From assembly GCF_025602895.1 (NCBI RefSeq), contig NW_026516229.1:124001-188000 (forward strand): a stretch of 64,000 nt of DNA. The letters are read 5' to 3'. Positions 1 to 64,000 of the stretch are shown piece after piece (positions within the stretch are counted from its first letter, which is position 1; every line of letters starts with the position of its first letter). Both the position numbers and the translations under genes were made by a program. The stretch comes from Polychytrium aggregatum. Its lineage: Eukaryota; Chytridiomycota; Chytridiomycetes; Polychytriales. The notes under the pieces were generated by a model. The model made no database searches, was not told the DNA's origin, and saw nothing but the letters and a program-made list of their open reading frames with translations.

Positions 1-50
1 CGAAGTCTCGCCAAGCAATCCAGTGGGTGAATCCAAAGTGAGTCCATTGT

Positions 51-1796
51 GTGAGAAGCACTGATATGACTGAGCAGCGCATGTCCATGCCCACCGGCTT
101 GGGTGAACATCGCTCACAGAACCCAAGCGTGCGGGCCCGAACTGCACGGATGGCGAGCAAGCCCGCAGCTTCTGATTGCATGGCTGAATCCAAATCTGTC
201 CACCCCGCTTACGTTTCGTCGCCGGCTCGACGCTCGGTACAGTCGATCGAACAACTCTTTGAAGAGCAGGGCGGAGGTGTTCGTCTCCAGGTAACTCACC
301 ACAGTCACACGGCTGTCCGGATGCTTGCTTAGCCACACTCCTGTGCCAGCACGACTGACGCCAGATCACCCGCTTTCAGGCCCTTGATCTTCTCTCTGTC
401 GAGGCAACCGAGCGACTCTCCAAGTTGCCGGTGTCCGACGACGAAGTGGTCAACAACGTCCAAGCCACTTTGAATCAGTCTGTGATTCTTTCCGAAGCAC
501 TCTCGCGAAAGGGCAGCCTCTTTACCTCCCCGGACCATCTGACGCGGTGGGCAGTAGTTGTCGGTCGCCTGGGTCATGAGTCTGACAAGATCATGAAGGA
601 CATCCAGGACATCTCCATCTCGGCGAGTGGCTTCCAGGCAGACAAGCTGGCTGTCTACAACAAAGGCAAGCATTGTCATTCGACCCGAATGTGTAGCGGC
701 CGATGCGATGGCGCTGCCACGTTGTTGACTGCAACTCCACATGGCTCTGCCGAGGCGGTCGTGGGATCTGCGCTACCCGGATCCGTCTATGTTTGTCGCA
801 GTGTCGCAGTGTCGGGCGAAAGGCGCCGACGGAGATCAAGTGCGCCAAAGATTGACGCTGACTGTCGACTGGATACAGATCTGGAAACCCTGGCGTCCAG
901 CGGCGAACCGCTCTGCCAAGCCATGATCGATGCTGTCAACAATGCGTAAGTACATTGGTGTAGCTGGACCACAGCGCACGATGGACTACAACTCACGGCC
1001 ACTCTGGCTTTGATTGCTGTTTGCAGATACCAGACGAGTGCCCGGTCCAAAGCTCAGATGACCGAAAAGGCTTGTGAGCAGGTATGGATCGATGCCGGCG
1101 TCCCATGGCTCTGTCGTTGCATCGGCTGCTGTCTCACGGCCGGGTGTGCCGTCAATACCAGCTTGATGGGCTACCTGGCCCCGGCTCAAGCGTATCGCCC
1201 ATGCTAACAGCTCGGACTGACGCTAGATCCTGAGGATATCCGAGTTGATTTTGATGCGTATCCGCCATCTGGAAGCCAAGGAAGCTGCTTCGGCCGACAG
1301 CAGCAAGCAGCCCCCTGTCCTTGAAATTGCCAAGATGCTGAAGAATATGACAGTTGCCTTCATTGCGGTAGGATCCCTGTCTGGCAGCACAACCCCGTTG
1401 CAAACGCACCAAGTTGCTGGCGCCGCCTGCCCACTTACCAGGATGCGGACCCGCCGTTTGCAGGAGCTCCACTATTACAACTCGATCTACACACAGTTCC
1501 TGGAGACACTCAGCATCGGGGTGCCAGAGCGTCTCGGCGACCCAATGCAAGTCAGCCTGGTTCACGACTTGGTGAGTATCAGCCGCGATCGTGACGCCAC
1601 GCCACTGACTTGACTGAGCAACGGCTCATGGTACTGAACAATCCCTACCCATCTCCTTCTTGGCCAGATCGGGACCCGGACCAATGTGATGCTGTCCGAT
1701 TCCGATGCGCTCATCCGCTACTTGCAGTCTGCCACCCAAGGAACCGTTCCGATTGTCCTGCTCTTGCATCGAACCCTCGCCGCTGCTTCTGAGTGA
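51..1796 (+). CDS. Unrecognised helical multi-exon protein (5' end uncertain, may begin outside window)
   Basis: I do not recognise this gene. A chain of in-frame segments joined by GT-AG introns can be followed. One ends at about 290 (donor gtaactc). The next runs from about 371 and contains VNNVQATLNQSVILSEAL and SDKIMKDIQDI. Another ends in MIDAVNNA at 948 and joins YQTSARSKAQMTEKACEQ at 1027-1080 in phase. Then comes a segment near 1231-1571 with ISELILMRIRHLEAKEA and HYYNSIYTQFLETLS, and a last exon at 1668-1796 ending RTLAAASE and a TGA. The protein looks all-helical, with no catalytic motif or membrane segment seen. The first exon and start codon cannot be fixed. Reality of the gene is supported by matching splice phases across several introns. 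Confidence 0.5.
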
Positions 1797-2320
1797 TCTG
1801 CTCGAGATGAACCGGGCTGCACAAGAGTTTAGCTCCCTCATTGGGAAGACCGTTGCTCTGCAGCAACCTCACCCGCCGCAGTTGGAATATAGTTGCCCCG
1901 TGTTTTGCACACGAACCGCAGGACCGCAAAAATAAGCAGATAGAAGCACGGGATATACGACGGAAAAAGGTACGGGAGATGACAGAACTACAAGCGGACG
2001 ATCGAGCAAACAGTCTAGTGAAAGGAGGCAGGCCCGCACGCTCACGAGCCAAAAACAGTGCGACCGTATCAACAGGGGAGCACATCCGCAGCGGAAGCAT
2101 CATCTCATCAATAACGATACCACACGCACGACGCTAAAGACCACAAAACTGACACAATGAGAGAGAGAGAGAGAGAGAGGGAGGGAAGAAGCGAGGAGAG
2201 AGAAAAGAGAAAGTGCAAGAATGCACAAGAATGCGCAATGGACAGATGAAGCGGTTGGTGATGATGGGAATGGGAGGAGGGATTGGATCGGCAGAGGCGA
2301 GAGGAACACTTGGAGCTGCT
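1797..2320. other. Intergenic stretch between two converging genes
   Basis: About 520 bases between the stop of the upstream plus-strand gene and the stop of the minus-strand SBP2-like gene. It holds a short GA dinucleotide tract at about 2159-2181. No further coding signal is seen, so it probably carries the two facing 3' untranslated regions. Confidence 0.5.
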
Positions 2321-5300
2321 CTACTTCCTCTCTTTCTTTCCGCCACGCGATCGCCCCTTGCGCTTGGAATCGCCACCGGCGCTTGCTATGTTTGGACTTC
2401 CAAGCGACACGTTTGCCGACGAGTCGGCGCCAACATTGGGGTTGATGGCGTCGACTTTCTCCCGCTTGCGATTGGAGCCATGGTCGGCATTCATATTGGC
2501 GGTGCTGGGATTGCGACCGTTCCTCTTTCCGCTGCGTCGGCCACCGCGACTCTTCTTCGCCTTGTCGCCAGTCGAGGTAGCGGTGGCGGCAGCCGGGTCG
2601 TTGGTTCCAAAAGCAGAAGCTGGACCTGTTCCTGATACGCGGTCGGGATCGCGGGTATCCTGGGCGACGGCCAGAATACGGACCTCGCCGGTCTTGGACC
2701 GCTCGGTCATGGACAGGATTTGCTTGACATCAAAATTGCCCTTGGACGCATGGTCGACGATGAATCGGATCAAGGTTAGATTGCCTTCGATCTGCTTCTC
2801 GGCTGCGCTTTTCTTTCTGGCCAAAACGGAGGTCTTTTCGGCTGCCAGCTCCTTCTTTTCCTTTTGCTTCTGGCGCTTGGATCGAGTCACCTTGGCTGGC
2901 GGGTCCGCGTCGGCTTCGTCGGAATGGAGAGCCTCCAGCTCCGGAGCACCGGCTTCGATTTCGATGCAGTTCTTGATAATTTCATCATGTTCATCGACCT
3001 CGACGTCTTCATCGACCTCTTCATCAACCTCGGCATCTTCATCAACCTCGACGTGGTCGGTATCCTCGGCATCAGATGGCTCGACATCGATGGCCGATTC
3101 TTCATCGAGGGCCTCCGCTTCACAGCCCACATCGGCATCGGCATCGGCATCGGCATCGGCATCGGCATCGGCATCGGCATCGGCATCGGCATCGGCATCG
3201 GCATCGGCATCGGCATCGGCTTCGGCTTCCACAGGCGCCACCGAGATGGTGGTGCGGTCGTCGTCCGCTGCATCCGAGGACGCTGCATCCGAGGACACTG
3301 GATTGACAACAGAATCATCGCTGTATCGCACAATGGTTATAGTCAAGCGCTGAGCCCCGTCATCCACCGAGTCGAGAGTCGGAGAAGGCCCAGCTTCGGA
3401 CTCGTTGGCTTCGCCGGGCTCCGATGGAGAGCCAACCACGGGCTCGTAGCCCTTGACGCCACGACCAACGACATCCAACGGGCATTGTCCGCGATGGTCC
3501 TTGCGGCGGACGTCGCACTGCGCTGGAATCAGCAGCTCGACAATGCCAAGATAGCCGTGGTAGCAACTCCACCAAAGAGCGCTGCGTCCTTCTTCATCAG
3601 TCCGGTCAAGGCGATCGACATCAGCGACCCTCTTCTTGTGCTTCTTGCCCCCGGGGCGGGACTTTTCCATAATCGTTGAAGTGGCTGCATCCACAAGGAT
3701 CCTGACAACGTCGGCATTGCCAGACTTTGCGGCACAGATCAGGGTCGTCATGCTGTCAGTGACGCCCACGACGGCATTCCAGACGTCGTTGTCACGATCG
3801 GCAAGGGCGAGGGCGAGGTCGGTATCTGCCAAAGCGACACCGGAGGAGCCCTGGTGCCTTCCCGGAGCGGTCGCAGTCGCAGTCGCCGAGATGCTGGATG
3901 CGGCGCTGGGAGCATTGAGGTAGGTAAGTGCCTTCCGGAAACTGCCGCTGAGCTGTTTGGAGGAGGCCAGGTAGCCCATGGTGGACCAGCCAGCCTCGTC
4001 CATGGACCACAGGCTCAGGGCAATCGACTTGCGGTGGGCAAACTCGAGCAAGGTATCAATGCATCCACCGTGACGGGCCATGGCAGCACACTGGAGAGCG
4101 CTGCGTCCAAATGCATTGACCTTCTTCAAGAACGCGTCCAGGGCCTTTTGAGACATCTTTTTCTCGGCGAGCTCGAGCATGCTCTTGAGCAGCTCGGCGT
4201 TGCCGCTGCGCTCGCAAATCAAATGAAGGACGGTATCGAGGGAAAACGAGCGACAGGTCATGTCGGGCCCATACTTGACCAACGACTGGATGAACGATGC
4301 GTGGTTGCGGCGAGCAGCGCAAAGCAGTGGTGTGTCGCCGTTGAAGGTGTCGGGCTCATCGATCCAGCCAAAGGGCGGCAGGCGCTCTCGTCCAACTGCA
4401 ACGAGGCTGTCGACGATCTTGGGATGATGGTAACCGTTCCAGGCAGCGATCCAGAGAGGGCTTTCGTTGCGCGAGTTGAAGAAACCCTGGGGCTGCGCCG
4501 CGTTCGGAATCATAAAATGCTCAAGCCACTGCGAACGCAGGTGCGAGGCGACGTTGAGCATCTCTTGGTACTCTTCGTCGGCGCCGTCGTAGCCAAGGAC
4601 GCCAACCACCGAGACGACGTTTTCGCGGGTTTGTGCAATCGCATGGGCAAGCTGACGCCGAGTCATCGAGAAGATGATGGGGATCGAAGATGTGTGCGCC
4701 GAATCAAGGATGCTCTGGACGATGCTGTCAAGTCCCTCTGTGGCGTAACCAGACAACGGCGAGAGGCACAAGACCCAGGTGGCAGCACGAGCAAAGGGCA
4801 GGCGAACCGTAGATTGAAACAAACCGTGAGTGACTGCGTGGGCAAACGACAAAGCCATAGCAAACTCCGATGGGATCGCAGATCGATCCGATGTCGAGTC
4901 GGGCCAGTAGAGACAGGCGCGGCCAGCAATGGTCCATCCCCTTACCATCGCCAGGAGAGGCTTCGATGTTCTTTGAGACAATGAGACACTTGACCTTGCC
5001 ACGCTTCATGTGCTTCTGGACCTCACGCAGACCGCAAATGACACGGCGTTTGGCCTGGACACAATTCGGTAATTTGGAGCGTAGGGATGGAGTTGGCGAC
5101 GGTGTGCCATTCGGCGCAACCCAACATACAACCACTAAATGGCCGCTTGGCTGTGACCACGCACATCAGATGGCTGTGGCGACTGCCAAATCTCACCTTC
5201 AGCGGGGCATTGACCTTCTGGCGGGTTTGAAAGTACACAATCTTCTGCAGAAAAGCCTTGACGCACTCATCAATGTCCTCGGTGACGAGCTGACAAACAT

Positions 5301-6585
5301 AGCTGTGGGATGGGACAGACAGCGGGCACCACAGTGTCAGCAAAAGCGATGGTCGAAGCAAATGCAAAGCATGTGAAGACAATCTCCACGCTACCCGACG
5401 CTGCCCAGGCGCCCGCTCACCTTCTTGCTTCGCCACGGTCGACTGGCTCGACTCGCTGAAGAGCACACCGGACTGGATGGGCCAGCTTTTTCTTCCGGGA
5501 AGGCATGGGGTGGCGAGGATACTTGTTGATGGGGATCTCAATCAGCTCCGGGCCAGTGGTGGAGTGCACCGAGATGGTGATCGGCAGATCGCCAGCCCTG
5601 AGTGGAGGCTCTTTCATCAGCGATTCTTTGGAGAACAAGAGCATGGACTCATCGACGTCGTCCAGATCATCACCATCGGGCATCTCGTCAGCCCAGGAAA
5701 ATTTCTCCTTGGACACACTGCCCCAAAAGGGATCGTCTTCTTCGATAATCAGATCCGACTGCAGTTCAGGGTCCACATGGTCATCATCGGACTCGACGAC
5801 ATCGGGGTCGTCGTCGCTGTCGCCAACGTCATCGCTGTCGATTTCGCTGTCGTGCTCAAATACGGGATTCAGATGGAAGGTGACCTTGGACTTGAAACCG
5901 GTGCGCGAATACGGGTCGGCCGAATCGGCTTCGTCCTCGACATCAATCTCGGCATCTTCGTGGACATCCAAGTCGGAGAGCCGAGGGTGTTGGGAGTGCT
6001 GAGGGCCTTGACTGCCCAGCACCTCCGACAAAGACTTGCCGCCAGCGATCAAATCGTCGATGGGGGCACTGGTAGGCTCGGGCCGAGGTAAAGTAGCGAC
6101 GCCCTCCACTTCGACACAGGCTTGGTCGATACTGGGTGCGAGGGCGGAGTTGGGACCTGCTTCATTTGGCGGATGGTTCGCAACGATGGTCTCTGCCAGG
6201 TGTGCGGGACACAGAGACTCAGACTCGGCCTCGGGCTCACCAAAGTCTTGCTGCATTTCAAGGGCGTGCGCGATTCTCTGCTTCTGAGCGGCTCTGACGG
6301 CCTGACGATGATGGAGCACCAGCTTCTTCAGCTTGGTCAACTTTCTTGAGGTTGGATGGGGCTTCAGGATTCCCGGACTGGCGCCAGCGACACCGGGAGA
6401 ATTGGGATCGGAGATTGTTTTGCGTGACTTGAAAACAACCTGGCGGCTGGCAGCCTGCTGCAGCACTCGCAGCTGTCTGATCTTGGAAACATAGTCAAAT
6501 CCTGCAGAGACATCATGCTCTGCAGTGGGTTCCTGGCGAAGCAGCCGTCGAGAGAGAGCGAGGAAAGCGAAAATAACAACAAAAA

Positions 6586-6620
<35 letters not shown>

Positions 6621-6814
6621 AACGGAGCGAGAACGAGGATATGTTGAGTGACAACGCCAAGCGAAGCAGCGGAAGGCGGTGTGCGTTGCGGATTCTGGCC
6701 GGCCTGCACGATGGCCTTATGTACCTGAATCCTCTTAGCAGTTACTTCATCAAGATTGAAGAATTTCGAGGGTCTTGGTCTTCGGCGGTAGTTCTCGGAC
6801 GGTTTGGGCGGCAT
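2321..6814 (-). CDS. SECIS-binding protein 2-like L7Ae-domain protein fused to ankyrin repeats
   Basis: The L7Ae/SBP2 RNA-binding domain is assembled from three exons. Exon 5197-5289 gives DECVKAFLQKIVYFQTRQK. Exon 4946-5054 gives AKRRVICGLREVQKHMKRGK and KCLIVSKNIEASPGDG. The start of exon 2321-4737 gives EGLDSIVQSILDSAHTSSIP and VVSVVGVLGYDGADEEYQEM. The order and spacing match the SBP2/SECISBP2L domain (GLREVxKHLK, VKCxIISPNxE, GLDDTLxTI, VVGIFSYDGA). Ankyrin-like repeats follow (TPLLCAARRNHASFIQSLV, TTLICAAKSGNADVVRILV, SALWWSCYHGYLGIVELLI), then an Asp-Ala tract, an acidic stretch and a Lys/Arg-rich C-terminus. The start is the ATG at 6814 (MPPKPSENYRRR). An early intron contains a 31-nt homopolymer. 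The ATG at 5002 in the large open frame is intronic. The junction between 5290 and about 5470 is unresolved. Known role of the family: SECIS and kink-turn RNA binding; the function here is inferred. Confidence 0.75.
3132..3226 (-). repeat. In-frame hexanucleotide repeat encoding an Asp-Ala tract
   Basis: About 15 copies of the 6-bp unit GGCATC (plus strand) lie inside the ankyrin exon of the SBP2-like gene. Read on the minus strand they encode alternating Asp and Ala within an acidic linker. The six-base period keeps the frame when copy number changes. Confidence 0.9.
6589..6619 (-). repeat. 31-nt poly-A/T tract in an intron of the SBP2-like gene
   Basis: An uninterrupted run of about 31 A on the plus strand reads as poly-T on the coding strand. 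It lies between the first coding segment (ending near 6660) and the segment starting GFDYVSKIRQL, just downstream of an acceptor reading ctctgcag. It can be read as an unusually long polypyrimidine tract of that intron. Confidence 0.8.
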
Positions 6815-7998
6815 CGAGGTTGGGGTGCGAGCAGGGAGTGGCGACAGGATGGGCCGAAAGTGGAGGGAGTTCTCGCAAGCGGCGGAGTGGGCAGAGCAGA
6901 CTGGAAGCCCTGTAAACATGGCGGCAGTTTCGGGGGGGGGCAGACGGAAGCTTTAGTGGGTGATCGACAGAAAGGCATATCCCGCTGGCGAATAGTCTAA
7001 GAAGGCGAGCAGGCAATCGCCAGCCAATCGAGATCGACCTCGATGGCACAACATCGGTCCGGCGACCGGTCGGGTAGCAGCCCCCACAGGAAACGGCACG
7101 GCACGGCACGCTGCGAGACAGTTGAATCCGGGTGTGTGCAAGGCGATGAAATCGCACAGGGCACCGACATGCACCTGAGATGAGGAGACGCTCCGGATGA
7201 CGACTGGGCGAGAATGGGGCTGCGTCGAGCAGCGCTGGTGCAGAAGGGATCGAACAAGAGGACGGAGGAGTTGGGAGGGACTGGTCGGTGCAGCAACGGA
7301 TAGACAAAGCCAGCAAGAGCGGTCGGGAGGAGTAGCGTTGGCAGACGAGGGGAGGGGTGAGGGAATGGGCAGCGGCAACTGGTTCCAGATGACCACTGCT
7401 GCTCAAGAGCAGGTAAAGCGCAAACGGGCGCTCGGCCCCGCACGCATGTTTTGACCTTTGGGCGGGACAGCCCAGAACGGCCGTCTTTTTTTTCCAGTTG
7501 CCTTGTATGGCACACACGTGATGCGTGATGTCGCTGGGATGCGGGCGACTCCGATGCAATTCCGATGCGACTCCGATGCAATTCCGATGCGACTCCCATA
7601 CGACTCTCAGACGGCACCGAGGGAGAGCCCGGGCAGCCCTCGGGCGGTGGCCAGGGCCGACGCAGGACGCCGCAGCCCCTTGCCGGACGCTGCGGCGAGC
7701 AAGCCAATTCGGACGAGGCCCGAGCGGAGCAGTGAGGATCAAGTGGATGCGACGGCAGGAGCAGACATCCGGAGCGATGCAGCAGACACTCCGCCACAAC
7801 CCGAATCAGGCGCATCGCTCGCGGAGCCCATCGAAAGCCCTGTTGCCCTCGGGGACAGTGTTGATTCGCACTTGCATCTTACGATGTGTTTTTATTGATC
7901 TGCGGAGTACCTCAGCCCACTGGAGCTGGTGGACGCACATCTCGTCGGCAATATCGATCCGGCAGTTGTATCCGGCGCTGGGCTAGGCTGGGCTAGGC
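6815..7998. other. Intergenic/upstream region with short tandem repeats
   Basis: About 1.2 kb between the SBP2-like start and the SOD stop. It contains open but low-complexity GC-rich frames and, at about 7548-7595, two to three copies of a roughly 22-bp unit built on CCGATGC. I see no supportable gene. It presumably includes the SBP2-like gene promoter and the SOD 3' end. Confidence 0.5.
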
Positions 7999-9749
7999 TT
8001 AGTTGGAAGCCTTGCCGAAGCGCTCAGAGACATCCTTCCAGTTGACAACACTCCAAATGGCCTTGAGGTAGTCAGGGCGGACGTTCTTGTACTGGAGGTA
8101 GTAGGCCTAGAGACACGAGGTCGAGACAGGCGCGGTGAGCACCATTGTTTCGGAGACGCCATGATAGGCGCAGTGTCGTAGACACGCCATATCGGTCATA
8201 CTTACGTGCTCCCAGACATCGACACCAAGGAGAGGAACCAGAGCTGTGAGGAGACGAGGGGTAAGTTGGTTGCATGGACACAACACGGATGCAGCAGTTC
8301 AGGCGACGGCAGCCATGTGGCTTACCGGTGAGGGGATCCTGGTTGGCGGTGGTGGCGATCTCGAGCTTCTTCGTGCCCTTGTTGTAGCCCTGTGCGGCAG
8401 TGTCTGATATCAGCCGAATAGGCCAAAGTGGTCGCTTTCTGCGTTCGCAGACATGTACACAGCGCCTGCACTTACCAGCCAGCCCCATCCACTGCCTAAA
8501 GATCACACGGAGACATAATTCGCACATGCAGTAGCAGTGGCGGCGGTGTTAACTCAGAGAAAGGTGTGCGAATGCATCATGAATGCTCATCGCGTGGGGC
8601 CAGTGCCATGTCTGTGATACTTGCCCTGAACAGCGGCAGCCTGGAGAGCAAAGTTCTTCTGGAACGCCTCGAGCGAGCCAAAGTCGCGGTTGATGGCATC
8701 AAGAAGGGGGCCTAGAACTCACACAACGTAAGCATGGTTTCGGAGCGGGCTAGCGGGCTAGCAGATAGATTGGTCGCATGCATCATGGCCAGCATGGCGC
8801 ATGCTGAGGGTCTCGAGGAAGCAGATCAGACCTACCCTTGGACAAGTCACCGCCGCCGCAGCTCTGGGGAGCAAGGTTGGTCCAGAAGATGCTGGGAGGA
8901 TGGATGGATGTGTGTTAGCAACGATAGACGATACAGCGCGGTGCACGACAGACGGACATGAGTCAGAGTAAACGGCCCTCACCTGTGGTTGATGTGGCCT
9001 AGTTGTGCAAGACAAGCGGCGCAGATATGTCCACCAGAAGATTCAGATGAATGGTAATGGTGTTGCGCAATTGTGTCAGCGACGCATGGGCACTCTGTCG
9101 ACCCATCTCTGGCTCAGATGCTTGTGACAGCCATCTGGCTTGCTCGGTGGATTGCATCTGCGGATCTGCGGATCTGCGGGCCAACCGGCGCGTCGCGACC
9201 AATACACTTACCGCCGCCGTTGAACTTGAGGGCAGGCTGAAGAGCAATCTGGGTGGTGAGATCGCTCTTGACAGAGGCCTCGTGGAGCTTCTCCTCCGCA
9301 ATGTTCAGGTTGGTGATGTACGCCTGGTGGTGCTTGCTGTGGTGCAGCTGCATAATCTCGGCTGTGGAGCGGCCCCAGAGTCAGCGACGGATGCGATGGA
9401 CAAGCCAACGGATACACCGCACTCCAAGACGATGGGCTGGTGCTTACCCGAGATGAAGGGCTCGAGCTAGCACGAAAGAGAGGCGCCGCGCGGCAGAGAG
9501 ATGCCGCAGATGTCTGAGGATGAGACACCCAAAATCCAAAGGACACCAGACAATCATACAGGCTATGGCTCGCAAGCACGATCTGCCGTCAAAGTCGGCT
9601 GCAGCCGAGATGCGATCGGCCACAGCCAGCAGGGCACTTACGGCGTTGTAGTCATAGGGGAGATCGGGGAGAGTGTGCTTGTTGCGGGCGGCAACAGAGA
9701 GCACGCTGGGCCGAGAGGCGAGCTTGGCGACGGCAGAGCGGAAGATCAT
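7999..9749 (-). CDS. SOD2: Mitochondrial manganese superoxide dismutase
   Basis: Converts superoxide to oxygen and hydrogen peroxide in the mitochondrial matrix. About ten exons can be chained. The first is [20 protein letters not shown], an Arg/Ser/Ala-rich presequence, followed by [19 protein letters not shown]. Then come [36 protein letters not shown], a segment from [13 protein letters not shown] to [46 protein letters not shown], and a C-terminus ending [15 protein letters not shown] and a stop. The Mn ligands are visible: the His in the HHSKHHQ helix, the His of NGGGHINH, and Asp and His of DVWEH. The mature length fits the family. The eukaryotic type with an N-terminal presequence indicates mitochondrial targeting. 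Nothing suggests damage. Start ATG is at 9749. Confidence 0.95.
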
Positions 9750-9934
9750 GGCTGGTCAAGAGACGGGGCTGAATCGGACGAGAACCACGGGGCGAGATGA
9801 GACGAGGGAAGAGCCAGAGGAGGAGGCGTCGGGCTCAAAAGGCGGGGCAAACGCAAGGGCGATTTCAAACGCGACGGTCACGTGAGCAGGAACAGCCGAG
9901 CGGTGATGGATGCAGATTCGGGTGACGGGTGGCA

Positions 9935-10006
9935 GGGCTGATAGTGTAGTGGTAGCATACCTGCTTCGGGTGCAGGTGGTCGCGGGTTCAAACCCCGCTC
10001 GGCCCC
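9935..10006 (+). tRNA. tRNA-Pro(CGG)
   Basis: A 72-nt cloverleaf without intron. The acceptor stem GGGCTGA pairs with TCGGCCC. The anticodon stem CCTGC/GCAGG holds loop TTCGGGT, anticodon CGG. The T loop is GGTTCAAACC. The sequence is the same as the two Pro tRNAs in the inverted-repeat arms. The downstream run of four T may act as the Pol III terminator. Confidence 0.95.
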
Positions 10007-10191
10007 AGCGAATGCTTTTGTCTCTCTCTCGTCTTTGACCAAACGGCCATTTGATCGATCAGCCTGAGTCTCTCTCTCTGGTCTGCTCTTGTGCAAAGGC
10101 AGACTGAGCGATGCCAGGGTCGAGATGGAGCAGCACGGGTTCTGCGTGCTGGGCTGTCGAAAACCAAGGTGAAAATGAAACGGCCAGCAAA

Positions 10192-10263
10192 AGGACCCTC
10201 CCGGGATTGAACCGGGGACCTATCGATCTGCAGTCGATTGCTCTACCGCTGAGCTAAAGGTCC
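10192..10263 (-). tRNA. tRNA-Cys(GCA)
   Basis: Read on the minus strand, acceptor stem GGACCTT pairs with AGGGTCC. The anticodon arm ATCGA-CTGCAGA-TCGAT gives anticodon GCA, and the T arm carries GGTTCAATCC. The discriminator base is T (U73), as expected for cysteine tRNAs. No intron is seen. Confidence 0.95.
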
Positions 10264-10414
10264 ATTTCGGAGCCACTAAATCCACTCGATCTCTGTCGAC
10301 TCAATCCGCCAGCAATCAGTGGCGCCATCGACTCGGGCCCACGATTCCTCGCATCAGCGCCCTTCCCTTTCTTCTCGATCGCCCTCCCCCGACTGCCGTC
10401 CAACGCCTTCAACC

Positions 10415-12290
10415 ATGTCGCTGCTCGCCGCCGGGCTACCGTCCACCCTGGGTGAGGGCGCCGCCCCCAGCCCAGTCGTCCCCGTCAACGTCCGCTCCTA
10501 CGTCGTCAAGTCCATCACCCTGTCGTTGGAGCATCTGATCTATGTCCATTTCATCTACGTCTACCTGATGGACCACAGTCTCTTTGCAATGATCCTCAGA
10601 GCCATTTGCCAACTGGTAACGTCCGCTTCACCGTCGCTCTGTTGCCTTCGGCACCGTCCCGGCTGCTGCCGCAACAGTACCCGGCTACCGGCTGTGATGC
10701 TAATCGCAGCCCTCCCTCCACCGGCTCCCTCCTGCAACTCTTGCCCATCCGCTCTGCTCCGCTCAACCTGACGCCGCCCTTGCGTCAACACGGCCCAGCC
10801 CCAGTCGCAAATGATGGTCGCAAAGTCGCTCCGGATCACACTCTACTACATCTTTATAGCAAACATCTTCTTCGTCATCAAGCACTTCCACGTCGCCTCA
10901 CATCCGCCCCTGATCATCGACTTTATCGGACAAGGTCGGTCTCGCAAGCTGCATCATGAGCATGCGAGGATGGCGGCAGAGTACTGCATCGAATGGGGGC
11001 GCTTGTCCGTTAAGCGACCGGCTTGTGTGGCGAAGCAGCCCGTCCTTTAGCCTGGTCGATGATTGTCTTGAGCGAGCTGCCTTGGCCGAGCTGTGGCGAG
11101 CACGGCGGCTTTGCACGGATGTCGATGCTTGCCAGTGTCCTTATGCCATGTGAGCCCTGGTGCTCAAGGACGTCGGCCCCGCTGCATGCCTGTGAACCCG
11201 GTATTTTCAGATGGCTTATCCAGTTACGTCCTTTGTTTCTGCGTGGCATCATTCTTCGCCGGATGCCTTCGCTGGATGCCCTGTCGATCGGGCTGCATGC
11301 TCTCTGCTTCCTCCCGCAACAACAGGCGCCCCTTCGAGTCGTCTGTTCTTGATGTCGATGGACGTATTCATAGCCTTGCTGCAGCTTGCGCGAGTTTTCA
11401 TCATCCACTCGCAAGTACTCTTCGCAACGGATCATCAGAGGCGGAATACTCCAAAGCCCACCCGGCCAACGGCTGCAGCTCTTGCTCCGCTCCCAGAGGA
11501 TAGCGACTCGGATGAGCAAGCGGCACCGTATCCATCAGCATCAGCATCAGCATTAGCATCAACATCGCACCGGCTGCCGTCGGCGCCATACTCGCCAGCA
11601 TCGACTTCATACCCGCCGGCATCGACATCATCCCAACATCGCAGTGGCATTTCCTCAGCCTCACTGAGAGACATTGAGCGTCAGCCACTCCTTGAGAATG
11701 CCACCACGTCGTCACCATCATCACCATCGTCACCATCGTCGCTGTCATCCTCGTCGCCTGGGGCCCTTCCGCCTCTTGGAAGCTCGGGCCAGCAACCGTT
11801 CAATGTGTCCGCCGCCTCATCTGGATGGCGCACCGCTGAGCTCCGGCCGGCAGATCCAGCAACACCTACAATGTCAAGACGGTATACCGCCGGTGCCCGG
11901 GATGCGAACGGGGAGCCTGTGCGGGCATCGGCCTTGCTATCACAGGCCACACCCATATCGTCACTGGCGTACGGATCCAGCGACGTCATCTCCCAACATC
12001 TACAAGCCTTTATGCCCTCGGCACGAGCACAATTCTTGGAGTCTGGCTCTGAACTGGAAGAGGGCCTCGATCTGTATGAAGGACCGCGAGATGAGGCCGA
12101 GGCGGCGCCGGATGGAGGCCCTGCCGATGTGCCGCTGGACTACTTTGCCCGAGTGATCCTGGTGGATGTCGACGTCCAGCGATCCTGGGCCGTCATCCGC
12201 CACGGCTATCACCATCCCAATGGCACTCAATCGCCCCTCAGGTTTCGAACCCCGAGAGCATGGACCAACTCGCGCGGGCTTCCTGTCTAA
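10415..12290 (+). CDS. DUF1746 membrane protein, Dsc4-like subunit of a Golgi/ER Dsc E3 ligase
   Basis: Three exons: 10415-10615, 10805-10934 and 11326-12290, with matching phases (0, then 1). Exon 1 gives the membrane segment LEHLIYVHFIYVYLMDHSLF. Exon 2 gives LRITLYYIFIANIFFVIKHF and the LIIDFIGQ motif typical of DUF1746. Exon 3 starts with LFLMSMDVFIALLQLARVFI. A long Ser/Pro/Ala-rich region and a C-terminal segment, DVPLDYFARVILVDVDV, follow. DUF1746 is the domain of fission-yeast Dsc4, part of a transmembrane ubiquitin-ligase complex in Golgi/ER protein quality control and SREBP processing. That role is inferred here from the domain alone. The disordered linker is longer than I would expect. 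Confidence 0.7.
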
Positions 12291-12909
12291 AATGAAATAC
12301 ACACTCTCACATCTTGCTCGGACAAACACCGAAGCACGGGACTCTGGTGGGCAGGCCATGGAATTGCATTCTGGTCTTTGTTGGCAATCCAGTGGTATCG
12401 GTTGGGTTTGGGGGTACGGTCTTGAATGCATCTGGCCGATCTCCTGTGGCGACGGTCGACTGGCCATGATGATGCGATAGGAGAGTGTAGTCCATGCATT
12501 TGACCCTCTGGGCATTGCTCTTGCGTTGATTCCTTGGGTGTCTGGTCGTGGTGGACGATGGACAGATGAATGAGCATTCAAGACCCAGAAGAAAACAACG
12601 GCCTCCTCGGCTCAAAGCAGCATCCCGTTTGGTTTTGAACACGCTGTATCTGCTGCACCTACAGTTTCTGTATCGAGTGCACTCCTCTCTGCCAATCAAC
12701 ACTGCCGGTGTGAGATCGGAAGGACGAATCTCGCCCGAACGGCTGTCTGCCAGGGTGTTGAGATTTCACCATCGCCCCAAGCACTCTGGCAAACATCAGG
12801 CTGGAGGCCGTTTCTGCTCGTACGATTCCCGGGCCGTCGCGCTGCATTCCACCTCCCTTCACTCCTTTTCCTTCTCGCTCCATTGTGTCGGACGGCGCAG
12901 ACTGTGCAG
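12291..12909. other. Intergenic region between Dsc4-like and TBC1D19-like genes
   Basis: About 620 bases. No gene supported. It presumably contains the 3' end of the DUF1746 gene and the promoter of the TBC1D19-like gene. Confidence 0.5.
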
Positions 12910-15900
12910 ATGGCGGCGGAAGGTAATCATGCATGCTGTCCATGTGGTTGCTGCCACCCATGGAGCCGTCGAGCACGTCATTGGGTCGGTGGCATGGGTA
13001 CATGGATGCATGGATGCATGGATGTATGGATGTATGGATGTATGGGTTCAGCGCGCACTGCATCCAAGGCCCTCCCACCCTCATCTCTCGGAGAATCGGA
13101 TTCAATGCCGATCGTGGATGTGCGCTTGGAAAAGAACCTGCTGCTCACCAATGCGACCGCCGCGGGGAGGAGACCTCCTTGCTCGCCACTCTTTGCTGTG
13201 CAGAAACCAATGCCGACATCGACGAATATACCCGGTGTCTCGAAACCAAGGCCGTGTACTGGAATCTGAAGCGGCAAATCAGGGTTCGTGTGATAAACGT
13301 CCGGAGCCACAGAGAGCGCGATTCTCTCCCCCTCCAATTTGCTGCTGCTTCCTTCTTCACAATCATCTTCCTCGCTCCCGCCCTTCTTCGCCCCGCTTCG
13401 ATTGGCAAGGGCTTACTCCCGGAAATCGTATTCCGCCAAAACCAGGACGAGATCCTCAGGTCCAAGTACAGCCTCGACGACATCGAAGACGTGACCTCCA
13501 CCGCGTTCAATCGCCCCGGAGGACTGAGCCAGTTGATCGAAAACTATGTCTCGCATCAGTGTGCCGTGGCATGCGAGCGGCATCAACCAGGCATCGGCAG
13601 CGACAGGTGGGAGCGACGCTGGTTTATATGCCGCGCAATGACTTTGACGCATTTCACTGGCGACTGGCGTGATCGGCGAGCCTTTGAGATCGGCAGATTG
13701 TGTTAACGAACCTCGTCTTTCCTTTGCATGATACCAAATATATATGCGCTGCTGCGCTGGGGCGGCGGATTATTAGAGCGGCATCGAAACGAGACTCGGA
13801 CATCAAGAATGCTGTCGAAGCTGCCAACCGCTCGCTCCGTATGCTCGTGGAGAAGAGGCTTCAGACCCTATCCGATGAAACAGCGATCCAGATATCGAGA
13901 AGGGTAGGTCGCTAGCATGGGCCAGAGCAGCACGTTTGGATGTACCGGCGCCCTGGAGCACACATGCCAATTTCGAAATGCAAAGGCAGCACAAGCCACG
14001 AGGCATCTTGAATGTCCAGCGGTGCGGTGTGCGGCTGACCCACGCCTTGGTGATCTCCTTTGCCCAGCCGTTCTGTGGGGCCGCTGCGGCTGGTGACCGC
14101 TGTCGATGCTAACTCCTCGGATCTCTCCAGAGAACGACTGCCGAAGAGCTCCAGTTCAAGGAAAGTCAGGAGGAAAGCAATCAAACGGGAGCAGAGACCA
14201 CGCCGCTGTCGATCACGAGCACCATCAACATGCCATCCAAATGCACTGGTGACGCCGAGAAGCTGTGTCTCTACGACGACTGCGATTTGTTTGAATTCAT
14301 GAAAGAGCTCAAGCTGCCTGAAACCAAGAGCAACATCATGTACGGAGACTTGTCGCGACTACTTGCTGGGGAAACCACTCACCGAGAGCGAGGAGCTGCT
14401 TGTTCGAGCCGGACATAAGTGGCATGTGCTCTGTGTCGGATGGGTGCTCTGGCAGGCAATGGAGCGCAGAATCTCGCAAACCAAAATACTGACGCTCTAA
14501 CACCAACCAACCAATCCTCTGCCTCGAAGGTCGCCAGCCATCTCTCCTGTCTTCACAAAGGCGTGGTCGGCAGTGCCGATAGCGTTTGCATCCATGAGCC
14601 TGGAAGATCTCCGCGAGATCTTTGCCGACTTGGGCCCGCACCACGCCCACATTGGTGTCGACGACAATCTTGAAGAAGCCAGCGGTATGCAGTGGGGGGA
14701 GCGGACTGGTCATGCCGAGCTGACTGGCAATGATGGTGTTGGAGGGAGCTGGGCTGGGCTGGGCTGTTGCAGAATATGCCGACCCTCCTCTTTTGCCCAA
14801 CTCGCACACCCATGAATAACGGTCGCGCAGCCAGAAGCTCCAATTCTGATCAATCTCACAATATTCGCCGCCCTCACTTGCGCGATACCCAGCCGATGCA
14901 TTCATCAGTGCCCGAATCGAGCTTGGAGAGACGATATGCTCTTCTCAATCCATGTGGGCTGCGCGACAGTTTGCCAAGCAGGGTGTTCCAAGCAACCTCC
15001 GTCCCCAGATATGGGATCTCATTCTGCAATCCGACTTGACAGATAACTCGACTGCATCGGTATGCGGGGCTGGCGCAGTATGGTGCAGTATGGTGCAGTA
15101 TGGTGCAGTACGATTCAGTGTGGTGCACTGTGGTGAGCTGTCGTAGAGTCGGCACTCATTCGCTCCTGCTCAAGCACTCACACTCACCACACCAATCGCA
15201 GAAGGAGCAGTACTGCAGCAAGCTCAAAGCGATCATCTCGCGCTTCGACCTGCTTGTGGATCGCCTCGTCCAGCGCGATGCCAGACATTCCCAGAACGAC
15301 GATACGTATTTTGTGTTTGAGGATATGATCCGCGATATCATGCTGCTGTGGTCTCGGGACAGCTGGTTCCGTTCCCATTGCAAGGACCGTCTGGGGATCG
15401 TGCCGGATGATGGTGAGGCCGAGCGTCCCTTCTGACACATAAGCTCAGCCCTTCACTTGCAGTCGTCGCTCTGTGCTGGCCATCCAAACGTTGTTGGGTC
15501 TGGCACCGAATCTGCCGCGAATGGTGCCTTACATCGCCAGACCCATGTGCGGCCAGCTTGCGACGGTGCCGCACTCGACACAGGGTCTCGATCCTTGCAT
15601 GATCCGCTAAATGGACTGTTCTGTTCGGCCACAGGACTCGGCGCCGCGCTGGCCGCAGACCGCATATACCCACCCAACGGAATCCTGCCGTTCTTTGGAG
15701 CGACATGCTATGCCATGCCCGTGTGCTTTTTGCACTCGTCCCTGTCCTCTGCGTACTTTACATTTCGCGAACTCTATGCTCGATACTTTTGCCGTCTGCA
15801 CAACCTCTCGGAGAAACCCTCGACCCTGCTCTCCCTCAGCTGCACCTTTGAGGCCCTGATGAAGCAGAGCGACCCATTCGTATATCACTATCTATGCCAC

Positions 15901-16520
15901 ACAATCGGCGTCCCGCCACTGACGTTTGCCTTTCGGTGGATCATGTATGGCTTTGTCGGCGTCCTCGATATCGACCAAATACTGCTGCTATGGGACCGCA
16001 TCCTCGCCTTTGACCGGCTCGAGATCCTGAGTCTGGCCGCCGCCGCCGTGTTCTGGTTTCGAAGAGAAATGCTTCTGAGCTCGCGGACGCACAAGGATGT
16101 ACAGGTGAGGAATGCCGTGCTGGAAATGCGGCAGTTTGTCTGACTGCAGCAACAGACAGGTGGCAGACGTAGCCGGGTTTGAGACTTGAACGACGACCGA
16201 CAATGTACAGCCGATGGCCGCTCAGCGCTCTATTTGGACTGACACTGTCTGGGCGCCCTGCTGGATCTGCACATCAGCATGCCTTCTCGGATCTGGCCAT
16301 GGTCAAGATCATTCCTCTGATCCAGCACTTTCTGTTCATGAGTCCCGCGATCGAGCGCACTGCCGCGGGGCCGCCAAAGCCGGAGCCAAGCGATCGCCAA
16401 ACTGCCCCGGGGACGCCAGTCGAGAAAACCAGCGACACCGAGTCAACCGAGTGTGGCCCTGTCAAGAAAAAGGGAGCAGCTGAGGTGTCAGGGCGAGAAG
16501 TGACAGGGCGAGACCAATGA
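12910..16520 (+). CDS. TBC1D19: TBC1D19-like Rab GTPase-activating protein
   Basis: Multi-exon gene. The start is ATG at 12910 (MAAE). A donor at 12923 joins an exon near 13204 in phase to read MAAEETNADIDEYTRCLETK. Further segments are DEILRSKYSLDDIEDV, RRIIRAASKRDSDIKNAVEA, MSLEDLREIFADLGPHHAHI, ARQFAKQGVPSNLRPQIWDL, ISRFDLLVDRLVQRDARHSQ, and DDTYFVFEDMIRDIMLLWSR. The TBC core follows: YPPNGILPFFGATCYAMPVC, FTFRELYARYFCRLH, and DQILLLWDRILAFDRLEILS, ending MVKIIPLIQHFLF plus a hydrophilic tail. The order and phrases match vertebrate TBC1D19 along its length, including NDDYYFVFED and LLLWDRILGYNSLEIL. As a TBC protein it would stimulate Rab GTP hydrolysis; the Rab partner is unknown. Exons inside 13700-15200 are tentative. 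Confidence 0.85.
13005..13044 (+). repeat. Short tandem repeat of ATGGATG/ATGTATGG type
   Basis: About five 8-bp units of the ATGGATGC/ATGGATGT kind in tandem. They lie inside the predicted first intron of the TBC1D19-like gene. Confidence 0.75.
15074..15117 (+). repeat. 10-bp tandem repeat (TGGTGCAGTA) in an intron
   Basis: Three to four tandem copies of TGGTGCAGTA with degenerate extensions lie in the intron between the exon with QIWDLILQSDL and the exon beginning near 15202 in the TBC1D19-like gene. Confidence 0.75.
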
Positions 16521-17875
16521 CGGAGGTCGGGTGGCCTTCACCAGGCGGTTGCTCCATGGATTATCGTCAGCGCAATACAAACCGAGACACTCAGGTCATG
16601 GTCAGCGACCAAGTGATGTGTTGTCCTGTCCCATCGTGTGCAGGCCATGGCGGATATGAACCTCAAGCACAGCCCTGGATGCACGAAGCCAGGGTGCACG
16701 GGTGGCGACCGACCTGTCCGCTGCGACCACCAATGCCATCCATCCACCCATTCACCCATCGACTGTGCTCCTGAGGCGACATGAACAAAGCCCACAAGCA
16801 CCATCACCCCGGCTCTCACACGCCGACTCGGGCTGGTGGCGTCGGTGGGTGTCGGAGATGGAAAACGCGCCCGTCTTGGGCCAGAGGATCCCGCTCGGGA
16901 CGCAGGTGATGGATCTGCTGGATTGGCGAGGAGAGGGCCGCCACCGTGCCCAGACCCGATAGCGCCTTCGTCGAGTCTGCGAATCCAGCCCTATCGCCTT
17001 TGCGCGAGTGGTGCGGGTGACGCCAGGAGATTGTCCCATCGGCGGGGAGTCTCGCAGGCGATTGGTGGGTTGCAGACGAGCGGATGATGAACGGTGGGTG
17101 GCAGGCGGATGCAGGCGGGTGCAGGCGGGTGGTGAATGGACAATGGGCAGACAAACAGACGATCCGGCTGCCGATGCGATAGGCCGCGGAGCACGGCCTG
17201 GATTGACAATGGAGAGCCGCCCATGGTGAGTCACGGTGATGTCTTGCTGCACCAATGGTCACCACGCTTGCCTCTGTTGGTTCAATCACAGGGCACACAA
17301 TGCTCGACGCCTGTGATCCGCTGCGCTGTTTGACCCCGTCGCTTGCTTGCCTGCCTGCCTGCTTTGCCTGCTGGATTGCCTGCTGGATTGCCTGCTGGAT
17401 TGCCTGCTGGATTGCCTGCTGGATTGCCTGCTTGATTGCTTGGGCACTCGGGGCTGACGCCTGCCGCGGAGGGGGACGTTCTCGCTGCTGCTCTCGCTGC
17501 TGCTCTCGCTGCTGCTCTCGCTGTGCTCTCTCGCCGGGCGCACTCGCGGCTCTGGATCCTCTCATCTCCCGCCTCCCCGCCCGCTCCTCGCCGCGCTGTC
17601 TCTGTGCGCGCAGCAGCTCATCCGCCTCGCTGCTTCTCGCGCCCTCCTCGGCCGAATCATTGCGGGTCTTGCTCTGTCCGGCAACACAGACAACGCTCCC
17701 CCGCCCCGCCGCCCGCAACCAACCCTTCCGCTTCGGCCGAGGACCGCACGCGTTCGACCTTTTTTCCTCCGGGGTCTGCCTCTTCTGCGTCTGCCTCTTC
17801 TTCCCATCCAGGGCTCGACTCTTTCCTACGCACTCTCCATCTCCATCTCCATCTCCGTACCCACCCGTCCTCACC
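16521..17875. other. Long intergenic region upstream of glycogen phosphorylase
   Basis: About 1.35 kb with no supportable gene. It holds GGCGGGTGCA-type direct repeats near 17105-17135 and two tandem-repeat blocks just upstream of the phosphorylase start. CT-rich stretches close to 17800-17860 look like a fungal 5' leader/promoter region. Confidence 0.5.
17364..17435 (+). repeat. 12-bp tandem repeat (TGCCTGCTGGAT)
   Basis: About five to six tandem copies of TGCCTGCTGGAT lie about 450 bases upstream of the glycogen phosphorylase start. A second 12-bp family (CTCGCTGCTGCT, about three copies) follows at about 17483-17520. Both lie in non-coding DNA. Confidence 0.85.
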
Positions 17876-20800
17876 ATGCAAAAGCAGTCCAAGAGGGACG
17901 ACGAGGGCTACACCATCGCCCGTGGCACCATGCCCACCCGCAACCGTTGCGCTACGGGCCCCAGCAACGCCGTCTACCAAAATCCGCTGTGGAAGCCTTC
18001 TCCCGAGGCTCTCAACTTGTGGAAGACCTATGCCGAGGAGCGCCAAAAGACCGGTAGGAAGCCCTGCCTGCATCTCGCCCTCGCTGGTCGCCGCATTGTG
18101 CCCCATCCATTCGGCAGCTCTCCCGCCGCGCGTCGTGTCCGGATAGGCTACTCTTGGAATTGCAGGCCGGCCGGCCGGCCGGTTCTCGAGTTGGCTCGTT
18201 CGGATTCCCGCTTTCCAAAGTCGGGTTGGCTGCCAGAATCAACATGCCCGCAGCTCCCCCTGTACAGCTCCTTCATGGTGCTTTGCGTGGATTCCGCGTT
18301 GCTTGCGTCCGCCCATGAGTGCGCTTCCTCGTACGTTCGCGGCAGCGTCCTTCTTGCCGTCTCTGATCACGCCTTTCAACCACCCTGCCAGACATCACTA
18401 GCATCCAGCGAGCTGTGTGCACGCACGCCACAAAGACTCTGGTAAAATGTTGCGCTGGCTTCACACCATCGAGGCGAAGGCGCAGGTCCTCGCCCTCAAC
18501 GCTCGCTCGCTGTGTTGGCTCGTCCGTGCCGCTGATCTTCCACCGCAATTTCCACCCAATTTCCACCCACCCCGTCGCGTCGACAGGCCCGCAGCTCCTT
18601 CAACATGGACGACTTTGCTGCCTACCAGGCGGCCGCCTACAGCGTCCGTGACTACCTGATCGACCACTGGAACCTGACCCAGCAGTACCACGGCAGCAAG
18701 GACCCCAAGAGAGTCTACTATCTCTCGCTCGAAGTTCCTTCTTGGCCGCACCCTGGACTCGGCCCTCCTGAACCTCAAGATGAAGGACAGCTACAAGCAG
18801 GCCCTGCTCGGCATTGGCTTCCGAGTCGAAGACATCATCAACGAGGAGGTCGATGCTGCCCTCGGCAACGGCGGTCTCGGTAGGTATCTGTGCCGCTCTC
18901 ACGAACGCGTTTCGCTTGCATGTGGTGCCGTCACACCCGTGTCCATGAAGGCTATGCATACAGTCGTATCACCACCCTGGCTGGCCGGCGGTGTCACTTG
19001 CACCAGCGATGTGGCCGATGCCGTTACTGACTCCAATCTCACAACTTTGGCGATGGCTCGCCGACTTGATCGCCCCGTGAAACTCCCGCGCCATCCCGCC
19101 TCACACACCAAATGCAGGCCGTCTTGCCGCCTGCTTCATGGGTGAGAATCTACTCCGCTCCAGGCACGGTCTACCGTGCGTCTCGATGCTGCTTGAAATA
19201 CTGACGCTCTATTTTGCTCTTCCATCGCCTCGCAGACTCGCTCGCTACCCTCGACTACCCCGTACGTAGATGAGAGCAGCCCAGTCATTGCACATCGGTG
19301 CTTCAGTCCAGCGCTGCCCAATACCGGGGCAAGCAGAGTGCGGCTGCGTGTGCTGACTCACTTCTCCTGCCTCCTATGAACTCCAATCTTGCTGCACAGG
19401 CTTGGGGTAAGCATACCCCCATAATAGGACGCGTGCTGGACAGGCGCGGCGTTGTCACGACTGTTCTTCGTCTCAACGGCACTAGTTCAGATGGCTTGGT
19501 GTACCGGACCGATGGCTTATCATTGCCTCTCTCTCAGGCTACGGCATTCGATACACCTACGGTATCTTCCAGCAGCGCATCATTGACGGATACCAGGCTG
19601 AGTTCCCTGACTACTGGCTCAACTTTGGCAAGTATCATACGCGGCGCAGCAGCCACCGGTCTGTCGCAGTCAATCTCATCGCTCGCATATGCCCATGTAC
19701 TTATCGTGTCGCCTTGCACCGGCTGTGGCGCGATCCAGGCAACCCCTGGGAGATCCAGCGACTCGATGTCTCCTACGACGTCCGTTTCCACGGCTACGTC
19801 AACAAGACTGTGGACACTCAGGGACACGCCCGATACAACTGGGAGGTGAGGCTGTGTGTGCACGATAGATCACGTCATTTTGCATCCACACCGTTCTGGG
19901 ATGCCTGTTGCGGTATCGTATCTGCAGTACCAGCGGCAGAGGTGCTGTCCGCCGCACCACAACAGGCCAGCGCGGCCGCAACGATGCATCTGAATGATTG
20001 ATCCTTCGTGCTGACGCTGACCGCTGGTTTCGCTCGCGTGCTCAACAGGGTGGAGACAAAGTCGTCGCCGTTGCCTACGACTATCCCATTCCCGGATTCG
20101 ACACCAACAACACCATCAACATCCGTCTCTGGAGCTCCAAGCCCAAGAAGGAGTTTGACTTTGGTCTCTTCAACGAAGGCAACTACGACAAATCCGTCGA
20201 GGAGCAGAAGGGTGCCGAGAACATCACCTCGGTCCTGGTATGTCGCTGTCGCCTTGCCGGAGGTGCGCTATGGGTATAGTCCTGTTCCTGACAGTTACGT
20301 ATCCTCTCCACCATCCGTCGCCCTCCCAACAGTATCCCAACGACAACCACATGGTTGGAAAGGTCCTGCGTCTCAAGCAGCAGTACTTCTTCGTCTGTGC
20401 TACCCTGAAGGGTATGTTGCTCGCCCCGAATCCATCTCACACGGCGCCTACTGCCAGAGTGCCTGTGCTAACACTATTGTGCTTGACCCAGACATCATCC
20501 GCCGCTTCAGAAAGTCCCTGCGACCCTGGTCCGAATTCCCTGACCAAGTCTCGATCCAGCTCAACGGTAAGCAGCCGTCCATGGTGTCGCGCAACATTCA
20601 CAATGTCGCGTTCTCCTGATCGAGCCGGACCCTGTAATAACCTCCACTTCTGCTCTCAGACACCCACCCGACTTTGGGGTAAGTTTGCAGGGAACCATGT
20701 TTTGCGCTGTCGATGTTCATACTAACGCCCGTCCTACCCGCAGTATCGCCGAGTTGATGCGCCTCTTGATCGACGAAGAGGGTCTTTCCTGGGACGATGC

Positions 20801-23800
20801 CTGGGGTAAGCGCTCGCTGGCTTCGCTGCATCCGGTTGGGGCTGATCTGCCGCTGTCATTGGGTTCTAATGGCCTGTCTCTGTGTTTTCAGATACTGTGT
20901 AAGTTGCCCCGACTGGATCGCCAGTCACACGGCATGCTGGATCTTCTCGTGCGCTGCCTGACCCCTGCTCCACTGATCCATCAGCACCAAGACGTACTCG
21001 TTCACCAACCACACGGTGCTGCCCGAGTAAGTGCTGCCGTATTTTCCTGCATCCACGCTTGGATCTCCGCGACGTGCTCCTGACTCGACTGAATACGCTC
21101 CCTCCAGGGCTCTTGAGCGCTGGGCCGTCCCTCTTCTCCAGGACCTCCTACCTCGCCACATGATGATCATCTTCGATATCAACCTGGTACGCGCATACTG
21201 TTAAACACCTGTTTGGGCGCCTCGTCTGTATCCATTTGTGAGCTTGCATAGAGCTGGTATTCACGGCTCTTGGTCCCAAACCCTAGTTCTTCCTGCAAGC
21301 TGTCGAGCGCAAGTACCCTGGCGACCGCGAAAGGTAAGACAGGCACAAAACCCGCTACACTTTTCTATAGCGCGCATCCCCATATCTGCACATCTGCACA
21401 TCTGCACATACCCTATGCCCATATCCACTCATGCTAATACCACAATATCCACTGCCATTTAGACTGCGCCGCATGTCGATCATCGAGGAGGGCCACCCCC
21501 AGTACGTCCGCATGGCCTTCCTGGCTGTCGTCGGTTCGCACACTGTCAACGGTGTCGCCGCCCTTCACTCGAACCTCATCAAGTCCACGGTATGGGAGAG
21601 CATGACATCGCATGTCCGCCGCTTGGGGTGGTCCGCCCAGGGCTTTTGGGGACGGAGAGCAACGATGGCCAAGGTTTGCTCGTGCAGTCGCTGATACGGG
21701 CGGCCGTCATGGGCTCCTTACTCTCGTAACAGATCTTCAAGGACTTTGTCGAGTTCTACGGCGATAAGAAGTTCACCAACGTCACCAACGGCATCACTCC
21801 CCGACGCTGGCTCCACCAAGCCAACCCCAAGCTCAGCGATCTGATTTCTGAGGTTCTAGGTGGCTCTGGTTGGATCAAGGTACGGCCGACCTGCGCTTGG
21901 ATCACTTGACACCTCCACCGATGCATTGGGGACCCGCAAGGGCAGTTGATTGATTGGGGTACCGGATATCTCCGGCTGTGATTCACCGATGCTCACGCTC
22001 CGCGATCGCCTCTCTACATCCACACAGGATCTCGCCCAGCTCACTCGTCTCAAGGCGCACGCTGACGACCCTACCTTCCAGAAGCGTTGGATGGACATCA
22101 AGTACCAAAACAAGGTAGATGAGTCGTCACTGCCATAGCCTCTGGCTCCTGTTGCTCGGACACGATCTATCGATCGAACGCTTGTTAACCGCGCCATCTC
22201 CACCAGGCTCGCTTGGCCGACTACATCTCCAAGCACTGTGGCACGACCGTGTCTGTCGATGCTCTCTTTGATGTCCAGGTAGGTCCATCGCGCACTCGGC
22301 CTAATACCAACGCCCGCCATCTGGCCGCGGCGTGGTCGTGACTCGGGGGGGGGGAGAATTCTTGGATCTGAACCGTCTTTCCTTCTGCATCACAGTGCAA
22401 GCGCTTCCACGAGTACAAGCGCCAGTTCATGAACATCATGTCAGTCATCTACCGCTACATCCAACTCCAGAAAATGACCCCCCAAGAGCGCGAGAAGGAG
22501 GTGCCTCGTGTTGGTATGTAGGATTGGCGATGCCCAGCACTCGGCCACCTGCTCGGGCGGGATCCTGTCCCTTGCAGGCTCTAAACGGCCCTCCCGTATC
22601 CTGCACTTGCGATGATGGAGGAAAGCTGTGTCGGGCAGCAGAGGTCTTGTCGGTGATCCTAACACCTGCATCAATCACAGTCATCTTCTCGGGCAAGTCC
22701 GCTCCAGGCTACTATGTCGCCAAGTTGATGATCAAGCTGATCAACAATGCCGCCGAGGTCATCAACAAGGACTCTGCCACCAGCAAATATCTGAAGCTGA
22801 TCTTCATCCCCAACTACAACGTCTCTCTGGCCGAGTTGATCATCCCCGCCAGCGATATCTCGCAGCACATCTCGACGGCCGGAACTGAGGCCTCTGGCAC
22901 CTCTAACATGTATGGGCATGGGCTGCTGAGTGTGGACTGCTGAGCGTGGATGTGGAGCTGGCGACCGGCCTTGCTCATGTTTGACGGTTTGTCTTGACAA
23001 CAGGAAATTCGTGCTTAACGGAGGTATCATCCTCGGAACCGTCGACGGTGCCAACATCGAGATTGCCGAAGAAGTTGGAGACGAGAACATTTGGCTCTTT
23101 GGTGCCCTCGCTGATGAGGTCGAAGACTGCCGATATGATCAGACGTGAGTTTGTGCATCGACAATGCAGGGATGGAGCTGCTTCCTCCCGTTGAATCCTG
23201 CTTGGTCTCGAGAAAGCCCCAGGCTAATTGGGTCATATCAACGCCATCCAGCTACCACCGCATCGCCATGCACCCCAAGCTCGACGCAGTCTGCAAGAAC
23301 ATCCGATCGGGTGCCTACGGCGATGCCAACATCTTTGATCCTCTCTTGAGTAAGCGCGCGAGTGCCTGCCAGTGTGTGTCCAGTCTCTGCAGAGACACTT
23401 ACAGCTACGGCCGCCCTTTTCTGCCACAGACACCCTCAACCACGACTACTACCTGCTCAGCCGCGACTTTGGCTCTTGTAGGTTTCATTTCCTGCACTGT
23501 ATCGCACACTTGTGTGGATGGCGTCGTCGATGAGCTGTTCAAGCATGACTGCATCGGCGCACGGCGGCCCCATCCGGAAACAGGGCTGAGATGACATTCG
23601 ATACGCTGTGCTGTTGCGGCCGCCGGCGACAAGCTGCAGCTTGCCCAAGCAGCTTCTTGGACACACAGGAGCGCCCGCCACTCATCCTGACATTGTCTCT
23701 CCTTCCTTGCCGTTCACAGACATCGATACTCAGGCCCAGATTGATTTGGCCTTCAAGGACAAGGCCAGGTGGGCCAAGAGATCCATCATGGCCACCGCGG

Positions 23801-23889
23801 GCATGGGCAAGTTCAGCAGTGACCGCTCGATCCAGGAGTATGCCGAGAAGATCTGGAGAATCGCCCCACTCCGTCCCCCCAGCGCCTAA
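17876..23889 (+). CDS. GPH1: Glycogen phosphorylase
   Basis: Releases glucose-1-phosphate from glycogen using phosphate; a cytosolic PLP enzyme (GT35). About 20 exons chain into a full-length protein. The N-terminal exon 17876-18053 ([19 protein letters not shown]) splices in phase to DITSIQRAV at 18393. Then come [124 protein letters not shown] and TEASGTSNM. The PLP lysine of GTSNMKF is recreated by an intron splitting the Met codon (AT|GTATGG ... CAG|GAAATTC). The C-terminus is [17 protein letters not shown]. Typical introns are 60-200 nt. The N-terminal extension is divergent. No broken exon was seen. Confidence 0.95.
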
Positions 23890-24228
23890 ACGCTTCGGAC
23901 GGGCTGCACTCTGGTCCTCTCTGGCTCTCGAAAGCCGCCGAAGGAGCCTTGAGTGTCCCGGCTGTTTGTTCCGATTCAACATTTGATCTCTTTTTCTTTC
24001 CTTTCTTACCTCTTCCTCCCTCCTCTGTGCGATTTCCTCTCGTGTCGACGGGACTGGATCACTCCCGTGGCTCGTCGGCTTTTCCGCGAGCGCTTCGAAC
24101 CCGCACCATTCCCCCTCCCTTCCTCTCTCTCTCTTCTTTCCTTTCTCCCTCTCTCCCGCTGCCGATGCTATGTGACCCTTGCGGCGGCGGTATCTGCCGG
24201 GCCGGTGGAGTCGCATCCACGCGATATT
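23890..24228. other. Phosphorylase 3' region, pyrimidine-rich
   Basis: About 340 bases following the phosphorylase stop. Strongly CT-rich from about 23985 to 24155, with no gene seen. It ends where similarity to the Fanzor element tail begins. Confidence 0.5.
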
Positions 24229-24494
24229 TGGTTTCTTGTGAGTTTGTGTTGAAACAGAAGATAAAGCACATACTGTCTGGTCATGGAGTCCCCGATACGA
24301 TAGCTTGCAACGAGGGGAGGGAGGGCGGCTACAGCAAGGCCGTCCTGAAGCATGCCCCGAGGGATAATGATGTGGTGATCGTCTTTGGTAGTGAGTCAAG
24401 GCGTCCAAGCAAGGGTTATGCATCCAGCCTCAGGACACAGCGGTGTGCTCGGTACTTTGGGCTGACATATGGGATCGTGAGGGTGTCCCGTTTG
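24229..24494 (+). mobile_element. Degenerate remnant(s) of the Fanzor/mariner element
   Basis: Two pieces in the same orientation. Positions 24229-24290 resemble the non-coding tail that follows the intact Fanzor stop (shared words TTTCTTGTG, CACATACT, TCATGGA). Positions 24330-24440 encode KAVLKHAPRDNDVVIVFGSE and GYASSLRTQRCARYF, matching KAVLRHAPIRTDVVIAFGNA and GYAPSPRRQRFARYF of the Fanzor at 27213-29579. A terminal-repeat-like GTGTCCCGTTT follows at 24483-24493. The frame is too short to encode a nuclease. The tail lying before the coding fragment, instead of after it, implies tandem or rearranged remnants. Confidence 0.75.
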
Positions 24495-24511
24495 CTCATG
24501 TGAAAAGTGTA

Positions 24512-26703
24512 CTACAGATACTCGTCGTCTTCTTCGTCGTCAGACCACTCCAGGTCACCAAGCGACAGTCTCTGGAGCAGCCTGGTGGCTTGGTTGGGTG
24601 TTGATTCCTTTGGACCGGCTGCGGTGCTCGTCGGTCGGTCTCCGGCAGGTCCCAAGGCATTCAGGGCCAGCGAGCTTTGGACGACAGTGGGGTGGCTGTT
24701 GACCTGAGGAATGACCACTTTGGCCGAGGTCGAGGACGGCAGCGACCCGACCACAGGCCCCGATGCCGCTGATCGGACGCTCTCGTGGGCCGAAGAGTCC
24801 TCCTTGACAAAGCCCAAGGTCTTTGCAACCGCCTGGAACTTGCCGCGAGCCAGGGCGCCTTCGACCGCAAGCTTTCGCTTCTCCATGGCCTCCTTCTTGC
24901 GCTCTTGTCGGAGCAGGCGCTCCTTCTTCTCCTTGGCCTTGATCCTCGAAATCCGCAGCCGGACCATGTCTTCGCGCAGGATCTGCTCCCGTAACAGCTC
25001 CTTGTTCTTCTTTTCAAGGGCTTCCTTCTTCAAGAGCGATTCCTTGGTGATCTGGATGTACCGCTGGAGCTCCTTTTCGAGGGTCCGATTCTCGTTCTCG
25101 ATCGCAAGGGTGTGGTCCTCGAGATACTTTGCGGCTTTCTGGTGTTCAGAGCGGGGGGGGGTTGGATGCGATGCCGGTGGTCAGTGGCGAACAACCGTCT
25201 CCAAACAGTCACAGCTCGCGAGAGCTTGGGCCTCATGGGAGTGTACCTCGTGGGCGGCGGACTCCATCATCTTGATCTTGTTGTCGGCTTCTTTCTGGTG
25301 CTTCATGCGGGCCTCCAGTAGCTGCCGCTCGACCTCGGCGAGCTTGCGGTGGTGATCTGCCTCAGCATCCTGCATCTCCTTCTTGATCTTGGCGATCTCG
25401 GCCTCGTAGCGGGCACGCTTGGACTGCGGCGTGTGTGAGTATGTGAGTATGTGAATATGTGAGTATGTGAGTATGTGAGTATGTGAGTATGTGAGTATGT
25501 GAGTATGTGAGTATGTGAGTATGTGAGTATGTGAGTATGTGAGTATGTGAGTATGTGAGTATGTGAGTATGTGAGTATGTGAGTATGTGAGTATGTGAGT
25601 ATGTGAGTATGTGAGTATGTGAGTATGTGAGTATGTGAGTATGTCAAAGCAAGTTGTAGTGATGCACAATATAATTCCAGAGGGACACTCTCTGGATGTC
25701 CCAGACAACGATACTCCCCTCTTCCCTTGGAAAGCAAACGCACCATCACATCTGAAAGACGCAGCATCTCCTCTTGCTTGGCTTCCAGCTTCATTTCCTG
25801 TTCGACCAGGAGAGCCTTCAGGCCTGTCCGCGAAACGCCAGGCAGATCAGTTATCTTCCGCCATTGCTACCACTTCCATAAAGCCGACAGCGGATATATC
25901 GATAACCATGCCATACTTTCGATCATCTCGGCATTTTCAATTTCGCGCCGCTTCTTCCGCTCGACGAACTGCTCCAATTCCTTCTTGTTGCACTCGACAA
26001 GCTTGTCAATCACCGCCTGTTTCTCCTCCTTCTTGGATTCGAGATAGCGGATGTAGTCGACCGAGTCCGTTTCGCAGCCCTTGAGCTCCTCTCGGTACCA
26101 TTCGTTTTCCTTTTTGCTGGTTGGGGGGTGGGGTGGGGAATCGGCCGGAAGCGCCATGGCCCAATAACAGTGCGATTCAGTGCAAGGCGCTCTTGCTGTG
26201 GCAGAAGTGATGGACAGCCTCCCGCAGCTTTTGTGGTGATATAGACTTACTATCGCGCGCATTTGACTTTATACTCCTCAAGCTCTTTTTCGAGAAGATC
26301 GAGTCTACACAATATCGTGAGAAGAAGCCATCAGAAATGGCCGGGCTGCACGGACTGGGTCCGACTCTGATGATTTGGCTGCCCAAAGCACCACTGTCCT
26401 CGACACCGCACTCCTTCGTGAGCTGCCGCAAGCCAACGAGAATGCGACGCGGCAGCACCCTCACCTTTGCCTCAGCACATTTTCATCAAGATCTTCCAGC
26501 TTCAGCTCGTTCGGATTGCTGCGCTTGCCCTTGATGAGGCTCTTGATCAAAGCGCCGGCCGGGGCCGAGTCTACTGGCTGCGCGGCTGACTTCTTTTTAG
26601 AGCCTTCCTTGCGGTAGGTCGTCGTCCGCTTAGAGAGGGCTGGTGGCTTCTGTTCGAAACGAACAGTGCCCTGCTGAACACCGGGCGCCGACGGAACGCT
26701 CAT
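24512..26703 (-). CDS. DUF4515-type coiled-coil protein (BBOF1/CCDC166-like, probable basal-body or flagellar protein)
   Basis: Start ATG at 26703 (MSVPSAPGVQQGTVRFEQKP). The chained exons read KLEDLDENVL, LDLLEKELEEYKVKCARD joined in phase to SKKENEWYREELKGC, VDYIRYLESKKEEKQAVIDK, VERKKRREIENAEMIES, EQEMKLEAKQEEMLRLSDV, ARYEAEIAKIKKEMQDAEAD, and LEKELQRYIQITKESLLKKE. A Lys/Glu-rich helix and an acidic end, EWSDDEEDDEYL, follow. Nearly the whole chain is predicted coiled coil. The central YLESKKEEKQ region resembles the DUF4515 domain of CCDC166/CCDC121/BBOF1 (EYMSYLSKRTQKRQ). Those proteins are associated with basal bodies and motile cilia; the role here is inferred. One intron consists mostly of an 8-bp tandem repeat. 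Confidence 0.65.
25434..25644 (+). repeat. 8-bp minisatellite, about 26 copies of GTGAGTAT
   Basis: About 211 bases of near-perfect tandem 8-mers (one visible variant, GTGAATAT) fill most of an intron of the coiled-coil gene, which lies on the minus strand. The exon acceptor (ccgcag) sits directly at the repeat edge near 25428. On the antisense strand each unit equals a consensus 5' splice-site sequence. Confidence 0.95.
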
Positions 26704-27122
26704 AGTGGGAGTAGCGGTCTGTGGGGCTGGTATCGAAAGTCTATGACAGAAACGGAATTATCCGTCGAGGGTGGACTACTTTTCAAGCACGAGTGTAAAC
26801 GGCTGACGTCCAGGCGCATTGGACAGAACCTCGGCCGAATCACGGAGCGCATGTTCGCTCTTGGCATTTGTTCCCTCGCAGCGATGGCGCCACCAAGCTG
26901 ATTGGATGTGAAGGCACACGAATTGGACCGAGCCACTCTGTTTTTTTGGGTCCTGGTTCTGGATCCTGCACCCATCCCTCATCGCCAAACAGTGTATCCA
27001 AGGAGAGCGGGAAGCAAGCGAAATATCCGCACACTCCAAGAGATGCGATGACCCATAAAACAGACGGACGCTACGGCCTTTCCCGGGAGAGCTGTGCTGA
27101 CATGCCCGCCGACTACACTTTA
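26704..27122. other. Intergenic region between coiled-coil gene and Fanzor element
   Basis: About 420 bases with no gene. It presumably includes the promoter of the minus-strand coiled-coil gene. It also contains the DNA immediately beyond the 3' end of the Fanzor element, which by analogy with TnpB/Fanzor would supply the guide portion of this copy's fRNA. Confidence 0.5.
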
Positions 27123-27123
27123 T

Positions 27124-27212
27124 TCAGAAAAAACGGGACAATATAGCCGTTTCCATGAACATGTAGTATGTGCTGTGCTCGCGTCAAGCAAAGCCACAAG
27201 AAATAAAACAGA
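27124..27212 (-). ncRNA. Candidate Fanzor fRNA (OMEGA RNA) scaffold, element 3' tail
   Basis: The 89 bases between the Fanzor stop codon and the terminal inverted repeat. The equivalent tail is preserved in the deletion copy at 44606-44691 and more loosely at 24229-24290, with shared words TTTATTTCTT, CATACTACATGTTCATGG and CCCGT. Family knowledge: TnpB/Fanzor guide RNAs overlap the nuclease 3' end and run to the element boundary, with the guide taken from flanking DNA. Conservation here is direct observation. The RNA itself is inferred, and its 5' end probably lies inside the coding region. Confidence 0.5.
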
Positions 27213-29579
27213 TCACTTTGGCAGCCTCCGAGTGAAGACCGCCGGTCGCTCTCCGATCTCCACAATCGACCTGCACACTATGATCATGTTGCGCGCCGCA
27301 TTGACGTCGCGATTCCACACTGTCCGGCAGCTGGGATTCTTGCAGCTCCTGACAAAGTGGGAATTCGCAACACTGGGCGCATCGAGTCCTTCCAACCGAA
27401 CTGGCTCCAGGCAGTTGGAGCACACCTGCGAGGTGTTGAACTCGTTCGTCGAGGCCACCTTGATGCTTCCATGAGGGCGATGTGGGTGGCGACGGTGGTG
27501 CTCGAATTGCTCAAAGTACCGAGCAAACCGCTGCCTCCGAGGGCTGGGTGCATAGCCCTTGCCTTGTCGCCATGACGCATTGCCAAAGGCGATCACCACA
27601 TCGGTCCGTATCGGGGCGTGCCTCAGGACGGCCTTGCACATCCTGTCGACGGCCACTTGGCGTCTCCTGTGGCCCGTGAATCGATGGTGACGGGCCTTCT
27701 TGCCAAGGTGGAAGTCGAGCTGCACTCGCAGCTCCGGTCGCAGGACATGGGTGAGATGGACCTTGAAAGCCTCCGAGGACTGCACCTTGGGCGAGGGGGT
27801 GGTCGACATCCAGGTCTCGATGCTGAGTCGATACTTCATGATATTGTGCCACTTGGTGTTGGACGTATGGCCACACATGTGCTGGTAGTGGCCATTGGAG
27901 AATGAGACCACCTCGTCTTGGTGGCCCGGTGCTTGGATGACCGCCGTGAAGATGGAGCCGACGCCTGGGTCGATTCCAATCCAAGTGGTCTTGTCGGGGT
28001 CTGGGTCGCCGATGTGGGCCTGGATACGCTGCTCGGAAGTCGGAGGAGGCTCGGAGGTCTCGGTGCGATCGGTTCGACGCACAAACTTGACGAGGCCGAT
28101 GGTGCATCCAATGCCATCGGTGCTGATCTCGTAGTTGAACAGCTTCTTGTTCACGTCCCGCTCTTGGAAGAGGGAACTACGCAGCTTGAAGCAACTGCGC
28201 CAGAGACGATCCTGGTTGTTGACACCGTCCTCACCTTCTTCCTTGAGCTTGTCCCTGGTGAGGCCAAGGCGTTTCTTTGGACCAAGGAGTTCCCAGAGAG
28301 TGACCGTGTCGATCTTGACATACTTGGCCTTGGTGGTGCACAGAGGGACCATCGTGCACACGGCCGGAGAAGTGTCGAGAGCGAGCTGCTTGAGGGCCCA
28401 GTTGATCCTGGATGCCAGCTTGTTGATCTTGGACTTGGTGGTACCGAGCTCAGACTTGGCCTTGGTGAACCTCTTGTCGTCGGAGGGAATGCCTTGGGTA
28501 GTGAGCTCGTCCAGCTTGGCCTGGCGCTGCAACTCGGTGACTCGGAGGGCGGGCATGTCACAGTCGATCCACTTGTGGACATCGTCCTGCATCTTGTCCC
28601 GGGCAAGGAAACCCACATGGTGTGAGAGGCGGTGGAGGGCCCGGAAGCGGTCCTGGTCGTTGCTGTACCGAAACTCGTCCAGGACGTGGCCAAAGTCTGG
28701 ATAGAGGAACTCGATATCGGCCTTGGGTGGAGTCTGCCCTGGTTTCTCGAAGAGCTCAAGACAAGCCTCGATGGCGTCGTGCTTGTGCTTGTTGGCTGGG
28801 AAGACGGCAGCGCAGAAGCGGCGAAGGAGTCGCCAGTAGGCCAGGTCGAGGTGGGTGGTGCAGTTGGTGGCATAGGCATTGACAGCCAGTGTGAGAAGCT
28901 GACTGTGAACACCATCAGGCAGACGAGGGGCCGGAGGCAGGTCTGCGTGCCGAGTGGTCTGGTAGTCGCGAAAGGAAGCGACCAGATGCTCGTTGTATTT
29001 CTCATTGTCCCCGGTCGGGGAGAGGGCACCGTCCTGGACGATCTTAAAGCACTGGCGAACGAAAGCAGGGGTGGACTTGGAGATGACGGGGACGGGAAGA
29101 TCCTGCTCGATGCACCGGAGGATGTGCAGGTTGAGCAGCCTGGATGCCTCGAACTGAATCTGGGTCATGGCCTCGACGGTGGCCTGGATCTTGTCGCGGA
29201 GAGCGGGATTGAGACAACAGCCATCCATCGTCTGCTTGAAGCAGCTGAACTGAGGGGCGGATGACCTTCCATCCACGAGTGGGACGACAGAACTCTTGAG
29301 GGGCCGGTATTTGGGACATTTGCTGGTGTTGCTTCGCTCGTGATCAGTGCCATCGCACTTGGGACATCGCTTGACAGGACCAGATGAGGGACCAGGCTCG
29401 GTGGGATCGACATCCATTGGATCTGCAGAAGCAGTGGTGGTGAGCAACGGAGCAACAGACGACCAAGCATGCGTGGGGTCAGAAGACGAACCAGAGACAG
29501 GCTCCGACTGTGACTTGGCTTTCTTGGGCCTGGGTGGCCGAGGCTGGCCATCACCGGTACCCTTACGCTTCGGAGGCAT
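27213..29579 (-). CDS. Fanzor (eukaryotic TnpB-like RNA-guided DNA nuclease)
   Basis: A 788-residue protein from one uninterrupted exon in an otherwise intron-rich region. The N-terminus is basic and possibly nuclear-localising (MPPKRKGTGD, RPPRPKKAKS) and is followed by a Cys/His cluster near residues 70-90 (CPKCDGTDHE). The C-terminal half carries a RuvC-like domain: WIGIDPGVGS with Asp537, VVIAFGNASW near residue 662-670 where canonical TnpB has a Glu, NEFNTS with Glu713, a zinc ribbon (CSNC at 720-723; Cys746, Cys751), and WNRDVNAARN with Asp758. A missing RuvC-II Glu with a substitute Glu about 47 residues later is what is described for Fanzor proteins. It would cut DNA guided by an fRNA from the element end. 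Context with a mariner transposase is typical of the family. Confidence 0.9.
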   Translation of the reverse strand: MPPKRKGTGDGQPRPPRPKKAKSQSEPVSGSSSDPTHAWSSVAPLLTTTASADPMDVDPTEPGPSSGPVKRCPKCDGTDHERSNTSKCPKYRPLKSSVVPLVDGRSSAPQFSCFKQTMDGCCLNPALRDKIQATVEAMTQIQFEASRLLNLHILRCIEQDLPVPVISKSTPAFVRQCFKIVQDGALSPTGDNEKYNEHLVASFRDYQTTRHADLPPAPRLPDGVHSQLLTLAVNAYATNCTTHLDLAYWRLLRRFCAAVFPANKHKHDAIEACLELFEKPGQTPPKADIEFLYPDFGHVLDEFRYSNDQDRFRALHRLSHHVGFLARDKMQDDVHKWIDCDMPALRVTELQRQAKLDELTTQGIPSDDKRFTKAKSELGTTKSKINKLASRINWALKQLALDTSPAVCTMVPLCTTKAKYVKIDTVTLWELLGPKKRLGLTRDKLKEEGEDGVNNQDRLWRSCFKLRSSLFQERDVNKKLFNYEISTDGIGCTIGLVKFVRRTDRTETSEPPPTSEQRIQAHIGDPDPDKTTWIGIDPGVGSIFTAVIQAPGHQDEVVSFSNGHYQHMCGHTSNTKWHNIMKYRLSIETWMSTTPSPKVQSSEAFKVHLTHVLRPELRVQLDFHLGKKARHHRFTGHRRRQVAVDRMCKAVLRHAPIRTDVVIAFGNASWRQGKGYAPSPRRQRFARYFEQFEHHRRHPHRPHGSIKVASTNEFNTSQVCSNCLEPVRLEGLDAPSVANSHFVRSCKNPSCRTVWNRDVNAARNMIIVCRSIVEIGERPAVFTRRLPK

Positions 29580-29831
29580 GGGGGCAGAGGATGCTGGATG
29601 CCTGCCAGTGGTACTGGTCAGAGCAGAGACTTTTTTTTATCGTACAATGGCGCGATGATCAGATCAAGGCGAGATGAAGGAAGAAAGCAGCAGGACGAAG
29701 GTGTGGCATTTATACCCGAGAGCAGGAGCCCGTCTGCGCGGGCTGGTTGGGGAAGTGACCCTGTTCAAAAATCGCCGAGAGGTTCAAGCCAGGGATGTGA
29801 ACGCGAAAATGGCGGCTTGATTGGAGGGAAC

Positions 29832-30764
29832 TCAACCCCAGAAGCGCATCGCTCGCTCAATCAGCCGTGGGAAGACATCTGGAAGCACCCTCCGAACGGC
29901 AGACTCAAACAGGGTCACCATCCCGACTCTGAACCCCTCGGACGCATTCAGCGCTGCCACCTTCCTGTACTGATGCTTCACAATCCCAAAGAAGTTCTCG
30001 ATGGGATTGAAGTCGGGTGAAGCAGGTGGGGTGAAGATCACTGACCATCCTCGGCGCTCGATGCAGTCCAGGACAGCCATTGTCTTGTGCATGCTGACAT
30101 TGTCCATCACAATCACAGAGTCGTCTGGGAAGGTCGCTCGCTCAAAGAACTCGACCATCGAGTGTGTCTTGAATGATGTGGGGATGTACATGCGATGCAG
30201 CACACCAGAGTGGTTGATTGCAAATGCAGCCGAGACAGACTTGTGCTTCATGTGATTGCGCTGGCGAAGCGGAGCACCCTTCGGCGAGTATCCGTAAAGA
30301 GGGAAAATGGATCTCCTGATCCCTGTCTCATCGACAGAAACGAATCGTCGTGGGTCGATGGAGCGGACCTGGTCCCTGAACTGTGCCACTCGCTCATCCA
30401 GTCGCTTGGACTTGTAGAGGTGTGTTGCCCTCTTGTGTGAGAGACCTGCTCGCTGGATGGCAGTGTGGCAGAGTGAGAGTGAAACTTTCTTCTGGAGGAT
30501 GGACTCGAGCTTGCATCGCAACACAGGACCAGTCTGGAACGGGTCCTGTTCAATCAGGGTGCGAATGACTGGACATGCCTGCTCGAAGAAAGTGGATCTG
30601 CGAGCTGGGACCCGGGATGGGTCATCCAGCTTGCATCCTCGGTGCCATCGATGGATGGTGCTCTCGGATACACTGAATATGGAGGCGACCTTACGCAGGC
30701 TATGGATGAGGGCGTAGCATCGCAATGCGGCGGTGCGAAAGTCGGATGTGTGGCGAATGGTCAT
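29832..30764 (-). CDS. Tc1/mariner-IS630 superfamily DD34E transposase
   Basis: A 310-residue, intronless cut-and-paste transposase. An N-terminal helix-turn-helix region (RKVASIFSVSESTIHRWHRG) would bind the inverted repeats, and a second HTH-like region follows (SLCHTAIQRAGLSHKRATHL). The DDE catalytic triad is complete: Asp145 in VSVDETGIRR, Asp221 in VIVMDNVSMHK, Glu256 in SPDFNPIENFFGIVK, with 34 residues between the last two. Length is normal for the family. It lies about 250 bases upstream of the Fanzor gene on the same strand and near one terminal repeat, so it probably mobilises both. The first 40 residues are also recognisable in the remnant at 44324-44691. Confidence 0.93.
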   Translation of the reverse strand: MTIRHTSDFRTAALRCYALIHSLRKVASIFSVSESTIHRWHRGCKLDDPSRVPARRSTFFEQACPVIRTLIEQDPFQTGPVLRCKLESILQKKVSLSLCHTAIQRAGLSHKRATHLYKSKRLDERVAQFRDQVRSIDPRRFVSVDETGIRRSIFPLYGYSPKGAPLRQRNHMKHKSVSAAFAINHSGVLHRMYIPTSFKTHSMVEFFERATFPDDSVIVMDNVSMHKTMAVLDCIERRGWSVIFTPPASPDFNPIENFFGIVKHQYRKVAALNASEGFRVGMVTLFESAVRRVLPDVFPRLIERAMRFWG

Positions 30765-30916
30765 GGCCAGCGCGCGATAACATTGGGTAACAAAATATTC
30801 GATGAATGGTCAAAAACCCGGGTGTCCCGTTTTTTATTGGATTGCCTGTAACCCAGTGCTAATTTCGCTGCGTAGCTACTCTCGCCCAACCTGTGTAATG
30901 CCTCGCGAATGTGCAG

Positions 30917-33583
30917 TTACATATCATTCAGACAGTAAATGAGATCATCAAGCTCTGTGCATGCCGTGCCGCGAGATCCAAGCGAATGCCCATCATCCAC
31001 AGCTGATCCTCGATTTGCCGGTTTGTGAAACTGAACAGGACGGGTTTGGCGGACGATGCGATGCTTTTCTGCAACTAGACGGGTGGGTGGGGTTTCCTTG
31101 GCTCTCAGAGTACGCTGAGGCTGCGACGAAGCTTGCTGCTTTGGATAGTATTCCCCCGGGGAATCGCGGGTGGGGATCGAGTCCGACTCTCTATCGCCGA
31201 TCGATTCAAGGATTGACGAGAGCGACTGGACCATTGAAGTATCTGTTGCAAAGAGCAAGCTCTGGTCTGGCCGCGACGCACACGGATACGACATCGAATC
31301 ACTGGCCTCTATTTGGTCAGAGGAGAGGATCGGCTCAATTGGTTTGGGTTGGAATGCATGTAGCCGGGTATTTGGAAGAACGGCAGATGCCCGGGCAGCG
31401 GGGGCAGCGTGAGGTACCGCAAAGCGTATGGCAGGTGGGATATAGTCGGGGGCATCCCAGCCTCCGGCATGGCCAAGATTGCGATTGTGCAATTGGTGGG
31501 AATGGCGAGCTTCAGGATATTGACGATGTGGCGGATACGGCTGCGACCGAAGGTACCTCGAGTTGTGTCCGTGAAGCTGCTGTTTGTTGCGCGAAGACTT
31601 CGAGATGCTGGTTGGTGGATGGAGGTGCCGGGCATCGACAAAGTCGATTGATTGTTGCCGAATCGGACTGGGTGGACGAGGTGCACACACGCTCCGCTTG
31701 ATCTTGCTCGGTGGGCTCGGCTGCGAAACAGATATCTGGCGATCGAGCGCTTTGGGTCCCGGCTCTCGTCGCCGATGGTTGTGAGGGCCCAGCGCTTCCT
31801 GTCGGATAGACTGTGGGGACGACTCTGAGCCTGTGTCGTGCCAGTCGTCAGTGCTATCGACTGTATGCTTTCGCCCTGACGAGGATCTTGCGTGTGCTGA
31901 GCCGGCCCGGCCATGATCTCTGCTTGGCCTCGTCCGCCCTGGGAGTCGCGGTGACCCTTCAGAGAGGGCCTGCGACGCAGGACTGTCGCTAGCCCAGGAC
32001 AGAACAGGAGATTCTCGATCGCGGATATCGGCTTGCTCTTTGTGATTGTCATGGTTCGATACCGACGTAAACTCGGATGGGGTTACGGATTCAGACGAGT
32101 CAGAGTCAGAAGCTTCGCTACGGGAGTGGCTCGGATTGGACGGGCTGTGGGAGCGAGCAACCTGCAGCAGCCGGCTGACTTGCGCTTTGACAGTGCCGGA
32201 CGACCGCGGCTTTGATATGGGCTCGCTGTGGCTCGAATCTGAGACTGGGGTGACTGTGAGAACCGGGGCAGACGAGCTCGTCTGGAGATCACATCCGGGA
32301 GTGCCTCTTCGTCGCCGCTCCAAAATCGCCATCAGCAATCGCTGCATCGATGTGGTTTGCCCAAACGACAGCGAGGGGTCGGCTTCGATGGAATCGCCAA
32401 GAGATTCGTGCGGAATCGATTGGCTGGACGAGTTCGGCGCGGCTGTTGAGATGGTCTGAGAGCCTTTACCCGCTACCAACAAGGCCTGTTGATGAGCCTC
32501 AATTGACGACTGCAGCAAGTCCTGGAGCTTCTGGAATTCTTCCTGATGATCCAAAGAAATCGTTTGGCCGAGCGAGCGGAGGGGCAAGCATGGCAGCGAC
32601 CATGGAATTATAACGTGAGAATGTTTTTACATTCAGCCAGAACCCACGGGCGACTCCACGAACCTTTAGCAATGCTCTAATGCTGTCCTCCAGCTGCTTC
32701 ACGAGCAGTCCGTCATGATCGGCAGAGTCGCCCCGAGTCTCGATCTTCTGGTTTTCGGCCAAGTACTGGTCTGCGAGACTTTGAGCACTCTGAAGCGACT
32801 CCAGTAGCTCTTCCCAGGCAGAATAGATGGGTATGGAGGGTGTTCAGATCAGTCGGTGTGAACGCTATCCCCGAGGCAAGCTCGTTCGCTGCTCTTCCTT
32901 GCAGTTTCATCCAAGTCGCTGAATATGCGGTCAGCCATGACTATATCCGCAGAGGTGATGCTCACACCGTAGCCCAACGCCAGAAAGGCAGCTCGCACGA
33001 TCCTACCTGAGTACTTGACCTGGGAATCGCTGACTTCCCGTCGGGCGTGATCCAGATCGGCTCGAACAGTAGCATTCTGGCTCTCGAGCTGTTTGAGCGC
33101 TGTCCCCAGCCGCTGTCTCGATTGCTCCGAAACCGCCAGCTGATGGATGAGAGCGAGAAGTCTTCTTCGGTCTGAGTTGCACAGGTTCGAGAATGTGCCG
33201 GAGAGACCGATACGATCGATTCCTTTCGCCTCCGATGGCTTTGTCGCCGATGGCTTCGTCTTCGTGTGTGCCCGAGAGCTCTCGGTGGGCTGTGAAGGGA
33301 AAGTCGTGCGGATCGTAGATTCGTCCGCCCGGAGCGATTGAGTCCCAGCCGTCTGGAACTTGGGGGGCTGGGGCCGAGATCCGAGCGATGAGCTTGCAGC
33401 CTTCTTGGCTGGAGCAGGAAGCGTCGAGTTCCGTGACGAAAGGAATGGCTGTGCTGCAGACGCAGCCGCCCTGTCGAGGAGCATATTGGGCAGACTCGAT
33501 AGCTGCGGGAAGCCCGGGCTCTTTTCCGGAGCCACGGAAATCCACGATGGATGGTGGGTCTTTGGCGCGGCAGAGGCATCCAT
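30917..33583 (-). CDS. Unrecognised, largely disordered protein with a coiled-coil N-terminal part
   Basis: I do not recognise this gene. The proposed start at 33583 gives MDASAAPKTHHPSWISVAPE. A helical region near residues 130-230 follows (LALIHQLAVSEQSRQRLGTA, QLESQNATVRADLDHARREV, SADIVMADRIFSDLDETARK). A second exon (ELLESLQSAQSLADQYLAEN, QLEDSIRALLKV) and a long Ser/Pro/Arg/His-rich C-terminal exon (to TELDDLIYCLNDM) come next. The large exon is open for over 500 codons. Splicing between 32450 and 32900 was judged by eye and is uncertain. It is transcribed away from the NDUFA11-like gene, separated by about 320 bases. A cytoskeletal or scaffold role would be a guess. Confidence 0.55.
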
Positions 33584-33905
33584 GGTCTGGGGGCGATCCA
33601 AGCCGGAACCAGGGCAGAGGCCGTTCCAGTCGGCACGAACACCCTGGGAAAGCGCACGACGCGGCGAGGGCCGGTCGGAGGTCGGAGCAAGCAGCAAGGG
33701 GCGCGCCGGCGCCGTGCGACAGCAGCAGGCGCGCCGCGCTCATTAATCCCGCCAAATGAATTGATTTCATATGGCCGGCAGCGAGCCCGGTTTTGCCTTT
33801 GCGGCCGTTCTTGCTGGCGACCAAGTGCCGGCTGTGGGTGCCGTTCCTCGCCCGCGCCGACCATCGTCTGTTCCCTCGCACCCCGATATCCAAGCCGAGC
33901 CCAAA

Positions 33906-34990
33906 ATGTCGTGGGTTCCCAACAACTTTGACATCAGGAAGCACCCGTTCTTCGCCACCAATGTCCTGGAGGCGAGCTGTGTCGCCGAGGCCCTCAAGGC
34001 CACCGGCACCGGCCTGGTGCTCGGCTCCGTGCTCGGCGCCTCAGTAGGCTGGTGGACTGCCGCCCCCACGAATGTCGTCGTCCGCGATTCCTTTGCGCGA
34101 TCTGGACTGATGGGTACTTGTCATGCATCGCCTGTGCTTTCCGTCTTGCGGCACATGGCTGGCCGATGCCGCTGGAGCCGAGCCGACAAAGCTGTGGCGG
34201 CTCGGCCGTGTCTCTGGATCACCATGTTCGACTCGGGTTGGCGAGAGCTTTCCGACCTCTGTGCTCATCGGCGACATTCTGCGGCTCGATCAAATAGGTG
34301 CTGTCTTTGGATCTGCATACGGAGCATATTGCGCATCGGCCCACATTCGCCACACCGACGACTGGCTCAACGCGTCGATCGCCGGTGCTGTCGCTGGCTC
34401 GATCTTTGGAGTCAAAGGTCAGTCGCCAGCTGCAGAGTGAAACTGCGACGATGGATCAGACATGTCGCATAATCTCTGTGCTGCATCGGTGCTCTCCATG
34501 TCCGCATGCTGCTGCAGCGCCAACAGTCGGATGAGGATGTGCTGTAGTCTTCTGAGCTTCTCGCTAACAGATACCTGTTTATCGACCCCATGGCAACCTC
34601 GATAAACCGCGGCATCTGACCCAAATCGACACCTATATGCTTTAATCGACCGCGATTTGATGACGCACGATCGGCTTCATACACACGAACATATGGATGT
34701 GGCATGTGGCTGGTCGATCTTTGCTGAACCAACAATTGACGACTGGAACGGACATCCTTGCGCATGCACCAGCCGGCTCCATCCAGAAGGTTGTCTTCCA
34801 CGCCGCCGTCCTCTCGGTCTTTTCCGGACTGTCTTATGCCGGAGTCAAGCAACAGACCAGCGTCAAGGGCCTGAGCTTCCCGGAGCTGCACGAGCGAAAC
34901 AGCCAAGGCGCCCATGCGCTGCCCAGGCCGGACCCTTATGCCGAGCGCATCGAGGAAATCCGAAAGCGCGATGCAGCCAAGGCCGAATAA
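33906..34990 (+). CDS. Tim17-family protein, NDUFA11-like complex I accessory subunit
   Basis: Three exons. The first, MSWVPNNFDIRKHPFFATNV, continues with ALKATGTGLVLGSVLGASVG. The second, from about 34294, is AVFGSAYGAYCASAHIRHTD followed by DWLNASIAGAVAGSIFGVK. The third is TDILAHAPAGSIQKVVFHAA and SVFSGLSYAGVKQQT, ending RIEEIRKRDAAKAE. Gly-rich hydrophobic segments and the R-x-K/T-DDxWN...AGSIxG pattern match the fungal complex I 21.3-kDa subunit / NDUFA11 branch of the Tim17-22-23 family. It would sit in the inner mitochondrial membrane. An in-frame ATG at 33771 could add 45 residues. Pam/Tim17 paralogs are the main alternative. Confidence 0.6.
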
Positions 34991-35538
34991 TCCCACTGCG
35001 CACGCCATCTGTCCTAATTGCAAATATAATTGCCCTTCGTCCGGCCCTTTCGTCGCTGCTTGGCAAAGTGGGTGTGAACCAGGATGCGGATGTGGATGTT
35101 GATGCGGATGTCGGTGCAGCGCTCAACCACCCGCCCGGCCGCCCCGTGAGACTCTACCGTCAACCACGCCACCATGCACCCGGTTGCCGCATCGCATCGC
35201 ACGGCTCCGTCCGTCCAGAGGTGCTGCTGCGGCGCTGTCCATGCGATCATGCCGGATCGCTGGGCCTGTTGTGTCGGCCGGATCGGCGCGACAGGCTTGC
35301 TACGCCACACTCACTTTTTTTTTCGAGGGGGCAGAGTCGACTTCAGCCGCTTCGGACCCGCAAGCGTCTGTTCCCGCATCAGCCCCGAGCGATCAACAGC
35401 ATAAAGCCGACAGGGCTGCATCACGACCCCTCTGTCGATCCACCGACCTGCCCAAATATCATCCGGCAGCAGCATATCATTGCACGCCGGCGCAGCATAT
35501 AGATCATCCCATCGCGACCATCTGAGAGGCACACAAGC
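34991..35538. other. Intergenic region upstream of the Prp43 gene
   Basis: About 550 bases without a supportable gene. Contains a short GATG(C/T)GGATGT-type repetition near 35089-35115 and a T-rich stretch near 35315. Confidence 0.5.
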
Positions 35539-38477
<2,939 letters not shown>

Positions 38478-39176
38478 TCGACAACGGGCCCAGCCGAGCC
38501 AAGACACTGCGATGGTGTGTTCGTATCAGGTTACTTTGATGGACTTGGGACGTGGACGCGACAGTGGTCACAAAACAAGCTATTGCATCTTGCCTTCAAG
38601 GCCGTTATCCGCTTGTTAGATCCTGAATATACATATTCCTCCATTCACGGTGACAAAATGCTGCTGATAGCAGAGACACGAGACTCGTGTGTCAGGGAAA
38701 GCAAATGTAAACAGAAGCAGAAGCAAGTGCGAGTCATGAGCAGAAGCAACATGTGCAGCCAGCGAACAGCAAATAGGGACGACAAACAAGAATACCGGGT
38801 TGGCGAGCAAGTGAGACTGCCATTCTGATACCCTCCGGAGCGGTGGCGAACGGGGACAGCGAGTGGAGGCCGGAAGCACGAGCGACAAGTGAGGACACCG
38901 GACAGGAGCGGAACAGCAGCCATGGCCAGAACAGCAACGATAGCAGGGACAACAGCCACAGCCACAGCCACAGCCACAGCCACAGCCACAGCCACAGCCA
39001 CAGCCAGAGCCAGAGCAGCAGCCATCAAGAACAACAGCCACGACAAGAGCAGCAGTCACAGCACGAAGATGGACTTTGCTGCGGGTGCCGGTGTTCTGTG
39101 CAAAGTCGGGTGGCGGCTGGACTGCAACTGCCGGACAAATGCCATTGTATAGACACAGCTGAGAAAAGTGATCACC

Positions 39177-39258
39177 GACGCCGTGTCCGAGTGGTTATGG
39201 AGCTTGACTAGAAATCAAGTAGGCTCTGCCTGCGCAGGTTCGAGTCCTGCCGGCGTCG
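39177..39258 (+). tRNA. tRNA-Ser(AGA)
   Basis: An 82-nt tRNA with a long variable arm. The acceptor GACGCCG pairs with CGGCGTC. The anticodon arm CTTGA-CTAGAAA-TCAAG gives AGA, and the T arm contains GGTTCGAGTCC. The discriminator is G, typical of serine tRNAs. It is followed after only five bases by tRNA-Pro, with no T-run between them. Confidence 0.95.
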
Positions 39259-39263
39259 CTTGA

Positions 39264-39335
39264 GGGCTGATAGTGTAGTGGTAGCATACCTGCTTCGGGT
39301 GCAGGTGGTCGCGGGTTCAAACCCCGCTCGGCCCC
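39264..39335 (+). tRNA. tRNA-Pro(CGG)
   Basis: 72-nt cloverleaf identical to the copy at 9935-10006, anticodon CGG in loop TTCGGGT. A run of six T begins about seven bases downstream and is a good Pol III terminator, possibly serving the Ser-Pro pair together. Confidence 0.95.
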
Positions 39336-39772
39336 AATCTATTTTTTCGCTGCTTGTCTCTCCCTTGCTCGCTCCTGTCTCCTCCTTGCTCGGGTGCATC
39401 GTGCAGAGGCCTCGGTGCTCAGTGGTCGTGCCGTGTCGCTGGCCCGAGCCAGTTTCATCGAGTTTGGGGACAGCCCCCGTGTGGTCCGTCGGGTCATGCG
39501 TCGCAATTGTTGCTGACTCTCACTCGGTCCCGGCTTTGCCACATGTGTACATATCAGTCTTGCTGTTTCATGAACCGCTTTCTTTGCTCCCGGCACAGAC
39601 TGCGGCATCAGCATTTTGGTCGGTGCATGGTTTGTCGCCGAGTCTGAGGCCGTAATAACCACCTCCGCGCTCCTTGTCTACAACCAATGTCATACACATC
39701 CCAACACCATTCGGCGGATCTGTCCCCTCCCCTTGAATGACGTGTGCAAAGCTATTGAAAGGGTGTTCCTGA

Positions 39773-42080
39773 TCAAAGTGTAATCATCGATGTCGGAGCT
39801 GGACTCGAATATTCGCCCAGCCGCGCAGCTATCTCCGCGTCCGTTCCGATTGCGAAAGGACTGTGCGGTAGTGCGGCCAACTTCATGTGACTTTGCTTTC
39901 GTGCTCGTATCGTCCTTCCCTGACGTCGAATCACAAGCTGGCTGCTATCGCTGCCGTCTTCGTTGCTTGAAAGAGGGTTCATTTGGGGATTGTTGCCGGC
40001 CTCTGCTGAGGCCAGCGACCCAGGCGCGGTGGCTGGATCTCGTGTCGGGGGTTTCGGCGAAAACGAGCTTTGCAATGCATGATGACCACCAGGCACTTGT
40101 GTATGCCAGTGACTGTCGGTAGAGCTTGGCTTCTCGGATCTCGTCGACGGCGACCGCGTGTGACCCGCAGACGCCGCCGATGGCTTTCGCCTCGCAAATG
40201 GCCGTGCCTGCATCGGTGACGGGGGTCGGGGCGCAAGCGGCGGTATGGCAGCCCCGCTGGAGAAATACGGGACATTGGCCGCAGAGGCGCTGAAAGCCGA
40301 TGCCGGTTGAGCTGCTTGTGCCAGCGGCTCTGAGCTTTCTGCTGCCCATGTGTGCTTTCGCGACCGCAGAAATAGAATGGGATTGCCGGCCATCACCTCT
40401 CCAGTGCCTCCACATTTCGGTGAATGTGGTTCATAGATATTAGCCACGGCATCGCAGTGCTACTTCCAGAGCCATGGCCACCCGACCAGTTGGTTTGTAT
40501 AGGGCAGTTGCTTACCATGCGTGAAGCTCGAACTGGCATCGTCGTCGCTGTCGGGAAAGTACTTGTTCAGTCCGCCTGCCGCAAATGGGTTGAGTGGTGC
40601 GGATTTCGGCCGCCCGGAGCTGACCGACCTTGGTCTGGATGATGACTCTGTCGCATCGGTTGACTCTGACTTGATTTCGCTCGTGGCTCCCTTGTCGGAG
40701 CGCATTGCCCACAGATTGGCCGAGCCGGGTCGGCAAGGTGGATGATTCATTTCTGCGGATGTGATCCGTTTGTCGTCAAGAAGTTTCAAATCTGGTAATG
40801 TCGTGGCTATTTTGTGTCGATACAGAGCCTCGCGGTATTCCTCCTGCTCTCTGGAGCGCTGTAGTGGTTCGTCCGTCTGCTCAGGGTTGTCGAAAATGGG
40901 ATTGTTCTGCAGCGTCAGCTCTTGCAGTGGGCACAGCGCAAGGTTTTCAATTTGATCGTAGTCGTCAATGCAGTTCCTGGTGTCGGGTCATGTGTCAGTA
41001 CAATGAAGCAGGAGCTCGACTTTGCTATCGCTGCCCGTTCGCTCGGCTTGGAGCTGCGTGGCCAGAATATCAAGGTACATACCCTTCCAAATCTAAGATT
41101 TCCAGACAGTCGAGCATGCTGAGCGAGCTGAGGTCCTGGATAGCGTTGTAGGAGAGGTACAGCTCCTGGGGAGAACACCGAACGAGTATCAGAATCGCGG
41201 ACAATGTCTGCTCGGCTGCCGTGCCCACATCCTGTAACCGACGCCCACAACAACCGGCATCCGCCACCTGCATTCGTGGCTGCTAGCGGCACTCTGCCCG
41301 GCTCTGACACGGACCTTGAGAAGCGAAAGAGACCCGATGCCATCGAGCTCAACAAGGTCGCACTGTGACATCCACAGGATACTGAGGCACGAGAACCCCA
41401 CGCCCATGTCCCTATGAATGCATCGAGTGTCAGCAAAGGCCAAACGAGTTGAACAGAGTCACATCGACGGGATTGCAAAGTACTGCAGCGATAACGCCAA
41501 TCTGACCGTATCGTGGGAATGTAGCTATGGTTCAATTTGAGCTGCTGAATATTGGGAATCCATTTTCCTGGAACGGGAATGGGTGTTTGTGATGTTTCAG
41601 CACAGAGTTCCCAGGCACCAGCCCGGCTGCTGGGCTCGTCTGCTGGGCTCGTCTGCTGGGCTCGACTCTCCGTCTGCCGCAACCATTACCGAGATTCGAA
41701 AGACTTGTTCTTCTCACATCTGCTTGGAGCTCCATGGTCTTGACTTTCCGGAGATCCTTCATGCCAGTCATAGTTCGCTAAGGGGGCACCATACAGAGAA
41801 CCAAATGAAGGTCACATTTAGACGAGAGGGAAATATCGGCACCTCAGAGGGATAAGGGTTCTTGTTTCGTCACGGCTCGAATCCGATCCCTCGCTAGGAA
41901 TACTCTAGCCCCCACGAATGGCCTCGGCGTGGACATCTTGCTTCGTCCAGCTGTACTAACCAGCTTGTTTTCGGAAAGATAACCATTCATAAACTCGTCA
42001 ACTTCGTCGTCCGGTGTGAGGACGGCTGGATTGACTATATCTAGCCGAATCTGATGCCGGCTATCGTTCGAGAGCGCCAT
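39773..42080 (-). CDS. LRRC56: LRRC56-like leucine-rich-repeat protein (ciliary dynein-arm assembly)
   Basis: Start ATG at 42080 (MALSNDSRHQIRLDIVNPAV, then DEFMNGYLSENKL). Exons then give DLRKVKTMELQADVRRTSLS, NIQQLKLNHSYIPTIR, FSCLSILWMSQCDLVELDGI, ELYLSYNAIQDLSSLSMLDC followed by LEILDLEG, DQIENLALCPLQELTLQNNP, and DLKLLDDKRITSAEM. A disordered Ser/Pro-rich tail with GRPKSAP ends at 39773. The phrases ILWMSQCDLVELDGI, ELYLSYNAIQDLS and LEILDLEG follow human LRRC56 (VLWMxxCGLxDLDGI, ELYLxYNxISDLS). LRRC56 interacts with intraflagellar transport and is needed for dynein-arm delivery in motile cilia, so this gene supports a flagellated organism. It sits inside the inverted-repeat spacer. Confidence 0.85.
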
Positions 42081-42743
42081 CGTTCGGATACGGAGTGTAT
42101 GATCAACAGGAGGCGGTCGGATGCTGTTGGAATACAAGCCTGCGGTAGCTGGCAGCGAGCAATGGCGGATAATTATCAAGGATGGGATTTCACAACTATG
42201 TCAAGGACCACCATCGATGGAAGACGATGGGACGGCCATCGTCAACAGCTCGCCCAAACGATCCGCCATCGCCGTGCCAATCACCACAGCAACAGTCCGA
42301 TCAACAATGCGTTGGGTGGCGACATTCCAATTCAGCAGAGCCAGCGGGGGTGACCCAGCCCATCCGAGTCCGCTCCGACTCCAGCAAAATGCCAATGTTC
42401 AAGGCGCACGATCGTAGTGGTGCTGGACTGGTTTCATGCACGTATTTTATCAATTCGATACCGCCATTGACGGCGCTGTTGTCTTGGCCGACTCGATTCA
42501 GAGAATATAATGGGCCCACAGATGGTCACATCTAACATGCATCCATATCGCACGCACGCCCTGACAGCGCTGGCGGCGATATCCCGCGCTCAATGAAACA
42601 ACATGGCATTGAAATCGAGGGTGGGTAGGTGCCGTCCAAGGCAGATGGGCGTGTATTCAGGAATCAGAAGAGGGTGCCGTTGCACTCAAGCAGGGTCCGT
42701 TCCATGATCACGGTGAACTAGTTTATTGAGGGCCGAGCGTAGA
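42081..42743. other. Intergenic region between LRRC56-like and eIF6 genes
   Basis: About 660 bases. I see nothing supportable in it beyond the likely LRRC56 promoter and the eIF6 3' end. Confidence 0.5.
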
Positions 42744-44006
42744 TCACGCCATGCTGCGAGGAGAACATCGACAGCAGTATAGTGTTAGAAACAGCTCGTG
42801 AGCGCTCTGAATGCATCTTCATAGTCAAGAGTGGGGCACCAACCTGTCGATCAAAGAGTCGCGCATCTGGTTGACGACGTAGGACGGCTGGCTGTCTTGC
42901 AGCTTGAAGATGCTCTCGATGACAGAGAGTTCGGTACTGGTGGTGTCCAGACCGGCAAAGGCACACCAGTCGTTGACGACCAGCCCACTTCCAATCATAT
43001 CGGAGCCGCGGTTGACTGTTCCGGCCTGCGGGTCGGATGCATGGCAACTAAATCAGCACCAGTGTGCTGTTCCAGGCCAAGGTGGGCCAGCAGACGGCGG
43101 TGCGTGGCCAGGCTGTGTTCAAGGCGGGGTGGAGCAGGGACGAAGATATGCTACTTACAACCAGCGGGATTTGCAGGAGGGCAGAGAGTTCATCCTGATC
43201 TTCAATCGACGTCTTGGGGTGGACGATGCCGCCCTGGTTGCTAAAAGCCGCGTAACTGCCGGTCAAGACATTGCCGGCGATGGTCTGTCGGAAGACCTCG
43301 ACCTTGAGAACATCGGCAATGATTTCCTCGGTTTCCTATCAACCGATTGCGAGGAAACAGGAGCGCGATGATCAAAGTCAGCCACGGATCAGCGGGTTAC
43401 GAGGATCGCGGCGGCATGTCGGTTTGGTCGGATTGAAAGACTCACCCGATCAATGTCAGGGTGTACCAGCGCAACATAGTCGTTGCAGGCGATGACGTTC
43501 CCCAGCGCCGAGAGTCGCTCCTCGACTCGCTGGATGGCGACCTGGTCCGGAAGGGCGTTTCGCAGATGCTGCAGCTCCTGATCCGTCGTCGAGTTTGGGA
43601 CAAGCAAGCCATGGCGATTTCCAGCGGTCAGCCGGCCGATAATTCGAGTGCCGGCGATGGAGGTGTGGACGACAGGGACGACATCGGCGAGCTCGCTCTC
43701 AAAGACACTACAGCCAAGGATGGTGCCCGCAGAGCAGATCGATTAGCGGTGACGATCCGAAGCGCTGAAGCGAGAGAGACTGCACCTTTCGGCGCGGCAG
43801 GACGCAGGATGTGGCTAGCGAACTGCCCACCTGTAAAAGTTCTCCGAGCCGCCGATCGCCACGAGGGCATAAGAGTTTGTGAGGCGAGAGAAAACGCCGA
43901 TATCGTTTGAGTTTTCGAATTGGGCACCTGGATTGTTGGGATTTGGCGTCAATGGGCAGCTCCTAGTGCCGCTCCAAGCAATGTGCAGACACTTACGGAC
44001 AGCCAT
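42744..44006 (-). CDS. TIF6: Translation initiation factor 6 (anti-association factor)
   Basis: Binds the 60S subunit in pre-ribosome maturation and blocks premature joining to 40S. Six exons chain in phase: MAVR (start 44006); [20 protein letters not shown] followed by [32 protein letters not shown] through [20 protein letters not shown] to [33 protein letters not shown] to [27 protein letters not shown] to MRDSLID; and a tiny last exon giving SMA and a TGA at 42744-42746. The end DSLIDSMA agrees with the family C-terminus (SLIDSLT in human). The protein is intact, with a length near the usual 245 residues. It lies between the arms of the inverted repeat. Confidence 0.95.
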
Positions 44007-44323
44007 GGTGAATGAGATGCGAGGGGTGATTAGTGTCGAGTGTCGAGTGTGGGCGAAGTGGTGTGAGTGGATAGATGCTGGTCGAAGCGGACGGCGACGA
44101 CCCGATCAATAAATAGGAGCACGGCCAACAGAAAAAAAAGCGGACACGTGTCTTGGCAAGGTGTGAGGGACAGCAGCCGAGGATTTCGCAGCAGCTTCCC
44201 CACCAAGAGACATCTGCGGCGGCAACGGGACAGGACGGCACGGCAGGGGGAGAAAGGGGGCTTGGCTGGGGAGCCAGCTTGGTGGAGGACATGCGGCGGG
44301 CAACCGCACTTGGTATCCTCGAC
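44007..44323. other. Intergenic region upstream of eIF6
   Basis: About 320 bases containing the likely eIF6 promoter. No gene seen. Short direct repeats GTGTCGAGT occur near 44033-44047. Confidence 0.5.
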
Positions 44324-44691
44324 TCAGAAAACGGGACTGTTGCCGTTTCCACTGTGTCCATGTTGTCAGCGATAGCCTGTATGGTCGTTGACCGAATATT
44401 CCATTACCAAATACCATCGCGTGCTGGCCATGACCTTTCTGTGATGCGGTGCTACGCCCTCATCCAAAGCCTGAGAAACGTTGCCTCCATACTCAGTGTG
44501 TCCAAGAGCACCATTCACTGCTGGCACTCCGAGTCCAGTGTACATGTCGATTGTGTGGAGACCGGAGAGCGACTGGTGGTCTTCACTCAGAGGCTACCAA
44601 AGTGATCTGCTTTATTTCTTATGGTTTAGCTTGATGCGAGCCCATCATATACTACATGTTCATGGCAGGGGTGTGTCCCGTGTTTTTCTGA
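44324..44691 (+). mobile_element. 368-bp internally deleted Fanzor/mariner element (MITE-like)
   Basis: Bounded by TCAGAAAACGGGAC at the left and GTCCCGTGTTTTTCTGA at the right. It fuses the start of the transposase (RCYALIQSLRNVASILSVSK, STIHCWH at about 44446-44528, against RCYALIHSLRKVASIFSVSE in the intact copy) directly to the end of the Fanzor (VETGERLVVFTQRLPK, stop at 44603). The conserved non-coding tail then follows. About 3.3 kb between these points is missing. The copy cannot encode either enzyme but retains both ends, so it could be mobilised by a transposase supplied in trans. Confidence 0.9.
44606..44691 (+). ncRNA. Candidate fRNA scaffold retained in the deletion copy
   Basis: Tail homologous to 27212-27124 of the intact element. 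It shares TTTATTTCTT, a GCTTGA-GCGAGC stretch, and CATACTACATGTTCATGG before the terminal repeat. Retention of this segment with so little else suggests it matters for the element. Expression is not shown. Confidence 0.4.
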
Positions 44692-44797
44692 ATGAAATGT
44701 AAAACTGCGGTGTCTGGTTTCCTTCTGGATTGGCTGTTGGTAGTGGAAGGATGATAATTTTATGTAGCGAAAAATCTGCGACGGACTCAACAATTGA

Positions 44798-44869
44798 GGG
44801 CTGATAGTGTAGTGGTAGCATACTTGCTTTGGGTGCAAGTGGTCGCGGGTTCAAACCCCGCTCGGCCCC
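44798..44869 (+). tRNA. tRNA-Pro(TGG)
   Basis: 72 nt, same body as the Pro(CGG) genes but with anticodon stem CTTGC/GCAAG and loop TTTGGGT, giving anticodon TGG. The compensated anticodon-stem change (both strands altered) argues for a functional isoacceptor. It lies about 95 bases inside the right inverted-repeat arm. Confidence 0.95.
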
Positions 44870-45346
44870 AGTGGAATTTCTCTTTTGTTGAGTCGGCGGT
44901 TTCGTCAGAAACCATGGTTTTCAATTTTTTCTTCTCCACTGAGCATCTGCGGTCAGCAAGGAGTCCGCCGAATGGTGTTGGGATGTGTATGACATTGGTT
45001 GTAGACAAGGAGCGCGGAGGTGGTTATTACGGCCTCAGACTCGGCGACAAACCATGCACCGACCAAAATGCTGATGCCGCAGTCTGTGCCGGGAGCAAAG
45101 AAAGCGGTTCATGAAACAGCAAGACTGATATGTACACATGTGGCAAAGCCGGGACCGAGTGAGAGTCAGCAACAATTGCGACGCATGACCCGACGGACCA
45201 CACGGGGGCTGTCCCCAAACTCGATGAAACTGGCTCGGGCCAGCGACACGGCACGACCACTGAGCACCGAGGCCTCTGCACGATGCACCCGAGCAAGGAG
45301 GAGACAGGAGCGAGCAAGGGAGAGACAAGCAGCGAAAAAATAGATT

Positions 45347-45418
45347 GGGGCCGAGCGGGGTTTGAACCCGCGACCACCTGCACCCGAAGCAGGTATGCTA
45401 CCACTACACTATCAGCCC
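45347..45418 (-). tRNA. tRNA-Pro(CGG), right-arm copy
   Basis: Exact inverted copy of 39264-39335; anticodon CGG. A run of A on the plus strand just outside (about 45335-45340) is the T-run terminator on the coding strand. Confidence 0.95.
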
Positions 45419-45423
45419 TCAAG

Positions 45424-45505
45424 CGACGCCGGCAGGACTCGAACCTGCGCAGGCAGAGCCTACTTGATTTCTAGTCAAGCTCCATAACCACTCGGACACG
45501 GCGTC
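45424..45505 (-). tRNA. tRNA-Ser(AGA), right-arm copy
   Basis: Exact inverted copy of 39177-39258; anticodon AGA. It lies five bases upstream (in transcription order) of the Pro tRNA. Confidence 0.95.
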
Positions 45506-46008
45506 GGTGATCACTTTTCTCAGCTGTGTCTATACAATGGCATTTGTCCGGCAGTTGCAGTCCAGCCGCCACCCGACTTTGCACAGAACACCGGCACCCG
45601 CAGCAAAGTCCATCTTCGTGCTGTGACTGCTGCTCTTGTCGTGGCTGTTGTTCTTGATGGCTGCTGCTCTGGCTCTGGCTGTGGCTGTGGCTGTGGCTGT
45701 GGCTGTGGCTGTGGCTGTGGCTGTGGCTGTTGTCCCTGCTATCGTTGCTGTTCTGGCCATGGCTGCTGTTCCGCTCCTGTCCGGTGTCCTCACTTGTCGC
45801 TCGTGCTTCCGGCCTCCACTCGCTGTCCCCGTTCGCCACCGCTCCGGAGGGTATCAGAATGGCAGTCTCACTTGCTCGCCAACCCGGTATTCTTGTTTGT
45901 CGTCCCTATTTGCTGTTCGCTGGCTGCACATGTTGCTTCTGCTCATGACTCGCACTTGCTTCTGCTTCTGTTTACATTTGCTTTCCCTGACACACGAGTC
46001 TCGTGTCT

Positions 46009-47170
46009 GGCGAGATCTTGTCCATAAACCTTCCATTCTCACGCCTTCTGCTCGCCATCGCTCCCCGATATCCATGCCATGCACTCCATCATCGTGTATC
46101 CTCCATAGTTCATTGCTGTTCCGTTCTACTCCGGCTCGCACCGTTTGTCTCTTGCACGATGTCTGCCTCTCCTCGACTGAACTTTTCCATGGTGGCTGAT
46201 CTTACCCACGCTTCTCCCGCTGCCCCCGGCCCGGCCCACCCGCTCTTGCACCGTCCCAATGCCGGCCCCACCTCCCTCCACTCTTTTCTTTCTGAGTGCA
46301 CCACTTTGCGCACCACTCTGGGCCCTCCCGCCCCGTTTTCAGCCACTCCCCACACGCACTTTTCCGCTGTGACTTGAATGCCATCGCAGACAAGCTCGGA
46401 TCGATGCGCACCCGATTGTGATTCCGTTTCGGGCTCGGCACGCCGTAATCTTTCCCACGAGGCACCCTCCTGATCGATGCTCTTGAGCGTACTGGTTGCT
46501 CCGATCGCGTGCGTTGGCGCCGCCATGCCGGCAAGGATCCCAGAGCGGTGCACGACGGACGGCCTTATCCTCATCGTATATGTTTCATCGTTACCCGGCT
46601 CGCCTGGTCCATCCTTTCTTCCGCGAGACCGGTCCCCGCCGGCCACCCGGACAGTCCACTCAGGCCCGTCCAAAGCCTTTGCAGCTACGCCACGTTTTCG
46701 GGTCCGCTCCCACGCGAGAAAGCACGAGTCGCTCCATACCTCGCCCGGTGCGACTTTGGGGAGGCCGATCGCTCGCTCTGGACAAAGCCCATGGCCCCAC
46801 CGTCCATCCACCAATGCGCTCGCCTTCGTCCAGAGAACCACTTGGGCTTGTTTCCGCCCGCACTGGCCGCCGTGGGCCACTCGGTTTGTGGCTGGTGCTC
46901 CCGTTCTGGTTGCGCCGCGGCTGCGTCAAAGCCCCACAGCCGCGGCTGGTCGTCGGCGCGTGGAGTCGGAGTTCCGTTTCCCACGCGGACACTTTCCTGG
47001 CTCCCAACGAAAGCACGCGCGATCTGTCTCGGTCTTCTGTTCCCAGCATGGTCCTGCGCAAACCCCCATGGCTCTTCATCCGAGTTGCCCTATTCTCCCA
47101 CGTGGGATGCAGGCCAGGCAGGCTCGTACCCAACCACCCTCTCGCCCTGCCTTTGGACGGTCCGGAGAGC
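46009..47170. other. Long intergenic region upstream of the secreted phosphoesterase
   Basis: About 1.15 kb of C-rich DNA with open but low-complexity frames on both strands. No gene can be supported. The stretch runs from the inverted-repeat edge to the TATA box of the next gene. Confidence 0.5.
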
Positions 47171-47178
47171 ATAAATAG
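47171..47178 (+). promoter_or_regulatory. TATA box of the secreted phosphoesterase gene
   Basis: ATAAATAG lies 57 bases upstream of the start codon at 47235, in a GC-rich context. This is a normal distance for a fungal core promoter with a short 5' leader. Confidence 0.65.
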
Positions 47179-47234
47179 CCGGCCGCGAATAGCCTGCTTT
47201 CATCACCACCACTCCTGCACCTTCCATCCCAGCA

Positions 47235-49457
47235 ATGAACAGCCCGGTCGTCTGCTCTGCCGCGCTCCTCCTGGTCATTGCCAGGCTGGCTGCTGCCATC
47301 TCTTACACCATCACCAACCCTCTGCCCTGCATTCGCCCCGGCGATCTCATCAAGGTTTCTTGGACTGGCTCCTCCTCGGTCAATTCCCTGGATTGGATCG
47401 GCATCTACGCCGATGGCCGCTGCACCAACGCCGTTGGTGGTTCTTGCCCCAGCGGCTCTAATGCTTGGCAGCGAGTTGTCTTGACCTCGCCCAACACCGC
47501 CAAGAACGGCATCGTCACGGTCGCTGCCCCGGCTGCCGGTACTTACCGCGCGTACTATCTGCTGAACGATCAGTACCAGATCGGTGCCTTCTCTGCCGCC
47601 TTCAAGGTCGATCCCTCGTGCCCTGCGTCATACACCCTCGGTAGCGTCCCTGCGTGCATCGCTCCCCAGACTGCCATCAGCGTTCCCTGGTCCACTCAAG
47701 CCCCCGCTGGCTCTATGGACTGGATTGGTCTCTACAAGTCCGGCCGCTGCTCCACCACCTGCCCCTCGGGCTCGGACGCCTGGGCCCGTATCAGCACGGC
47801 CAGCCCCAACAATGCCACCCAGGGTGTCCTCAACATTGTCGTTCCTGCCGAAACCAACCCTCCCTCGTCCTACATGGCCTACTACCTGATCAACGATCTA
47901 TACACCATCGGCGCCGTTTCGGAGTCGTTTACTGTCTCCTCGTCCTGCACCCCCATCACTCCTGTGACCCTCACCACTACCGTCAGCTCTGTTGTTGCCG
48001 GCGGTTTCCTTACAATCTCCTGGAGTGGCGCCAATGTGAACGACGCTGATGATCGTATCATGTTCACCTCCAGCGGCGTTCCTTCTAGCACCAACTTCCT
48101 TGATGATGCTTGGCAGTACACCTATGGCGACCAGACTGCCACCGGCGCCCACCCTCCCGCCAGCGGCTCTGTCTCCATTAAGGCCCCCGCCACCCCTGGT
48201 GTCTACACTGCCTACTACTGTATCAACAACGGATTCCGGTGCATTGGTTCCGTCAACGTCACTGTCACTGCCCCCAACGTCCAGTGCCGTGCCAGCGGCC
48301 AGACTGCCTCGTCCATCAAGAATCTTATCGTTGTCATCTCCGAGAACCACTCCTTCGACAGCTACTACGGCCACTACTGCCAGGCTCCCGCCGGCAGCAA
48401 TCCTTCCTGCAACACCGGCCGAAGCTGCTGCGCTGCTGCCTCTACTGTCTCTGGCGTCTCTGCCACCGTCCTGAACGATGCCTCGAACTTGGCCTTCGAC
48501 CCCTGCCACTCCTATGCCTGCGAGATCTGCGAGATCAACAACGGTGCCATGGACAAGTACATCGGCTCGGGCGGCTGCCCCGGCTCTAGCAACAGCAACT
48601 ACGCCATCGCTGACGGCTCCTCCACTGGTGCCAGCCAGTACTGGCAGTGGGCCTCTGAGTATGCTATCGCAGACCGTTTCTTCCAGTCTGCCCCCGGTGC
48701 CTCTTCCCAGAGCGACATGTACTTTGCTCGTGGCGCCTGGGTCTTCCAGGACAACACCTACGTCCCCGATATTGCTTGGTGCAGCTCCAGCATCCGCATG
48801 TACAACGATCCTACCGTCGCCGATCTCCTGGTTGGATGCAACGTTGGCTTCCGTTTCTATGCCGAGGGCTACAATGCCCCTCGTGTTGCTGGACAGTGCT
48901 GGCCCCAGTACTTTGACCCCAGTGATGTCCCGTTCCTGTACTACAACAGCCTGGCCCACTCCAGCCAGTCCTCGAGCTACTTCCAAGACTTTACCAACTT
49001 TGCCTCTGATGTTGCCAGCGGTAGCCTGCCGGCCGTCACCTTCGTCAAGCCCCTCGGCACTCGCTGCGAGCACCCCGGCACGTCCAGCATCACCGCCGGC
49101 GAGAACTTTAGCCAGGGCATCATCGACACCATCATGAACTCGTCCATCTACTCCGAGAATACTCTCATCATCCTTGTTCCGGATGAGTCTGGCGGTTTCC
49201 GCGACAGTGTCGCCCCTCCTCCCCGTAGCGTCGTCGACAACAAGCCCTACGGACCCCGTACTCCCTTCGTCGTCATCGGTGCCGCTGCCAACAAAAACTT
49301 CATTTCCCACGTCCCTATGGAGCCCGCCAGTATCATCCGCTTCATCGAGTCCAACTGGCTCGGCGGCTCTCCCGGCCAGCTCCAGACCCGCGATGCCGTT
49401 GTCAACAACATTGGCAGCCTGCTCAACATTACTGTCACTGGATATAACTTCCCTTAA
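47235..49457 (+). CDS. Secreted phosphoesterase (phospholipase C / acid phosphatase family) with three N-terminal repeats
   Basis: A 740-residue protein from a single exon, unusual here. Signal peptide MNSPVVCSAALLLVIARLAAA. Three beta-type repeats of about 110 residues follow, each starting near a Pro-Cys and carrying a W-x-G or DWIG motif: SWTGSSSVNSLDWIGIYADG, PWSTQAPAGSMDWIGLYKSG, SWSGANVNDADDRIMF. The catalytic region from about residue 360 is of the phosphoesterase family PF04185: NLIVVISENHSFDSYYGHYC (ENHSFD is the metal/nucleophile motif) and WEYAIADRFF-like WASEYAIADRFF. It continues with IILVPDESGGFRDSVAPPP (Asp/Glu and Gly motif) and PRTPFVVIGAAAN. Likely releases phosphate or diacylglycerol from phosphoesters outside the cell; the substrate is unknown. 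The DWIG repeats resemble SKICH-type folds and may bind membranes or carbohydrate. Confidence 0.88.
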   Translation: MNSPVVCSAALLLVIARLAAAISYTITNPLPCIRPGDLIKVSWTGSSSVNSLDWIGIYADGRCTNAVGGSCPSGSNAWQRVVLTSPNTAKNGIVTVAAPAAGTYRAYYLLNDQYQIGAFSAAFKVDPSCPASYTLGSVPACIAPQTAISVPWSTQAPAGSMDWIGLYKSGRCSTTCPSGSDAWARISTASPNNATQGVLNIVVPAETNPPSSYMAYYLINDLYTIGAVSESFTVSSSCTPITPVTLTTTVSSVVAGGFLTISWSGANVNDADDRIMFTSSGVPSSTNFLDDAWQYTYGDQTATGAHPPASGSVSIKAPATPGVYTAYYCINNGFRCIGSVNVTVTAPNVQCRASGQTASSIKNLIVVISENHSFDSYYGHYCQAPAGSNPSCNTGRSCCAAASTVSGVSATVLNDASNLAFDPCHSYACEICEINNGAMDKYIGSGGCPGSSNSNYAIADGSSTGASQYWQWASEYAIADRFFQSAPGASSQSDMYFARGAWVFQDNTYVPDIAWCSSSIRMYNDPTVADLLVGCNVGFRFYAEGYNAPRVAGQCWPQYFDPSDVPFLYYNSLAHSSQSSSYFQDFTNFASDVASGSLPAVTFVKPLGTRCEHPGTSSITAGENFSQGIIDTIMNSSIYSENTLIILVPDESGGFRDSVAPPPRSVVDNKPYGPRTPFVVIGAAANKNFISHVPMEPASIIRFIESNWLGGSPGQLQTRDAVVNNIGSLLNITVTGYNFP

Positions 49458-49859
49458 ATCCGATCTCGGACACTCTGCGGGGAGATTACTCTGTTGCCCG
49501 CTCGCAACGTTCGCGAGAATGAAACGAGGCCACGCCCGGTTGGGGCCAGTGGCTGAATTTTCTGGATCCTGAATACACGAGCTTCATTCATCGCATCCCA
49601 TGTCCGACACCTATATGCGCGATATGCTCTGAAACCAATGAAATGGCACTGGAGGAGTTGCAGCGGTGCTATGATAGATACTCCTTTCGAACTTCTGCGA
49701 CAATGCTTCTGAGGTTGTCCTGTGGAAAGCATTTGGTTTGTGTGAATATCGTGGTGGTCTATGCATTTGCTGTGGTTGTGGTGATCATAGCTATCATGGC
49801 TATTACAGCGATAGTATATGTGCACCGCTTTGAACGGGCTACGCGTTGCAGCTACCTTG
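49458..49859. other. Region between the phosphoesterase and the TTLL2-like gene
   Basis: About 400 bases. No independent gene is supported. The last exon of the minus-strand TTLL2-like gene may extend into it. Confidence 0.4.
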
Positions 49860-52713
49860 GTGGGTTGGAGACTCTGCGGCTTCCCCAGTCTGAATGGGTA
49901 GATCTTGGTGAATTGGCCAACTCGGTCCGGGAAGCATGGGCCCGCGAACCTTTCTGGTATCTTGGGCGTCGCTGTTGATGTCCAGAGGCGAGTTAGAAAC
50001 AATGACTTTCATGCTAGTCCTCCGTCGCATGATGATGCCTCGGATGTGATTTGACTCAACCAGAGTCCCGCATGCGCTTACAGGTTCGCCTCGATATGGG
50101 GGACCTTGGTGGCTTTGGTGGCTTTTGATCCAGATTCTGGAGCAAGTGGGTGGGTAGACAAGTGTCAGTTAGAGGTGTGTCGATCTCTCAGCAGTCGTCG
50201 CTCAAACATCTGTGTGTGATGCTCACCAACACCTCCAGCATGGCGGCTTCTCCATCGCTTTCTTTGATTCCAATAGCAGTCACTACATCATCGAGAAGTG
50301 GCTATCAAGGCAAATGAGTGTGGGTGATGAGCACTGGATCACAACGGACTCGCTCCACGCAATTCGGAGCACTACTCACAATCTTTACATCGAGGTCGGT
50401 CTGGGTATCCGCCGCGAGTGCTGGGCTCAAGTTGACCTCTGATTCAAGTCGAGAAATTAGGATCCCGGGGCAAAAGTGTCGCACTGCACCAAAGCTCCCA
50501 CGCGCGAACTGGGTGTCTGCACGATTTGCGCCATTTACCCAGCAACCATGGTTTCATCGCTTGGTCGAGTAGAATATCTGAAACGTCAGCACAACCAAGA
50601 TTTCAGAATGCATGATACTACCCAATGGAGATTGTGGCTGTGCGACCAGCTCGCTCCTTACCAAACCCATAGAGCTCAAAGCAGCCATTGGACACGGGCT
50701 TGATATTTGGTGCCAGCGGGAGCAGTGTCAAGATGATGAGGCCTTTCATTCTTTCGAACAGGAGCCGTTAGCATCAGGGATTAGATGATGGGGGAATGAA
50801 TTACGTTTGATTGCCGGTTCAGTCGCCAATCACCATCTCAGCCCATATCCAGCCACAAGTGCCGCGTTGGTTGAATATTTACTGCAGGCGTACCTGCTCC
50901 AAACTCGATCAAAGTCCCATCCGCGGTTCGAAAAGTAGATTCTGAGCTTTCCAAGGGTCCATTTGCAGCCCGGGCCAACATCGTCTTTGCACGTGTGGAG
51001 GGTTGGGCTGTACTTGTTGATGGATGTGTTGGTGAGGTGGGCGAATTTGTCCGAGAGACTGTTGATGTCGTAGGGCACCTGGGGAATTTGCGGTCGAGAG
51101 TTGCAAGAGCCGACGGTCAGCTTGAAACATCGCAAACTTCCACCAGGGATATGTGTGGCACAATGGAGGAGTGATCCATGGTCCCATGGAGCACCATCGC
51201 AAACTCTCGTGGCCATCGAATCACATTGATATCAGTCGTCGTCGGGATACTGCGCTGGATTGTCTCTCCAAGCGAAGTAGCTTTACCGTTGCAAAACGAG
51301 TGAGACCCTCCTCGTACAGGTAGATTGTGAGCGGGTTGTATGAGCGCACAAGGACATAGCTAAATCGTCGGCGGACATGCATCCAAAGGGACCAGCAGAG
51401 TCAGCACTTCGATTGCTTGGAATGAAAGCAGGCCACCACATATGACACTCGGTCAACTCGCACGAAGGATGCACCAGGAGGATAGGTGTCTGCACGAGGC
51501 GGTGTTCGGCTGTGTACCATCGAATATCGTATTTGTAGCCAGATATGACCTGTGGGTCAGAGATGTATCGCTGGACGACGGCACTGGACATATCGGAGGA
51601 GTGCGTCAGTTCATTGAAGCCATAGCTGTTCCGACTGCAGGGGGGCGGGATGCATCGATAGATCAACCCATCCGGCGGAACAGATCAAACGATGTGACGC
51701 TGGTCGAGCAACTTGGTGCTGTACGGCACTTACTGAAAGTCATACGTCAGCTCGGTAAGGTCTCTGAACACAAATATACCTCGTCCACGGCTCAGATCCG
51801 CCGGCTTGCAGATCCATGCGCCCTATGGTTTGGAGTACGGGCAGAGGAAAAGCATGTCCGAAAATTGAGAATGAAAGAGGAGGAAACACGCAAGGATGCT
51901 TCGACGATGGTGAAATCCGTCGGATTCGTCCTCCGATGATACCTTTTTACCCTTCTCATCTTCATCAGAGTACACGCGCACAAACTTGGTGTAGTCGTTC
52001 GGGAGCGTGAACGTCTGTGGAAAATAGTCATAGACGCTTCCATAGATTCCTTTCATCGTACGCAGCAGACGGAAGAGACTGTCCTGTATTTGGCACGTTG
52101 GAGCAACGCATCTGTCAGCTCCTGTTTCGACACATCGGCATCGCCCTGATGCAAGGCTAGCGGCATACTGCAGTGCACAACCTTCTTGGTGATAACGGCC
52201 GTGTTCGGAAAGTGATTGATGCGCTGGAAGGACGAGCAGCTTTCGTAGTCCGACAGGCGGAATCGGCAGCCTTCAGCGTCAACAGGGGTGAGCAGTAAGC
52301 ATCACGCACAGGTCTGCCTCCCGCGATCCAGTTCCCCGAAGCACTTTCGCGCAACTGAGAGTGCATAGAGCGGCGATGGCATGAACCAACCTTTCCACCA
52401 CAGGTTCCAGTACGGGCTTTCTCCAGGAACATATGGTTTCCATCCTGCGCGTGCCATGGAAGCGGCCGCCGTGAACAAATGCAATATTTCAGGGCGCCGG
52501 CACCAGCCCGAGCGACCATATGCGTCAGCCACCCAGTGCGCAAACGATGACTGCCGAGTGCATACCTCTTCGCTCGAGCACCTCACGGAGAAGCACCGGC
52601 CCGGACTCGGCCATGCGGTAGCAGAGCGGATATCTCGATGGATCCGACAAGGGGTCGCGGAGGTCTTCCATGCTCTTTGGCGGAGAGGCAACACGGCTGA
52701 TGCTGCAGTCCAC
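49860..52713 (-). CDS. TTLL2-like tubulin polyglutamylase
   Basis: Tubulin-tyrosine-ligase-like enzyme that adds glutamate chains to tubulin, typically on axonemes and basal bodies. Exons chain in phase: [19 protein letters not shown] joined to [116 protein letters not shown] with [56 protein letters not shown]; and [20 protein letters not shown]. The ATP-grasp signature [13 protein letters not shown], the HLTNTSINK motif and the metal-binding E-V-N-L-S-P motif are intact. Phrases match TTLL2 most closely. The C-terminal exon ([10 protein letters not shown], near 49870-49930) and the exact start are uncertain. Confidence 0.88.
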
Positions 52714-52987
52714 GATGCCAAACAGCGAAACCTCGAGGGAGGGGTGGTCAGTGGAAGGTGAAATATGCGGCGAGAGCCAGCTGACGAGCAGACTGTCGCT
52801 TATGATTGGATGGGTGCATCATGTGGTTCGTTGGTGATCGGCCATGCCAGGTCTGATGCGAATCGATGTATTTTCATCCAGAAGAAGATCCATAGAGGCA
52901 GTGTGGCCGTCACATTCTGTGGAAGTTGTATTTGTGCTGTGAGGAGATACAGATATGATGACACTCCACGACAGACTAGCTGTCTGG

Positions 52988-53860
52988 TCATCTATTGCCG
53001 AGTTCCTCCGTTCGAGAATGCTGTCCACCAGCCGTATCTGTGCTGCCTTCTTCATCGCTATCGTCGGTGCCGCTGTCATCTTCGTCCTCGCCTTCGTCTT
53101 CATCTTCGTCCTCATCTGGACTACTCTCGCCACCATCACTATCCTCTTCACTATCATATTCAGCGTTATTCTCGACATCGTCTTCAGCTTCGTCGTCGCT
53201 CCCATCCTCTCCTTCGGCAAAGAGCTCGTGGCGAGACTGGGCGGCGTGATTGTAGAGCTCTTGTAAGAGCGACGAGTACATATCGTCGGACTGGACCATG
53301 CCCGTCCCGTCCAATGCGGTTTCGTTGCAGCTTTGGTTTCGATCTAAATCACCCTCTTGCGGAACTTTCTGCCGCTTTTGCAAAGACTCTGGCGCCTCAG
53401 ACGGCTCGGAGCCAAGGACTTGGATTTTGGGCCTCTTGCGAGCCGTCCCCCGTTCGGCGGCCTCATTCGGGTTCAGAGTGATTTCGTCCCCGGTGCGCTC
53501 TCGAGCCTTGGGCTCGACATCGAATACGCCGAGCCCCAAATCCTGTACAATATCGTTCGGAATGGTGAGTGGACATGGTGCTGGCAGTGCAAATTTTCAC
53601 ACCCTCGATCGTAGATCCCGAGATTCCATTGCGATCGGTACGCAGAAGCCCTGGCCGTGGGACATCCATCTACTCCAGGACATGGCCCGACGAGTCGACG
53701 ACAGTACCATCTGAATGTATCGTGCTCCTTTGGCGGCGATTTGCTCGATATCGACGCTTTCGCCCTGTTGGATTCGGGCACTAAGCTCCACATTGGCTGC
53801 TTGAATCTGGGGCAGGAACTGTCCTACTCGCGAAAGCACTGATCGATGGCGCCGGGAGCC
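52988..53860 (-). CDS. NOPCHAP1-like acidic protein (DUF4598 family)
   Basis: Two clear exons. The upstream one gives VLSRVGQFLPQIQAANVELS and ends RYIQM at about 53713. It splices in phase to DLGLGVFDVEPKARER, where DLGLGVF is the family hallmark. The rest is charged: Lys/Arg clusters (TARKRPKIQV) followed by a long Asp/Glu-rich tail. The pattern LxRVxxFLPQxxxAN...xYIxMxLGLGVF is that of NOPCHAP1 (C12orf45), a chaperone linking box C/D snoRNP assembly (NOP58) with the R2TP complex. That role is inferred from the short conserved block. The first coding exon was not found with confidence, so the 5' end is open. Confidence 0.65.
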
Positions 53861-54422
53861 ATACAGCTGCTGGTGAGTTGCCAGCGGACGAGTGCTGTCC
53901 TCGATGCAGGTTCCTGCCCGCAATACATACGATCTGAAGGCCCTGTGCTTCTGAATGTCTTGGGCGGCTCTTGGGGCGGCTCGTTCAACAGGAGGGATGC
54001 TGAGCAACAATCGGAGGGTGAGCAGAGCGCATTGACCAGATGGACATGGCTCTGGACCCGGCCCGCCTGAGTCGTTGTGATATCCACTTGCCTGGTGGCT
54101 TTTCTCGGATTCCGAGCAGAGACTGATCGGCAGTGGGCCGGGCTGGTGGTTGCTGGTCGCTCATGAGTTGGCTGCGGTGTTCTTGGTCTGCAGCGATCTG
54201 GACAGAGCGGATTGCTTGGCCCTGGCGCGAAATCGCTCCCCCATGGCCAAAACGAAATCGCTCCCCAGCCGACTCCTTCTGTCCCCGATCTGTTCATCTG
54301 GCGACTCTGCGGCACTGGTTCTGCAGCATCGCCTCTGGTGCCTGCTCTCTTCGCTCCTTCGTCTGTACATCACCCACTGCAAGCGCTCGGATTCTCTGTG
54401 GATCTGCCGACAAGCTCACGCC

Positions 54423-55040
54423 ATGGTCAAGGTCGTTCAGGGCACAATCATCGAGTGGTATGAGCTGCTTCTTCAGACACAGACATCCACCACCCCGATT
54501 GCCGATCATGCTCTCAACCGCCCGATCCCGTGTTTGGCATACCCCCGTCCCTGTATCTCCCTCGCCCTGCCCTCGCCCTCATCGCCATTCCGAAAGCGAC
54601 GCCGCCGTCAAGCAGATCATCCTGAAGCTGGACGAGGTCGACAACATGCACTTTGTTCTCGAGGAGCTCGACGAAACCCATTTGTTTGTCGATAGCTCGT
54701 GTATCGAGGTGAGGTCTCAGGCCGAGGAGCGTGGTGCCGATCATCTGCACGATCTATCGGATATTGGAGGCCGAGCCAGAAATACAGTGCCCAGAAGCAC
54801 GGGCATCCCGAGCGAAACGGCAGGATTCCAGGGCTCTGACAGCTATCGCGCTCTCTGCTTGATTCGTTTGAAGGTTATCCAAAAGTACCTCAACGACATG
54901 CTCGAGGCAAGCATCGGTGATGCATTTGGTCAAGGGATAGGCAAAGCGTAGCAACAGAATCTCTGCTGACACTGATCTTGCGGATGTTTGCTTTTATCCA
55001 AATGTCACAGGAGTATACCTACAAAGCACAGGATGCCTAG
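54423..55040 (+). CDS. TFB5: TFIIH subunit Tfb5 (GTF2H5/TTDA)
   Basis: Small subunit of the transcription/DNA-repair factor TFIIH that stabilises p52/Tfb2 and stimulates XPB ATPase. Four short exons: MVKVVQGTIIE with a split Cys codon (TG|GTATGAGC ... AAAG|C); CDAAVKQIILKLDEVDNMHF, then VLEELDETHLFVDSSCIE; VIQKYLNDMLE; EYTYKAQDA and a TAG at 55038. The pattern IIECDxAxKQxxLxLDE...DETHLF matches the family along its length, and the total of about 70 residues is right for Tfb5. The last intron appears to use a GC donor (GAG|GCAAGC) and a CAG acceptor. The frame was easy to miss because no single exon exceeds 40 codons. Confidence 0.92.
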
Positions 55041-55267
55041 GGACCTTGACCCGAGCCTCTGCTTCAGAAATGCACGCTGGTGTTCCGCAACAATGTATCG
55101 TTGGAATCTCGAGCAGATGGAGCGATGTGCCCGCCCGACAGATGACCCAGTCAGCAACAGGCACACCGACAGGGTGGCAGGCTCAATCCGCTGTGCCAGA
55201 AGTCAGGCTGTCCGTCGACTGCTTGGTGTGAAAACGAAAGGGCGGCCATCGGCTTGGGCCTTTGCCG

Positions 55268-56677
55268 CTACAGCTTCAGATAGCGGAAGATGGCTATCTG
55301 GACCAAGCTGAAGACGCCAGAGGTGGCCCAGTACAACACGACAGCCTGGATAAAAGAATCGCATCAGCGTTTGCTGCTTCAAGGATATCAAGGAGGGGGG
55401 GGAGAGCAAGCACGAGAGGGCCGATGGATTTACGGGACTCTGGAGCAGCAGTCGAGCCAAGTCTGCGCCATGCGACATTCTTACCATGGGCACATTTGCT
55501 GCAATTGGTATCGAAACGATCGCCAGTCCTCGGAAGATCGCCCTCATCACCTTCGCGCGGCCAGAGAGCGGGAGCTTGGAAGTATTCAACTGGAGAGTCC
55601 TGGTGCATCAGCCAGCTGCACGCCAAGATGGATCGAAGGTCGGCGACGCCGTCACAATCATCCCTGAACTCGATATGATGCAGATGCGCCAGGGACCCAT
55701 ACCTGGATGGTCGTAAGGTGGCAGAGGCCAATGAAGACAGGAAAGATCATGGTCGGATCGGCGGCGCTGAGGTCGACAAACCAGCCGAGCCCGCCCTCGA
55801 CTATGCCCGGAGCTGGCTGTGGAGGGGTGTCCATCCACGGCAGTGGGAAGGCCGTGAGCTTCCGAAGAGCAAACGACATGGACACAAAGAGTGGGAGCTG
55901 TACCCACGGCACCAAGAAGGTCTTGAGTGGGTGGCAGTTGTGTATCCGGTAGAGTTCCGTGAGCTTGGCTTGGTACTGGCAGAAGTGACGGAGCCGTGAG
56001 CGACGATTGCATGGCGGTCAAGGGCCGAATATTCGCCAGCGATATGTAGCAGGAGGAGGGCAAAGTCCTTGGCGACATAGATGGGTCCGTAGAGGGCATG
56101 TTGCTGTGTCTGGCAATCGGCCGATTCCCTGATCCAACCAAGGAGCCCCAGCTGGCTTGCCAACAGGAAGAATCTGCGATCGAGTCAACATCTCCAAGGG
56201 AGTGGTGAGGCCCACCTGTTTCTGAAGCGATCGTGCGCCCTGCTCGGCCGTCCTCCAGGCCTGGTTCCGCTTCACGTCCCGAGTGGCCTGGTGCTTGAGC
56301 GTCTCCTCCCATGCCTTGATGATCGGGGCGATGCCCATGAGCCGGCCCAGTCGCTTGCGCTGGACCAGGGCAAGCGGCAGCGTCGTGACGGATCGAAGCA
56401 CCACCGTCGAGATGACGATCGTCGCATACCAGGGCAGCCCTGTGAGCGACTGGAGCGAGATCAGAGCATCGGCCAGAGCGTCGACGGGGTTCGTAACAGA
56501 GAGGGACGCCAGTCGTTCCGAGAGCGACTCTGACAAATGGCGGCGCTGTGGACGGTTCCATGATCCAAGGGCAAGAACCGGCATCGAGCGACGGGCAGAA
56601 GGACCCGGCTGGTACTGGCCGATGGGGTGCAGCCAGCCGTGTATTCGTGCAGCGGGAAGGACTCGTTGGAGCTGCAT
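55268..56677 (-). CDS. COX18: COX18-like mitochondrial inner-membrane insertase (Oxa1/YidC family)
   Basis: Inserts the C-terminal tail of cytochrome oxidase subunit 2 into the inner membrane. Start ATG at 56677 (MQLQRVLPAARIHGWLHPIG), an Arg-rich presequence. Then come PVDALADALISLQSLTGLPW, ATIVISTVVLRSVTTLPLAL, QRKRLGRLMGIAPIIKAWEE, KLTELYRIHNCHPLKTFLVP, WVQLPLFVSMSFALRKLTAF, and GGLGWFVDLSAADPTMIFPV. The last exon is AVVLYWATSGVFSLVQIAIF followed by RYLKL and a stop at 55268. The order of transmembrane segments and the VxLYWxTSxxFSLVQ motif fit the Cox18 branch. A 16-18-bp tandem repeat in the 5' flanking DNA (about 56705-56765) is excluded from the CDS by this start choice. Confidence 0.85.
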
Positions 56678-57318
56678 GGATTGCTTGGACGGCAGGGAAG
56701 CCACGGAGCGATGATGCAGGACGGAGCGATAATGCAGGACGGAGCGGTGATGCAGGACGAGGCCGAGATCCAAAGTGCAGATCGCGTCAGGAAAGGAGTG
56801 GATCTTTCGGCTGCTGTTCCCTTGCCATTGACCGCAGCGACGAGCACAGCACAGTGCACCACCTGGCCGTCGGACTATCAGTCCAGGTGGATGCTCTGCA
56901 ACGCCGACAGCCCACAACCAAGCACCCCTCCGCTCGTGGCAGCGAGCACGCTCGGCCATTCAGGCCCTTGGATCATCTCGCTCGATTGTTGGCAGGAAAG
57001 CAGACATCTCTTTTCGTTTGGGTGGCCAGTGTATTTTCATTCGGCCGCATTCATGGGCAATATACGGGCCAATATCGCAGCGATCATCGAATGAAACAGA
57101 GGGCCCTGTTGAGGTCAGCGGCCATAACAAAATCCACATACAGTGGGCGAGGACAGCTTACAGTATGTACAACCAAAAACCAAGAGAACGGTATGGGGGA
57201 GAGGGGCAAGCGAAGCGGGAGACGAGGAAGGAGGAACGAGGAACCACACTACTTCCCACGGAATCGGGCAGATGATCCAGCCCTGGGGCGGACGGGGTTG
57301 ATCGGATCGGGTCGTCGC
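56678..57318. other. Intergenic region between COX18 and PFL genes
   Basis: About 640 bases. Contains three tandem copies of a unit around GATGCAGGACGGAGCG at about 56705-56765 and the presumed COX18 promoter and PFL 3' end. No gene seen. Confidence 0.5.
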
Positions 57319-60300
57319 TTAGAAAGTGTCGTGGAAGGTACGGGCCAAGACTTCTCTCTGCTGCTGGGGCGTCAGCTTGGTGAAGTGGACGGCGTAGCCC
57401 GAGACCCGGATGGTCAGGTTGGGGTACTTTTCGGGATGGACCATGGCATCCTCGAGCATCTCACGCTTGAGCACGTTGACGTTGAGGTGGAAACCGCCCT
57501 TGTCAAAGTAGCCGTCGAGCAAAGCACCGAGGTTCTGCTCGGCCTCCTTTGGAAGCTTGCCAAGGGCCGAGGGCACGATCGAGAAGGTGTTGCTGATGCC
57601 GTCGAGACAGTGGGTGTAGGGGATTTTGGAGACTGAGCTCAGCGACGCCAGTGCACCGCAGTCTTCGCGGCCGTGCATGGGATTGGCTCCCGGGGCGAAG
57701 GGCTCGCCTTGCTTTCGGCCGTCGGGGGTGCTGCCGGTGGCTTTGCCGTAGACAACATTGGAGGTGATGGTCAGCACAGAGAGAGTATGCTCGGCTCCGC
57801 GGTAGGTTGGGTACTGCTGCAGCTTCTGGTGGAAGATGGAGGGGATCTTGCGAGCAAACTGGTCGACACGGTCGTCATCGTTGCCGTATTTGCTGCAAGG
57901 TGCGGGATTGGACAAATAGGATAACGGTTGGAACTATGCATATGAACTGGACACGCAGACACGGGCTTATCGCTCACGACTACTCAAGAGCATCGCCGAC
58001 ATTGGAGCGCCGCACAGCAGTGACCGGGGTGGGGGCAGGCACACATCGCATGCCCAGTCGAGCAGCAAGCGTTCCTCACAACAAACAGCTGCATTGCTCA
58101 GTTTGGAGATGGACTACTCACGGGAACTGGCCTTCGATCTTGAAATCCACCGTGAGGCCGGTCTTGGGATCGCGAATCGGGGTAACCTTCGCGTGCTTGA
58201 TCGCCGAGAGCGAGTCCGCAACAATGGACAGGCCGGCAATACCAAAGGCCATGAAGCGCCTCACGTGAGTGTCGTGCAGAGCCATCTGCACGGCCTCGTA
58301 GGAGTACTTGTCGTGCGAGTAGTGGATGGCGTTCATGGTGTTGACGTAGAGACCGGCCATCCAGTCCATAGCCTGGGGAACCAGTGGAGCAGCATGGAGT
58401 CAGTCGTGCTTCGGCGAGCAGATGGCGGGGGCTCAGGAAGCCCACAGCTAAGAGACCGGCTGTCAAAGTGGGTGGGTCTCATGTTCGAGCCAATATATCG
58501 CATCGGAAGGACGGGCCGCCAGAGTCTTGCGTGGGACGAACAGGATGGACTCTTACCGTGCTGTAGCGCTCCCAGAACAGGTCATAGTCGATCGGGCCAT
58601 CCGGGATAGAGCCAAAGTCGGGGCTGACTTGCTTTCCGGTGATTTCGTCACGGCCGTGGTTGAGGACGTACAGCATCAGCTTGGCCAAGTTGACGCGGGC
58701 TCCAAAGAACTGCATGTCTTTGCCAATGTTCATGCCCGAGACACAGCAGGCGATGCCATAGTCCGTGGAATTGAACTGGTTGGACATGAGCTTGTCCGAC
58801 TCATACTGAACCGACGAGGTGTCGATCGAGACGCGAGAGCAGAAGGTCTTGAAGTTCTCGGGCAGCTCGTTGTGCCAGAGAACCGTCATGTTTGGCTCGG
58901 GAGCCGGGCCGAGCTGGCGAGTGGCAGTTCAAAAAATGAGCGTCATGTTGCGGGCATGGGATAGACATGCGCGGAGGATCGGCAAATGAGCAGTGCGCTT
59001 GACTTACGTTGTACAGAGTGTTGAGGATACGATATGAGGTCTTGGTAACCAAGGGCTTGCAGTCGTCTCCCAAGCCGCCGATAACGGCGGTGACCCATGT
59101 GGGATCGCCGGCAAACAAATCATTGTATTCGGGAGTTCTGAGGTGACGCACCAGTCGAAGCTTGATCACGAATTGGTCAATGAGTTCCTGTGCCTCCTCC
59201 TCAGTGATCTTTCCCTCGGCAAGGTCCTTCTCGATAAAGACGTCGAAGAAGGTGTCGACGCGGCCCAAAGACATAGCGGCGCCGTCTGTGCAGAGAGTAT
59301 CGAGAGCAATGAGGAGGCGATTTGGGGCCACAGATGGCGGACCAGGAAATTCCGTGTATCAGAGAGGGCATTGTGGCAGGCGAATCAACTACCAGATCCC
59401 AGCAGGGAGGCCGACAGAGAGGCCAGCGACGCAGCCAGGATCGGACACACCAGCGTACCTTGTTCCTTGACGGCAGCCAGATAGGCAAAGTAGGTCCACT
59501 GGATGGCCTCCTTGGCATTGGCAGCAGGCTTGGAGAGGTCGTATCCGTATTCAAGCGCCATGGCCTTGAGGGCCTTCAGGGCTTTGATCTGGTCGGCGAT
59601 CTCTTCACGCAGACGCAGGACCGAGTCGGACATGTTGTCGCCGGCTGCGGGGATGCCCAGCTTGTCCAAGGTCTTGACTTCGATGAGCTTGTCGACACCG
59701 TAGAGGGCAACACGGCGGTAATCGCCGATCAGCCGACCACGGCCGTATCCGTCCTGAGTATTGGTTGTATGGGATGGATGCGGGGAACAAAGTTAGCAGA
59801 TGCAGGCACACGAGTTTCGCGGCCTACGCCGACTTGCGCAAGATTAGCGTACCGGGAGCCCAGTCATGAGATGGTTCGAACGGGCACGGAGCATCTCGGG
59901 CGTGTACATGTCAAAGACGCCCTCGTTGTGGGTCTTGCGGTACTTTGTGAAGATCTCGGTGACCTTAGGGTCGATCGGGTACTTGTAGGCCTTCAAGGCA
60001 TTATTGACCATGTTGATACCGCCAAAGGGCTTGATGGCACGCTTGAGGGGAGCGTCGGTCTGTAGACCGACAATGACTTCGTTCTCCTTGTTGATGTAGC
60101 CTGCGAGAGAGCGGGTTGAGGGGAAGCGAGAGATCAATACGGGACTCGCACAAGAAGATCAGGCCCCCGCCCCAGTCGCCAGGGCAATCTCGGCCAAGGA
60201 GACGTTGCCCGAGTCACTGTACCTGGACGGTGGCTTGTGATGAGCGAAGGCGTGTGTTGGTCGACGTCGAGACAGCCATTGTTTTTGGACTCTTGGAGGA

Positions 60301-60769
60301 GCAGATCCTCGCACTGTTTCCAGAGAGCCTGGGTCTTCTCGGTGGGGCCGGCCAAGAACGAACTGTCGCCAGAGTAGAGCTTGTAGTTGTTCCGGGTCCA
60401 GGCGGCGACATCGATGGTTGGGGCGGCTTTGGCGAGCTCCTCCGGGATGGAGGGAATCGGGTCTGGGACGTGCGTGAGGATCTGTTGATCACGGGGAATC
60501 GGGGAAAAGGCACAGGAGGTGTGGGGCACCGCCGCAGGGGGCTGGTTTTGTGTGAGCTTGGTGGCTTGGGTGGCAGCGGTGGCCAGCGAGGCGACTTGGA
60601 GCGGACGAGCGATCCCGGCTGGTCGCGGCGAGCACGAATGCCGGCCGAGAGGGGCCAGGATAAAGCGGGAAGACGCCAGCGGCAGGAGCGGCAGCGGGGT
60701 TGGGTAGATGGCAACGTTCTGCAGGAGAGCGAGTGCCGCAGACGATGACGAGGACACCAAGAACGACAT
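57319..60769 (-). CDS. PFL: Pyruvate formate-lyase (glycyl-radical enzyme), probably organellar
   Basis: Converts pyruvate and CoA to acetyl-CoA and formate without oxygen. About seven exons. The N-terminal exon from [20 protein letters not shown] is long, Ser/Ala/Arg-rich and presequence-like, before [20 protein letters not shown]. Next come [96 protein letters not shown], and [20 protein letters not shown], where Cys-Cys is the active pair. [20 protein letters not shown] follows. The last exon (57319-57892) has [20 protein letters not shown] and the glycyl-radical loop [12 protein letters not shown]. All catalytic residues are present. The divergent neighbour is its activase. Fungal PFLs of this kind are known from anaerobic fungi and chytrids; a bacterial origin of the family is generally accepted. 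Confidence 0.95.
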
Positions 60770-60932
60770 GGTGGATGTGGTTTTGCTAGATCGCAATGAG
60801 CAGATGGGTTAGCGGCCTTTGGGAGCTGGAGACGAGTCCAGAAGAAGAGCGGGATTGGCCGTGGAAGGGTAGAAGCTATGAGGAGAGCGATGGGTTGGTG
60901 CTGGGCGGAGGCAGCAGGGGGATGGCATGCCG

Positions 60933-60940
60933 TTTTATAT
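60933..60940 (-). promoter_or_regulatory. TATA box for PFL
   Basis: ATATAAAA on the minus strand, in a GC-rich surround, about 165 bases upstream of the PFL start codon at 60769. Confidence 0.55.
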
Positions 60941-61730
60941 CCCGCGGCGCGTGATGTCAGCGTAACGGACCGACACGGCGACAGGCGACAAGACATGGCG
61001 AGACAGGCAGCGAGACACAGCGAGACACAGCGAGGCGGCGGGCGGCGCGGGCGAGAACAGCACATGCGGACATGGCCCCAACCCGGCGCTGCATGCCGGC
61101 AGCAACAGTATCGTCGGCCGAGCAGAGCCGTGACGGGTGGCGAAAATGCAGCCCACAACAAGCAGGACCCGTCGTCAAAGGCTGCGAGAAGGAAAAAAAA
61201 TGGCGAGCAATCCTCGGGCCAGCAAATTCTCTCGTGGCAGATCGAGGCAGCGCAGGTCAGGGCCGATGCCGGCCGAGCTGGATTTTGTCACCATGAGACG
61301 CACGGCCAGGGCGCGACAGCAGGGCGAGGAGGCGAGCGAGAGGGCAAGCCAGCGCGGCGGCCGACGATGCTGCGAGCTTGCCGCTTGTCGCCCGAGGGCC
61401 CTCGACCAGCAGTCGCTGTGTTTGGGCGGCAGCGCCGGCCGAGAACACATATCGATACCACATCGACACTGCATCGGCGTGGTGAACTGCGATGGCCAAA
61501 TGTCCTCTGCGCTGCACCGACCACGCGACCACGCGCCCGTCAGCTGCCCTGCCGACTCACCGTGAGCCACCGTGACGCGTCCTCGGCTGATCCGATCCCA
61601 CTTGCCGTCGCATCCGATCCCGACACCACCAGCATCAGCATCGACATCGACATCGACATCGACATCCAAGGCGCCATCGAGATCACAGTGCACCGCTGCT
61701 TTCGCTCGTCTCCGACTCCATCAGCGACAG

Positions 61731-61737
61731 TATAAAC
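61731..61737 (+). promoter_or_regulatory. TATA box for the PFL activase
   Basis: TATAAAC (preceded by CAG), 87-93 bases upstream of the activase start codon at 61824, in C-rich DNA. Confidence 0.6.
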
Positions 61738-61823
61738 TCCCAACCCATCCCATCCCATCCCGGCCAAGACCATCCTCCTCATCTCGTCCGCAAGTCCCTC
61801 GCCAGCCCGATTCCTCTGCTGCA

Positions 61824-63583
61824 ATGTCTCTGATCCATCCACTGCCGCTCGCACCCGTCGCTGCTGGTGCCCATTCGGCAGCCATCCTGTCGATCCGGGC
61901 CACCGCCGCTCTCTCGTGTGCGGCTCTCCATACCGCCCGATCCATTCAAACCCGCTCTCTCGTCAGCGCCTATCCCGGTGCCATCGCCCGACTTCCATCC
62001 ACGGCTCCTATCAGCCAGCCATACTCAACACCGTCAATGCTGCACCTATCCGGGCCCCGCCTTGGACCGCTGCTGAAGCCAGCTGCGCTGGGTTTGGCAG
62101 CTTTCCACTCTTCCCTCTCCACCGCCGAGTGCCACCGCGACCACCATGCCCGCCCTGTTCCGCCCTTCGATCCATCCAAAATCGACTATCAGAATGTCGA
62201 GGGATACGTGCATTCGACCGAGAGCCTCGGCACCCTGGAGGGGCCCGGAAACCGATTCTTGATCTTTGTCACAGGATGTCCGGCCCGGTGTCTGTATTGC
62301 GAAAACCCAGACACCTGGGAGATCAAGAAGGCAGCCACAGTCCAGGTGAGCACATCGTATTGGATCGAGTTCGACCCACAAAACGAGAGATAGCGAGAGG
62401 GACGAACCGGCATCAGAGTTGACTGAATAGCGATAATCTGATTGCATCTGCGTCATGGCGGCCGGGAAAGCGAGGGCTCAGTTTTGTGTTGGCTCTGGAG
62501 TGTTCAAGCCGGCGCCGACGGCGAGGCTCTCTTCGAATCCTGCCCATGTTCCGCCGCACTTTCTGCTGAGTGGCATTCATGCACCATCTCCCCTCTGACC
62601 CCGCTGCCTCTTCCTGTTGGCTTTCAGAAAGTTCATGACCTCGTCGAGCGGGCTCGCAAACTGCAGCCGTTTTACAAGCATTCTGTCGGCCACGGCGGCG
62701 TCACCATCTCGGGCGGCGATCCGCTCGTCCAGCACTGATTTTGTGGCGAGCGTTCTTTATGCCATGAAGAAAGTAAGGTGTTTGGATGAGGAGCGCCCCA
62801 CTCGTCGCATGGAGGATCATGCTTTGGCATATCCTGTACAAATCATTCGACGCAGCCGTCTCGGATCCAACTTGGCCTATGTATCTTGTCTGACCACTTT
62901 GGATGCTCTCCTTCCTTCCTCCGTTATCGCCGTTGCAGGACCTCGGCCTCCATACTTGCATCGAAACCACGGGCCAGGGTTCCCATCATGCCTGGGACAC
63001 TGTGCTCCCACACACCGATCTCGTCCTGCTCTGCGTCAAGCATACCGAGCCCGAGCAATACCACAAGATCACACAGCTGGTCCGTCTCGAGCGCATGTTG
63101 CAGTTCATCAAGGAACTCGAGCGGCTGAACAAGCCGTGGTGGTGTCGCTATGTGCTGGTGCCTGGCTACACCGACAAGGACAAGGATATCGAGGGCCTCA
63201 TAGCGCTCTGCAAGTCCTCCACAACCCTGGAGCGCATCGAGATTTTGCCGTATCATACTCTTGGAGAATATAAGGTAAGGTGTCATCGACAATGGTGTGA
63301 GGGGAGTGATGTGCTGGCCCCTTCTCTGCCCACACGCTCATGCCACTAATCCCTTTCCCCCGACATCCAATCTTGCTTCATACTGCCGGCGATGGCCACC
63401 GCTTCCACGGGCACGGCGATGGAAACCAAATCGAATCTTGAATCTCATAGTGGAAGGCGTCCGGTATGGAGTACCCCATGAAAGGTGTCCCTCATCCAAC
63501 CAAAGCGTCGCTCCAGGCCATCGTCTCCCGAATCACATCGGAACTGGGTCGGCCCGAGATTCCTGTTGTCACAAGTGCCTAGA
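61824..63583 (+). CDS. PFLA: Pyruvate formate-lyase activating enzyme (radical SAM), with an apparent 1-nt frameshift
   Basis: Uses a [4Fe-4S] cluster and S-adenosylmethionine to install the glycyl radical on PFL. Exon 1 (61824 to about 62346) has an Ala/Ser/Arg-rich leader, then KIDYQNVEGYVHSTESLGTL. It continues with FVTGCPARCLYCENPDTW, the CX3CX2C cluster motif. Exon 2 from about 62628 gives KVHDLVERARKLQPFYKHSV and GGVTISGGDPLVQ. Exon 3 from about 62941 gives DLGLHTCIETTGQ, WCRYVLVPGYTDKDKDIEGL, and RIEILPYHTLGEYK. The last exon gives WKASGMEYPMKGVPHPTKAS and ends at 63583. In exon 2, GGDPLVQ runs into CAC-TGA, while the expected continuation DFVASVLYAMKK lies one base out of frame at about 62738-62771. 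This is either a real lesion or a sequence error. The leader suggests the same organelle as PFL. Confidence 0.9.
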
Positions 63584-64000
63584 CCACTCCTCATCCAGAC
63601 TGTCGACCGCTGTTGTCTCCAAGAAGACTCTTCCCAATACACCTGGGATAGGGGGCCATCGTTGCCCTGGCATTTCAGTGGCCTTTCCCCCCCCCTCGCA
63701 ACGAGAGATTGTGCGTATATTGCTTATACCCTCGATGGTAAAATACGAAGGCGAGGACAAGAAGCGCCTCCCCTGCTCTAGACAGCCGGTATGGGTGGGT
63801 GTGGGTGTGTATTCTCAATCCTTCCCACCAAAAAAAGGTGACAGGTAACAACAAAACAGGACGTTCTGTTTTATTTTTGGAATAGTGATAGCAATGACAG
63901 CCCAAAAAGTACAGGAGAGATGCGGATAAAGAGTGATGGAGCTTGGATACAAGGCGAGTCGGCCTGTTGCGATTATAGCGGGAACAAGGCTCGCTCCATC
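63584..64000. other. Region downstream of the PFL activase, to the window end
   Basis: About 420 bases with A/T runs and no supportable coding sequence. Likely the activase 3' region. Confidence 0.5.

Follow-up and report, generated by a model that had tools for sequence, protein, structure and literature searches.

To our knowledge, the natural role of Fanzors for the transposons that carry them is still unproven. In the portions of the reports considered here, the Spu-1 Fanzor1 elements of Spizellomyces punctatus (SpuFz1; PMC10432273) show conservation of a CA ahead of the 5' repeat and have CATA as TAM, and the Fanzor1 systems of SfAV and other insect viruses (PMC10711439) have a three-stem reRNA with the terminal inverted repeat (TIR) and the target-site duplication (TSD) in its scaffold and about 15 nt past the TSD. 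The layout of the element described here is a close match to published Fanzor1 elements; the kind is already known, and the family member is new.

The element lies in the window, by which we mean the whole 64,000-nucleotide stretch of DNA that was analysed. The original prediction had described an apparently intact Fanzor gene and a DD34E transposase gene between inverted ends. Both open reading frames are open as described, and residues D145, D221, E256, D537, E713 and D758 all lie at the positions it gave. The evidence supports an element of the IS630/Tc1/mariner type that encodes a Fanzor1-type protein, with both genes uninterrupted. The predicted locus (27123 to 30836) was correct, but its extent was too short, as the aligned copies give 27116 to 30848. 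In this alignment, the boundaries are a TA followed directly by CAGGCAATCCAATAAAAAACGGGACA on the transposase side, and CTGAATAAAGTG followed directly by a TA on the Fanzor side. The features are as follows.

27116..30848, minus strand (Fanzor sense; 5' end at 30848, 3' end at 27116): whole element, 3733 bp, from the alignment of 20 copies and contig C172
30849..30850: putative 5' (transposase-side) TA target-site duplication; on the minus strand a T precedes the TA, here GTTA, the predicted TAM
30823..30848, minus strand: 5' terminal inverted repeat, CAGGCAATCCAATAAAAAACGGGACA
29832..30764, minus strand: DD34E transposase, 310 aa, with D145, D221 and E256
27213..29579, minus strand: Fanzor1-type protein, 788 aa, with D537 in DPG, E713, C720/C723/C746/C751 and RD at 757-758
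27114..27245, minus strand: predicted reRNA (omega RNA) scaffold, last 132 nt, containing the Fanzor stop, the 3' repeat and the TA
27116..27140, plus strand: 3' terminal inverted repeat, CACTTTATTCAGAAAAAACGGGACA, its outer part unlike the 5' repeat
27114..27115: putative 3' (Fanzor-side) TA target-site duplication, paired within the predicted reRNA stem
44393..44701, plus strand: old derivative in the family's 385-bp class, formed by internal deletion, 81-84% identity
24334..24462, plus strand: degenerate Fanzor-gene fragment, 80% identity

A perfect 13-bp core is common to both inverted ends, and both ends adjoin TA in 18 of the 20 copies, the exceptions being L037 and L040. The transposase matches Pfam DDE_3 (E 2.4e-22) and NCBIfam transpos_IS630 (119.9 bits, cut-off 100), and its D221-E256 spacing of 34 residues is the DD34E spacing of IS630/Tc1/mariner transposases. 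A profile search, as the original prediction had called for, places the TNB/OrfB zinc-ribbon domain (Pfam PF07282) in the 788-residue protein above cut-off (36.8 bits, cut-off 26.3, E 4.4e-9). The published motif common to Fanzor and TnpB, D-X(125-275)-[TS][TS]-X2-C4 zinc finger-X(5-50)-RD, is present as D537, 178 residues, T716-S717, C720/C723/C746/C751, 5 residues and R757-D758. The DPG signature at the first RuvC aspartate (D537-P-G) is invariant across 15 aligned copies. E713 lies three residues ahead of the TS, is encoded by an identical codon in 20 of 20 copies, and is a candidate for Ealt, the alternative catalytic glutamate. Beyond this region, we take the N-terminus to be NLS-like and C72/C75/H80/C88 to be CCHC-like. 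The full-length NCBIfam TnpB model scores only 25.5 bits, far under its cut-off of 100, and the protein resembles a solved Fanzor only weakly (sequence E 0.18, profile E 0.097). No viral relatives were found in two viral-contig scans and a tblastn of phage records, where the first scan used N-terminal peptides only and distant relatives may exist; matches in PHROGs are to generic transposase, DNA-binding, excisionase or unknown families.

The genome-wide search for further copies, likewise foreseen by the original prediction, returned hundreds of them, with 240 occurrences of Fanzor-gene pieces and 325 of 3'-end pieces. Pieces of the family recur 235-332 times, against 0 matches for reversed control patterns, and the family is therefore not a product of chance. 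The 20 fetched copies are 95-98% identical, and the window copy differs from each of the 19 others by 3.3-4.7%. Contig C172, which we take as the other haplotype from its near-identical flanks, carries a 311-bp internal-deletion derivative of the family at the same site; it matches the window at 99.86% identity over 4166 bases, about 100 bases of the element included, and with 1 mismatch in 628 bases on the opposite flank. As both contigs have an element of this family at the same site, the insertion is older than the haplotype split or was copied between haplotypes. With this and the 3.3-4.7% divergence, the earlier view of a recent copy is not supported, and the lack of introns, which had been read as a sign of recency, is common to the copies read and is uninformative on age. 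Counting both TAs, the short derivatives group at lengths of about 312, 385 and 1114 bp; they have the same ends and no Fanzor gene, and keep the predicted guide-RNA region. All 10 distinct ones read retain a 3' portion of at least about 165 nt. Of the 305 single-copy variants, 136 are C>T or G>A, the types to be considered for RIP-like mutation.

On the suggestion that the element is possibly active, the evidence points both ways. Both genes have fewer amino-acid changes than neutral across the 20 copies. For the Fanzor gene, N/S across frequency classes is 0.27-0.47 of the neutral value, low even among shared variants. As the 20 copies were those with the highest Fanzor scores, the estimates of selection and intactness are inflated. 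Against activity, the Fanzor reading frame is broken in 5 of the 20, and the transposase frame is broken or shortened in 14.

The flanking bases differ between the two ends. A T precedes the 5' TA at 174 of 180 exact 5' ends and, among those listed, at 81 of 83 distinct sites, compared to a window background of 12%, whereas the 3' side has almost no preference (A after TA in 21 of 88, background 12%). Because the T is strongly favoured on one side only, we predict W-TTA as the TAM beside the 5' (left) end. A search for empty sites found no match spanning the junction for any of 29 joined flanks (40 of 418 candidates scored), so that homing and a host origin of the T were not directly observed, and the flanking TA is presumably a duplication. 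At the opposite end, the last 132 nt fold with a z of -3.5 (-3.8 in another copy), and the 3'-end window ranks first of 110 windows covering both strands of copy L027; the terminal repeat and TA fall in the last stem of the predicted fold. The last 88 Fanzor codons, a region selected post hoc, hold 6 shared synonymous variants where 15.2 are expected. Covariation gave the predicted stems no support: one pair was changed on both sides, a number matched by 133 of 500 shuffles, and further pair types were fewer, with a lower covariation score, than in most shuffles. From its sequence and fold, the 3'-terminal part of the Fanzor transcript may form a reRNA of about 130 nt, and the predicted guide would extend into host DNA below 27114.

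The copies are mosaics, and the bodies of some same-site pairs differ. Unless the assembly is misleading, the latter would point to ectopic gene conversion. L024 and L025 have long identical blocks beside diverged ones; C2 and C159 have an unusual end variant in common and a 100 bp internal difference; and one short derivative is identical on C190 and C56, private variants too. Given the end variant in common to C2 and C159, we judged independent insertions at the same TA to be unlikely for same-site pairs. The pair C119/C346, proposed from a 9-base flank, was excluded for mismatching flanks, and C68/C363 for a missing second coordinate.

As a whole, the locus is probably an IS630/Tc1/mariner-type cut-and-paste transposon with a complete Fanzor1 system, working as follows. 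The transposase would insert the element into W-TTA sites, and the Fanzor transcript would yield, from its 3' end, a reRNA about 130 nt long, with its last stem built from the terminal repeat and TA and with the adjoining host bases as its guide. With these bases as guide and W-TTA as TAM, the Fanzor-reRNA complex would be expected to recognise and cut the element's own empty site after excision. Repair of the break from the chromosome still bearing the element would retain it at the donor site, and a switch to other copies during repair would produce mosaic bodies and spread short derivatives. We can go further only as an improbable conjecture, in which the Fanzor rather than the transposase sets which insertions persist: the TAM would be a second site filter, breaks at emptied sites would be repaired from any copy, and the hundreds of copies would approach a freely recombining population in which bodies are swapped and each site's guide is kept.

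The one-sided T could instead reflect the target preference of the transposase alone, with the Fanzor irrelevant to copy location. This is possible, if less than probable, and agrees with the T also found in 10 of 10 distinct short derivatives without the Fanzor gene, and with the modest excess of A after the 3' TA. However, a single transposase should act on both ends and would then be expected to show a symmetric preference, and the 3' excess is slight; the short derivatives read are not a clean control, since they retain the predicted reRNA; and the TAM of Spizellomyces, in the part of its description at hand, is a comparable arrangement. It is unlikely that the family is a decaying fossil and the window copy open by luck. 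Although 11 of the 57 full-length Fanzor matches that were scored contain a stop, most fetched transposase frames are damaged, and the same window has old relics of about 80% identity, Fanzor N/S is far under neutral with shared variants included, 46 of the 57 have no in-frame stop (in scoring that retained the best), and 9 of 79 transposase matches spanning at least 305 of 310 residues have one.

Misjoined or mispolished haplotypes and repeats are an unlikely source of the mosaics and the differing same-site bodies. Linkage does decay within tens of bases, near assembly-word scale, as judged from the assembly, but there are 0 N in 348.6 kb of sequence, overlaps included. The alternation of diverged with long identical blocks in L024/L025, the rare end variant that C2/C159 have in common despite their internal difference, and the same reading of the C190 and C56 derivative also speak against such artefacts. 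A transposon with its own Fanzor1 system remains our preferred reading. Its open transposase, open Fanzor, predicted guide RNA, short derivatives and sharp site motif all occur in one genome's family of hundreds, which makes W-TTA as TAM, element retention at emptied sites and nuclease-driven sequence exchange between copies testable.

The retention of a transposase, a nuclease and a predicted guide RNA in one element is a notable trait. In the published passages compared, the Spu-1 elements (PMC10432273) likewise have a Fanzor gene between inverted repeats, bases ahead of the 5' repeat that match the TAM, a guide RNA at the 3' end (TAM and RNA being predicted here), and many short 'ghost' elements with the RNA and no gene. 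In contrast, that study found no transposase between the repeats, where the present element has a DD34E transposase, and the TAM is CATA rather than the predicted W-TTA; protein similarity to SpuFz1 is weak and confined to the C-terminus. The mariner-type PGv-1 and PUl-1 (PMC3627910), as far as the sections considered describe them, also combine a mariner-like transposase with Fanzor1 and TA duplications, but PGv-1 is single-copy with an extra endonuclease gene, compared to two genes and hundreds of copies here. The TIR and TA lie within the reRNA scaffold, only predicted here, as in the SfAV and insect-virus Fanzor1 systems (PMC10711439); unlike the present element, the SfAV-type element is described in the text at hand as non-autonomous, with two copies and an unknown transposon family. 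Finally, the available descriptions of IS200/IS605 and IS607 TnpB give the same combination of a RuvC-TNB nuclease, a right-end guide RNA and a left-end TAM, the last two predicted here, although those elements use other transposases.

The assembly containing the window, treated as eukaryotic, comprises 64.68 Mb in 418 contigs. The original prediction placed the element at 27123-30836; alignment of the window copy with 19 other copies sets its ends farther out, at CAGGCAATCC... and ...TAAAGTG, each adjoined by TA:

27116-30848, minus strand: transposon with the transposase gene followed by the Fanzor gene, ends set by copy alignment

The 20 aligned copies are the top 20 by Fanzor protein score in the same genome, a choice that over-represents open genes, and two of them (L024 and L025) are a single site on two contigs. 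As originally predicted, both genes are uninterrupted; they lie on the minus strand and encode the DD34E transposase (310 aa) and the Fanzor-type protein (788 aa). In profile searches the transposase scores above the IS630 cut-off (119.9 against 100 bits) and matches DDE_3 at 2.4e-22. The Fanzor-type protein passes the Pfam PF07282 cut-off but scores far below the cut-off of the full TnpB models. Against the solved Spizellomyces Fanzor, similarity is limited to 48 C-terminal residues (E 0.18; profile E 0.097). The first residues of the N-terminus resemble a nuclear localisation signal, and C72/C75/H80/C88, invariant in 15/15 aligned copies, resemble a zinc knuckle. A residue check found the Fanzor motif described by Bao and Jurka (PMC3627910), together with the DPG signature given as a Fanzor feature in PMC10711439. 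By its placement in the sequence, Glu713 is a candidate for the alternative Glu.

Genome-wide searches with 40-base pieces, at up to three mismatches, gave 325 matches for the 3' end and 240 for the Fanzor N-terminus; the reversed control patterns of both gave none. Since some sites are present on two contigs, distinct sites are fewer than occurrences, and among the matches listed 83 of 100 5' flanks and 88 of 100 3' flanks are distinct. Copy numbers in the hundreds are already stated to be possible for Fanzor elements in PMC10711439. An in-frame stop interrupts 11 of the 57 full-length Fanzor matches scored (of 1262 candidates). Among the 20 fetched copies, chosen by Fanzor score, 15 have a Fanzor frame open throughout; six of these, and no others, also have an open transposase frame. 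Deletion types recur among the copies, with an identical stretch of the 3' part of the transposase absent from 7/20. This stretch corresponds approximately to window positions 29841-29980; in these seven copies about 36 other bases are substituted, the replacement truncates the transposase C-terminus, and the type is now at many sites. Relative to a neutral expectation built from non-coding and four-fold sites, N/S is 0.47, 0.27 and 0.35 in the Fanzor gene and 0.41, 0.71 and 0.38 in the transposase gene, for variants in 1, 2-3 and at least 4 copies, respectively. Variants per site are fewer in non-coding (0.183) than in four-fold positions (0.345).

The copies are mosaics. Linkage (r2) between common variants in 19 copies is 0.62 below 5 bp, 0.32 at 5-20 bp, 0.12 at 20-50 bp and 0.08 at 50-100 bp, compared with 0.055 after shuffling, and the four-gamete count requires at least 85 exchanges. 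Bodies also differ between copies at one site. At the window site, the 3733-bp element on one contig is matched by a 311-bp derivative (both TAs counted) on the contig taken as the other haplotype, with matching flanks. L024 and L025 share 1500-base flanks that are 99.9% and 99.0% identical, and within their bodies identical blocks alternate with unrelated-looking ones; L029 and L055, paired as one site by short flanks, have about 100 differences. The simplest reading of these mosaic and same-site bodies is ectopic gene conversion, an assembly artefact being a possible but less likely source.

Two further contig pairs, chosen for their difference, are 100% (C8/C135) and 99.7% (C2/C159) identical over 331-341 bases on both sides, a few element bases included, but the spacing between the 5' end and the Fanzor N-terminal piece is unequal within each pair, by 137 and 100 bp, respectively. 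Evidence in the opposite sense comes from four pairs, recognised by 5' flanks of 9 bases, in which this spacing agrees within 4 bp, and from one short-derivative site that reads identically on both contigs. C119/C346 was rejected as a same-site pair, as the flanks do not match. Among the papers listed on Fanzor, mariner target sites and transposon gene conversion, no title or abstract opening describes gene conversion among Fanzor copies.

The window copy had been called recent. Its site is occupied on both contigs, and the copies of the family differ by about 4%; this description is therefore unsupported. The tRNA gene pair at 39177-39335 (+) is repeated inverted at 45347-45505 (-) with equal scores. 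Ten distinct short derivatives fall into three size classes (about 312, 385 and 1114 bp, both TAs counted). Like published ghost elements, all ten retain the two ends, including at least some 165 nt at the 3' side; they were drawn from lists of exact ends, a selection to which derivatives lacking the 3' end are invisible. A relative of the 385-bp class at 44393-44701 has 81-84% identity and the identical internal junction, indicating that this class is old. Just 5' of it, 44320-44375 looks by eye like a 3' end from this family in inverted orientation, so nested relics may lie there. Elsewhere in the genome, L041:6920-7466 has 38-44% identity to Fanzor residues 69-249 and perhaps represents, judged from this similarity, a second, more distant Fanzor family. 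A Fanzor C-terminal relic (L027:5854-6241, 65% identity) lies close to an intact copy. The 5' end of L037 lacks CAGGC, and the adjacent TATCCCGC recurs after its 3' end, as if the 5' end had been repaired and not normally inserted.

The base before the 5' TA is T at 174/180 exact 5' ends genome-wide, with two-contig sites counted twice, and at 81/83 distinct sites among the matches listed, compared with just 12% of TA sites in the window. The next base outward is A or T at 64/83 of these distinct sites. A symmetric transposase preference would leave the complement on the opposite side; there, A directly follows the 3' TA in 21/88 distinct listed flanks, slightly over the 12% background, and the 14 freely read bases 3' of this TA show nearly no preference. 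Spizellomyces Fanzor elements have CA conserved ahead of the 5' repeat and a tested TAM of CATA, according to PMC10432273. From the one-sided T and this parallel, we predict W-TTA as the TAM, TA being its final two bases. A search with 29 joined flanks, in which 40 of 418 candidates were scored, found no empty site in which the T could be seen.

The last 132 nt are predicted to form the guide RNA. They fold with a z of -3.5 for the window copy; for L027, another element copy, z is -3.8, and this 3' end ranks first among 110 windows taken from its two strands. Pairing holds in 97.9% of cells over 28 distinct sequences; covariation is unsupported in these 28, as variation is too low and shuffles equal or exceed them on covariation measures. 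At 27114-27127 (-), the 3' terminal repeat carries an outward-reading AATAAA (CTGAATAAAGTGTA), retained in 25/28 aligned ends; the C135, C2 and C159 ends carry one-base variants. The AATAAA also lies inside a predicted RNA stem, and as a candidate poly(A) signal could set transcript cleavage in the host flank. In the predicted outer stem, the 3' terminal repeat and TA pair with the sequence immediately upstream; such pairing would account for the divergence of the 3' repeat from the 5' repeat in its outer part. A like arrangement is described in PMC10711439 for insect-virus Fanzor1, whose reRNA has three stems with TIR and TSD within the scaffold, and reads extending about 15 nt past the TSD.
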